64,000 nt of DNA from Phytohabitans rumicis (GTDB lineage: Bacteria > Actinomycetota > Actinomycetes > Mycobacteriales > Micromonosporaceae). Position 1 is the first letter of the stretch. Each line of letters starts with the position of its first letter. Positions 1-64,000 of this stretch are shown piece after piece. Under the pieces are notes generated by a model, which saw nothing but the letters and a program-made list of their open reading frames with translations, had not been told where the DNA came from and ran no database searches. The DNA lies in contig NZ_BLPG01000001.1 in the NCBI RefSeq assembly GCF_011764445.1, forward strand, positions 3,100,001 to 3,164,000. Reading direction: 5' to 3'. The translations under genes and the position numbers were made by a program.

Positions 1-130
1 CGGCGCTGGCCGCCGCGGCGGCGGCGCGCAACTCCTCCTGGACCTGGGTGTTGAGGGCGTTCATGGGCGGGCGGTCCAGCCGGATGGTGGCGATCCCGTC
101 ATTGATCTCCACGCGCACAAAGTCAGCCAT
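1..130 (-). CDS. Enoyl-CoA hydratase/isomerase family protein, 5' end only
   Basis: The reading frame opens at an ATG whose complement is at 128-130 and runs off the left edge of the window. The 43 visible residues contain GIATIRLDRPPMNALN, the usual first beta strands of the crotonase fold (xxxItLnRPxxxNAL). This family hydrates enoyl-CoA or isomerises acyl-CoA thioesters, often in beta-oxidation. The catalytic glutamates and oxyanion-hole glycines lie outside the window, so the exact reaction cannot be given. It is divergent from the DUF6232-like genes that follow. Confidence 0.8.
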   Translation of the reverse strand, partial: MADFVRVEINDGIATIRLDRPPMNALNTQVQEELRAAAAAASA

Positions 131-150
131 GCCAGTAGGCTAGTTGGGCC

Positions 151-606
151 ATGGTCACCTACTACAGCGACAAGTCGGTGCAGATCACCTCGGATGCCAT
201 CCGGGTGGGCGAGCGTTCGTACCCGCTGCGCGAGCTGGTCCGGGTGTGGCACTCGCGGGGCGCCCGGTCGTGGCGCGCGGTTGCCGGGCGGGGCGCGCTC
301 GGCGCGGCGATGGTGGGTCCGCTGGTCGCCGCCGCGATCGGCATCCTGGTCGCGGTCCTGCTGCACTCGTCGATCACCGTGACCATCGCGATCGTGGGCG
401 TCTCGTGCCTGATCGGGCTCGCGGCCGGCCCGCTCGCCGACGTCCTGCTGGAGCAGATGGACCGGTCGTACACCCGGGGCGCCCGCCAGCTGGAGATCTG
501 GGCGACCTGGCGGGGCCAGCCCGTGCTGCTGCTGGAGACCGGCGACGCGCTGCGGTTCGGCAAAATCTACCGGGCCTTGCAGCGGGCCTTGGAGGTCCGG
601 GCTTAG
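151..606 (+). CDS. DUF6232-like small membrane protein, copy 1
   Basis: This 151-residue protein begins MVTYYSDKSVQITSDAIRVG and looks like the actinobacterial DUF6232 family, whose function is unknown. An N-terminal beta-rich stretch ends in a YPLRELVRVWHSR motif. One long or two short hydrophobic segments follow (about residues 48-100). The C-terminal part (ARQLEIWATWRG, then ALRFGKIYRALQRAL) resembles a small PH-like fold. It is the first of a tandem pair with the next gene, to which it aligns over its whole length. ATG at 151 is 21 bases from the divergent hydratase start, so both promoters must lie in a very short interval. Confidence 0.75.
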   Translation: MVTYYSDKSVQITSDAIRVGERSYPLRELVRVWHSRGARSWRAVAGRGALGAAMVGPLVAAAIGILVAVLLHSSITVTIAIVGVSCLIGLAAGPLADVLLEQMDRSYTRGARQLEIWATWRGQPVLLLETGDALRFGKIYRALQRALEVRA

Positions 607-620
607 GTCACACTGAGTGG

Positions 621-1091
621 GTGGCCCTTTACTACCGGGATGACAACGTACGCGTGACGTCGGAGTCGATCCAGGTGGGTGGGCAGACATACCCGATCGC
701 GGAGCTGACCTACGTGTGGCACACGCGGACCCGGCTCACGCTGCGGTCGGGCTCGCGCATCCTCGGCCGCTGGGTGCTCGTCTCGCTGCTGACCGCGCCG
801 CTGGGCTTCGGCGCGCTCTGCGCGGTCTCGGCGCTCTTCGCGGACTGGAGCGAGCGGCTGGGCGCGGCGCTCATCGGGCTCGCCGCGGCCGCCGTGCTGG
901 CACTGGCGCTCGCCCCGCTGCTGGAGTTTCCGTTGATGGCGCTGGAGCGGTCGTACGACCGCGGCACCGCCGTGCACGAGATCTGGGTCCAGCACCACGG
1001 CGCCGAGACGCTCCTGATCCGCAGCGAGGACGCGCTGCGCTTCGGCCAGATCTACCGTGCCATCCAGCGCGCCATGGAAGCCGCCTCCTGA
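621..1091 (+). CDS. DUF6232-like small membrane protein, copy 2
   Basis: This is a paralogue of the preceding gene, 156 residues from GTG at 621 (VALYYRDDNVRVTSESIQVG). The frame is open upstream as far as 144, but homology to copy 1 begins at this GTG, so the longer frame is rejected. It keeps the same parts: a YPIAELTYVWHTR motif, a hydrophobic pair in the middle, and a C-terminal IWVQHHG... ALRFGQIYRAIQRAM stretch. Only 14 bases separate it from copy 1, which fits co-transcription after a local duplication. No function is known. Confidence 0.7.
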   Translation: MALYYRDDNVRVTSESIQVGGQTYPIAELTYVWHTRTRLTLRSGSRILGRWVLVSLLTAPLGFGALCAVSALFADWSERLGAALIGLAAAAVLALALAPLLEFPLMALERSYDRGTAVHEIWVQHHGAETLLIRSEDALRFGQIYRAIQRAMEAAS

Positions 1092-1103
1092 CATCATGAT
1101 CGG

Positions 1104-1865
1104 GTGAATCACGGCATCGCATTGGTACGGCGGCCGAGCAGCCGGCTCGCCGAGGGTTTGGTCACCCACATTGAACGGTCGACTGTGGACATCGAGCTGG
1201 CCCGGCGACAGCATGACGCCTACAGCGCCGCGCTGGAGGGCGCCGGCTGGACGGTACGGGACGTGGTGCCCGCCGAGCACTGCCCGGACTCGGTCTTCGT
1301 CGAGGACACCGTGCTGGTGTGCGGCAACCGGGCCGTGCTCGCCAGATCCGGTGCGCCGCAACGCCGGCCGGAGGTCGCCGGCACCGAGTCGGCCGTACGG
1401 GCGGTCGGGCTGGACGTCACCCGCATCGAGACGCCCGGCACGCTCGACGGCGGCGACGTGCTCCAGGCCGGCGACACCGTGTACGTCGGCCGTGGCGGGC
1501 GCACCAACGGCGAGGCGATCCGGCAACTGCGCCGGCTGCTACCCGACCGGCGCGTGGTGGGCGTACCGCTGGGGCGGGTGCTGCACCTCAAGTCGGCCGT
1601 GACCGCGCTGCCCGACGGCACGTTCCTGACCTGGCCCGGACTCGTCGACACCGCGGTCTTTCCCGCGGTGCGGACGGTGGACGAGGAGCCGGGCTGCCAC
1701 GTCGTACCGCTGGGCGGTGACCGGGTGCTGATCGCCGCATCAGCGCCGAAGACGGCCGCCCTCCTCGACGACCTCGGCTTCACGCCCGTCGTGGTGGACA
1801 TCAGCGAGTTCGAGAAGCTGGAGGGGTGCGTCACCTGCCTGAGCGTGCTGGTGCCTCAGGTGTAA
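1104..1865 (+). CDS. ddaH: N(G),N(G)-dimethylarginine dimethylaminohydrolase (dimethylargininase)
   Basis: The 253-residue protein belongs to the amidinotransferase/DDAH fold. It hydrolyses methylated arginines to citrulline and methylamines. Visible motifs are DSVFVEDTVLV near residue 53, a TLDGGDVL turn near 112, the catalytic His in RVLHLKSAVTAL near 155, and the catalytic Cys in the C-terminal GCVTCLSV (Cys245). The length matches the bacterial family. GTG at 1104 was chosen because NHGIALVRRPS is the standard N-terminus. The last 10 bases overlap the end of the convergent CitE-like gene. Confidence 0.9.
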   Translation: MNHGIALVRRPSSRLAEGLVTHIERSTVDIELARRQHDAYSAALEGAGWTVRDVVPAEHCPDSVFVEDTVLVCGNRAVLARSGAPQRRPEVAGTESAVRAVGLDVTRIETPGTLDGGDVLQAGDTVYVGRGGRTNGEAIRQLRRLLPDRRVVGVPLGRVLHLKSAVTALPDGTFLTWPGLVDTAVFPAVRTVDEEPGCHVVPLGGDRVLIAASAPKTAALLDDLGFTPVVVDISEFEKLEGCVTCLSVLVPQV

Positions 1866-2634
1866 CGGGCAGCGAGTTCCACGGTGCGGCGGGCGGCGCC
1901 GACCATCGCGCGGTCGGCGAACCGCCCGTCCGGAAGGACCACGGTGGCGTCGCCGTCGGCCAGCGCGGACAGCACGGCCATCGCCCGCGCCACCTCCTCC
2001 GGTGGCGGCCGGAACGCGGCCACGATGGCCGGGAGTTGCCGGGGGTGGATGGCCGCCCGGCCGAGGAAGCCCTGGCTCCGGCCCAGCCGGCACGACGCGG
2101 CCAGTCCGTCCATGTCGGACAGGTCGGCGTACACGGACATCGCCGGCGGAGGCAGGCCGGCCGCGCGGGCGGCGACGACGATCCGGCCGCGCGGCCACGC
2201 CAGCGCGGCCTCGTCGGTGACGCCGAGGTCGGAGCGCAGGTCGGCCTCGCCGAGGCCGATGCTCGCCACCGCGGGATGGGCCATGGCGATCGTGTACGCG
2301 GCCTCCACGCCGGCCGCCGACTCGATGAGCGGATGCAGTGGGATGGCAGTTCGGGCCGCTCTCCTGACGGCCTCCGCGGACTCCACTTTGGGCAGTTTCA
2401 GCCCGGCCGCCCCTCGGTGGCCGCCAGATCGGCGTCGAGGTCGCCGACCCGGACGAGGACGGGCACGTCGTGCTTCTCGGTGAGGAACTCCGCCACGGCC
2501 CCGCGGGCGTACGCCTTGCGGGCAAGCGCGACCGCGTCCTCCAGGTCGAGGATGACCGCGTCCGCGCCCGAGGCGACCGCCTTGGCGAACCGGTCCGGCC
2601 GGTCACCGGGCACGTAGAGCCAGGTGAGCAGCAT
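1856..2634 (-). CDS. HpcH/HpaI (CitE-type) acyl-CoA lyase, with an apparent frameshift
   Basis: The N-terminal frame (MLLTWLYVPGDRPDRFAKA, ADAVILDLEDAV) carries the metal-binding (beta/alpha)8 start of the CitE/malyl-CoA lyase family. It hits a stop at about 2400. The next frame continues exactly where the family does (KLPKVESAEAV, then LIESAAGV, GEADLRSDLG, GRAAIHPRQ). Adding one G to the G4 run opposite 2410-2413 joins them into about 259 residues. This family cleaves or forms beta-hydroxyacyl-CoA, for example citryl-, malyl- or citramalyl-CoA. Its ATG overlaps the stop of the CoA-transferase gene (TGATG), indicating translational coupling at the end of the LacI-led operon. The true substrate is unknown. 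Confidence 0.8.
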
Positions 2635-3821
2635 CAGATCACCCCGTGCTCGCGCAGCTCGTCGATCTCCGCCTCGGTGTACCCGAGCTCCATGAAGAGC
2701 TCCACAGTGTCCTGTCCGTGCGCCCGCCCGGCGTGCCGGATCGCGCCCGGCGTCTGCGACATCCGGAACGGCACGTTCTGCATCCGGACCGCGCCGAAGT
2801 CCTCGTCCGGCACGGCAACCGCCGTCTCCAGCGCCGCGTACTGCGGGTCGGCGAGGACGTCCCGGACGTCGTACACGGGGGCGATCGCCGCCTCGGCCGC
2901 CTCGAACGCGGCGACCACCTCGTCCCGGTCGCGCGTGGCCACCCACTCGGCCACCGCGCCGTCCAGCTCGTCCGCGTGCGCGGCCCGCCCCGCGCCCGTG
3001 CCGAACCAGGGCTGCTCGACCAGGTCGGGCCGGCCGACCAGGCGCAGCACCCGCTCGGCGATGCTGAGCGCGCTCGTGGAGACCGCCACCCACCGGCCGT
3101 CAGCGCACCGGTACGTGTTGCGCGGCGCGTTGTTGTCCGACCGGTTGCCGCGCCGGGGCTGCACGTAGCCGAGCTGGTCGTACCAGGTGATCTGCGGGCC
3201 CAGCATCGCCATGATGGGCTCGATGATGGCGAGGTCGACGACCTGGCCGGTGCCCGTGCGCTGGCGGGCGTGCAGGGCCAGCATGACGGCGTACGCGGCG
3301 GCGAGCGCCGTGATCGAGTCGGCCAGCCCGAACGGGGGCAGCGTCGGCGGGCCGTCCGGCTCCCCGGTCGCGGCCGCGAACCCGCTCATCGCCTCGGCCA
3401 GCGTGCCGAACCCGGGCCGGCGGGCGTACGGGCCGACCTGACCGAAGCCGGAGATGCGCGCGATGACCAGCCGAGGGTTGGCCTCCTGCAGCACGTCCGG
3501 CCCGATCCCCCAGCGCTCCAGGGTGCCTGGGCGGAAGTTCTCCACGAGCACGTCGGCACCGGCGACAAGTCGCTTGAGGACAGCGGCACCCTCGGGTGTG
3601 GACACGTTGAGCGTCATCGTGCGCTTGTTGCGCCCCAGCACCTTCCACCACAGGCCGACGCCGTCCTTGGCGGGTCCGTGCCCGCGGGACGGGTCGGGCT
3701 TGTCCGGATGCTCGACCTTCACCACGTCCGCGCCGAAGTCGCCGAGGAACGCGGTGGCGAGCGGGCCGGCGAAGAGGGTGGCCAGCTCGACCACCCGTAC
3801 GCCGTTGAGCGGTGGGTTCAT
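2634..3821 (-). CDS. CaiB/BaiF family (class III) CoA-transferase
   Basis: This 395-residue protein begins [20 protein letters not shown], the typical class III CoA-transferase start. It has FGADVVKVEHPDKPDPSRGHG, the NKRTMTLNVSTPEG stretch and DVLVENFRPGTLERWG. Such enzymes move CoA between carboxylic acids. The catalytic Asp lies near residue 165 in the family, and VVDLAIIEP is in that region. The start codon overlaps the stop of the esterase gene (ATGA), and its own stop overlaps the CitE-type start. Pairing a CoA-transferase with a CitE-type lyase suggests that an organic acid is activated and then cleaved; this is inference from context. Confidence 0.9.
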   Translation of the reverse strand: MNPPLNGVRVVELATLFAGPLATAFLGDFGADVVKVEHPDKPDPSRGHGPAKDGVGLWWKVLGRNKRTMTLNVSTPEGAAVLKRLVAGADVLVENFRPGTLERWGIGPDVLQEANPRLVIARISGFGQVGPYARRPGFGTLAEAMSGFAAATGEPDGPPTLPPFGLADSITALAAAYAVMLALHARQRTGTGQVVDLAIIEPIMAMLGPQITWYDQLGYVQPRRGNRSDNNAPRNTYRCADGRWVAVSTSALSIAERVLRLVGRPDLVEQPWFGTGAGRAAHADELDGAVAEWVATRDRDEVVAAFEAAEAAIAPVYDVRDVLADPQYAALETAVAVPDEDFGAVRMQNVPFRMSQTPGAIRHAGRAHGQDTVELFMELGYTEAEIDELREHGVI

Positions 3822-5851
3822 GGTGTCGCCTCGGTGAGGAAGACGTCGCCGTTGGTGAGGCCGGTGACGAGCAGCCGGTCCCCGGCCAGCGTGGCGTAGA
3901 GGTTCTCCTCCCCGAAGGCGTCGGCACCGTCCGCGCGGGCCGTTCCAAATTGGGACGCCGCCTGCTGCTTGCCCCGGCTGTTGAGGCGGACCGTGAAGAC
4001 GTCCACGCCGCCGACCGGCACGCCGAACGCACTGCCGGTGAACCCGACCACGGCCACGTCGCCGCCCGGCAGGGCGACCACCTCGGCGCCCGCGTCGTCG
4101 CCCTTGCCGCCGGCGACCGTGCGCCACCGCTGGGCGCCGCCCGTGGCGTACGCGGCGGTGAGCACGTCGCGCGCCCCGGCGGTCGCGTCGCCGCCGAGCG
4201 CCCCGGTCGCCACGATCGTCCCGTTGCCGGCGACCGCCACGCCGCCGAAGAGGTCGTCGCCGGTGCTGCCGTCCTGAGCCACCCAGCGCGGCGCACCGTC
4301 CACACCGAACGCCGCCAGGAACCCGTCGGTGCCGCCCAGGTGGGTGCCGCCGGGCAGCCCGGCCGAGGTCACCCCGGCCACGTAGACGCCGTCGGCGCTC
4401 GCGGCGACCGCGTACGCCTTGTCCTCCCCGGCACCGCCGAGCTGGCGGGTCCAGGCGACGGTGCCGTCGGGCCGGATCCGGGCGAGGATGGCGTCCTTGT
4501 CCCCCGCGGTGGGTTGCGCGAACGACCCGCTCGAATAGCCGGCCACGTACGCGCCACCATCCGGGGCCGCGGCGAGGCCGTAGAAGCGGTCCGCCTTGGC
4601 CGGATCGCCGATCTGGGTCAGCCAGGCGCGCTCGCCGGTCGCCGTGAAGCGGGCCACGAACGCGTCGTCCGCCGGGCTGCCCGGGTGCTTGCCGTCCAGG
4701 TCGCCACGCGTGTACCCGGCGACGATGACGCCGCCGTCCGCGGTGTCCACCGCGCCGTACAGCCGGTCGTTGGCGGCGGTGCCGAACTGGCGGGTCCACT
4801 GTGCTCGGCTGACCACCGCGTCGAGCCCACCCGCGTAGGGCTGGCCGCTGATCGACCCCGAGGCGGCGTAGGCGAGCGTGCCGCCGGCGGTGACGCCCCC
4901 GGCCCAGTCCGCGCCCGCGGTGCCCCGCATCGGCCCCGGCAGCGTGGCCGGCGGGGTGGCGTTGAGCGTGGCGCTCAGGTGCTGGAGCCCGGCGACGAAC
5001 GCGGGCCGCCAGACGTCCCAGCCGTGGCCGCCGTCGAGCACCCGGAACTCGGCCGCCACCGCGTCCGACCGGCGTACGGCGTTGTAGAGGGTCGCCGCCT
5101 CGTAGTCCAGGTCGTGCTTCGCGTCGGCCGGGTCGGGGTTGGCCCACTCGTCGTCGCCCACCGCGATGAACATGTGCACCGGCAGGTCCCGGTCGAGGGT
5201 GGGCAGCAGCGCCGGGTAGTTCAGCCGCTGGTACACCTCGTCCACGAAGGGCTCGCCGCCCTGGCCGAACGCGCCGTACTCGCGGGCGGAGGAGTCTGCC
5301 GGCGGCAGCGGGTTGTACACGGCCGGGCTGAGCACCAGGGCGTTGGCGAAGAGGTCCTGGTGGGCCAGCGCGTAGCGGAGCGCGCCGTACCCGCCCATGG
5401 AGTACCCGCCGACGAGCCGCGCTCCCCGGTGCGCCGCCGTGCGGTACGTCGAGTCCACATGCGACACGAGGTCACGGGTGAGCGCCGTCTCCACCTGACT
5501 GCCGGACTCGTACGCCGAGTCGACGTACCAGTTGCCGCGCTCGCTCCATGCCGCGTCCGGCAACACGGCGATGACCGGCGGCACGCTGCCGTCGGCGATC
5601 AGCGCGTCCAGGTCGGCCTTGATGCGGGTCCACGCCTGCATCGTGTCGCCGCGCCCGTGCAGCAGGTACAGCACCGGGTAGCGCACCTTCGCGTTCTTCC
5701 GCGCGGCGTACCCATGGGGCAGGTAGACGGTGTAGTCGATGTCGCCCGCCTTCGCCGTCGCCAGCGTGCCTTTGGTGGAGGAGCCGGCGTTGGCGGTGCC
5801 GGACGCCCCGATAACGAGCAGGGTCAGCACCGCGACGAACAACCGCTTCAT
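3818..5851 (-). CDS. Secreted esterase (EstA/esterase D fold) with C-terminal beta-propeller repeats
   Basis: The 677-residue protein starts [22 protein letters not shown], a clean Sec signal peptide cut near residue 22. Residues about 30-330 form an alpha/beta hydrolase with [17 protein letters not shown], the nucleophile elbow [12 protein letters not shown] and the catalytic His in DGGHGWDVW. Residues about 380-670 hold some six repeats of the type 'W..Q.G....D..YG.A...DGG..VAGYT.G', an SBBP-like propeller. A secreted hydrolase inside an operon of cytosolic enzymes suggests that it frees the imported substrate, perhaps by deacylation. The start overlaps the upstream stop. Confidence 0.85.
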
Positions 5852-7748
5852 GGGGTTCCTCTCAGATCCACAGCACACCGGAAACCAACGTTGCTGGAAC
5901 GGGTGAGCCCGGCGCCGGCGACCAGCAGCTTCACCGACACCTCTGGCGGCTGCGGGCCGCCGTCGAAATACCAGTCCGAGCCCTCGGCCCGGAAGCCGGC
6001 GCCGCCCTTGACGATCACGAACCGGGTACGCCCGTCCGTGTGCTCGCTCTCGGTCAGCTCCCACACCGGCGGCTCGCTCCGGAGTAGCAAGCCCGCCTCG
6101 GCGGCCACCTGCCACTCGTCCTCGGTCGGCAGCCGCGCCCCCGCCCATGCCGCGTACGCCCGCGCGTCGGCCAGGTCCACATGGGTCACCGGGCGGTCCG
6201 CGGGCCCCCGCCCGGCCTCGAACCGCTCCACCCTGGTTGGGCGGTAGCCGGTGGCCGCCAGGAAGTCGGCGTACTCGCCGTGGGTCACCTCGCGCGCCGC
6301 GATCGCGAACGCACCCAGGTGGACCGTCCGGTGCAGGGTCCCGGTGCTGTGCAGGCGGGGCGGCAGCGGCTTCCACTCGTCCACATAGGGCGCCTCGCCG
6401 TACAGGCCGGTCTCCCGGATCCGATAGCGCACCACGAGATCCCGCCGCCCGCCGTCGACGGCCCGCATCCCTTCGGGCACACTGTCCCGCTCCGCTCGCG
6501 CCACGGCGATCCGCACCGCCGCCCGCGCGGGGAAGGACCCGTCCGCGGAGGGCGGTTCGGGCCCGATGGCTGCTCGGGCCGGCGTGACCGCCGCGATGCC
6601 GCCCGCGGGGAGCGGGCCGCCGGCCCCGCCCTCCTTCGGCGTCAGGGGCAGCCGGTGATCAGGTCGACCAGGTCTTCGCGCTCCGTTGCCAGCCAAGGGC
6701 CGTCGACGTCGCCGCCCTGGTTGACCACGGTCCACAGTGGCACGCCGTCGTGCACCCAGCGCGAGGCGTACACCTGGCCGCCGGCGTGGTCCGCGAGCGG
6801 TGTCCAGTCCTCGGACCGCAACCACGCGGCGTGGCTGGTCTGGACCCGGCGCATCGCGCGCAGCAGCGCGCGGTCCCGCTCGCTCCAGCCCACCCAGACC
6901 CCGAAGACGCTTTCCCACACGAGGACGCCCGCGCCGTTGAGCCAGGCCGAGTGCAGCTCGTCCAGATGGCTGCGGTGCCAGCGGCGGGTGTGGTGCAGCA
7001 TGTGCCGGCGCTCGAACCATTTGGCCCGCAGTACGCCGGGCACCGCCGAGTCGGCGAACCACTGCGCCCAGGACATCGCGTGGTCCTCGATCCGGGCCAG
7101 CGGCACCCGCGACTCGCCTTCGAGCACCACGTGCGGCGGCAGGGCGGCCCGGAGCTTGCCGGCGCCCTCCTTCAGGGTGTCCAGGAACACGCCGTCCGCC
7201 CCGAGCCACGACACGATGCCCGCCACGGCCGCCTCGTCGGTGACCGGCTCGCGCCGGGTGCCGGTGTCCCACGGGTTGTAGTCGACGAAGACCCGTACGC
7301 CCCGGGCTTGGATGGCGCGCACCACGTCGGGCAGTTCCGGGACGTCCCGGTAGAAGTCGAACTGGTTGCGATCGTCCAGCCCGATCACCGGGTACGCGTG
7401 CCAGAGCACCACGCCGTCGAAGCCGCCGAAGTCGCGCTCCGCCGCGTCCAGGAAGGCGTCCACTGTGAACTCGCCGCGCTCGTGGTCGTAGAGCGTCTCG
7501 TCCCAGAGCCAGGCCAGGCAGACGCTGAAGCAGTCGCCCGGTACCTCGTCGTAGTGCCGGCCCTCGTAGTCGAGGCGCTGGCGCGCACCGGACCGCCAGG
7601 CGGTGAGCCGATCCCGCCAGTCCGGCCACCGCGCGGGGTCGTCCGGAGCGGCAAAGATCTTCGCCTCGTCCAGGGTGGACAGGTCCGCGTCCTCATCCAG
7701 CGGCACGTGTGTTGGCAGGTCGATCAGGCGCGGCACGTACGGATTCAC
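5848..7748 (-). CDS. Glycosidase-like domain fused to formylglycine-generating-enzyme-like domain (apparent frameshift)
   Basis: The N-terminal part starts at GTG 7748 ([17 protein letters not shown]) and gives 368 residues. It looks like a TIM-barrel sugar-active domain ([54 protein letters not shown]) ending in the stop at 6642. The next frame continues [16 protein letters not shown] into an FGE-sulfatase/SUMF1 domain ([46 protein letters not shown]). One added base in the G4 run at 6645-6648 (C on the coding strand) fuses them into about 633 residues, and no good independent start precedes the second part. The FGE core lacks an obvious catalytic Cys pair, so it is more likely a non-haem-iron or binding module than a sulfatase activator. 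The GTGA start overlaps the ribokinase stop. Confidence 0.65.
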
Positions 7749-8638
7749 GCCGACACACCCAGTAAATGGTCGATCTCCGCACGCACAGGGAGCGAACTGG
7801 ACGCGCCAAACTTCGTGGCGCACGCCGCGCCGGCGGCGCAGGCCCACCGGATGGCGTCCTCCACCGGCCGCCCCTCCGCCCAGGCGACGGCGAGCGCCCC
7901 GGTGAACGCGTCCCCGGCGGCCGTGGTGTCGACCGCCAGCACCCGTGGTGCCGCGACGTCGAGCCGTTGGCGGTCCCGGTCGGCGTACGCCGCGCCCCGG
8001 GCGCCGAGCGTCATCACCACCCGGGGCACCAGGTCCAGCAGGTCCCCGGGCTCAGCGGGCCGGCCCGCCAGCACCTCGGCCTCACCCTCGTTGACGACCA
8101 GCACGTCCACCATGGCCAGCAGCTCGGCCGGCAGCGTCCGGGCCGGCGCCGCGTTGAGCACGACCACCGTCCCGGCGTCCCGTGCCGTGGCGACCGCCTG
8201 GGCCACCGTGTCCACGGGTATCTCCAGCTGGCACAGGAGCACGTCGGCGCCCGCGATCGCCTCGCGGTCCGGTGTGGACAGCTCGGTCAGCGCGGCGTTG
8301 GCCCCCGGGGCGACGACGATGAGGTTCTCCGCCTGCTCGTCCACGGCGATCAACGCCACGCCGGAGGGGCCCGGCACCGTGCGCAGCAGGCTCACGTCCA
8401 CCCCGGCCGAGGCCAGGTTGTCGCGCTGCGGCTGGGCGAAGGCGTCGTGCCCGACCGCCCCGACGAAGGCCACCCGCCCACCCGCGCGGGCCGCGGCGAC
8501 GGCCTGGTTGGCGCCCTTGCCGCCCGGCACCGTCGTGAACGCCTCGCCGAGCACCGTTTCCCCGGCACGCGGCAGGGTTGGCGCGGTCACCACCAGGTCC
8601 AGGTTCGCGCTGCCGACAACGACGACCTTCGCGGTCAT
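7745..8638 (-). CDS. rbsK: Ribokinase-like PfkB-family sugar kinase, copy 1
   Basis: The 297-residue protein has the full ribokinase signature: VVGSANLDLVVTAP at the N-terminus, VPGGKGANQAVAAARAGG (PfkB signature 1) near residue 40, LNAAPAR, VVNEGEAEVL, and VDTTAAGDAFTGALAVAWAEG (signature 2 with catalytic Asp) near residue 245. It should phosphorylate ribose, or a related pentose or deoxysugar, at the 5-hydroxyl. It sits between an ADP-ribosylglycohydrolase-family gene and the glycosidase-like fusion, and overlaps both by 4 bases. This suggests that the upstream hydrolases release a free pentose. A paralogue lies at 16228-17115. Confidence 0.9.
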   Translation of the reverse strand: MTAKVVVVGSANLDLVVTAPTLPRAGETVLGEAFTTVPGGKGANQAVAAARAGGRVAFVGAVGHDAFAQPQRDNLASAGVDVSLLRTVPGPSGVALIAVDEQAENLIVVAPGANAALTELSTPDREAIAGADVLLCQLEIPVDTVAQAVATARDAGTVVVLNAAPARTLPAELLAMVDVLVVNEGEAEVLAGRPAEPGDLLDLVPRVVMTLGARGAAYADRDRQRLDVAAPRVLAVDTTAAGDAFTGALAVAWAEGRPVEDAIRWACAAGAACATKFGASSSLPVRAEIDHLLGVSA

Positions 8639-9927
8639 GAGGACACCTCCCGGGTACGCGTGGCCAGCTCCTCGAACGTGACGCCGTCGAAGCCGCCGAT
8701 GCTGCTGGTGAGGCGCCCCTTGAGCGGCCCGGTCCACTCCGGCCGGATGCCTGAGCCGCCGGTCAGCGCGCCCAGGACGGAGCCGACCGTGGCGCCGTTG
8801 GAGTCGGTGTCCCAGCCGCCGCTGACCACCGCGCAGATCCCACGGTCGAAGTCGCCACCGCTGTACGCGAGCGCGGCCGCCACGAGCGCCGCGTTGTTGC
8901 GTACGTGCACCCAGTGCAGGTGCCCGTGCCGCTTCTCGACCGCGTCGACGATGGACTCCCAGTCCCCTCGCAGGGATCGCGCCTCCCGTACCGCCCTGGC
9001 GAACGGCCCGTCCGGCAGCACCGACTCGCCGGCGTCCAGCACCTCGTCCACGGTGGACGCCACGACGGCGGCGGACGTCATCGCGGCCACCCACATCGCC
9101 CCGCTGACGCCGTCGCCGACGTGGCTGACCACCGCGTCCCGGTACGCCAGGGAGGCGGCCAGGTCCGGCCGGCCGGGTGACGTCCAGCCGTACACGTCGG
9201 CGCGGATCTGCGCCCCGATCCACTCCCGGAACGGGTTGTGGTGCCGCGCGGTCTCCGGCGGCACCAGCCCAAGTAGCAGGTTCCGGTACGCCACCCGCTC
9301 GGCCGTGAAGACCCGGCCGGCCGGCAGCCAGTCCAGCCACGCCTGGGCCACGTCCGCGCTGGTGAAGTCGCGCCCGTGCGCCTGGAGGATCCGCAGCGCC
9401 AGGAGGGCGAAGTTCAGGTCGTCGTCCTCGGGCGTGCCGTCGATGTTCTCGGCGAGGCTGGTCTTCGCGCTGCGCTTGTTCCACGGCCACCGGGCGGCGA
9501 CGTCTTCCGGTAGGCCGGTTGCCGTGAAGTACGCCTTCAGCGGCCACCGGCCTGTTGCCTCCAGGATTTCGCGGATGCCGCGCCGCGGGATCTTCTCCAC
9601 CGGCTTGCCGAGTACGCAGCCCACGGCGCGCCCCAGCCACGCCCCCAGCGCCCGCTCCGAGTGCAAGGAAGGGCCCCCTGTTATCGCTTTTTGCATAGGA
9701 GGGGGCCCTTCCTTGCACTCGGGCGCGGGGAGCGCGTCGAGCAGTTCCAGCGCTAGGGCGCGGAGCGCGGGGTCACCCGGGACGGAGGCGCCGCTGGTCG
9801 GGGCGGTGAGCGGGCCACCAGCGGCCGCCCACCGGGCCTCCACGGCGGACACGTCGCGGCCCTCGTCCCGGCTCGCCATCAGCTCGTACGGCAGCAGTTC
9901 CTCGGGCGTGGTCCAGGTGAGCCTCAC
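8635..9927 (-). CDS. ADP-ribosylglycohydrolase-family protein, copy 2, carrying an in-frame hairpin insert
   Basis: The protein has 430 residues from GTG at 9927, which overlaps the stop of the previous gene (GTGA). About 65 N-terminal residues precede the catalytic domain, which runs from ALGAWLGRAVGCVLGKPVEK. The metal-binding acidic motifs are GTPEDDDLNFALL near residue 165 and GGWDTDSNGATVG near 375. The first is EDDD rather than the usual TDDT. Residues ECKEGPPPMQKAITGGPSLHSE are encoded entirely by a palindromic repeat (9657-9722) also found between genes at 45457-45512. The family removes ADP-ribose or hydrolyses related N-/O-ribosides. With a ribokinase next door, a role in ribosyl-compound catabolism is more likely than protein de-ADP-ribosylation. 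Confidence 0.85.
   Translation of the reverse strand: MRLTWTTPEELLPYELMASRDEGRDVSAVEARWAAAGGPLTAPTSGASVPGDPALRALALELLDALPAPECKEGPPPMQKAITGGPSLHSERALGAWLGRAVGCVLGKPVEKIPRRGIREILEATGRWPLKAYFTATGLPEDVAARWPWNKRSAKTSLAENIDGTPEDDDLNFALLALRILQAHGRDFTSADVAQAWLDWLPAGRVFTAERVAYRNLLLGLVPPETARHHNPFREWIGAQIRADVYGWTSPGRPDLAASLAYRDAVVSHVGDGVSGAMWVAAMTSAAVVASTVDEVLDAGESVLPDGPFARAVREARSLRGDWESIVDAVEKRHGHLHWVHVRNNAALVAAALAYSGGDFDRGICAVVSGGWDTDSNGATVGSVLGALTGGSGIRPEWTGPLKGRLTSSIGGFDGVTFEELATRTREVSS
9657..9722. repeat. GCAAGGAAGGGCCC hairpin element, copy inside a coding sequence
   Basis: The two arms at 9657-9679 and 9700-9722 are exact inverted repeats of 23 bases (CCGAGTGCAAGGAAGGGCCC on the left). They flank a 20-base centre containing GTTATCGCTTTTTGCAT. 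The unit is 66 bases, so it keeps the reading frame and adds 22 codons to the ADP-ribosylglycohydrolase-family gene. The centre is identical to that of the intergenic copy at 45457-45512. The stems differ but each pairs perfectly, which points to maintained secondary structure. Confidence 0.9.
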
Positions 9928-11078
9928 TGCGCCTCCCGACGTGAGAGCCCCTTGAAGCGCTCCACGCGCCGGGCGTACCGGGCGGCGTCGGCGGCGAACA
10001 CCTCCGACGCGACGGCGGCCAGCACGCGGGCCGGCTCGGCGAGGTCCAGCCGGGACGCCTCGGCCACCACAGTGGACCATTCGGCGGGTACCGCCGGGGC
10101 GCCCCCGAGCGCACCGGCGATCGCACCCGCCATGGTGGCGGTCGAGTCGGAGTCCCGACCGTAGTTGACCGCCCCCAGCACCGCCTCCCGGTATCCCCCG
10201 TTCGCGACGACCAGCATTCCCAGCGCGACCGGCAGCTCCTCGATGGAGTGCAGCCGGCTCGGTCGCCGCGCCCCCAACCCCGGGGTGCGGTAGTCCTCCC
10301 CCACCGTGTCGTACGGCGCCACCGCCGCGCGCAGTGGCGCGATGGCGGCGCGCGTGTCCGCGTACCCGCGTGCGGCCTGGACCACGGCGGCGATGGCCGC
10401 GCCGGTCCCGTCGCGGGCCAGCTCCAGCGCCGCGTCCACCACGTCGTCGACGCCCGCGCCCGGCGCCATCGCCGCGGCGACCGCGGCGGCGAACACCGCG
10501 GCCGCCTCGCGGCCATAGCTGTGCTGGTGCGCCCCACCGATCTCGATGGCTTCCGCGTACGCCCCGGCCGGGTCGCCGGCGTTGACGATGCCGACCGGCG
10601 CCATGTACATCGCCGCACCGCAGTTGACGATGTTTCCCACGCCCGCCTCACGCGGGTCGGCGTGCGCGTGGTGCAGCCGGGTTACCAGCCAGCGTTCGGC
10701 GGCCGCGAGGCGGTGGAAGGCCACCGCCTCGCGCTCCAGGTCCGGGATGTAGACCTCCCGCTCGATCAGGTCGGGCACGAGCAGCTCGACGACGTCGTAC
10801 GCGTCGAGGTGGTCGCGCTTCTTCGCGTAGGCCCGGACCAGGGCGTGGGTCATCAACGTGTCGTCGGTGATGTGCCCATCGCCCTTGTGGTACGGCGCGA
10901 GCGGCCGGCTCGTGGCCCAGTTCTCGTGGAACGGGGGCACGATGCCTTCCACCCAGCCGCCGTAGCGGGTCCGGATCTCCTCGGGTAGCGCCGTCTCGGT
11001 GGCACCGCCGAGGGCATCGCCCACTGCGGCGCCGACGAGGCAGCCGACCGACTTGTCGAGCAGAAGACTCCCATGCAT
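9924..11078 (-). CDS. ADP-ribosylglycohydrolase-family protein, copy 1
   Basis: The 384-residue protein starts MHGSLLLDKSVGCLVGAAVGDALGG, the canonical start of this family. It keeps both metal-site motifs: GHITDDTLMTHALV near residue 68, and YGRDSDSTATMAGAIAGAL near 310. The segment NIVNCGAAMYMAPVGIVNAG is also typical. The fold hydrolyses ADP-ribosyl or ribosyl bonds with a binuclear Mg centre. ATG at 11078 begins 2 bases after the stop of the sugar-binding lipoprotein, so translation is probably coupled. It is followed by a more divergent paralogue, and the two may act on different linkages of the same imported substrate (inference). Confidence 0.88.
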   Translation of the reverse strand: MHGSLLLDKSVGCLVGAAVGDALGGATETALPEEIRTRYGGWVEGIVPPFHENWATSRPLAPYHKGDGHITDDTLMTHALVRAYAKKRDHLDAYDVVELLVPDLIEREVYIPDLEREAVAFHRLAAAERWLVTRLHHAHADPREAGVGNIVNCGAAMYMAPVGIVNAGDPAGAYAEAIEIGGAHQHSYGREAAAVFAAAVAAAMAPGAGVDDVVDAALELARDGTGAAIAAVVQAARGYADTRAAIAPLRAAVAPYDTVGEDYRTPGLGARRPSRLHSIEELPVALGMLVVANGGYREAVLGAVNYGRDSDSTATMAGAIAGALGGAPAVPAEWSTVVAEASRLDLAEPARVLAAVASEVFAADAARYARRVERFKGLSRREAQ

Positions 11079-11080
11079 GA

Positions 11081-12355
11081 CTACCGCAAAACCTGCTTCC
11101 CACCATCCACAAGCTGGGTGCCGAGCTGGTCCAGCGTGATCTTGTTCGCGAAGTACTGCTGAAGCGCCGGCGTGGCGTACTTGGTCTTCCACTCCGGGTA
11201 GCCGCTGACCGTCTGGAATGGAGCGATCGTCAGGTCGTTGGCGCTCGCCACCGCGACGTCCCAGCCCTGCTTGCCACTGGTCGCCTTCACCAGCTCCTCG
11301 CCGGCCTTCTTGCCGGTGGGCACGAGCCAGTCGCCCTGCGCCAGCCGGGCCTGGTTGGCCGGGTTGAGGAAGTACTCGACGAACTGCGCGGCCTGCTTCT
11401 TGGCCTTCGAGTCCTCCGAAATGGACAGCGTCTGCGGGTTGGCGGCCTGGTTGGCGCTCAGCCCCTTGATGGGCGGCAGCGTCACCCACTCAAAGCCGGC
11501 CGGCGCCTGCTCTACCATCTGCTGGCGAAGGAACACACCGCCGGGCAGCATCGCGTACTTGCCGGCGAAGAAGCCGGGCAGCGGGTCGGTGCCGCCCATG
11601 CCCACCGCGTCCGGCGAGGCCGACTTCGTCACGTAGAGCATGTCGTGGATGCGGCGCGGGATCTCCTTCTCCGCGTCGCCGACCTTCACCTCGGTCTTGC
11701 CGCCGTCGGTGTAGAAGAACTTGCCGTCGAAGTTGAGCGACAGGTTCATTACCCGGTTGGTCGGCGACTTCAGCGCCCACGCGACGCCGTAGGTGCCGCC
11801 CTTGGTGAGCTTTTGCGCGTTGGCCTGGAACTCGTCCCAGGTCCACCCCTGGCCGGCCGCCGGCACCGTGATCCCGGCCGCGTCGAGCAGCTTCTTGTTG
11901 GCCAGTACGACCTGCGACTCCAGCAGGAACGGCACGCCCACGACCTTGCCGTCGACCGTGACCGTGTCCCAGATGCCCTGGCTGATCTCCGACTTGAAGT
12001 CGCCGCCCAGCAGGCCGGACACGTCGGCCAGGTAGCCCTGCTTGGCGAACTCGCCGATGGCCGCGCTCTCGTACTGGAAGACGTCCGGCGCGTCACCGCC
12101 CTCGAACGAGGTCAGCAGCTGGTCGTGTACCGAGTTCCAGTCGCCCTGGACGTACTCGACCTGGATGTCGGCGTGCTCGGCGTTCCACTTGTCGACGAGC
12201 TCCTTGTTGGCCGCCAGCGAGTCCTTCTGCCACGCCAGGCTCAGGAAGCGCAGCTTGACCGGGCCGCTGCTCGGCTCCTCGTCGTCGCCCCCGCCGCCGC
12301 AGCCGGACAGTCCTATGAGGAGCGCCGCGGACACGGCCACCAGTTTTCTCAGCAT
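11081..12355 (-). CDS. Extracellular sugar-binding lipoprotein of an ABC importer
   Basis: The 424-residue protein has a lipoprotein signal MLRKLVAVSAALLIGLSGC with lipobox LSGC (Cys19) followed by a Gly/Asp/Glu-rich tether. The mature part is a family 1 solute-binding protein (VKLRFLSLAWQKD, LTSFEGGDAPDVFQYES, LADVSGLLGG, GVPFLLESQVVLANKKLLD, GWTWDEFQANAQKLTKGG). It is the substrate receptor for the two permeases encoded just upstream. No ATPase is in the operon, so a shared MsiK-like ATPase elsewhere probably powers uptake, as is usual in actinomycetes. It starts 11 bases after the second permease. Confidence 0.92.
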   Translation of the reverse strand: MLRKLVAVSAALLIGLSGCGGGGDDEEPSSGPVKLRFLSLAWQKDSLAANKELVDKWNAEHADIQVEYVQGDWNSVHDQLLTSFEGGDAPDVFQYESAAIGEFAKQGYLADVSGLLGGDFKSEISQGIWDTVTVDGKVVGVPFLLESQVVLANKKLLDAAGITVPAAGQGWTWDEFQANAQKLTKGGTYGVAWALKSPTNRVMNLSLNFDGKFFYTDGGKTEVKVGDAEKEIPRRIHDMLYVTKSASPDAVGMGGTDPLPGFFAGKYAMLPGGVFLRQQMVEQAPAGFEWVTLPPIKGLSANQAANPQTLSISEDSKAKKQAAQFVEYFLNPANQARLAQGDWLVPTGKKAGEELVKATSGKQGWDVAVASANDLTIAPFQTVSGYPEWKTKYATPALQQYFANKITLDQLGTQLVDGGKQVLR

Positions 12356-12366
12356 CGATGAGACTC

Positions 12367-13203
12367 CTAACCCTTAACGGCACCGGCAAGCGATCCGGAC
12401 GTGAGCCGGCGCTGCAGGAATGCGAAGAAGAGAAGACTCGGGATCGTCGCCAGCAGGGAGCCGGCGGCGAGGGGTCCGAGTCGGGCGATGCCCTCGACCC
12501 CGACGAACCTGGCCAGGGTCACCGGCAGGGTCGCGAGGTCGGGGCTCTTGAGCAGGACGAGCGCGAAGAAGAACTCATTCCAGGCGGAGATGAACGCGAA
12601 CAGCGAGGTGGCGACCACGCCGGGCGCGAGGAGCGGGGCGACCACCCGGCGCAGGACCTGCAACCGGGTGGCGCCGTCCACGGCGGCGGCCTCCTCCAGC
12701 TCGCGTGGGATGTTGCGGACGAAGCCCTGCAGCATCCACAGCGCGAACGGGAGTGCCCACACGACGTAGACCAGGACGAGGCCGACGTGGGTGTTGACCA
12801 GGTCGACCTGTCGCAGGATCAGGAACAACGGAATCACCAGGAGTACGAACGGGAAGAGCTGGGAAAGCAGCACCCAGCCCAGCGCCGCCGTACCGAGCCG
12901 GGTCTTGAAGCGGGCCAACGCGTACGACGCGGGAAGCGCGACGAGCACGGTGAGCACCGCCGTCGACAGCGACACCTGGAGGCTGTTGAGCGCGGCCCGG
13001 CCGAGCTCCTGTTCGGTGAACGCCTCCACGTAGTTGTCGAGCGTGGGGTTGTGTGGAATGAGCGTCGGGTGAATCTCCACCATCTCGCGTGGTGGCTTGA
13101 ACGACGTCGACAGCATCCACACGAGCGGGAAGCCGAGGAAGATGAGGTATCCGGCGAGGGCGAGGTACTGGAGCGTCTTCGCTATTGGCCCGGTGCGGTT
13201 CAT
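12367..13203 (-). CDS. Sugar ABC transporter permease, MalG type
   Basis: The 278-residue inner-membrane protein has six predicted membrane spans and the BPD_transp_1 EAA loop (RELEEAAAVDGATRLQVLRRVVAPLLAPG) near residue 185. It has the short N-terminus and late FISAWNEFFFAL segment of MalG-type permeases. It pairs with the MalF-type permease encoded directly upstream, whose stop overlaps its ATG by 4 bases. It is part of the LacI-led operon and should import the ligand of the lipoprotein that follows. Confidence 0.93.
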   Translation of the reverse strand: MNRTGPIAKTLQYLALAGYLIFLGFPLVWMLSTSFKPPREMVEIHPTLIPHNPTLDNYVEAFTEQELGRAALNSLQVSLSTAVLTVLVALPASYALARFKTRLGTAALGWVLLSQLFPFVLLVIPLFLILRQVDLVNTHVGLVLVYVVWALPFALWMLQGFVRNIPRELEEAAAVDGATRLQVLRRVVAPLLAPGVVATSLFAFISAWNEFFFALVLLKSPDLATLPVTLARFVGVEGIARLGPLAAGSLLATIPSLLFFAFLQRRLTSGSLAGAVKG

Positions 13204-14132
13204 ACGTTGGCCTCCCTCAGCCGGCGCCGCAGATAGACCGCCAGCAGCGCCACGATGATCACGACCATGACGTTGCCGAGCGCCGCCGCGTACCCGTAGT
13301 TGCCGTAGCGGAACGCCTCCTCGTACGCGAAGAGCATCGGCAGCATCGTGCGGCCGCCCGGCCCGCCGGCCGTCAGGACGTAGACCAGGCCGAACGAGTT
13401 GAAGTTCCAGATGAAGTCCAGCGTGGTGATGGCGACGATGACCGGCATCAGGCTGGGCACCGTGACGCTGCGAAAGCGCTGCCACGTCGTCGCGCCGTCC
13501 ACCGCCGCCGCCTCGTGCAGCTCCCGCGGTACGCCCTGCAGACCGGCCAGCAGCACGATGGTGGTTTGCGGCATGCCGGACCAGACACCGACGAGAATGA
13601 CCGCCGGCAGCGCGGTGCCGAAGTCACCGAGCCAGTTGTGCTGCAGGCTTTCCGCCCCGCCTCGATAGAGCACCTCGTTGAGCAGACCGGCATCCGGGTG
13701 GTAGACGAGACGCCACATGATGCCGACGATGACCGGCGGCATCGCCCACGGCACGAGCGCCATCACCCGCGCGAACCCGCGGAAGCGCAGCGGCTGGTTC
13801 AGCAGCAGCGCCAGCCCGAGCGCGAGGACGAACTGGAGAATCGTCACCGCGAACGACCACACGAGCCCAATCCGGAACGCGCTCCAGAACAGGTCGTCGT
13901 TCATCAGCTCGCGGTAATTCTCGATCCCGGTGAAGCTGGTGTCGACGTTGCGGCCCGCGCGCGCGTCGGTGAACCCGAGGTAGATGCCCCGCAGCAGCGG
14001 CACCACCGAGAGAATCAGCACGGGCATGAGGGCCGGCAGCAGGAGCAGGTAGACGGTCGTACGGTCGGATCGGGCGCGGGCCTTGTAATCCGGCTTCCTC
14101 GCGGCGGGCGGCGCCTCTGCGACTGTCGTCAT
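13200..14132 (-). CDS. Sugar ABC transporter permease, MalF type
   Basis: The 310-residue protein has a cytoplasmic N-terminus rich in Arg/Lys, then six membrane spans (TVYLLLLPALMPVLILSVVP first). It carries the EAA motif RELHEAAAVDGATTWQRFRSVTVPSLMPV near residue 215. The ENYRELMNDDLFWSAFRIG segment is standard for MalF/UgpA permeases. It lies between the LacI regulator, whose stop overlaps its ATG, and the MalG-type permease. The direct coupling to the regulator means that repressor and transporter are made from one message. Confidence 0.93.
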   Translation of the reverse strand: MTTVAEAPPAARKPDYKARARSDRTTVYLLLLPALMPVLILSVVPLLRGIYLGFTDARAGRNVDTSFTGIENYRELMNDDLFWSAFRIGLVWSFAVTILQFVLALGLALLLNQPLRFRGFARVMALVPWAMPPVIVGIMWRLVYHPDAGLLNEVLYRGGAESLQHNWLGDFGTALPAVILVGVWSGMPQTTIVLLAGLQGVPRELHEAAAVDGATTWQRFRSVTVPSLMPVIVAITTLDFIWNFNSFGLVYVLTAGGPGGRTMLPMLFAYEEAFRYGNYGYAAALGNVMVVIIVALLAVYLRRRLREANV

Positions 14133-15154
14133 TGGACGCCTCCACTCGTGGCCCGGATCACCAGGCTGGGTGCGACGTGCTCGCGCCGCGGCGGCAGGGC
14201 ACCGTCGGCGATGCGCTCCAGCAGCAGGCGGGCGGCGCGCCGACCGCGCTCCTCGGAGCCGAGCGAGACGCTGGAGATCTGCGGGTACGACATCTGCGCC
14301 AGCTCGGTGTCGTCCATGCCGACCAGGGCGACGTCCTCGGGCACCCGCTTGCCGGCCACCAGCAACGCGTGCAGCGCGCCAACCGCGATGAGGTCGTTGG
14401 CACACACGATCGCGTCGGGCTCCGCCCGGCTGAGCAGCCGCTCAGCGGCCGCGCGCCCCGGCGCGTACTGGAAATCGCCGACCTCGATGAGGTCGACGGG
14501 CATGCCGTGGCGCTCAAGCGCCGCGCGGAAGCCGGCGTCGCGGGCGACGCCGGGCACGGTGTCGAGCGGGCCGTTGAGGAAGGCGATCCGGGTACGCCCG
14601 GCCGCGACCAAGTGGTCCACGGCCAACGCGATGCCGGAGCGCGAGTCGGTCCGGACGTTGTCCACGGGTACGTCGTCCGCGAGCTGGCCGATCACGACAA
14701 CCGGCACGGGGGTGGTGGTGAGGGCCGCCACGTGCGCGGCGGTGATCCGGATCGGTGAGATGATCATGCCATCGACGTAACGGTGGGCCAGCCGGCGCAG
14801 TAACGCGGTCTCGCTGGCGACCTGCCCGCCGGTGGCGTGCACGAGCAGTTGGTGCCCCGACTCGGCGACCACCGCCTCGATCGCCCGCATCATCGCCACG
14901 TACACCGGGTTGCCGATGTCCTCGACGGCGAACGCGATCAGTCCGGTGCGCTGGGATTGGAGCGAACGGGCGATGGCGTTCGGCACGTACCCGACGGCGG
15001 CGGCCGCCTCACGCACCCGCCGCACGGTCTCCGGACTCCCGCCGACGCCGTTGAGCACCCGGGAGGCGGAGGCGATCGACACGCCGGCCCGAGCGGCGAC
15101 GGTGTGCACCGTCGGCCGCCCGTCGGCAGCATCTTGTAAACGTTTACGACCCAC
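14129..15154 (-). CDS. LacI-family transcriptional repressor, first gene of the operon
   Basis: The 341-residue protein has an N-terminal HTH (TVHTVAARAGVSIASASRVLNG) with the hinge helix VPNAIARSLQSQRTG. A periplasmic-binding-like effector domain follows (LIAFAVEDIGNPVY, DGMIISP, VDHLVAAGRTRIAFLNG, IVCANDLIAVGAL, VALVGMDDTELAQM). GTG at 15154 is supported by a GGAGG eight bases upstream. The first codons overlap a perfect GTAAACGTTTAC operator. A second half-conserved operator lies 30 bases upstream, so the gene very probably represses itself and the whole downstream run down to 1856. The effector is likely the imported sugar or its phosphate. Confidence 0.92.
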   Translation of the reverse strand: MGRKRLQDAADGRPTVHTVAARAGVSIASASRVLNGVGGSPETVRRVREAAAAVGYVPNAIARSLQSQRTGLIAFAVEDIGNPVYVAMMRAIEAVVAESGHQLLVHATGGQVASETALLRRLAHRYVDGMIISPIRITAAHVAALTTTPVPVVVIGQLADDVPVDNVRTDSRSGIALAVDHLVAAGRTRIAFLNGPLDTVPGVARDAGFRAALERHGMPVDLIEVGDFQYAPGRAAAERLLSRAEPDAIVCANDLIAVGALHALLVAGKRVPEDVALVGMDDTELAQMSYPQISSVSLGSEERGRRAARLLLERIADGALPPRREHVAPSLVIRATSGGVQ

Positions 15155-15190
15155 CGGTCGTACCTCCGCAGCTCACTTGTAAACGTTTCC
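15135..15190. promoter_or_regulatory. Two LacI-type operators at the start of the operon
   Basis: GTAAACGTTTAC at 15136-15147 is a perfect 12-base palindrome with the central CG typical of LacI-family sites. It falls inside codons 3-6 of the repressor gene. TGTAAACGTTTCC at 15178-15190 is a second, slightly degenerate site in the upstream region. The centres are about 43 bases apart, near four helical turns, so a tetramer or two dimers could bind the same face and block both initiation and early elongation. Confidence 0.8.
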
Positions 15191-15284
15191 AGGGAGTTTG
15201 CGCCGCCCACCCGCCCCGTCAAGGGTTTGTTACCACTTCGTTTCCTCAAGATCCTTCCCCGCGCGCCCCACGGCCCACCCGCCC

Positions 15285-15388
15285 CGTCGATCAAGGAAAA
15301 GCCCGCCGATCAAGGGCATATGGTCGTGCTTTGATCTCCAATCCACGACCATTTGCCCTTGATCGACGGAAAAGTCCTTGATCGACGC
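15285..15388. repeat. GATCAAGG nested palindrome, copy 1
   Basis: Each arm contains two tandem CGTCGATCAAGG-type blocks. The inner block continues into GGCATATGGTCGTG on the left and CACGACCATTTGCCC on the right. The spacer is TTTGATCTCCAATC. The ATATGG/CCATTT positions do not pair perfectly. It lies downstream of nothing obvious and upstream of the LacI promoter region. Confidence 0.88.
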
Positions 15389-15506
15389 AACGGAGGCCCG
15401 GAGGCCCAGCCGGATCTTGGTACGAAGTCGTCGCCTGACCGCCCTGACCGCGATTTCGTACCAAGATCTGGACCCCGGAGCTGCCAACGGCACCCCACCC
15501 CGCGCC

Positions 15507-15591
15507 CGCCGATCAAGGAAAAACCCGTCGATCAAGGGCATATGGCCGTGGTTTAGAGATCAAAGCACGACCATATGCCCTTGATCGACGC
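15507..15591. repeat. GATCAAGG nested palindrome, copy 2
   Basis: The left arm has both tandem blocks (CGCCGATCAAGG and CGTCGATCAAGGGC). The right arm keeps only the inner one (GCCCTTGATCGACG). The ATATGG/CCATAT core pairs perfectly. It sits about 80 bases downstream of the 3' end of the YccF gene (read leftwards), consistent with a 3'-end location. Confidence 0.88.
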
Positions 15592-15673
15592 AAAAGAGGG
15601 CGCGACGCACGGAGGGCCCGACGGGGAGAGAGCGCGCGACGCGAAGAGGGCGCGGCGGGGAGGGAGGGGCGGG

Positions 15674-16051
15674 CTAGGTGGGGGTTACTTCGCGGCCTAG
15701 GGGCCATAGGGCCGCCGGGACGAGCTTGAAGTTGGCGATGCCGAACGGGATGCCGATGACGGTGATGCACTGGGCGACCCCGGCCACGATGTGCGTCAGC
15801 GCCAACCACCATCCCGCCAGCACCACCCACAGCACGTTCGCCACGAAGGAACCGAGGCCGGCGCTCGGCTTGGCTTCGAGGGTGCGGCCGAACGGCCAGA
15901 GCGAGTAGTGCGCCAACCGCAGCGAGGCCACCCCGAACGGGATCGTCACGATCAGCGCGAAGCAGATCAGCGCGGCGATGCCGTACCCGATGGCGAACAC
16001 GATCCCGCTACCGAAGATCAACCAGAGCACGTTCAGTACTGTCCGGATCAC
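15674..16051 (-). CDS. YccF-domain inner-membrane protein
   Basis: The 125-residue protein contains two YccF repeats: IRTVLNVLWLIFGSGIVFAIG... IPFGVASLRLAHYSLWPFG, and VANVLWVVLAGWWLALTHIV... IGIPFGIANFKLVPAALWPLG. Each is a pair of membrane helices ending in the conserved IPFG...LWPFG signature. The family is membrane-embedded and of unknown function. GTG at 16051 matches the family N-terminus. The frame is open further upstream but only through a transposon-like repeat. That element ends 12 bases before the start codon and probably replaced the native upstream region. Confidence 0.85.
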   Translation of the reverse strand: MIRTVLNVLWLIFGSGIVFAIGYGIAALICFALIVTIPFGVASLRLAHYSLWPFGRTLEAKPSAGLGSFVANVLWVVLAGWWLALTHIVAGVAQCITVIGIPFGIANFKLVPAALWPLGREVTPT

Positions 16052-16062
16052 ATCTACCAAAC

Positions 16063-16230
16063 TAGGGCATGTCTGGTGGATCTTTGTGGGGCTGCGGCGG
16101 GCCCAGACGACGACCAGCGGCACCGGGCGGAAGGCCGCATACAACACCGGTATGCGACATTCCGCCCGGCACTCCCGGATCGCCGCCTGGACCTCGCCTC
16201 GCACCCACAAGATCCACCAGACATGCCCTA
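16063..16230. mobile_element. MITE-like element with terminal inverted repeats
   Basis: The 168-base unit begins TAGGGCATGTCTGGTGGATC and ends with its inverted complement (GATCCACCAGACATGCCCTA, 16211-16230). The termini match over 20 bases and then continue with one indel (CTTTGTGGG/CCCACAAG). Inside is a further imperfect hairpin around CGCATACAACACCGGTATGCG. No coding sequence is present, so it would need a transposase in trans. The TA ends suggest TA-target insertion of the IS630/Tc1 kind, but no clear duplicated target beyond that is visible. Its right end supplies the TAG stop of the ribokinase gene. Confidence 0.75.
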
Positions 16231-17115
16231 CGAGGCTGATGCGAACATCGCGTCGATCTCCGCCCGCTGGGGCAGGGAGACGGACGCGCCCAGCCGGCGG
16301 GCGCACACGGCTCCGGCGGCGCAGGCCCAGCGTACGGCCTCGACCATGTCACGGCCCTCGCCCCAGGCCACCGCCAGCGCGCCGGTGAACGCGTCACCGG
16401 CCGCCGTCGAGTCCACGGTCTCCACCTTGAACGCGGGTACGCGTACCGAAACGCCGGTGCGGTCGCCGTACCAGGCGCCTTGGTCGCCCAGCGTCACCAC
16501 CGCCCGCGGGACGACGGACAGGATGTCGGACATGTCTCCAGCTATGGCCCGCGCCTCCCCCTCGTTCACGACGAGCAGGTCCACCGCGTCCAGCAGCTCG
16601 GTGGGCAGCGCCCGGGCCGGCGCCGCGTTGAGCAGCACCCGTACGCCGGCCGCCCGGGCCGCCAAAGCCGCCTCCGTCACGGTCTCGACGGGAACCTCCA
16701 ATTGCGACACCAGGACGTCGGCACCGCGTACGGCGGAAAGCTCGGCCTCGGTGAGCGAGGTGAACGCAGCGTTGGCGCCCGGCGTGACCACGATGCAGTT
16801 TTCGCCGTGCGAGTTGACGACGACGAGGGCGACGCCGGAAGCGCCGTACACCACGCGCACGTGCGCACTGTCCACACCGGACGCGGCCAGGCGTGCCTTG
16901 AGGGTGACGCCGAACGAGTCGGAGCCGATCGCGCCGAGGAACGCGCAGGAGGCGCCCGCTCGGGCCGCGGCGATGGCCTGGTTGGCGCCCTTGCCGCCGG
17001 CCACCATCGCGAAGTCGTTGCCCAGCACGGTTTCCCCGGGCCGGGGCAGCTCGGGAGCGGTGGCGACGAGGTCCATGTTGGCGCTGCCGGCAACCACCAC
17101 GCGCGGCGGCGTCAT
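16228..17115 (-). CDS. rbsK: Ribokinase-like PfkB-family sugar kinase, copy 2
   Basis: The 295-residue paralogue of the kinase at 7745-8638 has the same signatures: VVAGSANMDLVATAP, VAGGKGANQAIAAARAG, LNAAPARALP, VVNEGEARAIAG and VDSTAAGDAFTGALAVAWGEG with the catalytic Asp near residue 248. It should phosphorylate ribose or a similar sugar. Its ATG overlaps the stop of the ABC ATPase gene (ATGA). Its stop codon TAG is made by the terminus of the adjoining MITE-like element, so the last residues may not be ancestral, although the length matches copy 1. Confidence 0.88.
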   Translation of the reverse strand: MTPPRVVVAGSANMDLVATAPELPRPGETVLGNDFAMVAGGKGANQAIAAARAGASCAFLGAIGSDSFGVTLKARLAASGVDSAHVRVVYGASGVALVVVNSHGENCIVVTPGANAAFTSLTEAELSAVRGADVLVSQLEVPVETVTEAALAARAAGVRVLLNAAPARALPTELLDAVDLLVVNEGEARAIAGDMSDILSVVPRAVVTLGDQGAWYGDRTGVSVRVPAFKVETVDSTAAGDAFTGALAVAWGEGRDMVEAVRWACAAGAVCARRLGASVSLPQRAEIDAMFASAS

Positions 17116-17905
17116 ACGGCACGCGCCGCGAAGCGGTCGCCGACGCGGTCCAGCGTCAGCGGCACGTCGAAGGTCTTCGACAGGTTCTCACTCGTGACTG
17201 TGTCGCCGATCAGTCCCTGGGCGACCACGGCGCCGTCGCGCAGCAGCAGCGCGTGGGTGAAGCCGGGCGGGATCTCCTCGACGTGGTGGGTGACCAGGAC
17301 CAGTGCGGGCGAGTCCGGGTCGTACGCCAGCTCGGCGAGCCGGCCGACCAGGTCTTCGCGGGCGCCCAGGTCGAGCCCGGCGGCGGGCTCGTCGAGCAGC
17401 AGCAGCTCCGGGTCGGTCATCAGGGCCCGAGCGATCTGCACCCGCTTGCGCTCCCCTCGGACAGGGTGCCGTAGAGCCGATCGGCGAACCCGGCCACGCC
17501 GAACTGCTCCAGCAGCGCGCGGGCGCGGATCTCGTCCATCGCCTCGTACCGCTCACGCCAGCGGCCCACCACGCCCCAGGAGGCGGTGACCACCACGTCG
17601 GCGACCCGCTCTTCGCCGGGGATCCGATCGGCCAGCGCGGCGCTGGACAGGCCGATCCGGGTACGCAATTCGTTGATGTCGGTGCGCCCGAGCCGCTCGC
17701 CGAGCACGTGTGCCGTGCCGGTGCTCGGGTAGAGCCGGGCGCCGGCGATGCTCAGCAGTGTCGTCTTGCCCGCGCCGTTCGGCCCGAGAACGACCCACCG
17801 TTCGTCCAGCTCCACCCGCCACGTCAGGTCGTGCAGCAGGTGTGAGCCGGAGCGCACGACACCAACGCTCTCCAGGTCAACCACGAGATCTTCGGACCAC
17901 GCCAC
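17112..17905 (-). CDS. ABC transporter ATP-binding protein (ModF/YcjX-like single subunit), apparent frameshift
   Basis: The N-terminal frame from GTG 17905 has Walker A LGPNGAGKTTLL near residue 50 and the Q-loop region, then goes out of frame at TLSEG. The next frame supplies RKRVQIARALMTDPELLLLDEPAAGLD, completing the signature and Walker B, then VLVTHHVEEIPPGFTHALLL. Adding one G to the run opposite 17453-17456 gives LSEGERKRVQIARAL and a protein of about 264 residues. It resembles stand-alone actinobacterial ATPases that lack a linked permease. It is followed, with a 4-base overlap, by the second ribokinase. The exact role is unclear. Confidence 0.8.
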
Positions 17906-17972
17906 GCGACCATCCAACCACGCCGGACCGGCTGCCCCCACGGATGTGACCAGCACCGTATGGTTCTGGCCC

Positions 17973-18959
17973 ATGACGGCGGTCATCGAGATCGAGGGAC
18001 TGCGCAAGACGTTCCGGACCATCCGGCGGGGCGCGCGCGTGGCACTCGACGGCTTCGACATGACGGTCGAGGCCGGGCAGATACACGGATTCCTCGGGCC
18101 GAACGGCTCCGGCAAGACGACCACGCTCCGCACGCTGCTCGGCTTGGTCCGGGCGGACGCGGGGCGGATGGCCATCCTCGGCCAGCCCGCCCCGGCGGCG
18201 CTCCCCGTGGTCACGCGGCGGCTCGGGGCGATCGTGGAGAGCCCGCAGTTCTTCGGCAACTTCACCGGCCGCCGTACCCTCCAACTGCTGGCCCGGGCCG
18301 GCGGCGTCCCGCTGGATCGGGTCGAGCACGTGCTCGCCCAGGTCGGCCTGCGCGACCGCGGCGAGGAACGGGTCAAGGCGTACTCGCTCGGCATGAAACA
18401 GCGCCTGGCCGTGGCGTCCGCGCTGCTCAAGGACCCGGAGCTGCTGATACTCGACGAGCCGGCGAACGGCCTGGACCCGGCCGGCATCCGGGAGATGCGC
18501 GACCTCATGCGGGAGTTGGCCGCGGCGGGCGTGACGGTGCTGGTCTCCAGCCACATCCTGGCCGAGATCCAGCTGATCTGCGACCACGTGACGATCATTT
18601 CGCGGGGCAAACGGGTGACGTCCGGGCCGGTCGCCGCGGTCCTGTCCGGCTTCGACCGGGGCGAGTTCCGGGTACGCGTGGCCGACCTCGACCACGCCGC
18701 CGAGGTGATCCGCACGGCGGGGCTGGAGGTGACGGTGCACGAGGACCACCTCGTGGTCGCCGACGTGGGCGACCCGGCCTGGCTCACCGAGCAGCTCGGG
18801 CAGCGGGGCATGTGGGTCTCCGAGCTGACCCCGCTGACGCCCGACCTGGAGAGCGTCTTCCTCCAGCTCACCGACGGGGACACGCCGCGTCAGGTCGACG
18901 TCGTCGGCCCGCCGCGAAACGCCGACGACGTCGCCATCGAACTGGGAGGACAGCCGTGA
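17973..18959 (+). CDS. ABC-2 type exporter ATP-binding protein
   Basis: The 328-residue protein is a CcmA/DrrA-type ATPase with FLGPNGSGKTTTLRTLLGL (Walker A, near residue 43), YSLGMKQRLAVASALL (signature), LLILDEPANGLDPAG (Walker B) and VSSHILAEIQ (H-loop). The C-terminal 100 residues form the accessory domain of ABC-2 exporters. ATG at 17973 was chosen over longer readings because TAVIEIEGLRKTF is the family start. It is divergent from the ATPase at 17112-17905, with 67 bases between them. Its stop overlaps the start of the membrane partner (GTGA). Confidence 0.92.
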   Translation: MTAVIEIEGLRKTFRTIRRGARVALDGFDMTVEAGQIHGFLGPNGSGKTTTLRTLLGLVRADAGRMAILGQPAPAALPVVTRRLGAIVESPQFFGNFTGRRTLQLLARAGGVPLDRVEHVLAQVGLRDRGEERVKAYSLGMKQRLAVASALLKDPELLILDEPANGLDPAGIREMRDLMRELAAAGVTVLVSSHILAEIQLICDHVTIISRGKRVTSGPVAAVLSGFDRGEFRVRVADLDHAAEVIRTAGLEVTVHEDHLVVADVGDPAWLTEQLGQRGMWVSELTPLTPDLESVFLQLTDGDTPRQVDVVGPPRNADDVAIELGGQP

Positions 18960-19918
18960 ACCTCGTCGCCGCGGAGCTCAGCCGGCTGACCGCCCGCCGG
19001 TTCGTGCAGCTCATGCTCGTGCTGCTGATCGGCGCGGGCGCCGTGACGGTCGGGACCACGCTGGCCACCTCGCACCGGCCGACCGCGATCGAGTGGGACC
19101 AGGCCGAGCAGCAGGCGCAGGTGGAGCGCAACCGCATCGCGGACACCCTGGCGGACTGCCAGCGGGCGGAGCTCGACGAGGAGTACTGCCGCCAACTGGC
19201 CGAGCGCGATCCCCGCGCCGAGGACTACCTCTACGGCGTGTTCGTCTTCAAGGACGAGATCAAGGGGCTGGTGTACTTCCTCATCTCGTTCCTGGCGCTT
19301 TTCGGCTTCCTGGTGGCCGCGTCGTTCATCGGGGCGGAGCTGACCTCGGGCGGCATGACCAACCTGCTGCTGTGGCGGCCGCAGCGGATGACCGTGCTCG
19401 GCACCAAGCTGGGCACGATGTTGGGGGCCGTCCTCGCCGTGTCGGTGGCCGCCACGGTCCTGTACGTCGGCGCGTTCTGGACCATCGCCGAGGCCACCGG
19501 CGTGCGCGGCGACCTCGACGCGGACTTCTGGAGCGACCTGGGGCTGACCCTGGTGCGGGGCCTGGCGTTCGTGCTCTTCGTGTCGGCGGTCGCCTTCGGT
19601 GCCGCCACTCTCGGCCGGCACACCGCGGCGGCGGTCGGCCTGATCGCGGCGTACGCGATCGTCTGGGAGATCGGCCTGCGCATCGTGCTGGAGGTCACCG
19701 AGGCCGGGCGGCCGGACCAGTGGGTGCTCTCCAGCTACATCGGGGCCTGGATGGACGGCAGGCTGGAGTTCTGGGACAGCAACGCCTGCCGCGGCTTCGG
19801 TCCGTGCGAGGGCACGTACGAGCTGACCTGGGTGCACGCGTCCGCCGTCTTCGCGGTCATCCTCATCGCCCTCGTCGGCGGCGCCTTCGCCACCTTCCGA
19901 CAGCGCGACCTCGCGTAA
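18956..19918 (+). CDS. ABC-2 type exporter permease
   Basis: The 320-residue membrane protein begins at a GTG overlapping the ATPase stop. The first span is near residues 16-38. A roughly 80-residue charged extracytoplasmic loop follows (DWDQAEQQAQVERNRIADT area). Four or five more spans come next, including LVYFLISFLALFGFLVAASFIGAEL and the last one at VHASAVFAVILIALVGGAFA. The GAELTSGGMTNLLLWRPQR region is typical of the ABC2_membrane_3 family. Together with the preceding ATPase it forms one exporter of unknown substrate. Confidence 0.88.
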   Translation: MNLVAAELSRLTARRFVQLMLVLLIGAGAVTVGTTLATSHRPTAIEWDQAEQQAQVERNRIADTLADCQRAELDEEYCRQLAERDPRAEDYLYGVFVFKDEIKGLVYFLISFLALFGFLVAASFIGAELTSGGMTNLLLWRPQRMTVLGTKLGTMLGAVLAVSVAATVLYVGAFWTIAEATGVRGDLDADFWSDLGLTLVRGLAFVLFVSAVAFGAATLGRHTAAAVGLIAAYAIVWEIGLRIVLEVTEAGRPDQWVLSSYIGAWMDGRLEFWDSNACRGFGPCEGTYELTWVHASAVFAVILIALVGGAFATFRQRDLA

Positions 19919-19925
19919 GACGAAC

Positions 19926-21101
19926 CTAGGACACCGTCGAGCCGAACACCTCGTCCCGCACCGAGTCGAGCGCGGTACGCAGGGCGCCCTTGAGCACCGG
20001 CTCCTCGGGCACCTCGGACGCCACCACCCGGGGCGAGACGAGCGTGATCGCGGCCACCTCGTGCTGCACCCGCTCGGCGAGCGCGGTGCCGCCGGCCTGC
20101 CCGACCTCGCCGGCCAGCACCACCAGCGGCGGGTCGAGCACCACGCAGGTGCTGGCGACGCCCAGCGCCAGCCGCCGGGCCAGCTCGTCGAGGAACGGAC
20201 CGCCCTTGGTCCCGGCGGCGATCGCGGCCCGTACCGCCTCGGCCGGGCCGGCGCCGCGGAAGCCGTGCTCGCGGGCCACCGCGCGCACCGCGTCGCCGCC
20301 GGCCAGCTGCTGGAACGCCCCCTTCGACCGGCGGTACGTGTCGCGCGGGATGGGCGCGCCCGGCACCGGGAGGTAGCCGATCTCGCCGGCGGCGCCGGTG
20401 CTGCCATGGTGCAGCCGCCCGCCGAGCACGATCGCGAGACCCATGCCGCCGCCGGCCCAGATCAGCACGAAGTCGTCGACGCCCTTGGCCGCGCCCTCGT
20501 GCGCCTCGGCGACGGCCGCGAGGTTGACGTCGTTGCCGAAGACGACCGTGGTGCTCAGGTCCTCGCGGAGGGCGGCGAGCAGGCCCTTGTGCCAGCGGGG
20601 CAGGTTCCACGCGAACGTGATGTCGCCGGTGCCCGGGTCCACCAGACCCGGCGTGCCGAGCACCACCCGACGTACCGTGCCGAGCGGCGCGTGGGCGTTG
20701 TCGGCGGCCTGCACGACGGCGTTGTGCACGACGCGGACCGGGTCGTCGGTGTCCTTGGTGGACAGTTCCGCCTGGCCGACGACGGTGCCGGTGATGTCGG
20801 CGCAGGCGGCCACCACCCGGTCGGCGTCGACGACGGCCCCGACGACGTGCGCGCTGCCCGGCGTCACGGCGTACAGCTGGGCGTTCGGCCCGCGCCCGCC
20901 GGCCTGCTCGCCCACCCGCGTGACCAGTCCGCGCTCCTCCAGACGTTCCACCAGTTGGGACGCGGTGACCTTGCTGAGCCCGGTCATCTCGCCGAGCTGG
21001 GCGCGGGTGAGCGGTCCGCGGGAAAGCAGAAGCTCCAGCGCGGCCCGGTCATTGAGCGCGCGCAGCAGCCGCGGAGTGCCGGGTAGGCGGGGTGAGGCCA
21101 T
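19926..21101 (-). CDS. ROK-family transcriptional regulator
   Basis: The 391-residue protein has an N-terminal winged HTH (LTRAQLGEMTGLSKVTASQLVERLEERGLV, residues about 31-60). The C-terminal ROK sugar-kinase-like domain follows (VVGAVVDADRVV, VLGTPGLVDPGTG, VFGNDVNLAAVAEAHEGAAKG, HGSTGAAGEIGYLP). The usual ROK zinc-binding cysteine cluster is missing from the segment after GEIGYL. That suggests a zinc-free regulator that senses an amino sugar or similar ligand. It is divergent from the NagZ-type gene. The shared 123-base interval carries two identical 8-base repeats that are good operator candidates. Confidence 0.88.
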   Translation of the reverse strand: MASPRLPGTPRLLRALNDRAALELLLSRGPLTRAQLGEMTGLSKVTASQLVERLEERGLVTRVGEQAGGRGPNAQLYAVTPGSAHVVGAVVDADRVVAACADITGTVVGQAELSTKDTDDPVRVVHNAVVQAADNAHAPLGTVRRVVLGTPGLVDPGTGDITFAWNLPRWHKGLLAALREDLSTTVVFGNDVNLAAVAEAHEGAAKGVDDFVLIWAGGGMGLAIVLGGRLHHGSTGAAGEIGYLPVPGAPIPRDTYRRSKGAFQQLAGGDAVRAVAREHGFRGAGPAEAVRAAIAAGTKGGPFLDELARRLALGVASTCVVLDPPLVVLAGEVGQAGGTALAERVQHEVAAITLVSPRVVASEVPEEPVLKGALRTALDSVRDEVFGSTVS

Positions 21102-21224
21102 TGCCGTCCTCTAGTATTTAGGAGACTTAACAGTTGAACCTTACTGACTTAACCGAGTAAGGCGTAGCGTAATCGGCCAAGCTGGCAAAGACGGTCAGCC
21201 GGCCGGACAGAAGGGGCACTCACC
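21102..21224. promoter_or_regulatory. Divergent control region between the ROK regulator and the NagZ gene
   Basis: GACTTAAC occurs twice in direct orientation (21124-21131 and 21146-21153). The spacing is 22 bases start to start, about two helical turns. The AT-rich stretch CTAGTATTTAGGAG just before the first copy is the likely promoter area for one of the two genes. The NagZ start at 21225 is preceded by GAAGGGGCACTCACC, with an AGGGG ribosome-binding site. Binding by the ROK protein here is inference. Confidence 0.5.
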
Positions 21225-22673
21225 ATGTCGACCGATCCCGGACTCCGCCGACTGGCTCTGCGCACGCTCCTCGCCGCCTTTCCAGGCAGCACCGCCCCAC
21301 AGTGGGCGGTCGACCTGGTCCGCGAGGGGCTCGCCGGATACACCCTCTTCGGCTTCAACATCATCGAATCATCGCAGGTCATCGCCGTCACCGCGGCCCT
21401 GCGCGAGGCACGCCCCGACGTACTCGTGGCGATCGATGAAGAGGGCGGCGACGTGACCCGCCTCGCGCACGCGACCGGCAGCCCGTACCCGGGAAATGCC
21501 GCGCTCGGCGCGGTGGGTGACCCCGCACTCACGCAGAAGGTCTACGCGGCCATCGGATACGAGCTGGCCGCACAGGGCGTCAACCTCAACCTCGCCCCGA
21601 CCGTCGACGTCAACACCGCCGATGAGAACCCCATCATCGGCACCCGCTCCTTCGGCGCCGACCCGGAGCAGGTCGCCGCGCACGCCGCCGCGGCCGTGAC
21701 CGGGCTCCAGGAGGCCGGCATCGCCGCGTGCGCCAAGCACTTCCCCGGCCACGGCGCGACCGTCGCCGACTCGCACCTCGAACTGCCCACCGTGGACGCT
21801 TCGCCCGAGGTGCTCCGCGCCCGCGACCTGCCGCCCTTCGCCGCCGTGGTCGCGGCCGGCACCAAGGCCATCATGACCGCGCACATCCGGGTGCCCGAGC
21901 TGACCGGGGACGGGCCGGCGACGTTCAGCCGGACGGTCTTGACCGGGCTGCTGCGCGAAGAGCTCGGCTTCGGCGGCGCGATCGTCACCGACGCCCTGGA
22001 GATGAAGGGCGCCGCGCTCGCCGCCGGTGGCACCGCGCGCGCCGCCGTGCCGGCGCTCGCCGCCGGGGCCGACCTGCTCTGCATCGGCGCCGACGTCGAC
22101 GCGGCCCTGGTCGAGGAGACCGCCGCCGAGATCGCGAACGCGATCGCCGCCGGGCGCCTGCCGGTCGCGCGCGTCGAGGACGCCGCCGCCCGCGTCGCCG
22201 ACCTCGCCGCCTGGACGTCCCGCTCCGCGCCGCGCGAGGTCCCGACAACCGATCTCGGGTACGCGGCGGCCCGGCGCGCCGTGCAGGTAGAGGGAAGCGT
22301 CGACGGGCTCGCCGCGCCCCTGGTCGTGCAGATCATCGCGTCCTCGACAATCGCCGAAGGGCCGGTCCCGTGGGGCCTCGGCCCGCACATCAACGGCACG
22401 GAGCAGCTCCGGGTGGTGGCCGGCGAAGCCAACGCCGCCGAGCTGCTGGCCCGCGCCGGCGACCGCCCCATCGTGGTCGTGGGCCGGCACGCGCACCGGG
22501 TGCCCGCGGCCCGCGCGCTGATCGAGGAGCTCGCGGCCCGCCACCCCGTCACGGTCGTGGAGATGGGCTGGCCCTCGCACTGGCGGCCGGCCGGGGCGCG
22601 CGCGTTCGTCACCACGTACGGCGCGAGCCTCGCCAACGGCCGCGCCGCCGCGGAGGTCCTCGGTCTCGCATAG
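21225..22673 (+). CDS. nagZ: Glycoside hydrolase family 3, NagZ-type beta-N-acetylhexosaminidase
   Basis: The 482-residue protein has the GH3 barrel with VAIDEEGGDVTRL, the NagZ loop KHFPGHGATVADSHLELPTVD (catalytic Asp/His pair in the DSH segment, near residue 184), TAHIRVPELTGDGPATFS, and the nucleophile region GGAIVTDALEMKGA near 250. The C-terminal 130 residues form the second GH3 domain. It should cleave terminal GlcNAc from muropeptides or chitooligosaccharides, probably in the cytoplasm since no signal peptide is visible. Divergence from a ROK regulator fits control by an amino sugar. Confidence 0.9.
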   Translation: MSTDPGLRRLALRTLLAAFPGSTAPQWAVDLVREGLAGYTLFGFNIIESSQVIAVTAALREARPDVLVAIDEEGGDVTRLAHATGSPYPGNAALGAVGDPALTQKVYAAIGYELAAQGVNLNLAPTVDVNTADENPIIGTRSFGADPEQVAAHAAAAVTGLQEAGIAACAKHFPGHGATVADSHLELPTVDASPEVLRARDLPPFAAVVAAGTKAIMTAHIRVPELTGDGPATFSRTVLTGLLREELGFGGAIVTDALEMKGAALAAGGTARAAVPALAAGADLLCIGADVDAALVEETAAEIANAIAAGRLPVARVEDAAARVADLAAWTSRSAPREVPTTDLGYAAARRAVQVEGSVDGLAAPLVVQIIASSTIAEGPVPWGLGPHINGTEQLRVVAGEANAAELLARAGDRPIVVVGRHAHRVPAARALIEELAARHPVTVVEMGWPSHWRPAGARAFVTTYGASLANGRAAAEVLGLA

Positions 22674-22682
22674 CTTGGCCCG

Positions 22683-22862
22683 CGTGAGTAGGGCGCCCCT
22701 GTTGGGCCTTCCCGCGTGAGTGGGGCGCCCCTGTTCAGCTCAGCGCGGGTATAGGGGCCGCGCTACTCACGGCGAGGTACCCCGGAGGGGTCCCCTACTG
22801 GGGCAAGCGCCGAGAAGCGACCCAGGCACAGCGCGAAGCCCAAGAGGGGCGCCCTACTCACG
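22683..22862. repeat. CGTGAGTAGGGCGCCCCT inverted-repeat cluster
   Basis: CGTGAGTAGGGCGCCCCT at 22683-22700 is followed by a near-identical direct copy at 22715-22732 (AGT/GGG change). It is matched by its exact inverted complement at 22845-22862. A degenerate fourth arm lies near 22760-22772 (CGCTACTCACG). The unit fills the 230-base gap between the NagZ and VanZ-like genes. It could act as a bidirectional terminator or be a small mobile palindrome. A related half-site (GGCGCCCTACTCGCG) is seen near 36323. Confidence 0.7.
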
Positions 22863-22903
22863 TGGAGCAGGAGAGCCATAGGTTCTTCACAGGAACTCCA
22901 TGA

Positions 22904-23650
22904 ATGGGCGGCTACGGTCGGTCGATGCTGGACGAAGTGATCGCCGGGACGGAGCAGGTCATCGGCACCGGGATAGCCGGCTGCACGCTCCTGTTAGGAC
23001 TCGCCTTCGCCCTGGCGACCCACCGCCATCTCGCCCAGCGGCTCGGCTGGTCGCGGTGGCCGACGCTGGGCGCGCTCGCGTTCGGCATGCCGATCGTCGC
23101 GCTGACCTTGATGCCGCTCGGCCCGATCGAGCCGATGGGAGTCGCCAGGTTCCGGCTGCACCACTTTCTCGTGGAGGCGCGACACCTGCCGTGGCACCAC
23201 TTCGACGGACTGGGCGCCAACGCGGAGCGGCTCGCCAACCTGGCCCTGTACGTGCCGGCCGCGTTCTTCCTCACGGTGGCGTGCCGGCGGGTGTGGCCGG
23301 CGGTGCTCCTCGGCCCGGCCGTGTCGCTGCTCGCCGAGCTGGTCCAGTCGTTCGACAGCTGGCGCAGCCCGGACCCGCAGGACCTCGTGCACAACGCCCT
23401 CGGCGCGTGGATCGGCGCGGTCGCCGGGCTGCTGGTCACTGTGAGCCGCATCTCTGTTGAACGTGTTCAAAGTCGGGTCTACCCTGAGGCTGACCGCAAT
23501 TTGAACACGTTCGAGAAAGGCGTGGGCGGTGGACATCAAGGTCTGGATGTACCTGGTCTATCTGGCGATCAGCATCGGGCTGACCATCTGGGTCGCCAGC
23601 ACGCTCTCCCGCAACGGGCTGGTGTTTCTGGAGGAGGTCTTCTCCGATAG
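22904..23650 (+). CDS. VanZ-like integral membrane protein, 3' boundary uncertain
   Basis: The VanZ-type core spans about residues 20-180: four hydrophobic segments, PLGPIEPMGVARFRLHHFL, a NLALYVPAAFFLTVACRR span and the family hallmark ELVQSFDSWRSPDPQDLVHNALGAWIG. ATG at 22904 has AGGAAC upstream. ATG at 22925 is an alternative. After residue 190 the frame runs 122 bases into the next gene with non-VanZ sequence, so the true stop is probably near 23450-23490, lost to a small indel. VanZ proteins are linked to glycopeptide tolerance or envelope biology, but the role here is unknown. Confidence 0.75.
   Translation: MGGYGRSMLDEVIAGTEQVIGTGIAGCTLLLGLAFALATHRHLAQRLGWSRWPTLGALAFGMPIVALTLMPLGPIEPMGVARFRLHHFLVEARHLPWHHFDGLGANAERLANLALYVPAAFFLTVACRRVWPAVLLGPAVSLLAELVQSFDSWRSPDPQDLVHNALGAWIGAVAGLLVTVSRISVERVQSRVYPEADRNLNTFEKGVGGGHQGLDVPGLSGDQHRADHLGRQHALPQRAGVSGGGLLR
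23457..23514. promoter_or_regulatory. Paired TTGAACGTGTTCAA operator sites
   Basis: TTGAACGTGTTCAAA (23457-23471) and TTTGAACACGTTCGA (23500-23514) share the palindromic core GAAC-GT/AC-GTTC. Their centres are 43 bases apart. The second site ends 14 bases before the GTG at 23529. A promoter for the three-gene run that ends in a TetR-family gene must lie between or beside them. They look like operators for that TetR protein (inference). Confidence 0.6.
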
Positions 23651-23951
23651 CCGGCTCGCCGCGGCCGTCAACAAGCTCCTTGTCGTCGGCTTCTACCTGC
23701 TCAACCTCGGCTACGTGACGGTGGCAATGCGGACCAGCGGGACGATCGCGGACGCCAGCGAGGCGCTCGAGTCGCTCTCCGTGAAGATCGGGCTGGTGCT
23801 CCTCGTCCTCGGCGGCCTGCACTTCTTCAACGTCTTCGCGCTGGGCCGCTACCGCCGCAGCCGGCTGCGCCAGCAGTCCAGCCACCCGCCGCTGCCGCCG
23901 GCCGCTCACCTGCCGATGATGCCGCCACCCCCGCCCATGCCACAGCGATGA
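23529..23951 (+). CDS. Small integral membrane protein of unknown function
   Basis: This 140-residue protein starts at GTG 23529 (VDIKVWMYLVYLAISIG). It has three predicted membrane helices: residues 5-26, about 50-70 (LLVVGFYLLNLGYVTVAM) and about 92-115 (KIGLVLLVLGGLHFFNVFALG). A basic patch and a proline-rich cytoplasmic tail (PPLPPAAHLPMMPPPPP) follow. The final codons overlap the next gene by 4 bases. Proteins of this kind are conserved in actinomycetes beside DCC and TetR genes. I do not recognise a function. Confidence 0.75.
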   Translation: MDIKVWMYLVYLAISIGLTIWVASTLSRNGLVFLEEVFSDSRLAAAVNKLLVVGFYLLNLGYVTVAMRTSGTIADASEALESLSVKIGLVLLVLGGLHFFNVFALGRYRRSRLRQQSSHPPLPPAAHLPMMPPPPPMPQR

Positions 23952-24391
23952 TCGGCTCTCCCAGCGTGGACCCCACGGGGCACGGGGCTCGTGGGGTCCA
24001 CGCCCTCACCGTTCTGTACGACGCGCACTGTCCACTGTGCCGCGCGGCGCACCGCTGGCTGGCCGCGCGCGACCAACTCGTACCCCTGGAGTTTGTGCCG
24101 GCCGGGTCGGACGAGGCCCGGCGGCGCCTCCCCGGCCTGGACCACGGCGCGACGCTGCGTGATGTGACCGTCGTGGCCGACACTGGCGAGGTGTACGTCG
24201 GCGACGGCGCCTGGCTGGCCTGCCTGTGGGCCCTGGCCGGCTACCGCGAGCTGGCCGAACGCCTGGCACGGCCGCACCTGCTGCCGGTGGCCCGGCGGGT
24301 CATCGCCGCGGCGGCCGCGGTGCGGGAGCGGACCCGCGGCTACGGTGACGATGATGACCGAGCAGACTGCGCCGACGACCGCTGCGGGTGA
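23948..24391 (+). CDS. DCC-family thiol-disulfide oxidoreductase-like protein (DUF393)
   Basis: The 147-residue protein contains the family hallmark VLYDAHCPLCRAAHRWL (the DxxCPxC motif) at about residues 22-38. A thioredoxin-like region follows, with RDVTVVADTGEVYVGDGAWLACLWAL. The family is thought to act in disulfide chemistry, though substrates are rarely known. The last 47 bases overlap the TetR gene in another frame and encode an acidic tail (GDDDDRADCADD), so the true C-terminus may be shorter. Confidence 0.8.
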   Translation: MIGSPSVDPTGHGARGVHALTVLYDAHCPLCRAAHRWLAARDQLVPLEFVPAGSDEARRRLPGLDHGATLRDVTVVADTGEVYVGDGAWLACLWALAGYRELAERLARPHLLPVARRVIAAAAAVRERTRGYGDDDDRADCADDRCG

Positions 24392-25052
24392 GCCGGCCAC
24401 CGCCCGCGGTGAGCACACCCGGCAGCTGATCCTGGACACCGCGATGCGGCTCTTCCGCGAGCAGGGGTACGCGCAGACCACGATGCGCGGGATCGCCAAG
24501 GAGGCCGGCGTCTCGGTCGGCAACGCCTACTACTACTTCCCCTCCAAGGAACACCTGATCCAGGAGTTCTACCTGGGGCAGCAGGCCCAGCACCGGACCG
24601 CCGCCGCGCCGGTGCTGGAACGGGAGACCGACTTCGCCGCCCGGCTGCGCGGCACCCTGCACGCGGGCATCGAGGTGATGGCGCCGTACCAGGCGTTCGC
24701 CGCCACGTTCTTCAAGACGGCGGCCGAGCCGACGTCGCCGCTGAGCCCGTTCTCGGCGGAGTCGTCGCCGTCGCGGGACATGTCCATGGCGCTCTTCCGC
24801 GAGGTGGTCGAGGGCTCCACCGCCAAGGTCGACCCCGACCTGCGCGAGGACCTGCCCGAACTGCTCTGGCTGGGCTACATGGGCGTGGTCCTGTACTGGG
24901 TGCACGACCGCTCGCCGGGACAGGCCAAAACCCGCAAGCTGATCGACGGCGGGGTGCCGCTGGTGGACCGGCTGGTGGGGCTGTCCCGGCTGCGGGTGCT
25001 GCGGCCGGTCACCCGCGAGGTCATGGACCTGATCCGTAACCTCCGCCACTAG
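24345..25052 (+). CDS. TetR-family transcriptional regulator
   Basis: The 235-residue protein has a TetR HTH at about residues 28-75 (TRQLILDTAMRLFREQGYAQTTMRGIAKEAGVSVGNAYYYF is the region). The C-terminal ligand domain includes MAPYQAFAATFFKTAAEP. GTG at 24345 gives the longest reading, and ATG at 24351 or 24354 is equally possible. It is the last gene of the run starting at 23529 and probably binds the paired GAAC...GTTC sites ahead of that run. Confidence 0.88.
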   Translation: MTMMTEQTAPTTAAGEPATARGEHTRQLILDTAMRLFREQGYAQTTMRGIAKEAGVSVGNAYYYFPSKEHLIQEFYLGQQAQHRTAAAPVLERETDFAARLRGTLHAGIEVMAPYQAFAATFFKTAAEPTSPLSPFSAESSPSRDMSMALFREVVEGSTAKVDPDLREDLPELLWLGYMGVVLYWVHDRSPGQAKTRKLIDGGVPLVDRLVGLSRLRVLRPVTREVMDLIRNLRH

Positions 25053-25173
25053 GTAACTCTGCGTAGTCGCTTGATACTCCGCCGAACGGACTATTTCCGG
25101 CCTTAGCCCCTTGAAACCACATTTAGCGCCACGTAGCGTTACCACGCACCCCCGAACCACGACCTGGGGAAAC

Positions 25174-25218
25174 CACGAACCGCGGACCCGGCACCCCCAA
25201 CCGGGCCCGCGGTTCGTG
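25174..25218. terminator. Hairpin, likely terminator of the TetR operon
   Basis: CACGAACCGCGG pairs perfectly with CCGCGGTTCGTG. An inner ACCCGG/CCGGGC extension surrounds a short loop. No U-tract follows, as is common for actinobacterial terminators. It lies about 120 bases after the TetR stop. Confidence 0.5.
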
Positions 25219-25322
25219 TGTCCGGCCCAGTTACGCCCCGCCCGCCCCCGCGCCGCGCTGGCCCCCGCCGCCGCGCTAGGCCCGCGCCGCGCTGGCCCCC
25301 GCCGCCGCGCTGGCCCCTCGCC

Positions 25323-25407
25323 GCGTCGATCAAGGGCAAACGGCCGTGCTTCGATCTCCAAACCACGACCGTTTGCCCTTGATCGACGCGGAAATCCTTG
25401 ATCGGCG
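25323..25407. repeat. GATCAAGG nested palindrome, copy 3
   Basis: The left arm has one CGTCGATCAAGGGC block and the right arm has two. The core is the AAACGG/CCGTTT variant, which pairs perfectly. This is a compensatory change relative to the ATATGG/CCATAT copies. Confidence 0.88.
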
Positions 25408-25482
25408 CGCGGGGCCCTGCAAGCCGACAGGCGGTCGTGTGGCGCTTCCCCTATGGCCGGTTGCGGTCCGCGGCGCTTGGCC

Positions 25483-25606
25483 CGTCGATCAAGGACTGGC
25501 CCCGTCGATCAAGGGCTTCTCCGTCGATCAAGGGCAAACGGTCGTGGATCAGAGATCAAACGACGACCATATGCCCTTGATCGACGGGGAAATCCTTGAT
25601 CGACGC
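25483..25606. repeat. GATCAAGG nested palindrome, copy 4
   Basis: The left side has three tandem CGTCGATCAAGG blocks and the right side has two. The left core is AAACGG while the right is CCATAT, so this copy looks like a hybrid of two variants and pairs imperfectly in that stretch. Confidence 0.88.
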
Positions 25607-25615
25607 GGCGGGAGG

Positions 25616-25691
25616 CCAGAGCGGCGGGCCCAGAGCGGCGGGCCCAGAGCGGCGGAGGGCCAGAGCGGCGGGAGGAGGGCCAGAGCGGCGG
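25616..25691. repeat. CCAGAGCGGCGG tandem array
   Basis: Five copies begin at 25616, 25630, 25644, 25660 and 25680, spaced by 14, 14, 16 and 20 bases with variable G-rich fillers. The array touches the stop codon of the GntR gene. The varying spacing suggests replication slippage. Confidence 0.85.
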
Positions 25692-25695
25692 AGGG

Positions 25696-26342
25696 CTACT
25701 CGGGGAGGGGACTGCGGCCAGGAGGTTTTCGGCGGTGCGCCGGAGGTGGGCGGCGAGCAGGCGGGTGGCCGCCGGGGCGTCGCGAGCCAGGACGGCGGTC
25801 AGCAGCCCGTCGTGCTCGCCGGTGACGTCGCGGTCCGGCTCCCGGCCGATGGTCTGCGACCAGGTGCGGTACAGCTCGGCGGAGACGCGCAGGGAGTCGG
25901 CGATCTCGCGGAGCCAGCTGTTCGGGCAGCCGTCCAGCAGCGCCCGGTGGAACGCCAGGTGCGCCTCGCTCCACTCGTCGCTCCCCGGCGCCAGGGGCGT
26001 ACGGGCCAGCACGTGGTGGGCCGCGACGACCTGGGCCTCCCACCGGGTGTCGCCGTGCTCGATGGCCCGGGTCAGCACCAGTCCCTCGATCGCGACCCGC
26101 GCCTCGGTCAGCTCCTGCAGCGCCTCCCGGCTCACCTGCACGACGGCGAAGCCGACCTGCGGCTCGGAGCGCACCAGCCCCTGCCCGGCGAGCCGGATCA
26201 ACGCCTCGCGGATCACCCCCATGCCGCCGCCGTACCGCGACTGCAACTCGGCGAGCTTCAGCCGCTCGCCGGGGCGGAATCGGCCGGCCAGGATGTCCGC
26301 GCGCAGCCGGTCGTGCATCTCTTCGGACCGGGTACGCGACAT
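25696..26342 (-). CDS. GntR-family (FCD subfamily) transcriptional regulator, apparent 3' frameshift
   Basis: The protein begins MSRTRSEEMHDRLRADIL, with a winged HTH (LKLAELQSRYGGGMGVIREALIRLAGQGLV) and an FCD effector domain (EGLVLTRAIEHGD, HLAFHRALLDGCPNSWLREI, EHDGLLTAVLARD, LLAAHLRRTAENLLA). As given, the frame continues to 25509 through the tandem array and a palindrome, adding over 60 low-complexity residues. Restoring one base in the G runs at 25702-25710 ends the protein at LLAAVPLPE, with a TAG at 25696, a normal FCD length of about 215 residues. It is divergent from the FAH-type hydrolase gene, which it probably controls. Confidence 0.82.
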
Positions 26343-26368
26343 CCCAACATCGTACGAGCACCTCTGGC

Positions 26369-26380
26369 ATTTTCGAAAAT
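26369..26380. promoter_or_regulatory. ATTTTCGAAAAT palindrome in the GntR/FAH divergent promoter
   Basis: This perfect 12-base palindrome lies in the 56-base gap between the GntR and FAH-type starts. It is AT-rich in an otherwise GC-rich region. It is a strong candidate for the GntR operator controlling both genes (inference). Confidence 0.5.
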
Positions 26381-26398
26381 CTGGAGTATGTTCGGGCA

Positions 26399-27250
26399 AT
26401 GCGATTGGCGAACCAGGGTGGACGAGCCGTGCTCGTGACGGACGGCGACGTGATCGACGTCGCCGAGGCCAGCGGCGGGCGCTTCGGCCCCGACCCGCAG
26501 GCGGTGTACGAGGCATGGCCCGAGTTCACGGCGTGGGCGGCGGATGGGCACGCCCCCACCGGCAAGCTCGACGAGGCCGCGCTCGGACCGGTGTCCCCGG
26601 CGGCGCGGCAGGTGTTCGCCGTCGGGCTGAACTACGCGGATCACGCGGCCGAGTCCGGCCACCCGATCCCCGAGTACCCCATGATCTTCACGAAGTTCCC
26701 GTCCTCCCTCGCCGGGCCGTACGGCGAGGTCGCCCTGCCCAGCGGGTCCGTCGACTGGGAGGTCGAGCTGGTCGTGGTGATCGGCCGGCCGGCCAGCGCG
26801 GTGCGCCCCGAGGACGCCTGGCAGTACGTCGCCGGCCTGACCGTCGGGCAGGACCTCTCCGAGCGCGAGGTGCAGCGGCGCGGCCAGCCACCCCAGTTCA
26901 GCCTCGCCAAGTCGTACACGGGATTTGGCCCGACCGGACCGGTCCTCACCACGCTCGACGAGGTGGGCGACCCGGCGGCCCTCGGACTGACCACGACGCT
27001 CAACGGCGAAGTGGTCCAGGACGGCAGCACGGCCAGCATGATCTTCTCGGTGCCGGAGCTGATCGGGTACCTGTCGGCCGTGTGCACCCTGCTCCCCGGC
27101 GATCTGATCTTCACGGGCACCCCGCCGGGCGTCGGGCAGAGCCGCACGCCGCCGCGCTTCCTGGCGCCGGGCGACGTCCTGGAGACCACGATCAGCGGGC
27201 TCGGCACGATGCGGCAGACGTGCGTCGCACAGGCGCCATCGGAACGGTGA
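26399..27250 (+). CDS. Fumarylacetoacetate hydrolase family protein
   Basis: The 283-residue protein has the FAH core: VFAVGLNYADHAAESG near residue 72, PMIFTKFPSSLAGPYG, metal ligands in VDWEVELVVVIG (ExE), LTVGQDLSEREVQ, GFGPTGPVL, and the C-terminal LLPGDLIFTGTPPGVG. The family hydrolyses or decarboxylates acylpyruvates and related beta-diketo acids in aromatic catabolism. Without a linked pathway the substrate is open. It is divergent from the GntR gene and its stop overlaps the start of the following XRE regulator (GTGA). Confidence 0.88.
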   Translation: MRLANQGGRAVLVTDGDVIDVAEASGGRFGPDPQAVYEAWPEFTAWAADGHAPTGKLDEAALGPVSPAARQVFAVGLNYADHAAESGHPIPEYPMIFTKFPSSLAGPYGEVALPSGSVDWEVELVVVIGRPASAVRPEDAWQYVAGLTVGQDLSEREVQRRGQPPQFSLAKSYTGFGPTGPVLTTLDEVGDPAALGLTTTLNGEVVQDGSTASMIFSVPELIGYLSAVCTLLPGDLIFTGTPPGVGQSRTPPRFLAPGDVLETTISGLGTMRQTCVAQAPSER

Positions 27251-28038
27251 CGGCAGCACAGACGCAACAGCCGGTAGGTCAGCTCCTGCGCCGGTGGCGC
27301 GAGAGCCGGCGGCTGAGCCAGCTCGAACTCTCCAACCAGGCGGAGGTCTCCACGCGGCACATCAGCTTCGTGGAGACCGGGCGGGCGGCGCCGAGCCGGG
27401 AGCTGTTGCTGCACCTGGCCGAGCAGCTCGACGTACCGCTGCGGGACCGCAACCACCTGCTGCTGGCGGCGGGGTACGCGCCGGCGTACCCGGCCGCCGC
27501 GCTGGACTCGCCCCAGCTGTCCGCCGTACGCGCCGCGGTGCGCCAGATCCTGACCGGACACGAGCCGTACCCGGCCGTGGTGGTGGATCGGGAGTGGCGG
27601 CTCGTCGAGGCCAACGCCAGCGTCGGGTTGCTCACCGAGGGCGTGGCGCCGGAGTTGCTGAAGCCGCCGATGAACGTGATGCGGGTCACTCTCCACCCGG
27701 ACGGCATGGCCCCGCGCATCGCCAACCTCGGCGAGTGGCGGGCGCATCTGCTCGCCCGGCTCCGGCGGCAGCTCACCATGACCACCGACGCCAGCCTGCC
27801 GGCGCTGTACGAGGAACTGCGCGGCTACCCGTGCGACCAACCCGAGCCGGACGTCGAACTGCCCGGCCCGGGCGACTTCGCGGTGCCGCTGCGCCTGCGC
27901 CACGACGGCCGCGAACTAGCGTTCTTCAGCACGACGGCGACGTTCGGCACGCCGCTCGACGTCACGGTCGCCGAACTCGTCATCGAGGGTTTCTTCCCCG
28001 CCGACCCGCAAACCGCGGCGCATCTGCACAGCGCCTAA
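27247..28038 (+). CDS. XRE-family regulator with MmyB-like ligand domain
   Basis: The 263-residue protein has an N-terminal HTH (LLRRWRESRRLSQLELSNQAEVSTRHISFVETGRAAPS, roughly residues 13-50). The MmyB-like C-terminal domain follows (YPAVVVDREWRLVEANASVGLLTEGV, LGEWRAHLLARLRRQL, FSTTATFGTPLDVTVAELVIEGFFPAD). Such proteins often bind fatty-acid-like ligands and regulate metabolism or antibiotic genes. GTG at 27247 overlaps the FAH stop, so both are co-transcribed. Confidence 0.88.
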   Translation: MTAAQTQQPVGQLLRRWRESRRLSQLELSNQAEVSTRHISFVETGRAAPSRELLLHLAEQLDVPLRDRNHLLLAAGYAPAYPAAALDSPQLSAVRAAVRQILTGHEPYPAVVVDREWRLVEANASVGLLTEGVAPELLKPPMNVMRVTLHPDGMAPRIANLGEWRAHLLARLRRQLTMTTDASLPALYEELRGYPCDQPEPDVELPGPGDFAVPLRLRHDGRELAFFSTTATFGTPLDVTVAELVIEGFFPADPQTAAHLHSA

Positions 28039-28400
28039 CCCGGCACCTTGTCCAGGAAGCCGTACACGCCGCGCAGGCGGCCATCCGCGCCGACGACGGC
28101 CACATCGGAACCCACCACCACCGATTCGCCACCAGCCTCCGGCACCAGCTCCCATGTGAAGCGTCCGACGCCGTGGTGCGCGTCGACGTCGCCGGCGAGC
28201 CGGAAGGCGAATCCCGGAAACTGGCTGCGGGCGCCGGCGATGACCGCGGCGATGGCGTCGTGACCGGCGACGGACGCGAGCGGGTCGGTGTAGACGCCGT
28301 CCTCCGTCCACAGCTCCGCGACGGCGGCTCGGCGGGCGTCGGCGTCCGGCTCGTTCCACGTGGCGATGTAGCGGTGGACCAGCTCGTTGAAATCACTCAT
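28035..28400 (-). CDS. SnoaL/NTF2-like small protein
   Basis: This 121-residue protein starts at ATG 28400 (MSDFNELVHRYIATWNEPDADARRA). It has the cone-shaped SnoaL-like pattern: LWTEDGVYTDPLASVAGHDAI, then FPGFAFRLAGDVDAHHGVGRFTWEL. An upstream in-frame ATG at 28412 is possible. These proteins bind small hydrophobic molecules or act as isomerases/cyclases, and no specific role can be assigned. It is convergent with the XRE gene with a 4-base overlap. Confidence 0.78.
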   Translation of the reverse strand: MSDFNELVHRYIATWNEPDADARRAAVAELWTEDGVYTDPLASVAGHDAIAAVIAGARSQFPGFAFRLAGDVDAHHGVGRFTWELVPEAGGESVVVGSDVAVVGADGRLRGVYGFLDKVPG

Positions 28401-28458
28401 GCGAATGACCATGTCATGGTGGATCAGACGCGTCGATTACGTCGGAGGTAATGCCGGC

Positions 28459-29116
28459 TCAGACGCCGTACACGATCCAGCCGCGGTCGGGAAAGCCGGC
28501 GGCCTCGGCGACCCGGGCCGAGGCGACGTTGTCGAACGAGTGCAGGTACGTCGGCACGGCGCCCTCGTCGAGCACCCGGCGGGCCGCCTGGGCAACCAGC
28601 CGACGCGCCAACCCTTGGCCGCGGGCCCGCTCCTCGGTGCCGACCGACAGCTCGTTGCCGTGCCCATCGTGGCGCTTGATGCCAACCCCGGCGAGGTACG
28701 CACCGGTGGACGGCTCCCGCGCGATCAGCACCTCGCCGCCGAACGGCCGCAACCACTGCGGCACCACGGGATCGTCGAAGGGGACCCACTCCCCGCGTCC
28801 GGCAACGCCGTGGGGTCCAAACAGTAGCGGAACACGCCCCGGTAAGCCTTGCGCCTGCCGGCCAGCCCGAGCGCGGTGGGCAGCTTTTCCAGCAGGTCGT
28901 CCAGTGGCAGGTCGGCGAGCGCCCGCACCGCGGCCGTACGCGGTGATGGCACGGAGATGACCGTGCCGGTGGGCGAGCCCACACCCACCATGGGATAGAC
29001 GTGCCCGTCCCAGGCCGGCAGGACCCGCCGCTCCGAACCCACGACCACGAGCTGCTGCCCCGGGGCCACTGGCCCAGCCAGGTCACAAGGTGGTGGTACA
29101 GCCGCTTGTCGAGCAT
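28459..29116 (-). CDS. GNAT-family N-acetyltransferase, two apparent frameshifts
   Basis: The N-terminus MLDKRLYHHLVTWLGQWP continues in a second frame as PGQQLVVVGSERRVLPAWDG, then in a third as EWVPFDDPVVPQWLRPFGGEVLIARE. One extra base at the G4 run 29062-29065 and another at the C4 run 28791-28794 join all three into about 219 residues. The acetyl-CoA motif VGTEERARGQGLARRLVAQAARRVLDEG and the ASARVAEAAGF segment mark the GNAT fold. The N-terminal 120 residues are a substrate domain of unknown target. Two independent shifts in one short gene favour consensus error, but decay cannot be excluded. Confidence 0.75.
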
Positions 29117-29153
29117 CGCCAACGACCTTACATCCACCGGGCCCCGCCCCGGC

Positions 29154-32100
29154 TCAGCTGGCGGAAGCGGTGCGGACCAGCGTGCGGATCTGGCGCAGGA
29201 GCACCGACAGTGGCGCCAGGTCGGCCCGCGAGTCGTCGAACTCACCGATCGCGTTGCGGGTGCGGGCGATCGAGGACGCGTTCGCCTCCTCCCACGTCCG
29301 TACCCGTTGCGGCGCCGGCATGCCGGACGGCGTGGAGTTCAGCACCTCCGCGGTGAGCGCGGCCAGGGCCGCGTACAGGTCGTAGCGCAGCGCCATCCGG
29401 GCCAGCGTCTGCCACCGGTCCTCGCGCGGCAGCAGCGAGATCTTCGACAGCAGGTCGTCCACCCGGAACTGCTCCGACAGCGCGAAGTACACCTCGGCCA
29501 CCTCGTCCAGGTCGTGCCCCGCGTGGGTGGCGACCTCGACGACGTCGAGCAGGCCGAACCCGTACACCAACCGGGTCGCCCGGTCGGCGATGTCGTCGGG
29601 CAGGCCCTTGGAGGCGAGGCCGTTGGCGTGCGCCCGCAGCGCTTCCCGCTCCGTACCGCGGAAGAGCGTGTCCACTCGGGACAGCAGGTGGGTCACGCCC
29701 GGCCGCTGCTTGGCGATCTCGCCCGGAACATCCAATGGGGACCGTCGCGATGAGACCAGCCAGCGCACCGCGCGGTCGAGCAGGCGCCGGCTCTCCAGGT
29801 AGAGGAGCGTCTGCACGTCCGTCTGCACCCGGTTGTCCAGCGCCTCGACCGCCACCCACAGCTCGCGCAGCCCGTAGATCTCGCGCACCACGACGTACGC
29901 CCGGATGACGTCGGCGGGGACGCGCCGGTCTCCTCGACGGCACGGAACACAAAGGACGTTCCGCCGCGGTTGACCACCTCGTTGACGAGCTGGGTGGCCA
30001 CGATCTCCCGGCGCAGCCGGTGCCCGGCCATCCGGTCGGCGCACCGCTCGCGCAGCGGCGTCGGGAAGTAGTCGGCCAGCACCTCGGCCGTCCAGTCCTC
30101 GTCCAGCAGCGGGTCGGCGAGCAGCTCCCGCTCCAGCGCGATCTTCACGTACGCCAGCAGCACCGCGAACTCCGGCGTGGTCAGCCCGGTGCCGCGCGCC
30201 TGCAACTCGTCGTCGCCCGGCAGGGCCTCGATCTCGCGGTCCAGCCCGCCGCGCTTTTCCAGGTCGGCGAGCATCCGCCGGTGCACCGGCAGCAGCGACG
30301 CCGCCTGCGCCCGCGCGTTGCCGAGCGCGCACGCCTGGTCGTAGTTGTCGCGCAGCACCAGCTCGGCGACCTCGTCGGTCATCTCGGCCAGCAGGGCATC
30401 GCGTTCCGGCAGCGTCATCTCGCCGTCGGTGACCGCGCCGCCGAGCAGGATCTTGATGTTGACCTCGTGGTCGGAGCAGTCCACGCCGGCCGAGTTGTCG
30501 ATGAAGTCGGTGTAGATGCGCCCACCCCGCAACGCGAACTCCACCCGGCCATGCTGGGTCAGCCCCAGGTTGCCGCCCTCACCCACGACCTTGCAACGCA
30601 GCTGGGCGCCGTTGACCCGGATCGCGTCATTGGTCTTGTCACCGACGTCCACATGCGACTCGTCGCTTGCCTTGACGTACGTGCCGATGCCGCCGTTCCA
30701 CAGTAGATCGACCGGTGCCTGCAGGATGGCCCGCATCAGCTCCGCCGGCGAAAGGGCCTCCACATCCGCGTCGAGGCCAAGCGCCGCGCGCATCTGCGGC
30801 GTTATCGCGATGGATTTCAGGGTACGCGGAAACACGCCCCCGCCCGGCGAGATGAGCGCGGGGTCGTAGTCGGCCCACGACGAGCGCGGCAGGTCGAAGA
30901 GGCGCTTGCGTTCCACATAGGACGATGCGGCGTCCGGCGCCGGGTCCACGAAGATGTGCCGGTGATCAAAAGCGGCGACGAGACGGATGTGCCGCGACAG
31001 CAGCATGCCGTTGCCGAAGACGTCACCGGACATGTCACCGACGCCCACGACGGTGAAGTCCTCGCGTTGCGTGTCGACATCCAGGTCGCGGAAGTGCCGC
31101 TTGACGGACTCCCATGCGCCACGGGCGGTGATGCCCATCTTCTTGTGGTCGTAGCCGGCCGAGCCGCCCGAGGCGAACGCGTCGCCGAGCCAGAAGCCGC
31201 GCCGCACCGAGATCTCGTTGGCGATGTCGGAGAACGTGGCGGTGCCCTTGTCGGCGGCCACCACGAGGTACGTGTCGTCGCCGTCGTGCCGGACCACGTC
31301 GCGCGGCGGGGTCACCTTGCCGGCGACGATGTTGTCGGTGACGTCCAGCAGTGCGCCGATGAAGCGCTGGTAGCAGGCCACCGCCTCGTCCCGGTCGCCG
31401 GGCTTCTTCTTCAGCACGAAGCCGCCCTTGGCCCGACCGGCACGATCACGGCGTTCTTCACCATCTGCGCCTTGACCAGGCCGAGCACCTCGGTGCGGAA
31501 GTCCTCCCGCCGGTCCGACCAGCGCAGCCCGCCGCGCGCCACCGGCCCGAAGCGCAGGTGCACGCCCTCGAACCGCGGCGAGTACACGAAGATCTCGTAC
31601 TTCGGGCGGGGCGCCGGCAGCTCCGGGATCGCCTGCGGGTCCAGCTTGAACGCCACGTACGACTTGGGCCGCCCGTCGCTGCCGCGCTGGAAGAACGACG
31701 TGCGCAGGGTCGCCTGGATCAGCGTCAGGTACGACCGCAGGATCCGGTCCTGGTCGAGGCTGGCGACGTCGTCGAGCCGCCGCCGGATCTCCTCGATCAG
31801 CTCCTTGCTGCTCAGCTCCCGGTCGGCTCCGCTGTCCAGGTGGGGCGAGAAGCGGGCCTCGAAGAGCCGCACCAGCAGCGCCGCGATCCCCGGGTTGTCG
31901 ATGAACGTGTTCTCCATGTACCGCTGCGAGTAGACCGTGCCGGCCTGGCGCAGGTATTTCGCGTACGCCCGGAGCACCACCACCTGGCGCCAGGTGAGCC
32001 CGGCGCGCAGCACCAGCTCGTTGAGGCCGTCGACCTCGGCCTCGCCCGCCAGGCCGCGGCGAACGCGTTCTCCACGTGCGGGCGGACCATGTGCAGCTCC

Positions 32101-34049
32101 CGGTGCGACTCGGGCAGTTGCAGCCCGAAGTCGTACAGGTAGACGGTGGCGTCGGGGCGGCCGATCTCGTACGGCCGCTCGTCCATGGCCCGTACGCCGA
32201 GGGAGTGCAGCACGGGCAGGACCGCGGAGAGGACCATCGGCTCGCCGTACCGGTAAATCTTGAACCGGACCTCGTCGTTGTGCTGCTTGCGGAACAGGTG
32301 CATCTCGAGCTGGCCGGGCTCGTCCAGCAGCTCCAGCTTGGCCAGATCCTTGACCGCCTCGTACGGCGCGTGCTGGTCCTTGTAGCCCTCCGGGAACGCC
32401 TCTGAGTACCGGTGGTAGAGCTGCTTGGCCTGCTCGTCGCCCAGCTTGCGCTCCAGCACCAGCCGGAAGTCGTCCTCCCAGAGTCGGGTGGCGTCGGCGA
32501 GCTGCTCGGCGAGCGCGTCCGCGTCGACCGCACCGGGCGGGTTGCCCGGCTCGGTACGCACGATGAAGTGCACCCGGGCCAGCGTCGACTCGGTCACCCG
32601 GGTGGTGTAGTCGACGCCGATGCCGTTCAGCTCGCGCAGCAGGATCTCCTGCATCTTGAGCCTGTTCTGCGTGGTGAACCGGTCTCGGGGCAGGTAGATC
32701 AGGCAGGAGATGAACCGGCCGTACCCGTCTCGGCGCAGGAAGAGGCGCAGCTGGCGCCGGCCCGCCATGCGCAACACACCGATGACCGCCTGGTAGAGGT
32801 CGTCGGTCTTGATCTGGAAGAGCTCGTCGCGGGGATAGGTCTCCAGGATCTGCAGGAGATCCTTGCCGGAGTGGCTGCGCGGCGAGAGGCCGGAGCGGTC
32901 GAGCACCTCCGCGACCTTGCGGCGGACCACCGGCAGGTCGCGCACGCTCGTGCGGTACGCGGCCGTGGAGAACAGGCCCAGGAAGCGCCGCTCGCCGATC
33001 ACGTCGCCGGCCGCGTCGAAGATCTTGATGCCGATGTAGTCCAGGTAGGCGGACCGGTGGACGGTGGCCCGCGAGTTGGCCTTCGTGATGATCAGGAGCC
33101 GCTTTTCCAGCACCTTCTCGTACGCCTCGGGCGTCATCGACGACAGCACCCGCGGTGCCGTCTGGTCCTGGCGCAGGATGCCGAGGCCGGTCCCCATGAC
33201 CGCTTCCAGCAGCTTCTCGCCGGCGTTCCCGTCGACGAGCTTGTACTCGCGGTACCCCAGGAACGTGAAGTGGTCGTCGGCCAGCCAGCGCAGCAGGTCG
33301 ACCGAGTCGGTGATGTCCTTCTCCGGCACCGGCGGCCGCTCCGGCGTATTGCGGGTGGCGGCCAGCTCGTCGGCGATGGCGAGCGACCGGCGGCGCATCT
33401 TCGGCCAGTCCTCGACCGCCTCGCGCACGTCGGTGAGCACCCGCTGCAGCTCGCGGCGCAGCTGGTCGCGGGCCACCGCGTCGCGTACCGGGTCGACCTC
33501 GATGTACATCCAGCTCTCGACGATGTCGCCGTCGATCGCGTCGTCGGCCTCTACCTCGGAGGCGACCTCGGCCAGCTTGCCCAGCGGCTCCCGGCGCACC
33601 ACGATCTGCGGGTGCACCAGCAGGTGTACGTCGAGGTGGTGCGCGGTCAGCAGCGCGGTCACCGAGTCGACCAGGAACGGCATGTCGTCGGCCACGATCT
33701 CGATGACCGTGTGGTGGCCCTGGTTTGTGGCTGGCTCGGTCGGGCCGGGCTCGCTGATCCGCAGCTTCAGCTCTCCCGGCACCCGCTGGTCGGCGAGCTC
33801 GCGGTGGCTGCGCGCGGCGCCGAGCATCTCGTCCGCGGTGTACCCGATCAGCTCCTCGTCGGGCGCGAAGCGCCAGAAGCGGTCGACCAGCACGGCGCTG
33901 TCGTGGTCGTCGCCGGCGTGCGCGACGGCCTGGGCGACCAGCCGCTCGGTGCTCGGCACGGGTTCGTCGATCTCGACGTCTTCGACCTCGTCGGCGCTTT
34001 CGGAGAGTGCGTCCCCCGCCAGGCTGTTGTCGACTGACTGGGTGCCCAT
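29154..34049 (-). CDS. gdh: Large NAD-dependent glutamate dehydrogenase (about 180 kDa type), three apparent frameshifts
   Basis: Four open segments in order make a protein of about 1,632 residues, the normal size of this class. The start is [21 protein letters not shown]-terminal ACT-like regions follow, then the catalytic core with [79 protein letters not shown] and [18 protein letters not shown]. The C-terminal domain ends at RTASAS. One base each must be restored at 32045-32047, 31432-31434 and 29916-29919. It catabolises glutamate to 2-oxoglutarate and ammonium. It is divergent from the penicillin-binding protein gene. Confidence 0.92.
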
Positions 34050-34189
34050 GGGCGCACACTCCCCCCTGGGCCCACCACGCTGTGGGCCGTCTTCCGTCCA
34101 GCCTAGGCCCTCGCTGAGTACTCCTACCTAGCCGGGATAGGCACGATGTGGGACACCGTCACCGGGTGTGGTCGTACTACCGTCGCGAC

Positions 34190-36091
34190 ATGCGTTCCAC
34201 ATACGGGGTAATGAGCGTGGTCCTTGCGGCGGGTGTGCTCACCGCCTGTTCCAGCGGCGATGGACCGGACAAGAGCGTCGACGCGTTCCTGAGCGGATGG
34301 CGGTCGGGCAAGCTGGACGCGGTCGGCTTCGTCGACCCCGTCGGGGCGAAGATTCCCGCCGCCGACGTCACGGCCCAGATCAGAGCGCTCTCCGGCGAGT
34401 TGGTGGACAACCCGCCCGCGCTCAAGCGCGACGGTGAGCCGAAGGTCACCGAGGACATCGCGACCAGCACGGTAACGGTGGACTGGACGCTCCCGGGTGG
34501 CGCGCACTGGACGTACCCGACGACCGTACGCATGAGCAAGGGCAAGGACGACGCCTGGCAGGTGATCTGGGAGCCCAAGGTCGTCCACGAGCAGCTCACC
34601 TCCGGTGACTCGTTCGCGATCCGCCGGGAGACGGCGGAGCGGGCCACCATCCTCGACGGTGCCGGCCAGCCGATCGTCGAGTCCCGGGCGGTGGTCACCA
34701 TCGGCGTCGAGCCGCAGGCGATCAGTGAGGCCGCCGCGCTGACCAAGGACCTCGGCGCGGCGTTCAAGTCGGTCGGCGTGGACGCCGGCCTTTCGGACCT
34801 GCCGGCACGGATCAAGGCGGCCAAGCCGGACGCGTTCGTCGAGATCATCACGCTGCGCGAGAACGTTTACCTCAAGATCCGGCAGCGGTTGCAGGACATG
34901 CCGGGCACCCGATTCCGCAAGGAGCAGCGCCAACTGGCACCCACGCGGGAGTTCGCCCGCGCGCTGCTGGGCACGGTCGACCCGGTCCTGCGCGAAGACA
35001 TCGACAAGAATCCCGACAAGTTCGTCGTGGGCGACTTGATCGGGCACGGTGGCCTCCAGGGCAAGTACGACGACCGGCTGCGCGGCACCACCGGGCAGAC
35101 GGTGGTAATCACCCGAAAGGGACCGGAGAAGACCGAAGACGTCGCCGAGGCGTTCCGCAGCGAGCCCAAGCCGGGCGCGCCCCTGAAGACCACCCTCGAC
35201 CAGAAGGTGCAGCTCGCCGCCGACAACGCGCTCAAGGGCAACCCTCGACGTACCGCCCTCGTCGCGGTGCGGATCAGCGACGGCGCGGTCCTGGCCGCGG
35301 CGAACGGCCCCAACGGCGGCGGGGACAACCTCGCCTTCACCGCATCCGTGCCACCCGGCTCGACGTTCAAGATGATCTCGGCACTTGCCCTGCTCGACAA
35401 GGGCGCGGTGAGCCTGGACGGCAAGGTCGACTGCCCGAAGACGGCGACCGTCGACGGCCGCTCCTTCAAGAACTCGCACAACATGGCCCTGGGGAGCGTC
35501 CCGTTCCGGGTCGACTTCGCCAAGTCGTGCAACACCGCCTTCATCGGCCTCGCCCCGAAGCTCGGCGACGACGGGCTCGCCGTGGCCGGCCGCTCCGTCG
35601 GCCTCGAAGGCGCCTGGGACCTGGGCGTCAACGCGTTCTCCGGCAAGGTCTCCACCGGCGGCTCAGCCGCCGAGCAGGCCGCGGCCGCCTTCGGCCAGGG
35701 CACCACGGTGGTCAGCCCGCTCGCGATGGCAGCCGCCACCGCGGCGGTCGCCCGCGGCCAGTGGCAGCAGCCCAAGGTGCTCCTCGACCCGGCCCCAGCC
35801 GCGCCTGCCGCCGCCGGGCCCCAGCTCAACGCCGCGTCCGTCGAGGCACTCCGCACGATGATGCGCGAGGTCGTCACGAACGGCACCGCGTCCGCACTGA
35901 GCGACGTTCCGGGCAAGCCGGTGTACGGCAAGACCGGCACCGCCGAGTACGACAACAACCCGGAAAACACGCACGCGTGGTGGGTCGGCTGGCAGGACGA
36001 CATCGCCTTCGCCGTGTTCGTCGAGAAGGGCGGCTCCAGCACCACCGCCTCGGTCCCCATCGCCGAAAAGTTCCTCCGCGGCCTGTCCTGA
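34190..36091 (+). CDS. Penicillin-binding transpeptidase lipoprotein (class B, MecA_N-type)
   Basis: This 633-residue protein starts at ATG 34190 (MRSTYGVMSVVLAAGVLTAC), with a lipobox LTAC at Cys20. An NTF2-like MecA_N domain covers residues about 25-150, a PBP dimerisation domain about 160-300 and the transpeptidase domain from about 340. The catalytic motifs are STFK near residue 390, SCN near 446 and KTGT near 582, so it should be an active D,D-transpeptidase that cross-links peptidoglycan and binds beta-lactams. Anchoring by a lipid rather than a membrane helix is common in actinomycete homologues. Confidence 0.93.
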   Translation: MRSTYGVMSVVLAAGVLTACSSGDGPDKSVDAFLSGWRSGKLDAVGFVDPVGAKIPAADVTAQIRALSGELVDNPPALKRDGEPKVTEDIATSTVTVDWTLPGGAHWTYPTTVRMSKGKDDAWQVIWEPKVVHEQLTSGDSFAIRRETAERATILDGAGQPIVESRAVVTIGVEPQAISEAAALTKDLGAAFKSVGVDAGLSDLPARIKAAKPDAFVEIITLRENVYLKIRQRLQDMPGTRFRKEQRQLAPTREFARALLGTVDPVLREDIDKNPDKFVVGDLIGHGGLQGKYDDRLRGTTGQTVVITRKGPEKTEDVAEAFRSEPKPGAPLKTTLDQKVQLAADNALKGNPRRTALVAVRISDGAVLAAANGPNGGGDNLAFTASVPPGSTFKMISALALLDKGAVSLDGKVDCPKTATVDGRSFKNSHNMALGSVPFRVDFAKSCNTAFIGLAPKLGDDGLAVAGRSVGLEGAWDLGVNAFSGKVSTGGSAAEQAAAAFGQGTTVVSPLAMAAATAAVARGQWQQPKVLLDPAPAAPAAAGPQLNAASVEALRTMMREVVTNGTASALSDVPGKPVYGKTGTAEYDNNPENTHAWWVGWQDDIAFAVFVEKGGSSTTASVPIAEKFLRGLS

Positions 36092-36154
36092 CGCGTGGGA
36101 GCCCCAGCTCGGGCGCCGCGCGCGTTCCCTGACCACTCGAACGGAGCCCCATTG

Positions 36155-36222
36155 CTGCGGTGATCATGAAGCTAGCGTCAAGCCAAGCGCTCTCCCCAAC
36201 GCCAACCTCATGATCACCGCAG
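36155..36222. repeat. CTGCGGTGATCATGA inverted repeat
   Basis: The exact 15-base arms at 36155-36169 and 36208-36222 are separated by 38 bases. It follows the penicillin-binding protein stop by 64 bases and could serve as its terminator, but the long loop and lack of GC-rich stem make this uncertain. Confidence 0.6.
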
Positions 36223-36231
36223 GGCTGGCGC

Positions 36232-36291
36232 CGATCTAGGAAGAATCGTGGGTATAAATCGGACTCGATACCCACGATTCTTCCTAGATCG
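36232..36291. terminator. Perfect 23-base palindrome, likely bidirectional terminator
   Basis: CGATCTAGGAAGAATCGTGG... pairs without mismatch over 23 bases around a 14-base loop. It lies between two convergent genes, which suits a shared terminator. It could equally be a dispersed palindromic element. Confidence 0.5.
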
Positions 36292-36397
36292 ATTCGGTCG
36301 CCCCACTACCCGGCCTTGGGGGCGCCCTACTCGCGCCGGAGGGGCAGGGGTGCGGGCCGAGCGCATCGCGGGCGCGACGCCGGACCGACCGGTCCAC

Positions 36398-36500
36398 GCC
36401 GATCAAGGACTTTCCCGTCGATCAAGGGCAAACGGCCGTGGTTTGGAGATCAAAGCACGACCATATGCCCTTGATCGACGCGGAAAGCCTTGATCGACGG
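36398..36500. repeat. GATCAAGG nested palindrome, copy 5
   Basis: Both arms carry two tandem blocks. The left core is AAACGG and the right core CCATAT, so it is another hybrid of two variants. It lies about 65 bases beyond the corrected end of the arginase-family gene. Confidence 0.88.
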
Positions 36501-36564
36501 TGCGACGGCGCGACGGCGCGGGAGGGGCAAGGGAGCAAGGGGCGCAAGAGCGGAAGGGGTGGGG

Positions 36565-37631
36565 TTAGGCGATTTCGGCGGGTGGGGTTGCCTTCTTGGC
36601 GCGGGGGCGGAGGCGGCCGGGGCCGGCCTTGGCGGGAGGGCCGAAGGGCTCGAACGCGGGGACGGGGGCCGGCTCGGGGGCGGGGCCGGCTCGGCCACGG
36701 GCGACGGGGACGGTGAATCGGCCGTGCGCAGCGGGGAGAGCCCGGCCACCAGCGTGGCGACGATCTCGGCGGCGTACGTGCCGTCCGGGTCGTAGTCGGG
36801 GTCGAAGACGGTGATCTCCACGCCGAGGCAGTGCGGCGTGTCCACCAGGCCGGCGAGCAGCAGCTCCAGCTCGGTGAACGCGATGCCGCCCGGGTCGGGC
36901 GCGTCCACCGCGGGCATGACGGCCGGGTCGAGCACGTCGACGTCGATGTGCACCCAGTAGCCGGCGCAGTCGCTGAGCTGCTCGCGGGCCCACTGGGCGG
37001 TGCGGGCGGCGCCCTCGACGCGCAGCGCCGGCACCGGGCGGGTGATGATGCCGGCGGCCTGCAGGTCGAGGCGGTACTCGTCCTGCGCGCGGATGCCGAG
37101 CACCACCACGTCGATGTCGCGGAAGTACGGCCGGCGGCCCTCGATGCCCGCCAGGTCGGCCTGGCCCCGCCCGGTGGCCAGGGCCAGGTCCTCGCCGGCG
37201 GCGGCGCCGACGTACGAGGCGTTGCCGGGGTGCCGGAAGTCGGAGTGGCCGTCGACGAAGACCAGCCCGACCTTGCCGCCGATCGATTCGCCGTACCGGT
37301 GCATGGCCAGCCCCGAGCCGAGCAGGATCGAGCAGTCGCCGCCGAGCACCACGGGAAACTCGCCGGCCTCGACGATGGCGCCGATCCGGTCGGCCAGCGC
37401 CACCGAGTACGCCGCGATCGACTCGGCGTGGCACACCCCGTCGCCGGGGCGCCAGTCCCCCGGGTCGTACCGCGGCGGGGTGAGGCAGCCCGCGTCGCGG
37501 GCATCGAGCCGGCCGATCAGGTCGTGGTCGCGCAGTGCGCCAGGCGCCTTCGCGCAGCCCGGGACCGAGGTCTCGGTCGGTGGGCGCAGACCGAGGTTCG
37601 ACGGTGCGTCGAGGACGGCGAGCCGGCGCAT
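36565..37631 (-). CDS. Arginase/agmatinase-family ureohydrolase, apparent frameshift in the tail
   Basis: The catalytic domain (about 310 residues) has the manganese motifs GGDCSILLGSG near residue 100, VDGHSDFRHP near 125 and HIDVDVLDPAVMPAVD near 225. It also has GIAFTELELLLAGL and VFDPDYDPDGTYA. It should hydrolyse arginine or a related guanidine to urea. As given, the frame then runs into a palindrome. Adding one base at 36682-36685 instead gives PAFEPFGPPAKAGPGRL and a basic Lys/Arg-rich tail ending AKKATPPAEIA at 36565. It begins 9 bases after the YbbN-like gene. Confidence 0.82.
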
Positions 37632-37640
37632 CGGCGGCCG

Positions 37641-38534
37641 TTAGAAGAGTGCGCTCGCGAGGGCCCGCCGCGCGCTTGCCACTGCCGGATCATCGGGGCC
37701 GGCGATGCTGAAGAGCGACAGCAGATGCTTGCGGACCTCCTCACGCTCGTCACCGGCGGTGCGCCGGATCAGGCTGACCAGCCGGGAGTACGCCTTGTCG
37801 GCCTGCCCGCTGAGCACTTCGACGTCGGCGGCGAGCAGCTGGGCCGGCACGTCGTCGGGCTTGGCCTGGGCGGTGGCGAGCGCGGTGGCCGGGTTGGCGC
37901 CGGCGACCCGCCGGGCGAGGGCCACGTGTGCGAGGCCCGCCTCGGCGGCCGCGTCGGCGGGCGACTCGGCGAGGATCTTCTTGTACGCCCGCTCGGCCGT
38001 CTCGAGGTCGCCGGTCATCAGCGCGTCGTCCGCCTCGACGAGGCGCGGGTCTTCCGGGGCTTCCGCGGGCTGCACGCCCCCGGCCTGGAGCACCGCGTCG
38101 AGCCACTGGCGCAGCTGGGGCTCGGGCACCACCCCGGCGAACGCGTCGACCGGCTGCCCGCCGACCACGGCGTACACCATCGGGATGCTCTGCACCCGAA
38201 ACATCTGCGCCAGGCGCTGGTTGCTGTCGACGTCGATCTTGGCGAGCACCCAGGCGCCGCCGCCCTCCACCGCCAGTTTCTCCAGCACCGGAGAGAGCTG
38301 CTTGCACGGCTGGCACCACTCGGCCCAGAAGTCAATGATGACGGGAGTGGTGAGCGACCGCTCCAGCACCTCGCTCTGGAATGTGGCCTCGGTGACATCG
38401 ATCACAGCCACGCCACCGCCACCGTTCTGCGGTGGGGCGGCAGGCGCCGCCGGAGCCGGCGCGGGGGTACGCAGCGCGCTGAGGTCGACCGCGCCGCGGG
38501 TAAAGATCGACGGGGTGGTACGTGGGTCGCTCAT
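37641..38534 (-). CDS. Thioredoxin-TPR co-chaperone, YbbN/CnoX-like
   Basis: The 297-residue protein has a 40-residue Pro/Ala-rich lead. A thioredoxin domain follows with the full active site WCQPC at about residues 73-77 (PVIIDFWAEWCQPCKQL). A C-terminal TPR-like region comes last (ALMTGDLETAERAYKKIL, LARRVAGANPATAL, QADKAYSRLVSLIRRTAGDERE). Homologues protect proteins during hypochlorite or oxidative stress and hand clients to GroEL or DnaK. Unlike E. coli CnoX, the CxxC pair is intact. It lies 6 bases after the first FtsX-like gene. Confidence 0.88.
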   Translation of the reverse strand: MSDPRTTPSIFTRGAVDLSALRTPAPAPAAPAAPPQNGGGGVAVIDVTEATFQSEVLERSLTTPVIIDFWAEWCQPCKQLSPVLEKLAVEGGGAWVLAKIDVDSNQRLAQMFRVQSIPMVYAVVGGQPVDAFAGVVPEPQLRQWLDAVLQAGGVQPAEAPEDPRLVEADDALMTGDLETAERAYKKILAESPADAAAEAGLAHVALARRVAGANPATALATAQAKPDDVPAQLLAADVEVLSGQADKAYSRLVSLIRRTAGDEREEVRKHLLSLFSIAGPDDPAVASARRALASALF

Positions 38535-38540
38535 GGTTCC

Positions 38541-41500
38541 CTAGTCTCGCACGCGCGACGCGCCGACGGACCAACGCAGCGCGGCCGCTACGCCGACCGC
38601 CGCGGTCGCGAATCCGACCGCGGCCAGCACGGCCGGCCACAGCACCGCGGAGGGCGACGGCCAGCTCGGCAACTCCAGCACGATCGCGTCGTCGACGAAG
38701 AACGGGAGGTAGTCGCCGGCCAGCCACCAGGCCACGCCCGCGGCGACCGCCCCGGTGACCAAGGCGGCCGTGACGACGGGCAGATACGTCCACAGGCCGG
38801 CCCGCCCCACCACCCGAAGCGGCATGCCCTGATGGCGCAGCGCCCGCATGTCCTCCGTACGGCGGCGCCGGTCGACCGCGGCCATCAGCGCGAGCCCACC
38901 GAGGGCGAGCAGTACGGCGAAGCCGGCCGCCAGCAGGTGGAACCAGATCGCCAGGGCCGGGGCTCGCCGGTCGAGCATCGCCCGCGCCCGCGCCGTGGTC
39001 TGGTCGGCGCTCACCACCAGGCCCCGCTCGGCGAGGCGGGCGGTCACGTCGGCCGGTGCGTCGGGGCTCAGCCACACCTGCGCGCCGGAGAGCCGGGTGC
39101 TGCCGAGCGCCGCCCGTTCGGCGTACTCGAGGTCGGCCAGCGCGCCCCGACCACCGAGCCGCGGCAGCGTGGTGACCTGGTCGACCACCTCGAACCTCGG
39201 CCGCTCGGCGTCGAGGCCGGTCAGCTTCGTGCTCTCCCGGAGCCGCCCGGCGGCCACCACGGGCAGCGGTACCGGCACGTCGGCCGGCAGCGCCCAGGTG
39301 TCCGCCGCGCCGCCGCTGGTGGTGGTGATCGCCAACCCGCCGGCGGTGGCCCGTACCTTGCCGTCTGCCGACCCCCGCCAGCCGCCGGCCGCGGCGAAGT
39401 CGGCCGCCGGGACGAGCACCCGGCCGGAGTCGGGGTCGCGCAGCTCCCGGACCACGACGTCGGCGTCGTGCGGGCCGGTGCGGGCGTACACCGCCTCGAT
39501 GCCCAGCAGCCGGCAGCCGGCGGCGCACCCGTCGGCCGTCCCGGCGTACGTGTGAACCCCGGCCGTGAGCACGCTGAACGAGACCCGGACCGGCTGTCCC
39601 CGTCGAGCGGCCGGAGCGTCACCGCGATCCGGAGCTGCCCGCCATCGTGCGGCGGGGTGTCCACCAGCGCGGTGATCCGCTCGCCGCGCAACACGTACGG
39701 CTCCGGGGTGGCCGGGCGCAGCAGGGCGGACACCCGCGCCGGGGCGGTGCCGAACTCGGGCCGCCACGTCGCGACCCGGTCCAGCCGGGTGGTGTCGGCG
39801 GCCAGTACCGGCGGGTCGTTGACGGTGGCGGGCGGCAGCACGGCCACCGCCATCGCGTACCGCCCCTCGGGGTCGACCTCCCGCACGGCGGTGAGCAGCC
39901 GCGCCGCATCGACCGGCAGGACGCTGAGCACGCGGTCGGCGCCGGTCTCCACGGCGGCCCGTTCGGCGCGGGCGCGACCGGCCACGTCGACACCCACGGC
40001 GGCGAACCCGAGCAGCGCGACCGCGACCGCCAGCAGCACGAAGAGCCGGTGGCTGCCGGGCCGCCGGGCCAGTTGCAGCGCGCCGAGCGCGATACCGAGC
40101 CGGCCGCGGCGCAGCGCGCGCCCGCCGACCCGCGCGGCGAGCGGCATGAGCAGGCGCGCCGCGATCAGCGCGAAGGCGACCGCCACGAGGCTGGGCACGA
40201 GCAGCGAGAGCCCCACCAGCTCGCCCTCGAAGCCGCGCAGTTGGAAGACCGCGACCACGGTCAGCACGACGACCGTCGCCTCCACCGCGGTGGACCGCCA
40301 GGTGCCCTGCCGGGCCGGCACCCGGCGCAGCAGGTCGGCCACCGGGCTGGCGAGCTGCTGGCGCTGGGCGAGCAACCCGGCCAGCAGCGCCCCGCCGAGG
40401 GCGATCCCCGCGTACGGCAGGGCGGCGCCGCTCAGCTCCGCGCCGCCGTCGAACCGGACCCGGGCCACCAGCCACACGGCGGCGGTGCCGGCGACGTACC
40501 CGATGGGGGCGCCGGCCAGGATCGCGAGCGTGCTCTCGCCGGCGGTGAGCCACCACCGCACCGGCCGGCGCGCACCCCGCAAAGCAACCAGCCCCAGCTC
40601 GTGGCGGCGCCCGGTCGTGCCGTACGCCACCGCGAGGAAGATGACGAACCAGCACAGCCCGACCAGCGGCACGGCGGCCACCGGCACCACCCGCCGGGCC
40701 ACGGTCTGCGCCTGGTCGACGCGGTCCAGCAGGCCGTCGAGGTCGATGGCCACCTGGGCGAAGAAGCCGGACGAGCCGGTGCCGCCGAGCAGTTCGTCGC
40801 GCATGTCGGCCAGGTCGAAGCGGACCTGGTCGAGGTGGTCGGCGTCGAGCGCGCCCAGGCCCGGCACCGCTTCGACCGTCCGGTAGTCCTGCAGGTGCTC
40901 CGTCGCGTCGACGGTCTGCCGGTTGACGAACATCGGCTCGCGGTCGCTGTCGCGCGTGCCCAGCGCGAACCAGCCGGTGCGTCCCCAGTAGACCTCGGCC
41001 GTGTCCAGCGGCCGGTAGAAACCGACGACGGTCAGCGGGGTCGGCGAGCCGGCGGGCAGGTATCGCCGGGCTTCCTCGCTGTAGCGGGCCGCCTGGACGG
41101 TGAGGCCGGCACCCGGCGCCAGCCCCAGCCGGCGCGCGGTCTGCTCGCCGAGCACCGTCTCGCCCGCCGACATCAGGCACCGCCCGGCGACGATCCGCAG
41201 GTGGGGGCAGACGTCGGAGCGGAACGTCAGCCACGAGATGTCGGGATCCGGCTCGACGCCGAGCACCGCGAACTGCGCCGAATACACCTGATCGAATCCC
41301 TCGACGTCGAGCGCGCGCGGGATGACGGAGTCGAACCCCTCGATGTCGACGGTCTCCTCCGGACCGACGAACGCGGACAGGGAGATGGTGCGCTCGACGC
41401 GGTCCGCCTCGGCCACCTCGGTGCCGGCCACCGCCCGGTCGACGGCGTCCAGGTAGACCGGCCCGGCCACCGCGGCGCCCACGGCGAAGACGCTGAGCAG

Positions 41501-41560
41501 CAGCACGGCCACCGCCTGCGCCTTGCGGGCCGCCAGCATCGACAGGACGAGGGCGATCAC
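38541..41560 (-). CDS. Large FtsX-like ABC permease, copy 1, apparent frameshift
   Basis: This protein of about 1,006 residues starts MIALVLSMLAARKAQAVAVLL. A first membrane helix is followed by a roughly 250-residue extracytoplasmic domain. A four-helix FtsX core comes next (VPLVGLCWFVIFLAVAYGTTGRRHELGLVALRG), then a second extracytoplasmic region, and finally three C-terminal helices (FHLLAAGFAVLLALGGLALMAAVDRRRRTEDMRALR). The frame breaks near 39600 and is restored by one base in the C4 run at 39598-39601 (GGGGQPVRVSF on the coding strand). It overlaps the stop of its paralogue (ATGA) and probably pairs with it. Confidence 0.88.
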
Positions 41561-44500
41561 GGGCGGCCACCTCCCGACCGGCTCGCGCGTACCAGCTGCG
41601 CGGCGGCCACCATGCCGGTCACGCCGACCACCACCAGCGCCCCGAGGCCGGCCAGCACGAGCGGCACCGCCTGCGGGCCGGTGGGCACCGGCAGCACCCG
41701 CCAGTCGTCGACGAACACCGGAATCGGCGCCTCCACCAGCGCACCGCCGAGGGCCGCGGCGACCACACCGACGAGCACACCGGCCGCGGCGAGGGCGCCG
41801 TAGCCGCCATACCCGATCCAGTGCACCGCCCGCAGCGGAAGGCCCTGGGCCCGGAGGGCGGCCAGCTCAGCCGACCGGTCCGGGCGCTCGACGGCAGCCG
41901 CGACGGCCAGCGCGCCGGCGGCCAGCAGCACGCCGATCACGCCGGCGAAGACCTGGAACCGCAGGGCGAGCGGCGGGCCCTGCTGGCCGAACCGGTCCTG
42001 CGCCGCAGCGATGGAGTCGGTCGCCAGCACGCCCAGCCCCTGCTCGCGGAGGCGGTCGACCAGGTCGTCCGGGGCGTCCGGGCCGAGCCAGACCTGCGCC
42101 TCGTCGCCCAGCCCGGCCGGCGGGGCGACCCGGTCCGCGTACTCCAGGTCGACCAGGTAGGCACGCCCTCCGGCCTTGGGCAGCGCGGCCGCCCCACCGA
42201 CGAACCGGACCGGCAGCTCGTCACCGCCGAAGAGCGCCAGCCGCGGATCGCCCGGCGCGCCGTCCGCCTGCCGCAGTCCCGCGTACAGCACCGGCAGCGG
42301 CACGGGCGTGTCGACGACGTACGCCATGCCCGAACGCACGATGCCGGTGGTCGCGACGTCCGGCGGCGCCGCGATCCGCAGGCCGCCGTCGCGCACCGAG
42401 ATGGCCGGCCCGAGCGCGTCCTGGCGCACCAGGCCACGCCACCGCGTCGCGTCGGCCACGTCGAGCACCGGCCCCGCCGGCCCGGCCAAGCCGTACACCA
42501 CGACCGCGGTGCCGGACGGTGGCTCGTCCACCTCACCGTTCGCGGTGGGACGCGCCAGCTCCAGGCCCACCAGCCGGCACCCGCTCTCACCGCCGCAGCC
42601 CATCAGCTCCATCGAGTACGCCTTGCGCCCGACCGCCAACGGTCCGAACTGGACAGTCAGCGCCTCGCCGCCGCCGGTCACCAAATGCGTCACCAGCACC
42701 AGCGGCGGGGCCGGTCCTTGGGTCGCCACGTCGAGAGTCAGCCGGCCGTCAGCGACCCGCACCGGCGGGGGCGCCGCCGGCCGCAGCCGCTCGGCGAGGT
42801 TGGCCGGGCCGTCGCCGTACCCCTGCTGCCAGCTGACCACCCGCGCGAACCGCTCGGAATCGACGGCGAGCACCACGACGCCCGCGCCGTTGCGCACGAC
42901 GGCGGCCGCGTGCGTGCCGCCGGGGTCGGCGGCGCGGACGGCGGCGAGCAGGTGGGCGCGGCTGCGCGCCTGGACGGTGAGCACGCGGTCGGCCCCGACC
43001 TCGTGCGCGGCGCGCTCGGCGCGGGCGCCCGCCCCGACGCTCCACCCGCTCACCGCGGTGGCCAGCAGCGCGACGGCGACCGCGAGCAGCGCGAAGACGC
43101 GGTGCGTGCCGGGCCGGCGGGCCAGGTGGGTGGCCGCCATCGCGAGCGGCAGCCGCCCAGCCCGCAGGGCACGGTGGCCGACCCGCACGGCGAGCGGCGC
43201 GATCGCCCGGGCGGCGACGAGCCCGACGGCGAGGGCGATCAGGGCAGGCGCCACGAGCACCAGCCCGGACGCCTCGCCCGGCTCGGTGTCGCTGGCGTAC
43301 GCCTGGTAGACGCCGGCGACCGCGACGACGACCACCACGAGGTCGATCGCGTCGGCCCGCCAGCCGCGCCGGCGGGCGGGCACGTGCCGGAGCAGGTCGA
43401 TCACGCCGGCCCCGAGCCCGCGCCAGTCCGCGGCCAGGGCGGCGACCAGCGCGCCGAGCACCGCCGCGCCGCCGGCCGCCAGGGACAGCGCGGTGGCCAG
43501 GGCGGCGCGGTCGGGGTCGACGTCACCGAGGAGGCGCGCCAAGCCCAGCCCGCCGGCGGCGCCGACCACCGCACCGGCGAGCATCGGCAGCACGCTCTGC
43601 TGGAAGACGAGGGCCCACACCCGCCACCAGGCCCCGCCGCGCAGCTTGAGCAGCCCGATGTCGGGGCGGCGCTGCTCGGCGCTGTGCCGTACGGCGAAGA
43701 ACAGCGCGAACCAGCACAGCACCAGCAGCTCCACCGCGGCGACCCCGACCCCGAGGTTGACCAGGCGCTGCTCGCGCTCCACCCGCTCGGTCAGGGTGGC
43801 CACCCGGCTCTCCACCCGCCACACGCCGGCGGCCCGGTCCTGCTGCCGGTCGACCTCGGCGGCCAGGTCGTAGCCGTCGATGCCCAGGTACGCCCGCGGC
43901 GGCACCACGAGGTGGTATTCGGCGAACAGCTCCGCGGCCGCGGTCGACACGAGCGTCTCGGTGTTGGCGAGGAGCACGTCGCCCGCGCCGGTGGCCGCGT
44001 CGGTGCCGCTGACCCGGCCGAGCACGCTGCCCTGCCAGTACGGCCCGAGCGGGTCGATCAGCTCGTAAAGGCCCGCGACCCGCAGCTGGATCGCCGCCTT
44101 GCCCGGGATCTCGAAGCGCACCGGGTCGCCGACCTCCAGCCGCAGCCGCGCCGCCATCCGCCGGCTGATCAGCACCTCGCCCGCGCTGTCGGGGCAGTCG
44201 CCGTCGAGCGCGACGTGCGCACACATCTCGTCGCGGGTCCCGAGGATCACCGGCGCGTCCGGACCCGCGCCGATGACGCGCCCCACCACCCGGATCGACG
44301 CGATGCCGCTGGCCCCCGGCACGGACGCGATCCGGCCGGCCTCGGCGCGTACCGTGCTCAGCGCGTCGGGCTCGGGCGCCACCCGCCCGGTGACCAGCAC
44401 GATCCGCTGCACGGCCGGGGCGCTCGCCACGTCGGCGAGGGCGACCGACCGGGCCGCGGACACCACGTACGCCGGGGCGGCGGTCGCGGCCAGGACAGCG

Positions 44501-44574
44501 AGCGCGGTCAGGAGGAAGAGCGTGGCGGCCTGCGCTCGGCGCGACCGGATCGCGCCAAGCACCACCCGAAGCAT
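41557..44574 (-). CDS. Large FtsX-like ABC permease, copy 2
   Basis: The intact 1,005-residue paralogue of the neighbouring permease starts MLRVVLGAIRSRRAQAATLFLL. It has the same plan: one N-terminal helix, an extracytoplasmic domain (about 40-270), FtsX helices with LLVLCWFALFFAVRHSAEQRRPDIGLLKLRG, a second outer domain and C-terminal helices. Such long FtsX proteins act as MacB-like mechanotransmission exporters or envelope regulators rather than channels. The upstream ATPase at 44590-45447 is its likely partner, 15 bases away. Confidence 0.9.
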   Translation of the reverse strand: MLRVVLGAIRSRRAQAATLFLLTALAVLAATAAPAYVVSAARSVALADVASAPAVQRIVLVTGRVAPEPDALSTVRAEAGRIASVPGASGIASIRVVGRVIGAGPDAPVILGTRDEMCAHVALDGDCPDSAGEVLISRRMAARLRLEVGDPVRFEIPGKAAIQLRVAGLYELIDPLGPYWQGSVLGRVSGTDAATGAGDVLLANTETLVSTAAAELFAEYHLVVPPRAYLGIDGYDLAAEVDRQQDRAAGVWRVESRVATLTERVEREQRLVNLGVGVAAVELLVLCWFALFFAVRHSAEQRRPDIGLLKLRGGAWWRVWALVFQQSVLPMLAGAVVGAAGGLGLARLLGDVDPDRAALATALSLAAGGAAVLGALVAALAADWRGLGAGVIDLLRHVPARRRGWRADAIDLVVVVVAVAGVYQAYASDTEPGEASGLVLVAPALIALAVGLVAARAIAPLAVRVGHRALRAGRLPLAMAATHLARRPGTHRVFALLAVAVALLATAVSGWSVGAGARAERAAHEVGADRVLTVQARSRAHLLAAVRAADPGGTHAAAVVRNGAGVVVLAVDSERFARVVSWQQGYGDGPANLAERLRPAAPPPVRVADGRLTLDVATQGPAPPLVLVTHLVTGGGEALTVQFGPLAVGRKAYSMELMGCGGESGCRLVGLELARPTANGEVDEPPSGTAVVVYGLAGPAGPVLDVADATRWRGLVRQDALGPAISVRDGGLRIAAPPDVATTGIVRSGMAYVVDTPVPLPVLYAGLRQADGAPGDPRLALFGGDELPVRFVGGAAALPKAGGRAYLVDLEYADRVAPPAGLGDEAQVWLGPDAPDDLVDRLREQGLGVLATDSIAAAQDRFGQQGPPLALRFQVFAGVIGVLLAAGALAVAAAVERPDRSAELAALRAQGLPLRAVHWIGYGGYGALAAAGVLVGVVAAALGGALVEAPIPVFVDDWRVLPVPTGPQAVPLVLAGLGALVVVGVTGMVAAAQLVRASRSGGGRP

Positions 44575-44589
44575 GCGCAGACCCTAGCG

Positions 44590-45447
44590 TCAGATCACTG
44601 GGGCTGTGGGGGTGCCGCCAACGACCAGGGTCACTGAACCGTCCACGTGGTCGACGGTGAAGAGGGTGCCGGGCGGGAACGCGCCCAGCACCTCGGGCGG
44701 CAGTTGCACCGTGCCGTCGCCGGCCACCACGGCGAAGTCCTGGCCGTCCCGCCCCTCGGCGCCCACCCGGCCGTCGCGGATCGTCACCGCGCGGCCCAGC
44801 CGGGCGCCGACCTCCGCGTCGTGGGTGACCACCACGATCGTGGTGCCGCGCTCCGCGTTCACCGTCTCCAGCGCGGCGAGCACCTCGTCGCGGCCGTGCG
44901 TGTCGAGCTGGCTGGTGGGCTCGTCGACGAGCAGCAGCCCCGGCGAGGCCGCGATGCCGACCGCGAGCGCCGCCCGCTGGCGGGCGCCCGGCGGCAGGTC
45001 GTCGATCCGGGCGCTGGCCTTGCCACGCAGCCCGACCAGGTCGAGGATCCGCTCCGGATCGTCCAGCTCGATGCCGGCGGTGCTGGCCGCGCGGCGCTGG
45101 GCCAGCCAGACGTTGCGGTGCAGCGTGGCGTACGGCAGCAGGTTGCGCGCGGCCCCCTGCAACACCACGCCGATCTCGGTGCCGCGCAGCCGGGAGATCT
45201 CGGCGTCGGTCAGCTTGCCCAGGTCGTACGTGCCGACGCTGACCCGGCCGGCGGACGGGCGCATGAGCCCGCCGAGCAGCGCCACCAGTGTCGACTTGCC
45301 GGAGCCGGACGGGCCCACCAGCGCCAGCATCTCGCCGGGGTTGATGGAAAGGTCGACTCCGGACAGCGCCACCACGTCGCCCGCCTCGGCCCGGTAGATG
45401 TGCACCACCCGCCGGCACGCCACCGCCAGTCCACTCACGGGCTTCAT
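44590..45447 (-). CDS. LolD/MacB-like ABC ATPase with a degenerate signature motif
   Basis: The 285-residue ATPase starts at ATG 45447 (MKPVSGLAVACRRVVHIY). Walker A is GPSGSGKSTLVALLG and Walker B LLLVDEPTSQLDTHG, both intact. The ABC signature is DLPPGARQRAALAVG instead of LSGGQ, and the Q-loop reads VVLQGAARNLLPYATLHRN. The final 60 residues after the H-loop (VVTHDAEVGARLG) are extra. Longer upstream frames are rejected because they only read through the hairpin repeat at 45457-45512. It should drive the two FtsX permeases. Confidence 0.88.
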   Translation of the reverse strand: MKPVSGLAVACRRVVHIYRAEAGDVVALSGVDLSINPGEMLALVGPSGSGKSTLVALLGGLMRPSAGRVSVGTYDLGKLTDAEISRLRGTEIGVVLQGAARNLLPYATLHRNVWLAQRRAASTAGIELDDPERILDLVGLRGKASARIDDLPPGARQRAALAVGIAASPGLLLVDEPTSQLDTHGRDEVLAALETVNAERGTTIVVVTHDAEVGARLGRAVTIRDGRVGAEGRDGQDFAVVAGDGTVQLPPEVLGAFPPGTLFTVDHVDGSVTLVVGGTPTAPVI

Positions 45448-45456
45448 TAAACCCCA

Positions 45457-45512
45457 TGCAAGGAAGGGCCCCTTGTTATCGCTTTTTGCATAACAAGGGG
45501 CCCTTCCTTGCA
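45457..45512. repeat. GCAAGGAAGGGCCC hairpin element, intergenic copy
   Basis: TGCAAGGAAGGGCCCCTTGT... at 45457-45479 pairs perfectly over 23 bases with 45490-45512 around the loop CGCTTTTTGC. It fills the gap between the mutase stop and the ATPase start. The loop matches the copy inside the coding sequence at 9657-9722. It may terminate mutase transcription or attenuate the ABC operon. Confidence 0.9.
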
Positions 45513-45516
45513 AGAT

Positions 45517-47190
45517 CTAGAAGCGGGCGGGCTCTCGGTAGACGCCCCACTCGCGGCGCAGGGCGTCGCAGATCTCGCCGAGGGTCGCCTCGGCGCGGGC
45601 CGCGTCGAGCATCGCGGGGATCATGTTCTCCTCGGCTCGGGCCGCCGCCACCAGCCGGCCCAGCGCCGCGTCCACCCGGGACCGGTCCCGCGCGGCCCGC
45701 CGGGTGGCCAGCAGCCGGCGCTGCTCGACCTCCACCTCCTGCGAGACGCGCAGGATCTCCAGCGGCTTGCTGACCGTGCCGAGGTGCCGGGTCACGCCGA
45801 CGACGTGCTTCGACCCGTCCTCCAGCGCCAACTGGTACGCGAACGCCGCCTCCGCGATCTGCCCCGTGAACCAGCCGTCCTCGATGCCGCGCAGGATCCC
45901 CGACGTGACCGTGCCGTCGGAGCCCATCGCCGTGATCCGGGCGAAGATCTCCTCGGCCTCCGCCTCCAGCTTGTCGGTGAGCGCCTCGACGTACCAGGAG
46001 CCGCCCAGCGGGTCGGCCACGTTGGTCACGCCGGTCTCCTCCATCAGCACCTGCTGGGTACGCAGGGCGATCTCGGCCGACTCGTCGGTGGGCAGCGCGA
46101 GCGTCTCGTCGAGGGCGTTGGTGTGCAGCGAGTTCGTGCCGCCGAGCACGGCCGCGAGGGCCTCCACGGCGGTGCGTACGACGTTGTTGACCGGCTGCTG
46201 CGCGGTCAGCGACACCCCGGCCGTCTGGGTGTGGAAGCGCAGCCACAGCGCGCGCTCGTCGGTCGCCCCGTACACGTCGCGCAGCCAGCGGGCCCAGATC
46301 CGCCGCGCGGCGCGAAACTTGGCGATCTCCTCGAAGAAGTCCAGGTGCGCGTCGAAGAAGAACGACAGCCCCGGCGCGAACGCGTTGACGTCCAGCCCGC
46401 GGGAGAGCCCCAACTCGACGTACCCGAAGCCGTCGGCCAGGGTGTAGGCCAGCTCCTGCGCGGCGGTCGACCCGGCCTCCCGGATGTGGTAGCCGGACAC
46501 CGACAGCGGCTTGTAGCGGGGGATCTCGCGCGCGCAGTACTCCATCAGGTCGCCGATGAGGCGCAGGTGCGGCTCGGGGTCGAAGAGCCACTCCTTCTGC
46601 GCGATGTACTCCTTGAAGATGTCGGTCTGCAGCGTGCCGTCCAGTGTGGACACGTCGGCGCCCTGCCGCTCCGCGGCGACCAGGTACATGCAGAAGATCG
46701 GCACGGCCGGGCCGGAGATGGTCATGCTGGTGGTCGTGCCGGCGAGGTCGATGCCGTCGAAGAGGACGTCCATGTCGGCGGCCGAGTCGATGGCCACGCC
46801 GCAGTGCCCCACCTCGCCGAGCGCCTGCGGGTCGTCGGAGTCGCGCCCCATCAGCGTCGGCATGTCGAACGCCACCGACAGCCCGCCGCCGCCCGCGCCG
46901 AGGATCATCTTGTAGCGCTCGTTGGTCTGCCGGGCGTTGCCGAAGCCGGCGAACTGCCGGATCGTCCAGGTCCGCCCGCGATAGCCGGTCGGATAAAGCC
47001 CCCGGGTGTACGGGTACTCGCCCGGCCAGCCGACCCGCTCGAACCCGGGCACGTCGGCACCGGGCGGTGGACCGTAGACCGGTTCCACCGCCATCCCCGA
47101 AAGCGTCGTGAAGTCCGCGTCGCGCTTGCGCGCCGCGTCGTACCGGGCCTGCCAGCGAGCGCGGCCGGCCGCGATGCCGTCGGCGTCCAT
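45517..47190 (-). CDS. B12-dependent acyl-CoA mutase large subunit (methylmalonyl-/isobutyryl-CoA mutase family), no B12 domain
   Basis: The 557-residue protein is the substrate-binding TIM barrel of this family: [92 protein letters not shown], and the C-terminal [14 protein letters not shown]. It ends near [11 protein letters not shown] and lacks the C-terminal cobalamin domain (DxHxxG), so a separate small subunit is needed. The TIRQFAGF segment has Phe where methylmalonyl-CoA mutases commonly have Tyr, which may widen or change substrate choice. MeaB is encoded nearby. Confidence 0.9.
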
Positions 47191-47200
47191 GCCGCCGAGA

Positions 47201-47863
47201 TTACGCCGAGTAGCCGGCCGCCCGCGCCTCGTCGCCGCTGACCGGGCCGCTGTCCTCCACGTGTACGTCGTCCACCCGGATGTTCACCTCGGTCACCTCG
47301 AGCCCGAGCAGGTTCTCCACCGAGCCGATCACCTTGGCGCGCACCTTCTCGGTCACCGAGTGCACGACGAAGCCGTACTCGATGACGAGGGTGATGTTGA
47401 TGGCCGCGCTGCGGCCCTCCAGCCGGACGGACATGCCGCGGTCCGCGTCGTCGTCGGCGTCGCCGAGGCCGATCCGCTCCTTGACGTTCGCGAAGAAGCG
47501 CGCCACGTCGCCGCCCAGGTCGTAGACGCCCGGGACTTCGCGGACGGCGATGCCCGCGATCTTCTCGACCACCTCGTCCGCGATGGACGTCGTGCCCCGC
47601 TCGGCGGCCAACTCGGCGTTGTTGCGCAGCCGGTCGACCACCTGCGAGGCGACCCGCCCGGAGGCCGCGGCGGCCCGCTCGACCGCGTCGCTCACCTGCT
47701 CGATCGTGCCGTTCACGGCCCCAATCGCGCCGTTCGCGGTGCCCATCGCATCATTCGCGGTCCCTATCGCGTCGTTCGCGGCCTCTGGAGCCGGCGCCTC
47801 GGAAACCTCTTCGACGGCCTCTTCCTGGCGCTGGGTAGGCACCTGAGCCGCTACGTCGGTCAT
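47201..47863 (-). CDS. Asp23/Gls24-family envelope stress protein
   Basis: The 220-residue protein has an acidic lead. A heptad-like repeat follows (NDAIGTA, NDAMGTA, NGAIGAV, NGTIEQV at about residues 34-60), then an Asp23 domain (TSIADEVVEKIAGIAVREVPGVYDLGG; AINITLVIEYGFVVHSVTEKVRAKV; LEVTEVNIRVDDVHVED). The family forms membrane-associated stress filaments in Gram-positive bacteria. ATG at 47863 is preceded by AGGGGGAGATGTC. It lies 10 bases before the mutase start, so the two are probably co-transcribed. Confidence 0.9.
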   Translation of the reverse strand: MTDVAAQVPTQRQEEAVEEVSEAPAPEAANDAIGTANDAMGTANGAIGAVNGTIEQVSDAVERAAAASGRVASQVVDRLRNNAELAAERGTTSIADEVVEKIAGIAVREVPGVYDLGGDVARFFANVKERIGLGDADDDADRGMSVRLEGRSAAINITLVIEYGFVVHSVTEKVRAKVIGSVENLLGLEVTEVNIRVDDVHVEDSGPVSGDEARAAGYSA

Positions 47864-47949
47864 GACATCTCCCCCTGGTCTGGCAGCAGGCCAACGGCCG
47901 GAGCGTACCCGGCGCGGGCGAACGCGGGGAGGGGCGTTACCGGCCGTGA

Positions 47950-48606
47950 TCAGCCGCGTACCAGGTCGGCGCGGCCGTCGAGCAGGTGCAGCTCCGCGTC
48001 GCACGCGGCCGCCGCCTCCGGGTCATGCGTCGCGAACACCACCGCCGCGCCCCGCTCGGCCTCCGCGCGCAGCAGATCGAGTACGCGCTGCCGATTGGCC
48101 GCGTCCAGCTCGCTCGTCACCTCGTCGGCCAGCAGCACGTCACCGGTGAGCGCCAGCCCGCGCGCGATCGCCGTACGCTGCTGCTGGCCGCCGGACAGCT
48201 CCTCGACGAGCTGATCCGTCTGCCCGGTCAGGCCCAGCCGCTCCAGCGACTCCGCGGTCAGGCGCCGCGCGTCGGGTGGCGACACGCCGGTCGCGATGAG
48301 GGCCACCTGAAGGTTCTCGCCGGCGGTCAGGATCGCGGCGAGCCCGTTGTCCTGCGGCACGAGCACGACGCCGCGCGCGACCGCGTGGTCCCGGTCGCGC
48401 AGCGCCTCGCCACCGACCGTGACCGCGCCGGCCGCGGGCGCGAGCAGGCCGGCCATCGCCCACAGCAGCGTCGTCTTGCCCGCACCGGACGGACCGGTCA
48501 CCGCCAGCACCCGTCCCGGTGCCGCCGTCACCGACACATCGCGCAGTACCGGCTCATTCCGCCCGTACGCCACCGAAAGCCGATCAACGATCACCGTCCC
48601 GCCCAC
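47950..48606 (-). CDS. LolD/MacB-like ABC ATPase with canonical motifs
   Basis: The protein has 218 residues if it starts at GTG 48606; GTG at 48594 is an alternative. Motifs are Walker A TGPSGAGKTTLLWAMAG, signature EELSGGQQQRTAIARGLAL, Walker B VLLADEVTSELDAANR and H-loop FATHDPEAAAACD. It has no adjacent permease of its own. With the degenerate ATPase at 44590-45447 and two FtsX permeases downstream, it may form an asymmetric exporter (inference). An inverted repeat precedes the gene. Confidence 0.85.
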   Translation of the reverse strand: MGGTVIVDRLSVAYGRNEPVLRDVSVTAAPGRVLAVTGPSGAGKTTLLWAMAGLLAPAAGAVTVGGEALRDRDHAVARGVVLVPQDNGLAAILTAGENLQVALIATGVSPPDARRLTAESLERLGLTGQTDQLVEELSGGQQQRTAIARGLALTGDVLLADEVTSELDAANRQRVLDLLRAEAERGAAVVFATHDPEAAAACDAELHLLDGRADLVRG

Positions 48607-48629
48607 GGCGCAGACCCTAACCCCTCCAA

Positions 48630-48685
48630 CGTGATCAGGGCGTCCCTCACGTTGCTGGAGCAGCTTGAGGGACGCCTTGATCACG
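48630..48685. repeat. CGTGATCAGGGCGTCCCTCA inverted repeat at the meaB 3' end
   Basis: The 20-base arms at 48630-48649 and 48666-48685 match with one difference and enclose a 16-base loop. The right arm overlaps the meaB stop codon. It lies between two genes read in the same direction, so it could terminate or weaken readthrough into the ABC ATPase gene. Confidence 0.75.
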
Positions 48686-49636
48686 GAAGGTTGGCTACCA
48701 ACTGGGCGGCGGCGGTGTAGGGGTCGAGGGTGCCTGCTGCGACGCGGGCGGCGAGGTCGCTCAACGCCGTACCGTTGCGTAGGGAGCCGATCTGGTCGCG
48801 GAGGGTGCCGAGCGCGATGGCCTCGACCTCCGCCGCGGCCCGCGCTTCGCGGCGGCGCCGCAGTTCGCCGTGCTCGACCAGCCAGCCACGGTGCTTGTCG
48901 ATCGCCGCGACGATGTCGTCGATGCCCTCCCCGCGCACGGCCACGGCCCGCACCACCTGCGGCCGCCAGCCGCCGGGGGCGCGCTCGCCGAGGCCGATCA
49001 TGCCCTGGATGTCGCGGTACGTCGCGTCGGCGCCGTCGCGGTCCGCCTTGTTGACCACGAACACGTCGGCGATCTCGAGGATGCCGGCCTTGACCGCCTG
49101 GATCGCGTCGCCCATGCCGGGCGCGAGCAGGACGAGCGTGGTGTCGGCCAGCGACGCGACCTCGACCTCGGCCTGGCCGACTCCCACGGTCTCCACGAGT
49201 ACGACGTCGCAGCCGGCCCCCTCCAGCACGCGTACGGCCTGGGGCGTCGCCGCCGCGAGCCCGCCGAGGTGGCCGCGGCTCGACATCGACCGGATGTAGA
49301 CGCCGGAGTCGGTGGCGTGGTCCTGCATGCGTACCCGGTCGCCGAGGATCGCCCCGCCGGTGAACGGGCTGGACGGGTCGACGGCCAGTACGCCCACCCG
49401 GTGGCCGCGTGCCCGCAGCGCCCGGACCAGTTCGTTGGTGGTGGTCGACTTGCCCACGCCGGGCGACCCGGTCAGCCCGATCACCTGTGCCGCACCGGTG
49501 TGCGGGGCGAGCGCCGCCGCGATCGCCGGCAACAGCTCGTCCCCGACTCCACGAGCGTGATCAGCCGCGCCACGGCACGCGCGTCCCCCTCCCGCGCGCC
49601 ACCGACGAGCCCTGCGATATCCCTACTCCGCCTCAC
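48681..49636 (-). CDS. meaB: MeaB/ArgK-family G-protein chaperone of B12-dependent mutases, apparent frameshift
   Basis: The N-terminal frame from GTG 49636 (RRSRDIAGLVGGAREGDARA... RLITLVESG) continues in another frame as DELLPAIAAALAPHTGAAQVIG. One base restored at 49541-49544 gives about 318 residues. GTPase motifs are GSPGVGKSTTTNEL (P-loop), VDPSSPFTGGAILGDRVRM, VETVGVGQAEVEVASLADTT (switch/G3) and VNKADRDGADA (G4). MeaB protects and reloads methylmalonyl-CoA-type mutases. It lies in the same strand block as the mutase at 45517-47190. A longer start is rejected because it would lie in an inverted repeat. Confidence 0.9.
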
Positions 49637-49647
49637 GCCAAACCCGC

Positions 49648-49705
49648 CGATCTTGGAGTTATCAGGTTCCATATCGGACAACTCGACATGACAAGTCCAA
49701 GATCG
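49648..49705. repeat. CGATCTTGGAGTT inverted repeat between thiolase and meaB
   Basis: The arms at 49648-49660 and 49693-49705 match in 12 of 13 positions, with a 32-base centre. It lies in the 83-base gap after the thiolase stop. It may be a weak terminator or yet another dispersed palindrome. Confidence 0.6.
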
Positions 49706-49719
49706 ACGAAATCAGAGGG

Positions 49720-50901
49720 CTAGGGGACCTTGATGATGAGCGCGTCGCCCTGGCCGCCGCCGCCGCATAGGGCGGCGGCGCCTACGCCGCCGCCTCTGCG
49801 CTTCAGCTCCAGGGCGAGGGTTAGGACTAGGCGGGCGCCGGACATGCCGATCGGGTGGCCCAGGGCTATGGCGCCGCCGTTGACGTTCACGATCTCGGGG
49901 GTCACGCCCAGCTGTCGGGTGGAGACGATGCCTACCTGGGCGAACGCCTCGTTGATCTCGATGAGGTCGAGGTCGGCGACGGTCAGGCTGGACTTCTTGA
50001 GCGCGTGCTCGATGGCGTTGGCCGGCTGGGCGTGCAGCGAGTTGTCCGGCCCGGCCACGTTGCCGTGGGCGCCGATCTCGGCGAGCCAGGTCAGGCCCAG
50101 CTCCTCGGCCTTCGCCTTGCTCATCACGACGACCGCGGCCGCCCCGTCCGAGATCGGCGAGGAGGTGCCGGCGGTGATCGTGCCGTCCTTGGTGAACGCC
50201 GGACGCAGCTTGGCCAGCGAATCGGCCGTGGTGTCCGGGCGGATGCCCTCGTCCTCGGCGATCACGATGGGCTCGCCGCGCCGCTGCGGCACCGACACCG
50301 GGGCGATCTCCTCGGCGAACGCGCCGTTCTTCTGCGCGGCCGCGGCCCGCTGGTGGCTGGCCGCGGCGAACGCGTCCTGCTCCTCCCGGGTGATGCCGTG
50401 CCGTACGCCGTGCCGCTCCGTCGACTCGCCCATCGAGCAGCAGTCCCACACGTCGGTGAGCCCGTCGAGCGCCATGTGGTCCTTGATGACGACGTCGCCG
50501 TACTTGTAGCCTTGGCGCTGGCCCACGAGCAGGTGCGGTGCGCTGGTCATGGACTCCATGCCGCCGGCTACCACGATGTCGAACTCACCCGCCCGGATGA
50601 GCTGGTCGGCAAGCGCGATCGCGTCGAGGCCGGACAGGCAGACCTTGTTGATGGTCAGGGCGGGCACGGACATCGGGATGCCGGCGTTCACCGCCGCCTG
50701 CCGGGCCGGGATCTGACCGGCGCCGGCCTGGAGCACCTGGCCCATGATGACGTACTGCACCTGCTCGGGCGCGACGCCGGCCCGCTCCAGCGCCGCCTTG
50801 ATGGCGAAGCCGCCGAGCGCCGTCGCCGGGAAGTCCTTGAGGTTGCCAAGGAGCCGCCCCATGGGGGTACGCGCACCCGCGACGATCACCGAGCCCGACA
50901 T
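49720..50901 (-). CDS. Acetyl-CoA C-acetyltransferase (thiolase)
   Basis: The 393-residue protein has the thiolase active site intact: nucleophile Cys in [17 protein letters not shown] near residue 88, [12 protein letters not shown], the [19 protein letters not shown] loop with catalytic His near 349, and [12 protein letters not shown] with the second Cys near 379. It condenses two acetyl-CoA to acetoacetyl-CoA or runs the reverse. Beside crotonyl-CoA reductase, epimerase, mutase and MeaB, the condensing direction feeding an ethylmalonyl-CoA route is plausible. It is divergent from the epimerase gene. Confidence 0.95.
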
Positions 50902-50948
50902 GCCGGCCTCCCGAGCTACTGAACGGTTATTTAGTGCAGACTAGCGCC

Positions 50949-51398
50949 ATGGAGGACCTCTCTTCTGCGGACTATGTCACAGGCATCGGCATCGTCCGCA
51001 TCGACCACGTCGGCGTGGCCGTCGCCGATCTGGACGCCGCGATCGAGTTCTACGGGCGCGTCTTCGGGATGCGCTGCGTGCACCGGGAGACCAACGAGGA
51101 GCAGGGGGTCGAGGAGGCGATGCTCGCCGTCGGCCCGACCGAGGAGGGTGGTCAGATCCAGCTCCTGGCGCCGCTGTCCGCGGCGTCCACGATCGCCAAA
51201 TTCCTCGACCGGAACGGCCCGGGGGTGCAGCAGGTGGCGTACACGGTGACCGACGTGGAGGCCGCGAGCGCCGCGCTGCGCGAGCGCGGCATGCGCCTGC
51301 TCTACGACGCCCCGCGGCGTGGCACGGGCGGCTCCCGGATCAACTTCGTGCACCCCAAGGACGCCGGCGGGGTACTGGTGGAGCTGGTCGAACACTGA
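50949..51398 (+). CDS. mce: Methylmalonyl-CoA/ethylmalonyl-CoA epimerase
   Basis: The 149-residue protein is a glyoxalase-fold (VOC) epimerase: VRIDHVGVAVADLDAAIEFYGRVFG with a metal-binding His, ETNEEQGVEEAMLAVG, GGQIQLLAPLS, FLDRNGPGVQQVAYTV, and the final RINFVHPKDAGGVLVELVEH with the closing Glu ligand. ATG at 50949 is chosen. GTG at 50934 is in frame, but neither has a clear ribosome-binding site, so a leaderless transcript is possible. It interconverts the stereoisomers produced and consumed by carboxylase and mutase. Crotonyl-CoA reductase follows. Confidence 0.92.
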   Translation: MEDLSSADYVTGIGIVRIDHVGVAVADLDAAIEFYGRVFGMRCVHRETNEEQGVEEAMLAVGPTEEGGQIQLLAPLSAASTIAKFLDRNGPGVQQVAYTVTDVEAASAALRERGMRLLYDAPRRGTGGSRINFVHPKDAGGVLVELVEH

Positions 51399-51477
51399 TC
51401 AATGGAGTTCTTCACAAAACGGTTCCGCACCCAAGCTACCGTTAAGTAACCTGCGCCACACACAGGAGGTGGGTGCA

Positions 51478-52833
51478 GTGCAGAAGATCCTCGAAACGAT
51501 CATGGCGGCGGAGGGCTCCGGCGACCCGGGGCGGGAGCTGGCGGGCGTGGCCGACCTGCCGGTCCCGGACAGCTACCGGGGCGTGGTGGTGCGCGCGGAC
51601 GAGACCGCGATGTTCGACGGGATGGCCACCCGCGACAAGGACCCGCGCAAGTCGCTGCACGTCCAGGAGGTGCCCACCCCGGAGCTGGGCCCCGGCGAGG
51701 CGCTCGTCGCCGTGATGGCCAGCGCGATCAACTACAACACGGTGTGGACGAGCATCTTCGAGCCGCTGTCGACGTTCAAGTTCCTCAAGAAGTACGGCCG
51801 GCTCTCCGAGCTCACCCGGCGGCATGACCTGCCGTACCACGTCGTGGGGTCGGACGCGGCCGGCGTCGTGCTGCGGACCGGGCCCGGCGTGACCCGGTGG
51901 AAGGCCGGCGACGAGGTGGTCGCGCACTGCCTCTCGGTGGAGCTGGAGGACGCCGCCGGCCACGACGACACGATGCTCGACCCGCAGCAGCGCATCTGGG
52001 GCTTCGAGACCAACTTCGGCGGCCTCGCCGAGCTGGCCGTCGTCAAGGCCAACCAGCTCATGCCCAAGCCACGCCACCTCAGCTGGGAAGAGGCGGCCAG
52101 CCCGGGGCTGGTCAACTCCACCGCGTACCGGCAGCTGGTCTCGCACCACGGCGCGAACATGAAGCAGGGCGACGTCGTGCTGATCTGGGGTGCCTCCGGC
52201 GGGCTCGGCGGGTACGCCACGCAGCTCGCGCTGAACGGCGGCGCCATCCCGGTGTGTGTGGTGTCCTCACCGGAGAAGGCGGAGCTGTGCCGGCGGATGG
52301 GCGCCGACCTGGTCATCGACCGCGCCGCCGAGGGCTATCGCTTCTGGAAGGACGAGCACACCCAGGACACCGACGAGTGGCGGCGCTTCGGCGAACGGGT
52401 CCGGGAGCTGACCGGCGGCGACGACCCGGACATCGTCTTCGAACACCCGGGCCGGGAGACGTTCGGCGTGAGCGTGTACGTCGCCAAGCGCGGCGGCACG
52501 ATCGTCACCTGCGCGTCGACCAGCGGCTTTATGCACCAGTACGACAACCGGTACCTCTGGATGAACCTCAAGCGCATCGTCGGCAGCCACTTCGCCAACT
52601 ACCGCGAGGCGTGGGAGGCGAACCGTCTGATCGCGCTCGGCCGGATCCACCCCACGGTGTCGCGCACCTACGCCCTGGAGCAGACCGGCCAGGCCGCGTA
52701 CGAGGTGCACCGCAACGCCCACCAAGGGAAGGTCGGCGTGCGCTGCCTCGCGCCGGAAGACGGACTGGGTGTCCGCGACCCAGCTCTCCGCTCCCGGCAC
52801 GAGGCAGCCATCAACCGCTTCCGCGGGCACTAG
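51478..52833 (+). CDS. ccr: Crotonyl-CoA carboxylase/reductase
   Basis: The 451-residue MDR-family enzyme starts at GTG 51478, with AGGAGG nine bases upstream. It has ASAINYNTVWTSIFEPLSTF, YHVVGSDAAGVVLRTG, DPQQRIWGFETNFGGLAELAV, the NADPH site LIWGASGGLGGYATQLAL, and VFEHPGRETFGVSVYVAKRGG. These match actinobacterial Ccr. It reductively carboxylates crotonyl-CoA to ethylmalonyl-CoA, serving both polyketide extender supply and C2 assimilation. The epimerase precedes it by 79 bases, and the interval includes TTAAGTAAC. Confidence 0.95.
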   Translation: MQKILETIMAAEGSGDPGRELAGVADLPVPDSYRGVVVRADETAMFDGMATRDKDPRKSLHVQEVPTPELGPGEALVAVMASAINYNTVWTSIFEPLSTFKFLKKYGRLSELTRRHDLPYHVVGSDAAGVVLRTGPGVTRWKAGDEVVAHCLSVELEDAAGHDDTMLDPQQRIWGFETNFGGLAELAVVKANQLMPKPRHLSWEEAASPGLVNSTAYRQLVSHHGANMKQGDVVLIWGASGGLGGYATQLALNGGAIPVCVVSSPEKAELCRRMGADLVIDRAAEGYRFWKDEHTQDTDEWRRFGERVRELTGGDDPDIVFEHPGRETFGVSVYVAKRGGTIVTCASTSGFMHQYDNRYLWMNLKRIVGSHFANYREAWEANRLIALGRIHPTVSRTYALEQTGQAAYEVHRNAHQGKVGVRCLAPEDGLGVRDPALRSRHEAAINRFRGH

Positions 52834-52840
52834 CGGCCGG

Positions 52841-54172
52841 CTAGTCGCACCCCAGCCCGCGGCCGGTCGCGGTCACCCGGTAGTTGCCGTCGATGTCGAC
52901 GACCTTGTTGTTGGACCAGGCGACTCCGCCGCAGTCACTGTCCGATGGGCCGTAGTCCCATGCCTCATCGACGATGAGGTTGCCGCTGAACGTATATCCG
53001 TTGCCGTACATCCGTGCGGTGTATCCGCCGCCGGCCAACAGGTTGTCGGTGATCTTCGCACCCTTCGATCCGTCGGAGAAGAAGATCGGCGACGTGCCGT
53101 CGACAAGGTTGCGTTGATCGATTGTGTTGTGCCGGATGACCACATTGGAGCCGCCACCGTAGCCCTGCACACCGTCGGAGTGGAATCCGCGTTCGGCGCA
53201 AATCTTGGCGTACGAGTCCTGAACGAGAATGTTGTTTCCCGAGTTGCGGAACGCGTCGCCGAAGTTGCGTACCAGCACCCGCGTGGCCGTGTAGTCGCGA
53301 TGCCCCACCGCGTACTCCTGGTCACATCCGCTGGGCTTGCCGAGCGTACTGTCCGTGATCGTGAAGCTGTGTGCCGTGTTGGTGTGCGAGCCACCCGCGT
53401 ACCGGATGCCGCCGTAGATCTCGCTGTTCTTGACCTCGACGTCCGGTGCCGCGATGTACAGCTGTCCGGTGATCCGCTTGCCGCTCACGACCTCGCCGGC
53501 CTTCGATGCGGTGTAGCTGCCGTTGATCGTGGTGAGGCTGGTCCCGGCCGGTACGCCGGTGCAGGCCGGCGTCGGGTACGCCGGTAGCGGGCACTTCCCG
53601 CCGCCCGATGGCGGCTCGGGCGCGCCCGTGGTGGGCGCGGGTGCCGGCTTGGCTGTGGGCGTGGGCGTGGGTGTGGGCTTGGTGGTCGGCGTGGGCGCCG
53701 GACCGCCACCCTGGTTACTCACCGTGAACGCCGCCCAGGCGTTCACTTTCTCGCCGCCGGTCAGGGTGATCTCGGCGAAGATGACGTGGTTGCCGTCCGC
53801 GACCGTGGTGGTGTCGAACGCGTTGGCCGACCCGTCGGCCGCCCCACCCGCGAAGTCGAAGGGCCGCTGCCGCTCGATCCGCAGCGCGGTCCGAGCGGGG
53901 TCGTCGAGCCAGAACGTGGCCGCGGCGACGCCCTCACCCGCCGCAGTCACATAGATCTTTCCGCGCGCCACCGTCCTGTTCAGCGGCACCGCGCCCGTCC
54001 GATCCGGACGGAGGCTGGTGTAAAGACCGAGCGAAGCCTCATCGGGCGCCGTCGCATCCGGCGAGACCGACGCGCGCGCGACACCTACCGTCACCAATCC
54101 CGCCACCACAACGGCTATCGGCAGGAACAACATGAGGGGGTTTCGACGGAGCCGGTTTCTCCTTGTTTGCAC
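52841..54172 (-). CDS. Secreted/anchored right-handed parallel beta-helix protein
   Basis: The protein has 443 residues from GTG 54172, with AAGGA seven bases upstream. The N-terminus is basic (RRNRLRRNPLM) with one hydrophobic helix (LFLPIAVVVAGLVTVGVA). A 90-residue Ig-like domain follows, then a Pro/Thr/Ala linker (PTPTTKPTPTPTPTAKPAPA). The beta-helix begins at PAGTSLTTINGSYTASKAG and shows repeated short strands (ITGQLYIAAPDVEVKNSEIYG, NNILVQDSYAKIC, NVVIRHNTIDQ, GAKITDNLLAGG). The helix resembles pectate-lyase-like folds, but no catalytic triad is clear. A related protein lies at the right edge. Confidence 0.85.
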   Translation of the reverse strand: MQTRRNRLRRNPLMLFLPIAVVVAGLVTVGVARASVSPDATAPDEASLGLYTSLRPDRTGAVPLNRTVARGKIYVTAAGEGVAAATFWLDDPARTALRIERQRPFDFAGGAADGSANAFDTTTVADGNHVIFAEITLTGGEKVNAWAAFTVSNQGGGPAPTPTTKPTPTPTPTAKPAPAPTTGAPEPPSGGGKCPLPAYPTPACTGVPAGTSLTTINGSYTASKAGEVVSGKRITGQLYIAAPDVEVKNSEIYGGIRYAGGSHTNTAHSFTITDSTLGKPSGCDQEYAVGHRDYTATRVLVRNFGDAFRNSGNNILVQDSYAKICAERGFHSDGVQGYGGGSNVVIRHNTIDQRNLVDGTSPIFFSDGSKGAKITDNLLAGGGYTARMYGNGYTFSGNLIVDEAWDYGPSDSDCGGVAWSNNKVVDIDGNYRVTATGRGLGCD

Positions 54173-54573
54173 CGCAGCATCCTTCCGCAAGAATGCGAAT
54201 CTCCTGTCGGATTCACATTCAATAGGGTTGCGTTGGCGACACGCCGACATGGCGGATCACCACCGGACCGGAGTCAACGCGCGGTACGCAGGGGTGTCAA
54301 CCGAAACGGGCTATCGCGGCACAATGCATTAAGGGCTCTTTAAGTGAACGGCTCAATTGTCATCGATATTCACGATGCGAAAGAGTCGACCAAGGGTCAG
54401 GAATCGGCCATACCCACGGCCACACGGACCGCCGAACCGACATTGGATCAAGCTCGGCGTGGCCGGCTGGTGCGAATCGCCACAAAGCCACACAAAGTTG
54501 ACCTTGACAAGCGTGGGCGACATGGACCCTTACGCTCTTGCGTAGCCCCCGGTGGGTCTGCCAGTATGTCCCA
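54173..54573. promoter_or_regulatory. 401-base divergent control region, AT-richer than its surroundings
   Basis: The region separates the beta-helix gene (leftward) and the DivIVA-like gene (rightward). It is noticeably AT-rich (for example AATGCATTAAGGGCTCTTTAAG and TTGTCATCGATATTC). A TTGACA at 54504-54509 with TACGCT at 54531-54536 resembles a promoter, though the 21-base spacing is long. The DivIVA-like ATG at 54574 lacks a strong ribosome-binding site. No gene is visible here. Confidence 0.5.
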
Positions 54574-55815
54574 ATGCCCCAGCAGCAGCAGTCCTCCCTC
54601 GCGTTCTTCGAAAACGCGAACTCACAACATGACTTCACCGTCGTCCTTCGGGGATACGACCGTGGGCAGGTCGACGACTTCGTCGGCCGGCTCAGCGCCG
54701 CACTGACTCAGTCCGAGCAGGCCCGTGGCGAGGCCGAGCAGCGCATGAACGACGCGCAGCGCCGCCTCCGCCAAGCCGAGCAGCGCCTCAACTCGGTGGA
54801 GCAGAAGCTCACCGACACAAACAAGCAGCTCGAAGAGAACAGCCGGCCGACGCTTTCGGGTCTGGGCACCCGCGTCGAGCAGATCCTGCGGCTGGCCGAA
54901 GAGCAGGCCAACGACCACCGTGGCGAGGCCAAGCGCGAGTCGGAGGGCATTCTGTCCGCCGCGCGCCTGGAGGCCCGCGAGATCACCGACAAGGCTCGCG
55001 CCGAGGCCGCCGCCATGAAGGCCACCGCCGAGCGCGAGGCCGGCCAGGTCCGCACCGCCTCCGAGCGCGAGGCCGCGGAGGTACGGGTGCAGGCCCGTCG
55101 CGAGGCCGACACGCTGCGTGCCGACGCCGACCGCGAGACGAAGCAGCTGCGTACCGTCACCGCGCACGAGGTGGCCGAGCTGAAGTCCACCGTGGAGCGT
55201 GAGGTCGCCACCCTGCGCGCCACCGCCGAGCGGGAGATCACCCAGCTGCGCGCGAAGGCGGCCCGCGAGGCCGAGGAGAAGCGTGCCGAGGCGACCAAGC
55301 TGCTGACCGACGCGCGCGACAAGCGCGACAAGGACCTGCAGGCCCTGGCCCTGGAGCTCGCCGAGCGCCGGGAGAAGTCGGAGCGCGAGGAGTCCGAGCG
55401 GCACGCCGCCCAGGTCGCCCAGACGCAGAAGCTGGTCGCCGAGGCCGAGGAGCGCGCCCGCGCCGCCGAAGACCGCGCCAAGGAGATCGAGCAGCGCGCC
55501 GAGGCCCGCCGGGTCGAGTCCGAGCGCAACGCCACCGAGACCATCGACAAGGCCAAGGCGCTGTCGGAAAAGACCCTCAACGAAGCCCGCGCCGAGTCGC
55601 ACCGCCTGGTCAGCGAGGCCCGCACCGAGGCCGAGCTCACCACTCAGGCCGCGCGCCGGGAGGTCGAAGACCTCACCCGTCAAAAGGACGCGGTCACCGC
55701 GCAGCTCGGGCAGATGCTGTCCGGCCTCGCGGGCATCGTCCCCACCGCCCCGCCGGCCGCCAAGCCGGACGACAAGGCGGGCAAGGGCGAGGGCGACCGG
55801 GTAAACGCGGGCTAG
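54574..55815 (+). CDS. DivIVA-like coiled-coil protein, copy 1
   Basis: This 413-residue protein starts MPQQQQSSLAFFENANSQHD. It carries the DivIVA membrane-binding motif FTVVLRGYDRGQVDDFVGRL at residues about 21-40. Almost all the rest is an uninterrupted coiled coil with 11-residue repeats such as ATAEREAGQVR, TASEREAAEVR and TVEREVATLRA. The repeat rhythm recalls the hendecad repeats of the Streptomyces polarity scaffold Scy. It should form filaments or patches at curved membranes and organise growth or division (inference from family). A perfect hairpin follows the stop. Confidence 0.85.
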   Translation: MPQQQQSSLAFFENANSQHDFTVVLRGYDRGQVDDFVGRLSAALTQSEQARGEAEQRMNDAQRRLRQAEQRLNSVEQKLTDTNKQLEENSRPTLSGLGTRVEQILRLAEEQANDHRGEAKRESEGILSAARLEAREITDKARAEAAAMKATAEREAGQVRTASEREAAEVRVQARREADTLRADADRETKQLRTVTAHEVAELKSTVEREVATLRATAEREITQLRAKAAREAEEKRAEATKLLTDARDKRDKDLQALALELAERREKSEREESERHAAQVAQTQKLVAEAEERARAAEDRAKEIEQRAEARRVESERNATETIDKAKALSEKTLNEARAESHRLVSEARTEAELTTQAARREVEDLTRQKDAVTAQLGQMLSGLAGIVPTAPPAAKPDDKAGKGEGDRVNAG

Positions 55816-55876
55816 GCGGGCCGACCGGCTCACCGCTGCACGGGAGTTGCCGGATCGCGGGGCAGATGCGACCGAC

Positions 55877-55910
55877 CGCAGGCCGTACCGGATCACCGGT
55901 ACGGCCTGCG
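55877..55910. terminator. Perfect GC-rich hairpin terminator
   Basis: CGCAGGCCGTACCGG (55877-55891) pairs exactly with 55896-55910 around an ATCA loop. It lies 62 bases after the DivIVA-like stop. It is a strong actinobacterial I-shaped terminator, so the two DivIVA-like genes are probably separate transcription units. Confidence 0.8.
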
Positions 55911-56005
55911 TTGGCGTGCCCCGCGCGGTCCCCCTATACAGCCTGGCATCCGCCGAATGGTGTGTATCCAGGCGACATTCAGCCGAGCGTGTGAGGATGG
56001 AGGGC

Positions 56006-57343
56006 ATGTCGCACGGCGGAGAGCTATTCGGTCTCAGTGATGGTGTGTCGTCGGAACCGTCCTTTGAGACGGCGATGCGGGGCTACGACAGACGCCAGGT
56101 GGACCGCTACGTCGCCCGTGCGGAGGGCGAGATAGCCACGCTCGCCGCCGAACGCGAGCAGGCGTACGCCCAGATCCAGAACCTGGCCGCCCAGGTGGAG
56201 CAGCTCCAGGCCGAGATGGTGAACGTCCGCCGCCAGGCCGCCACGATCGACAAGGTGTCGTTCCGGCACCTCGGCCCGCGGGTCGAGCAGATCCTCGCGC
56301 TCGCCGAGGAGCAGGCCGACGACATCCGCAGCAGCGCCAGCCAGGAGCTGGCCGACCAGCGCGTCGAAGCCGAACGCGCGGTCGGCGAGGCCCGGTCCCG
56401 CGCGGCCGACGCCGTACGCGATTTCGAGATCGCCCTCGCCGCCCGCCGGGCCGACGAGGAGAAGGCCACCGGCGAACGCCGGGCCGCCGCGGAAGCCGCC
56501 GTCGCGGGCGCGCAGGAGCAGGCCGAAGCCACCATCAAGGCCGCCGAGGAGCGGGTCGCCCGGATGCGCGCCGAGGCCGAGGGCGCACTCACCCAGGCCA
56601 AGCAGGAGGCGAAGCGGATCACCGCGCAGACCACGCAGTTCGTGGAGCAGACCCGCGCGGAGACCGACTCGTACGTCAAGGCGACGCGCGCCCAGGCCCA
56701 GCAGGAGCTGGCGCAGTGGCGGGCCAGCGTCGAGCAGGAAATCAACCAGCGCAAGGCGGCCGCCGACCACGAGTACGCCCAACGCCGCGCGGGCGCCGAG
56801 CAGGAGTTCGGGCAGTGGCGGGCCGGCATCGAGCGGCAGGTGTCCCAGCGTGGCGCCGAGGCCGAGCGGTACACCGCAGAGCTCCGGCGCCAGGCCGAGG
56901 AGCACGCGGCCGGAATCCGGCGCGAGGCCGAGGAGCACGCCGCGACCGTGCGGCGGCAGACGGAGCAGCAGGCGGCGACGGCCCAGCAGCACGTGGCCAC
57001 CACGCAGAAGCACCTCGCGTCGACCCAGCAGGAGACCGCCGCGGCCGGCCAGTTGCTCGCCGAGGTGCAGCAGCAGGTGGCGCAGGCCCAGCAGGCGCTC
57101 GCCGAGGTCAAGCAGCAGACCGTGGCGACGCGCCAGGAGGGCGACCAGTTCAAGCGCCGCCTGACCGAGGTGCAGCAGCAGCTCGCCACCGAGCGCCAGC
57201 GACTGACCGACGCGCAGCGCACGGCCGAGCAGGCCGAGCGCAACGTGGTGGAGGCCAAGGCCACGGCGCAGCGGGCCAGCGAGGCGGCGGATGCGTCCGA
57301 GGCGGACCCGGCCGAGACCGAGGCCGCTGGCAAGGTCGCGTAA
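56006..57343 (+). CDS. DivIVA-like coiled-coil protein, copy 2
   Basis: The protein has 445 residues from ATG 56006 (MSHGGELFGL); ATG at 55997 is an alternative. The DivIVA motif FETAMRGYDRRQVDRYVARAEGE sits near residues 21-43. A long coiled coil follows, with EQILALAEEQADDIR as in copy 1. Unlike copy 1, the middle and end are rich in Gln/Ala (QWRASVEQEINQR, QQQVAQAQQALAEVKQQ) with irregular short repeats. A partner or regulator of the first protein at the cell pole is plausible. The permease gene starts 52 bases later. Confidence 0.83.
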   Translation: MSHGGELFGLSDGVSSEPSFETAMRGYDRRQVDRYVARAEGEIATLAAEREQAYAQIQNLAAQVEQLQAEMVNVRRQAATIDKVSFRHLGPRVEQILALAEEQADDIRSSASQELADQRVEAERAVGEARSRAADAVRDFEIALAARRADEEKATGERRAAAEAAVAGAQEQAEATIKAAEERVARMRAEAEGALTQAKQEAKRITAQTTQFVEQTRAETDSYVKATRAQAQQELAQWRASVEQEINQRKAAADHEYAQRRAGAEQEFGQWRAGIERQVSQRGAEAERYTAELRRQAEEHAAGIRREAEEHAATVRRQTEQQAATAQQHVATTQKHLASTQQETAAAGQLLAEVQQQVAQAQQALAEVKQQTVATRQEGDQFKRRLTEVQQQLATERQRLTDAQRTAEQAERNVVEAKATAQRASEAADASEADPAETEAAGKVA

Positions 57344-57395
57344 CTGGCCCGGTGCCGTTACCCTGCCACGGGGTTTACCAGCGTGGGAGGGGTCA

Positions 57396-58543
57396 ATGGC
57401 AGACGAGCGGCCGGCACAAAACGACGCCGACGCCACGCCGGAGGAAGGCACGCTGGAGGAAGGCACGCCCGACGAGGAGCCCATACCGCCGCCCTCGGGC
57501 AAGTTCGGCCGGCTCGGTCGCCCGCTGGGGCGCAGCCCGTTCCTCATCGGGTTCTACGGCGGGTTGGGGCTGCTGCTCGCGTACACCACTTATCTGGCCG
57601 TGCAGAACGCGGCCGGCATCCTTCTGCTGATCTTCATCGCGCTGTTCCTGGCCATCGGGCTGAACCCGGCGGTGGTCCGGCTGACCCGCTGGGGCCTGCC
57701 CGCGGCGCCGCCGTGGCGGTGGTGACGTTCGCCGTCCTGCTGCTCTTCTGCGGCGGCCTCTTCGCGCTCGTACCGCCGGTCGTCACCGAGTCCGGCCAGG
57801 TCATCGACAAACTGCCGGAGTACATCGACCAGCTCAACGAGAACGCCACCATCCGCGACCTCAACGACCGGTACGACATCGTCAGCCGGGCCTCGTCGGT
57901 GGTCACGCCGGCGAACGTCTCGCGCGCGCTCGGCGGCGTGCTGGGCGGCGCCTCGCTCGTCTTCGGCACGATCTTCCGGGTGCTGACCGTGCTCGTGCTG
58001 ACCATCTACTTCATGGCCGCCTTCGACCGGATGAAGGCCGGCGCGTACCAGCTCGTGCCGGCCACCCGCCGGGAGCGGGTCGCCCTGATCACCGACGAGA
58101 TCCTGACCAAGGTCGGCGCCTACATGGTGGGCGCGCTGGCCATCGCGATCGTCGCCGGCGTCAGCACGTACGTCTTTCTCATCGTCGCGGGCGTGGCGTA
58201 CCCGTTCGCGCTGGCCGTGGTGGTCGCGGTGTGCGACCTTATCCCGCAGATCGGCGCGACGCTGGGCGCCGTGGTGGTGAGCCTGGTCGGGTTCGCCAGC
58301 TCGCTGAGCGTCGGCATCGCCTGCGTCATCTTCTTCCTGGTCTACCAGCAGGTCGAGAACTACCTGATCTACCCGAAGGTGATGCGCCGATCGGTCGAGG
58401 TCAGCGACGTCGCCGCGATCGTGGCCGCGCTGCTGGGCGTGGCCCTCTTCGGCGTCATCGGCGCCTTGGTCGCGATCCCCGCCGTCGCCGCCGTCCAGCT
58501 CATCATCCGCGAGGTGCTGGTGCCCCGCCAGGAGTCCCGCTAG
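57396..58543 (+). CDS. AI-2E family transporter (PerM/YdiK type), apparent frameshift
   Basis: The start at ATG 57396 is preceded by GGGAGGGG. An acidic 45-residue cytoplasmic lead (EEGTLEEGTPDEEPIPPP) is followed by helix pairs: FLIGFYGGLGLLLAYTTYLAV, then ILLLIFIALFLAIGLNPAV. One base is missing in the C3 run at 57699-57701, and restoring it gives GLPRGAAVAVVTF and a protein of about 382 residues. The C-terminal core (LIPQIGATLGAVVVSLVGF, QQVENYLIYPKVMRRSVEVSD) is the AI-2E/PerM signature. The family may export small molecules or act in ion exchange; the substrate is unknown. Confidence 0.85.
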
Positions 58544-58905
58544 GAACGTCCCGCGACCGTGGTGACAAGATCACCATGTGGCTCTGGCGGATCGCGGTCG
58601 ACACCATCGGGCGTACGGCCACCACAGTGGAGCCGATCCGGCCGGTCGCCTTCGGCCGGGCCACGTACGCGCTGTCGAAGGGTCAGGTAGGCCATATATC
58701 CGATGCGGCCTGACCGGTTCGCCTTGTGCACTTACCCCAAAGGGTGAACGCCGTCGAGTCGATTTCACGACAGATCATGGACAGTCCACTGTCTTTGGCC
58801 GAAAGTGGCAGATCCGGAGTTGGCGTCCGCCGCTTATCATCTGGCAACTAGGCAATTTTCACGGGGCCCGGTTCAACCACGTCCTCTGCCCTCGGAGAAC
58901 CATAG
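58544..58905. other. 362-base interval, probable upstream region of the large secreted protein
   Basis: An ATG at 58576 opens a 45-codon frame (MWLWRIAVDTIGRTATTVEP...) to a TGA at 58711-58713. It lacks a ribosome-binding site and relatives I can recognise, so I do not call it a gene. The last 150 bases become AT-richer (CTTATCATCTGGCAACTAGGCAATTTTC) and probably hold the promoter of the secreted protein. No strong repeat is present. Confidence 0.5.
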
Positions 58906-61900
58906 ATGAATAAAGATGTCCCCCGCCTCGCGCTCGTTCTCGCGGCGGCTGTAGCAGCGGTCGCCCTCGTACCGCCGTCAACGGCGACGGCGGCCACCGG
59001 CACGTTCGGAAATACTGCGGTCGGTAGTCAGGTAGACACCGACAACAGTAACTACCTGAGCGGCTCGCGCTTCACCATGGGCAGCACGGACGGCGCCGTG
59101 ACCAGCATGAGCGTCTACGTGGACCAGATCAGCTCGGCCCCCAACAACAAGTTCGAGGTGGGCATCTACACCGATTCAGCGAACAAGCCGGGATCGCTGA
59201 TCGCGCAGAGCGCCACGGGTACGCTTTCGGCAAGTTCGTGGAATACGATCGCCATTACCGCGAATTTGACGGCGAACAACTCGTACTGGCTGATATACAA
59301 CACGAACGGCGCCGCCAGTAACCGCAACAATATGCGGTACAACGGTGGTGGCACGAGCACCTTCAGCTCGTCGAGTACGCCTTTCGGGACGTGGCCCACG
59401 ACATTCACCTCCGCCGCGAACGGCGGTGCCAACTTCTCCATTTACGCCACGTACACCACGGACGACCCGCCGCCACCGCCGCCGCTTTCCAACAGTGGTC
59501 CGGGCGGCCCGGTGCTCGTTATCGGCAGCTCGGCGAACATGTTCACCACCTACTACGCCGAGATCCTCAAGGCCGAGGGCATCAACTACTACCGGCTGAT
59601 GGACATCGCGAACGTGTCCGCCTCGACGCTGTCCAACTACGACGTCGCCATCCTCGGCGAGATGCCGCTGACCGCCACCCAGGTCTCCATGCTGAGCACC
59701 TGGGTCACCGGCGGCGGCGACCTGATCGCCATGCGGCCGGACAAGCAACTCGCCTCTGTGCTCGGGTTGACCGCCGGCTCGGACACGCTGGCCGAGGCGT
59801 ACCTGCGGATCAGCAACAGCGGTCCGGGCGCCGGCATCGTCAACACGTCGATCCAGTACCACGGCACGGCCGACCGGTACACGCTCAACGGGGCGACCGC
59901 CGTGGCGACCCTCTACAGCAACGCGACGACGGCGACGGCGAACCCCGCGGTGACCCTGCGGTCGGTCGGCTCGCAGGGCGGTCAGGCGGCGGCGTTCACG
60001 TACGACCTGGCCCGCTCGATCGTCCTGACCCGCCAGGGCAACGTCGCCTGGTCCGGGCAGGAACGCGACGGAATCGACGGATATCAGGCGCACGAAATGT
60101 TCATCGGCGCGCCCAATGGCGTTCCCGACTGGAACACCGTTGACCAGCGGCTCATCCCCATCGCGGACGAACAGCAGCGCCTGCTCGCCAACATGATCCT
60201 GCAGATGAATCAGTCGAAGAAGCCGCTGCCGCGCTTCTGGTATTTCCCCGGGACGAGAAGGCGGTGATCATCATGACCGGTGATGATCACGCCGCGAACG
60301 GCGCGACGCCCGCCCGGTTCGACCAGTACAAGGCGTACAGCCCGAGCGGCTGTAGCGTCGCGAACTGGGAATGCATCCGCTCCAGCTCGTACGTGTACAC
60401 CAACACCACGCTCACCAATGCACAGGCGGTTTCGTATAACGCCGAGGGCTTCGAGGTCGGCCTGCACCCCAACACGAACTGCCGGCCGTGGGGCAGCGCG
60501 GCGAGCCTCGACACCCTCTACGAGGACCAGCTCGACACGTGGAAGGCGAAGTACACCGGCATCCCGTACCCGGACAGCTCGCGCACCCACTGCGTCGAGT
60601 GGGACGACTGGGCCACGAACGCCAAGACCAAGCTGGCCCACGACATCCGGCTGGACACGGATTACTACTACTACCCGCAGTCCTGGGTGCAGAACCGGCC
60701 CGGGTACTTCAACGGCACGGGCCAGATCATGCGCTTCGCCGACCAGGACGGCAGCACGATCGACGTCTGGCAGGCCACCACGCAGATGACCGACGAGTCC
60801 GGCCAGACGTACCCGTTCACCGTGGACACCCTGCTGGACAAGGCGCTCGGCGCGGAGGGTTACTACGCGGCGCTGACCGCCAACATGCACACCGACTCGG
60901 CGACCAACCTGCCGTCGAATTCGGTCGTCGAGGCCGCACTGGACCGCGGCGTGCCGGTGGTCTCCGGGCGGCAGATGCTCACCTGGCTCGACGGGCGGGA
61001 CGGCTCCTCGTTCCAGTCCATCGACTGGGACGGGAACGAGCTGAGCTTCACCGTCGCGGGCGGCGCCAACGGGCTGCGCGGCATGGTGCCCAGGACGTCG
61101 TCCGCAGGCACGCTGTCGAGCATCACACGCGGCGGCAGCTCGGTCTCGTTCACCTCGCAGACCATCAAGGGCATCCAGTACGCCTTCTTCACCGCCTCGA
61201 CGGGGAACTACGTCGCGACGTACACGACGGGCGACAGCGCCGCGCCGACGATCGTCTCCACCACCCCCGCCGACGGCTCCACGTCGGCCGCGGTGAGCGA
61301 CCCGATCACGGTGCGGTTCAGCGAGGCGATGGCGAGCGCCACCATCAACACCAGCAACATCGAGCTGCGTACCAGCGGTGGCGCCCTCGTCACCAGCACC
61401 GTCGCGTACGACGCCGGCACCACCTCGGCGGTCATCACCCCCAGCGCCGCCCTCGCCGCCGGCGCCAGCTACACGGTGACCGTCAAGGGCAACCCCGGCG
61501 TCAACGACTCGGCCGGCAACACCATGGCCGGCAACTACACGTTCTCGTTCACGACGACGCCGCCCAGTTCCACCGTCTTCGGCTTCGACCAGGTCGGGTC
61601 GCAGGTGGACTCCGGATCGCAGAACCACATGAACGGGTCGCGCTTCGTCACCGGCGCGGCGGGGCAGACGGTCACCACGATGGCGGTCTACATGACCAAC
61701 GTGACCAGCAACAACCAGTACCAGCTCGCCATCTACACCGACAGCAACGGCTCGCCCGGCACCCTGGTGGCGTCCAGCACGTCCGGCACCCTGACCGCCA
61801 ACTCATGGAACACCCGGCCGGTCAACGCCATCCTCGCCGGCAACACCGCCTACTGGCTCATGTACAACACCAACGGCGACAACAACATGAGCTTCAACAC

Positions 61901-62807
61901 CAGCAGCAGCGGGTCGGGCAGCTGGTCGACCTCGTCGCAGGCGTACGGCTCCTGGCCGAGTGCCTTCGGCAACGCCACCCTGTCGAACGCGAAGTTCTCC
62001 ATCTACGCGTACGACGCGTCCGGCGTTGAGGTCCCGCCGACGGTGCAGACCAGCACCCCGGCGAACGGGTCGACGACGGCGTCGACCACCGACCCGATCA
62101 CGGTGAAGTTCAGCGAGCCGATGACCGCGAGCACCATCAACGCCAGCAACATCGAGCTGCGGACCAGTGGCGGCACCCTCGTCAACCGCACCGTCGCGTA
62201 CGACGCCGGGACCACCTCGGCGGTCATCACGCCCAGCGCCGCCCTCACCGGTGGCGCCGGGTACACGGTGACCGTCAAGGGCAACCCCGGCGTCAACGAC
62301 TCGGCCGGAAACACCATGGCCGCCAACTACACCTTCTCGTTCACGACCGCCACGCCGAGCGGTCCGACGCTGGGCTACAACCAGATCGGGGCGCAGGTCG
62401 ACGAGGGGTCGCAGAACCACATGAACGGATCCCGGTTCGTCACGGGCTCCACAGCGATGTCGATCACCTCGATGTCGGTCTACATGACGACGGTGACGAG
62501 CAACAACCAGTTCCAGCTCGCCATCTACACCGACAGCAGCGGCTCGCCCAGCACCTTGGTGGCGTCCAGCGCCTCCGGCACCCTGACCGCCAACGCGTGG
62601 AACACCCGGCCGGTCACCGCTACGCTCGCCGCCAACACGGCCTACTGGCTCATGTACAACACCAACGGCGACAACAACATGAGCTTCGACACCGGCAGCA
62701 CCGGGCAGGGCGCCTGGTCCACGGCCAGCCAGACCTTCGGTACCTGGCCATCGACGTACGGCAACTCCGCCAAAACCACGGCGAAGTTCTCCATCTACGC
62801 CTCCTGA
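58906..62807 (+). CDS. Secreted 1,300-residue polysaccharide-deacetylase-like protein with repeated modules, apparent frameshift
   Basis: The frame breaks at TATTTCCCC (60246-60249). One added C gives FWYFPRDEKAVIIMTGDDHA and 1,300 residues. Order: signal peptide (1-30); beta-sandwich module 1 (about 31-185); proline linker; flavodoxin/GATase-like domain (about 195-300, GPVLVIGSSANMFTTYYAEI); NodB-like deacetylase domain with MTGDDH (Asp460, Asp461, His462) and GFEVGLHPN (His521). Then come a bacterial Ig-like domain (780-885), module 2 (888-1038), a second Ig-like domain (1043-1150) and module 3 (1153-1300). The plan recalls secreted exopolysaccharide deacetylases such as the CE18/Agd3 type. 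The modules may bind carbohydrate. Confidence 0.8.
61245..62807 (+). repeat. Two tandem 792-base units within the deacetylase-like gene
   Basis: Unit 1 starts at 61245 and unit 2 at 62037, an offset of 264 codons. Each encodes an Ig-like domain followed by a beta-sandwich module. DNA identity is high in patches, for example the runs coding for KGNPGVNDSAGNTMA and YWLMYNTNGDNNMSF. This indicates recent duplication or gene conversion. Confidence 0.85.
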
Positions 62808-62817
62808 CCCACACGCT

Positions 62818-62850
62818 GAAGAGGGGCCGGCTTCGCCGGCCCCTTCTTCG
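62818..62850. terminator. Intrinsic terminator of the deacetylase-like gene
   Basis: GAAGAGGGGCCGGC-TTC-GCCGGCCCCTTCTTC forms a GC-rich stem with a 3-base loop, starting 11 bases after the stop codon. It is the clearest terminator in the window. Confidence 0.88.
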
Positions 62851-62866
62851 CGTGCCCCCCTCTTTG

Positions 62867-62970
62867 CGTCGATCAAGGGATTCCGCGTCGATCAAGGACA
62901 TATGGTCGTGCTTGGATCTCTTTTCCACGACCATATGCCCTTGATCGACGCGGAATCCCTTGATCGACGC
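62867..62970. repeat. GATCAAGG nested palindrome, copy 6
   Basis: Both arms hold two tandem CGTCGATCAAGG blocks separated by GATTCCG. The ATATGG/CCATAT core pairs perfectly around TGGATCTCTTTTC. It lies right after the terminator of the deacetylase-like gene. Confidence 0.9.
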
Positions 62971-63053
62971 GGCGCGGGCGGCGTCCGGTGGGGGCAATCG
63001 ACGCGGGCCGGCCGGGCAGGGCGGTGGGCCCTTGGGGCCGCCGTGGTCATTCC

Positions 63054-63137
63054 CTCGATCAAGGAATCCGCCGTCGATCAAGGGCGAATGGTCGTGGTTT
63101 GGAGATCAAACCACGACCATTCGCCCTTGATCGACGC
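63054..63137. repeat. GATCAAGG nested palindrome, copy 7
   Basis: The left arm has two blocks and the right arm one. The core is GAATGG/CCATTC, a third variant that again pairs perfectly. It lies 56 bases beyond the stop of the beta-helix gene at the right edge. Between copies 6 and 7 (62971-63053) is GC-rich sequence without features. Confidence 0.9.
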
Positions 63138-63192
63138 AGCGCCGCAGCGCGGGGCCGGGGCGCCGCGCGGCCCCGGGCCGCGCGGGCGGGGG

Positions 63193-64000
63193 TTACAGCG
63201 CGGGGGGTACGGGTTTGCCGTCGTCCCAGACGTTGTTGCGCCACACGTTGCCGGACTTGGAGCCGTCGAACGAGGTGATCGGGCCGTATGTGCCGCACTT
63301 GCCGTTCTTGCCGCGCTGGAAGACGTTGTTGGTGAACACGATGCCCTGCACCTGCGTGCCGTACGGCTTCTTGGTGTCCATCCCGCCGTACGCGCAGTAC
63401 GGCGTGTTCTCCGACGCGACGAAGAGGTTGCGGTCGAACGTGTAGTTCGAGTTGGCCGAGAAGTCACCGAAGATGGCCGCGTTCGCGCTGCACCCACCGC
63501 TGGAGTTGCCCGGGTGGTCGCAGGCCAGCGTGTTGTGGATCAGCCGGATGTTGCTGCCCCCGTTGGACAGGAACGCGTCCAGGTGCCAGTCTTCGCCGTC
63601 CGGCATGTACTGCGCGTGCAGCCACGAGTCCTGGATCAGGCAGTTGCTGCGGCAGTTCACGTTGGTCTGGCCGCCACGGATCTCGGTCCGCAGGACGGTG
63701 ATGTTCTCGAACGCCACCGTGTGCGTCTGGCCGGTGCCGCCGTCGATCTCGCTGTCCTCGATCCGCACCGATCCGCTGCCTTCGGAGATGATCTGGCCGT
63801 TGATGCGGCTCTTCTTGATCACCACGTTCTTGGCCTTGACCGCGATGTCGCATTTGATGGTCTTGGCCTCGATGACCGTGTTGGCCTTGGTGATCGTGCA
63901 CGACCCGGAATACGCCTTGAGGCTCGTGCCCGAGGGCACGCCGGTGTTGCCCGCGTTGGGAAACCCGCTCCGGGACGGTGGCTCTGAATCGGCCGGCGCG
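63193..64000 (-). CDS. Parallel beta-helix secreted protein, N-terminus beyond the window
   Basis: The frame is open from the right edge and ends at 63193. The visible 268 residues begin in a Pro/Ser linker (DSEPPSRSGFPNAGNTG), followed by PSGTSLKAYSGSCTITKANT and a ladder of short strands (AVKAKNVVIKKSRINGQI, GSVRIEDSEIDGG, NVNCRSNCLIQDSWLHAQY, SNIRLIHNTLACD, NYTFDRNLFVAS). The plan matches the protein at 52841-54172 from the PAGTSL-type motif onward. Several cysteine pairs suggest disulfides in the secreted form. It is convergent with the deacetylase-like gene, so both may act on the same surface polymer. Confidence 0.85.
   Translation of the reverse strand, partial: APADSEPPSRSGFPNAGNTGVPSGTSLKAYSGSCTITKANTVIEAKTIKCDIAVKAKNVVIKKSRINGQIISEGSGSVRIEDSEIDGGTGQTHTVAFENITVLRTEIRGGQTNVNCRSNCLIQDSWLHAQYMPDGEDWHLDAFLSNGGSNIRLIHNTLACDHPGNSSGGCSANAAIFGDFSANSNYTFDRNLFVASENTPYCAYGGMDTKKPYGTQVQGIVFTNNVFQRGKNGKCGTYGPITSFDGSKSGNVWRNNVWDDGKPVPPAL

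Follow-up and report, generated by a model that had tools for sequence, protein, structure and literature searches.

Short palindromes near gene ends are familiar from the REP/REPIN elements. Palindromes that are read in frame within protein genes are described as most frequent in Rickettsia (PMC10969869, PMC2229807). In those accounts R. conorii carries 44 Rickettsia palindromic elements (RPEs), nearly half of them within open reading frames (ORFs), and one RPE-bearing enzyme (gmk) is translated and active (PMC10969869, PMC2229807). In Streptomyces clavuligerus, 353 highly structured ends that lack a U-tract are likened, in the account available, to I-shaped terminators or to Rho-dependent ends (PMC8269248).

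A window of 64,000 nucleotides from Phytohabitans rumicis (contig NZ_BLPG01000001.1, positions 3,100,001 to 3,164,000), which is the whole stretch of DNA analysed here, holds two copies of a palindrome, one between genes and one in frame within an enzyme gene. The family to which they belong is probably a dispersed palindrome of the Micromonosporaceae that is mainly terminator-like, lies after stop codons and is spreading, with a few copies surviving inside genes. Neither the hairpin family nor 12-14-nt pieces of it were found in the open-access literature on Micromonosporaceae palindromes, MITEs, repeats or terminators, among the matches listed.

The hairpin unit and its usual place

The family unit is a 56-nt palindrome, present in the window at 9662-9717 and at 45457-45512; the copies that were read range from 54 to 56 nt and do not reach the 105-150 bp of RPEs. 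Exact arms, GCAAGGAAGGGCCC, are found at 9663-9676 (+) and 9703-9716 (-) in the first copy and at 45458-45471 (+) and 45498-45511 (-) in the second, while the remaining 9 of the 13 arm matches in the window carry three mismatches each and are at chance level. Both window units start with TGCAAGGAAGGGC and finish with CCTTGCA; elsewhere the ends are CCTAACA or similar. The stem at 9657-9722 reaches 23 pairs, as the five bases next to the unit on either side are also complementary, and the predicted RNA fold of this copy has an energy of -58.8 kcal/mol (z -12.2), with none of 200 shuffles as good. A search of the window with Rfam 15 at gathering score gave no matches.

The loop core is common to both window copies and the stems differ, yet each pairs. 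A first-pass annotation of this DNA had recognised the same palindrome and loop core at both places, which the exact arms bear out, and had held that structure is kept because both of the differing stems pair. The second point can be extended to the family, in which stem pairing has been kept through changes on both sides. Among 78 distinct copies, pairs are changed on both sides in 44 cells, against 26.2 in shuffled data (0 of 500 shuffles as high), although such counts are inflated by kinship among the copies. Six pairs have a both-side change against 5.3 in shuffled data, which is unremarkable, and pairing holds in 85.9% of cells.

In the whole genome, the loop core is matched 115 times at up to two mismatches (57 and 58 by strand), and a reversed control pattern is not matched at all. 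This Phytohabitans-group genome (10.7 Mb) holds at least 110 copies; the 110 that were read comprise 100 of the 115 loop-core matches and 10 further places, and by construction all of them resemble the loop core (at most four mismatches). Symmetric copies, with TGCA-type ends in which all four outer pairs pair, make up 47 of the 110, and the other 63 are asymmetric. The symmetric forms are free of stop codons in frames 0 and 2 on both strands, with a stop in frame 1, and the asymmetric form tested is stop-free in frame 2 only.

The usual place of the element is directly after stop codons, in a terminator-like position, with 9 of the 110 copies inside ORFs. Of the 110 copies, 64 have a stop codon no more than 6 nt from their left end, against a background of 3.7-4.0% per 6 nt, 62 have one no more than 8 nt from their right end, and 38 have both. 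Convergent genes flank 54 copies, tandem genes 32 (19 + 13) and divergent genes two, while 13 overlap a called gene end and nine lie inside ORFs; these settings come from a home-made gene caller with codon usage trained on the window, and single calls may err. The mostly intergenic placement is set against a window of which 87% is called coding.

The copy at 45457-45512 (+) is one of those between tandem genes. It lies 4 nt downstream of the stop codon of the gene at 45517-47190 (-), presumably for a methylmalonyl-CoA mutase-like protein. On its other side, the gene at 44590-45447 (-), which we take to encode an ABC transporter ATPase-like protein, is called as starting 9 nt beyond the copy. 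The frame of this gene is open through the copy (45448-45513) to a TTG at 45513, with a QGRAPCY reading, and the element may extend the N-terminus of the protein through 45448-45513.

The copy in the ADP-ribosylglycohydrolase gene

The copy at 9662-9717 (+) lies in frame in a gene for an ADP-ribosylglycohydrolase-family protein (ADPRH) at 8635-9927 (-), which encodes 430 amino acids without an internal stop; the loop motif TTATCGCTTTTTGCAT is read on the plus strand and the gene on the minus strand. The start of the gene is overlapped by the end of an upstream gene at 9924-11078 (-), to which it may be translationally coupled, and its stop codon by the start of a downstream gene at 7745-8638 (-), presumably for a ribokinase-like protein. 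The extended stem at 9657-9722, which is the element with five complementary bases per side, codes for residues 70-91, ECKEGPPPMQKAITGGPSLHSE, and the match to PF03747 begins at residue 95. The first-pass annotation was therefore right to place a stop-free palindrome of 66 bases just before the catalytic domain. In an alignment of 30 sequences, E167-D170 and D373-D375 of the product are invariant or nearly so. The structure model has an overall pLDDT of 91.4, and the insert is modelled with neither helix nor strand between helices 53-65 and 90-110, with block pLDDT of 61 and 71.

The insert had been thought to add 22 residues, and this does not hold as a plain addition. The stretch from PAP/PVP to GAW has 25 residues here and 23 in each of three genomes of the same genus (G002, G003 and G005), where the 23-residue linker has another sequence and lacks the element. 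A close ADPRH orthologue is present in four of the five congeners; the best match in G001 is 33% identical. Judged by this gene, the closest named relatives are 'Micromonospora sp. CPCC 205371', Phytohabitans maris and P. suffuscus. The annotation had proposed a comparison of orthologues, in which the same residues in all of them would point to an ancient segment rather than an insertion. The orthologues do not all have these residues, and the insert is absent from three of the four in the genus, but the fourth, in G004, has a diverged hairpin of its own.

The G004 stretch is found letter for letter in 'Micromonospora sp. CPCC 205371'. Its linker hairpin is in the same frame (EGPP...GGPS) and has the same 46-nt span, GGAAGG to CCTTCC, as the copy here; a G-C pair of this genome is an A-T pair in the G004 hairpin, at two third positions that are synonymous. 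It scores 32.9 bits with the family model and 24.7 bits in the other orientation, so that it seems to be oriented opposite to the copy in this genome. A whole-genome model search of G004 gave one match, whose place was not given, with an E of 0.0066, which is larger than a hairpin of 32.9 bits would suggest. With the strict pattern GGAAGGRCCC-N10-30-GGGYCCTTCC, the ADPRH linker is the only fit in G004. Stems of more than 10 bp were found in only two of 73 orthologue linkers, one of which (L063) is the G004 sequence and the other L089; the survey covered named genomes and the best 80 of 178 ADPRH loci, three congeners among them, and the extraction pattern missed 7 of the 80 linkers. The L089 hairpin, from Bailinhaonella thermotolerans (about 1824-1864), is an unrelated one of 15 bp that is also in frame in the ADPRH linker.

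In trees built for ADPRH and for the L163 family, G004 falls outside the group of this genome (G000) and the other congeners (supports 0.993 and 0.986). Given the hairpin in G004 and its position in the trees, the ADPRH site does not look like one recent insertion. The evidence leans towards a linker hairpin that was ancestral, was lost in one clade and was converted here to the family sequence; that two related hairpins reached the same linker separately is less favoured. An explanation of the whole family can be built on this history, in which terminators that arose in place have been made alike by gene conversion and the genus ancestrally had a palindrome in the ADPRH linker, which was converted here and lost in three congeners. 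The homologous position in G004, the shared 46-nt span and frame, the compensated pair difference, the sole strict-pattern fit with its match to the model, and the outside position of G004 all speak for it. It also needs a loss in the other clade, and the higher-scoring G004 match runs opposite to the copy here (32.9 bits, with 24.7 the other way); together with the evidence from gene ends given below, this makes such an origin of the family rather unlikely. The best explanation of the copy at 9662-9717 is that it survives from a landing within the gene, and that the ADPRH linker is now largely what the hairpin encodes.

Copies in other genes

Seven of the nine copies inside ORFs have coding evidence on both sides. 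In the other two (L009 and L220) the coding signal is lost past the element, which gives them the look of altered C-termini. Besides ADPRH (L022), in-frame copies are found in genes for an APH-family phosphotransferase (L010), a carotenoid synthesis/glycosyltransferase protein (L016), a protein without a Pfam match that is a membrane protein by its sequence (L025), an ornithine cyclodeaminase-family protein (L159), a Gfo/Idh/MocA oxidoreductase (L163) and a P450-reductase protein (L197), which has a codon score of only 0.04 past the element but reductase domains that match Pfam. Frame 0 is used in two genes (CMQG/CKEG...SLH) and frame 2 in five (QGRAPSY type). At the level of DNA reading, the seven in-frame cases agree with the earlier suggestion that the palindrome would be able to become protein sequence.

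Chance reading through host genes that are decaying would also give copies in frame, given that symmetric copies have two of three frames open each way in any case, and the lost coding signal downstream in L009 and L220 and the low downstream codon score of L197 would fit with decay. For six of the seven genes, however, homologues or Pfam domains are found on both sides of the insert, in L197 by way of the reductase domains, and ADPRH keeps E167-D170 and D373-D375 and is modelled at the high pLDDT given above. Decay is therefore a very unlikely explanation.

The insert is absent from orthologues of L163, L159, L025, L016 and L010, and in part from those of ADPRH. The L163 protein is longer than eight of its nine orthologues by 11-12 residues and longer than that of G004 by about 7, and it has 19 element residues where the eight have 7-8. 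Gains are 11 residues in L159 against four of five orthologues and 13 against the fifth, 13 in L025 against the one orthologue that covers the site (L317, which does not cover it, was dropped), about 3 to 4 in L016 against four orthologues (L303, out of frame as extracted, was dropped), and about 6 in L010 against the nearest orthologue, which is 41% identical. Since the element amounts to 19 residues and the net gains are smaller, host codons have seemingly been lost at or near each site. In genes, then, the element seems to replace residues of a host loop rather than simply to add to them, as read from orthologues so diverged that the host's own earlier loop at each site is seen indirectly. 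In the L163 model, the insert falls within residues 197-218, which have a pLDDT under 50, contain short helical turns and lie between two strands. The models hint at a flexible loop at the ADPRH and L163 inserts, where confidence is low partly because the insert is without relatives.

The L197 copy differs in its setting. In L197:1532-3634 a P450 domain is joined to a ferredoxin-reductase module by the element. In G005, a P450 region of 45% identity stops a few residues past FTPGP, the point at which the L197 element begins, and the reductase relatives in congeners are separate ORFs with no P450 upstream in the stretch examined. No orthologue that spans the L197 joint was found.

Gene ends, spread and known systems

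In some relatives, the gene-end sites are empty or are filled by other hairpins. In the convergent L145 pair, presumably deoC/pgm-like, the stops are 61 nt apart here and 3, 6, 7, 47 and 118 nt apart in five relatives, and in the L177 pair they are 59 nt apart here and -4, 0, 0, 6 and 170 nt apart. For 16 further pairs in five genomes, 50 of the 80 gaps could be computed: nine are -4 to 10 nt, four are 18-20 nt, 18 are 36-130 nt, two are 225-246 nt, 14 exceed 400 nt and three are kilobase overlaps. The last represent broken synteny, and many of the sites are not clean empty sites; both genes of the L035 pair are on the same strand in all five relatives. In 20 junctions of relatives, chosen mostly for short gaps, other hairpins with 8-14-bp arms lie between the stops in nine and none in 11. 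One of these hairpins, at the L408 junction, shares the letters GAAGGGC and CCC with the element and is still another hairpin. The convergent ends of the L031 pair are 61 nt apart here and about 1.5-2.3 kb apart in four relatives, and by these coordinates an intervening stretch seems to have been lost at the element.

Other palindromes were also seen. One with 30-bp arms, beginning CGTCGATCAAGGGC, is present at 63072-63136 of the window and at L179:3711-3775, and it still pairs where the arm differs. A third kind, GATCAAGGCGTCCTTCAAGTCG, at L145:1199-1262 and L183:505-560, resembles a hairpin of G004 (L395). A hairpin like this third kind is carried by G004 at the convergent L186 site of the element, so that kinds of hairpin seem to swap at one site. 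In L208, L217 and L033 the element is directly adjoined by a second palindrome, which is partial and related in sequence. Further inverted repeats with 11-24-bp arms are found in the window at 10704-10733, 18896-18933, 23964-24003, 36232-36291, 48639-48676, 55877-55910 and 62899-62937.

With model R1, matches were found in 147 of 300 Micromonosporaceae genomes, G000 included, and in 20 of 44 genera, under stricter filters by which weak matches are lost. A laxer search of the five congeners gave one match in G004, one marginal match in G002 (E 0.097) and none in the other three. The loop is recognisably the same in 19 foreign copies (best matches), of which 14 are within 20 nt of a stop codon and five are not, by a caller trained on this window. 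This patchy distribution, with a conserved loop, suggests spread rather than origin in place. A loop core recognisable across genera would be needless for a terminator arising in place, and such an origin is also opposed by the 11 of 20 relative junctions with no hairpin between the stops. Phage and plasmid records gave no match to the element. Eleven viral contigs contain the 17-nt core; in ten of them only the core region matches the model, and in L416 the match is full-length, though weak (20.5 bits). A viral carrier is not claimed, as the best E of all was 0.0059 over 98,628 bases.

No T-rich run follows the hairpin in the flank table of the 110 copies, as would be expected of a classical terminator. 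A stable hairpin directly after stop codons, as in I-shaped terminators, is what is found. In the favoured account, the hairpin would mainly sit just past a stop codon, most commonly in the gap of a convergent gene pair, in which both strands could make use of it. Copies would spread within the genome and take gene-end sites that are empty or otherwise filled in relatives. A few would land in genes, and these would persist where they are in frame and the protein tolerates the loop. We infer mobility from dispersal together with empty sites and, from the sequences, also that the hairpins act as terminators, that the inserts are translated and that selection is the filter.

The first-pass annotation had called the palindrome mobile, and the dispersed copies and some empty sites agree with this; a Y1 transposase and a clear target duplication were not found. 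Mobilisation by a RAYT (Y1 tyrosine) transposase, as for REP/REPIN elements, would suit imperfect palindromes that are short, numerous and close to gene ends. There are, however, no matches to PF01797 in this genome (assembly completeness 96.02%), while the control search was positive in 5 of 14 genomes, and this route is most improbable. A MITE of the classical kind, mobilised in trans by a DDE transposase, with purifying selection against insertions in genes and promoters leaving copies after stop codons, would account for near-identical copies at many sites, a patchy presence in 20 of 44 genera, and a unit that is an inverted repeat as a whole; the right flank AGATC, present in 10 of the 110 copies, would also fit. 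Selection alone does not predict a stop codon 0-5 nt away, and orthologous loops are replaced rather than interrupted. Nor is there a clear target duplication: at the unit ends, three-base flanking direct repeats number 1 against 1.9 in shuffled data, and the only excesses are at shifted ends (15 against 7.1 for two bases, 4 against 1.6 for three). A MITE of this kind is thus unlikely.

In symmetric copies, pairing continues into the flanks; at offsets 1-3 it is seen in 27, 24 and 25 of 47 copies against 15.0, 14.8 and 14.0 shuffled, and asymmetric copies have no excess (14, 20 and 18 of 63 against 20.9, 24.0 and 21.1). In the 22 symmetric copies without stops on both sides, the pairing persists (13, 11 and 10 against 6.9, 6.5 and 6.1), to which symmetric stop codons may still contribute. 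Template switching, in which one arm serves as the template for the other, would be expected to produce such pairing, which supports, short of proof, quasi-palindrome correction. The L010 and L022 copies have eight bases in common beyond the element. Shared flanks, the loss of host residues and the lack of a clear target duplication favour insertion of a copy or repair type over cut-and-paste. It is possible, if still doubtful, that the hairpin is a mobile terminator with a double life, which spreads with its conserved loop by replacing what stands at gene ends, be it nothing, another hairpin or an intervening stretch, and moves by copy or repair. Because the symmetric form has two of three frames open on both strands, the same hairpin could replace protein loops or join ORFs, as in the L197 P450-reductase.

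Seven in-frame cases alongside more than 100 mostly gene-end copies in a GC-rich soil actinomycete allow the passage from regulatory hairpin to protein segment to be tested beyond Rickettsia. The sites in relatives suggest that hairpins between convergent genes may turn over by replacement with dispersed sequence. Such turnover bears on the evolution of gene ends and perhaps on some gene fusions.

Among known systems, the REP/REPIN elements with RAYT are set apart from this family by the absence of a PF01797 match in this genome. ERIC, Correia/NEMIS and other bacterial MITEs are also small non-autonomous repeats, some of which are described as fused in frame to ORFs (PMC2229807); target duplications are described for ERIC and Correia (PMC2229807), whereas no clear one is seen here. 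The SPRITE element is, by its description, likewise repeated and terminator-like (PMC10969869), and that description, as available, does not mention coding copies such as those found here (PMC10969869). The I-shaped terminators of GC-rich bacteria likewise have a strong GC-rich stem without a U-tract, but as described they are individual sequences (PMC8269248), in contrast to one family with a conserved loop repeated more than 100 times. The closest kind is that of the RPEs, which from the accounts available are dispersed palindromes both between genes and in frame in unrelated protein genes, a likeness of form and setting. This family too has many dispersed copies, in-frame copies in several unrelated genes and orthologues without the insert, in part for ADPRH. 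RPEs are described as 105-150 bp long, from Rickettsia and often in genes, whereas the element here is of 56 nt, belongs to the Micromonosporaceae and lies mostly by stop codons, ORFs holding 9 of the 110 copies.
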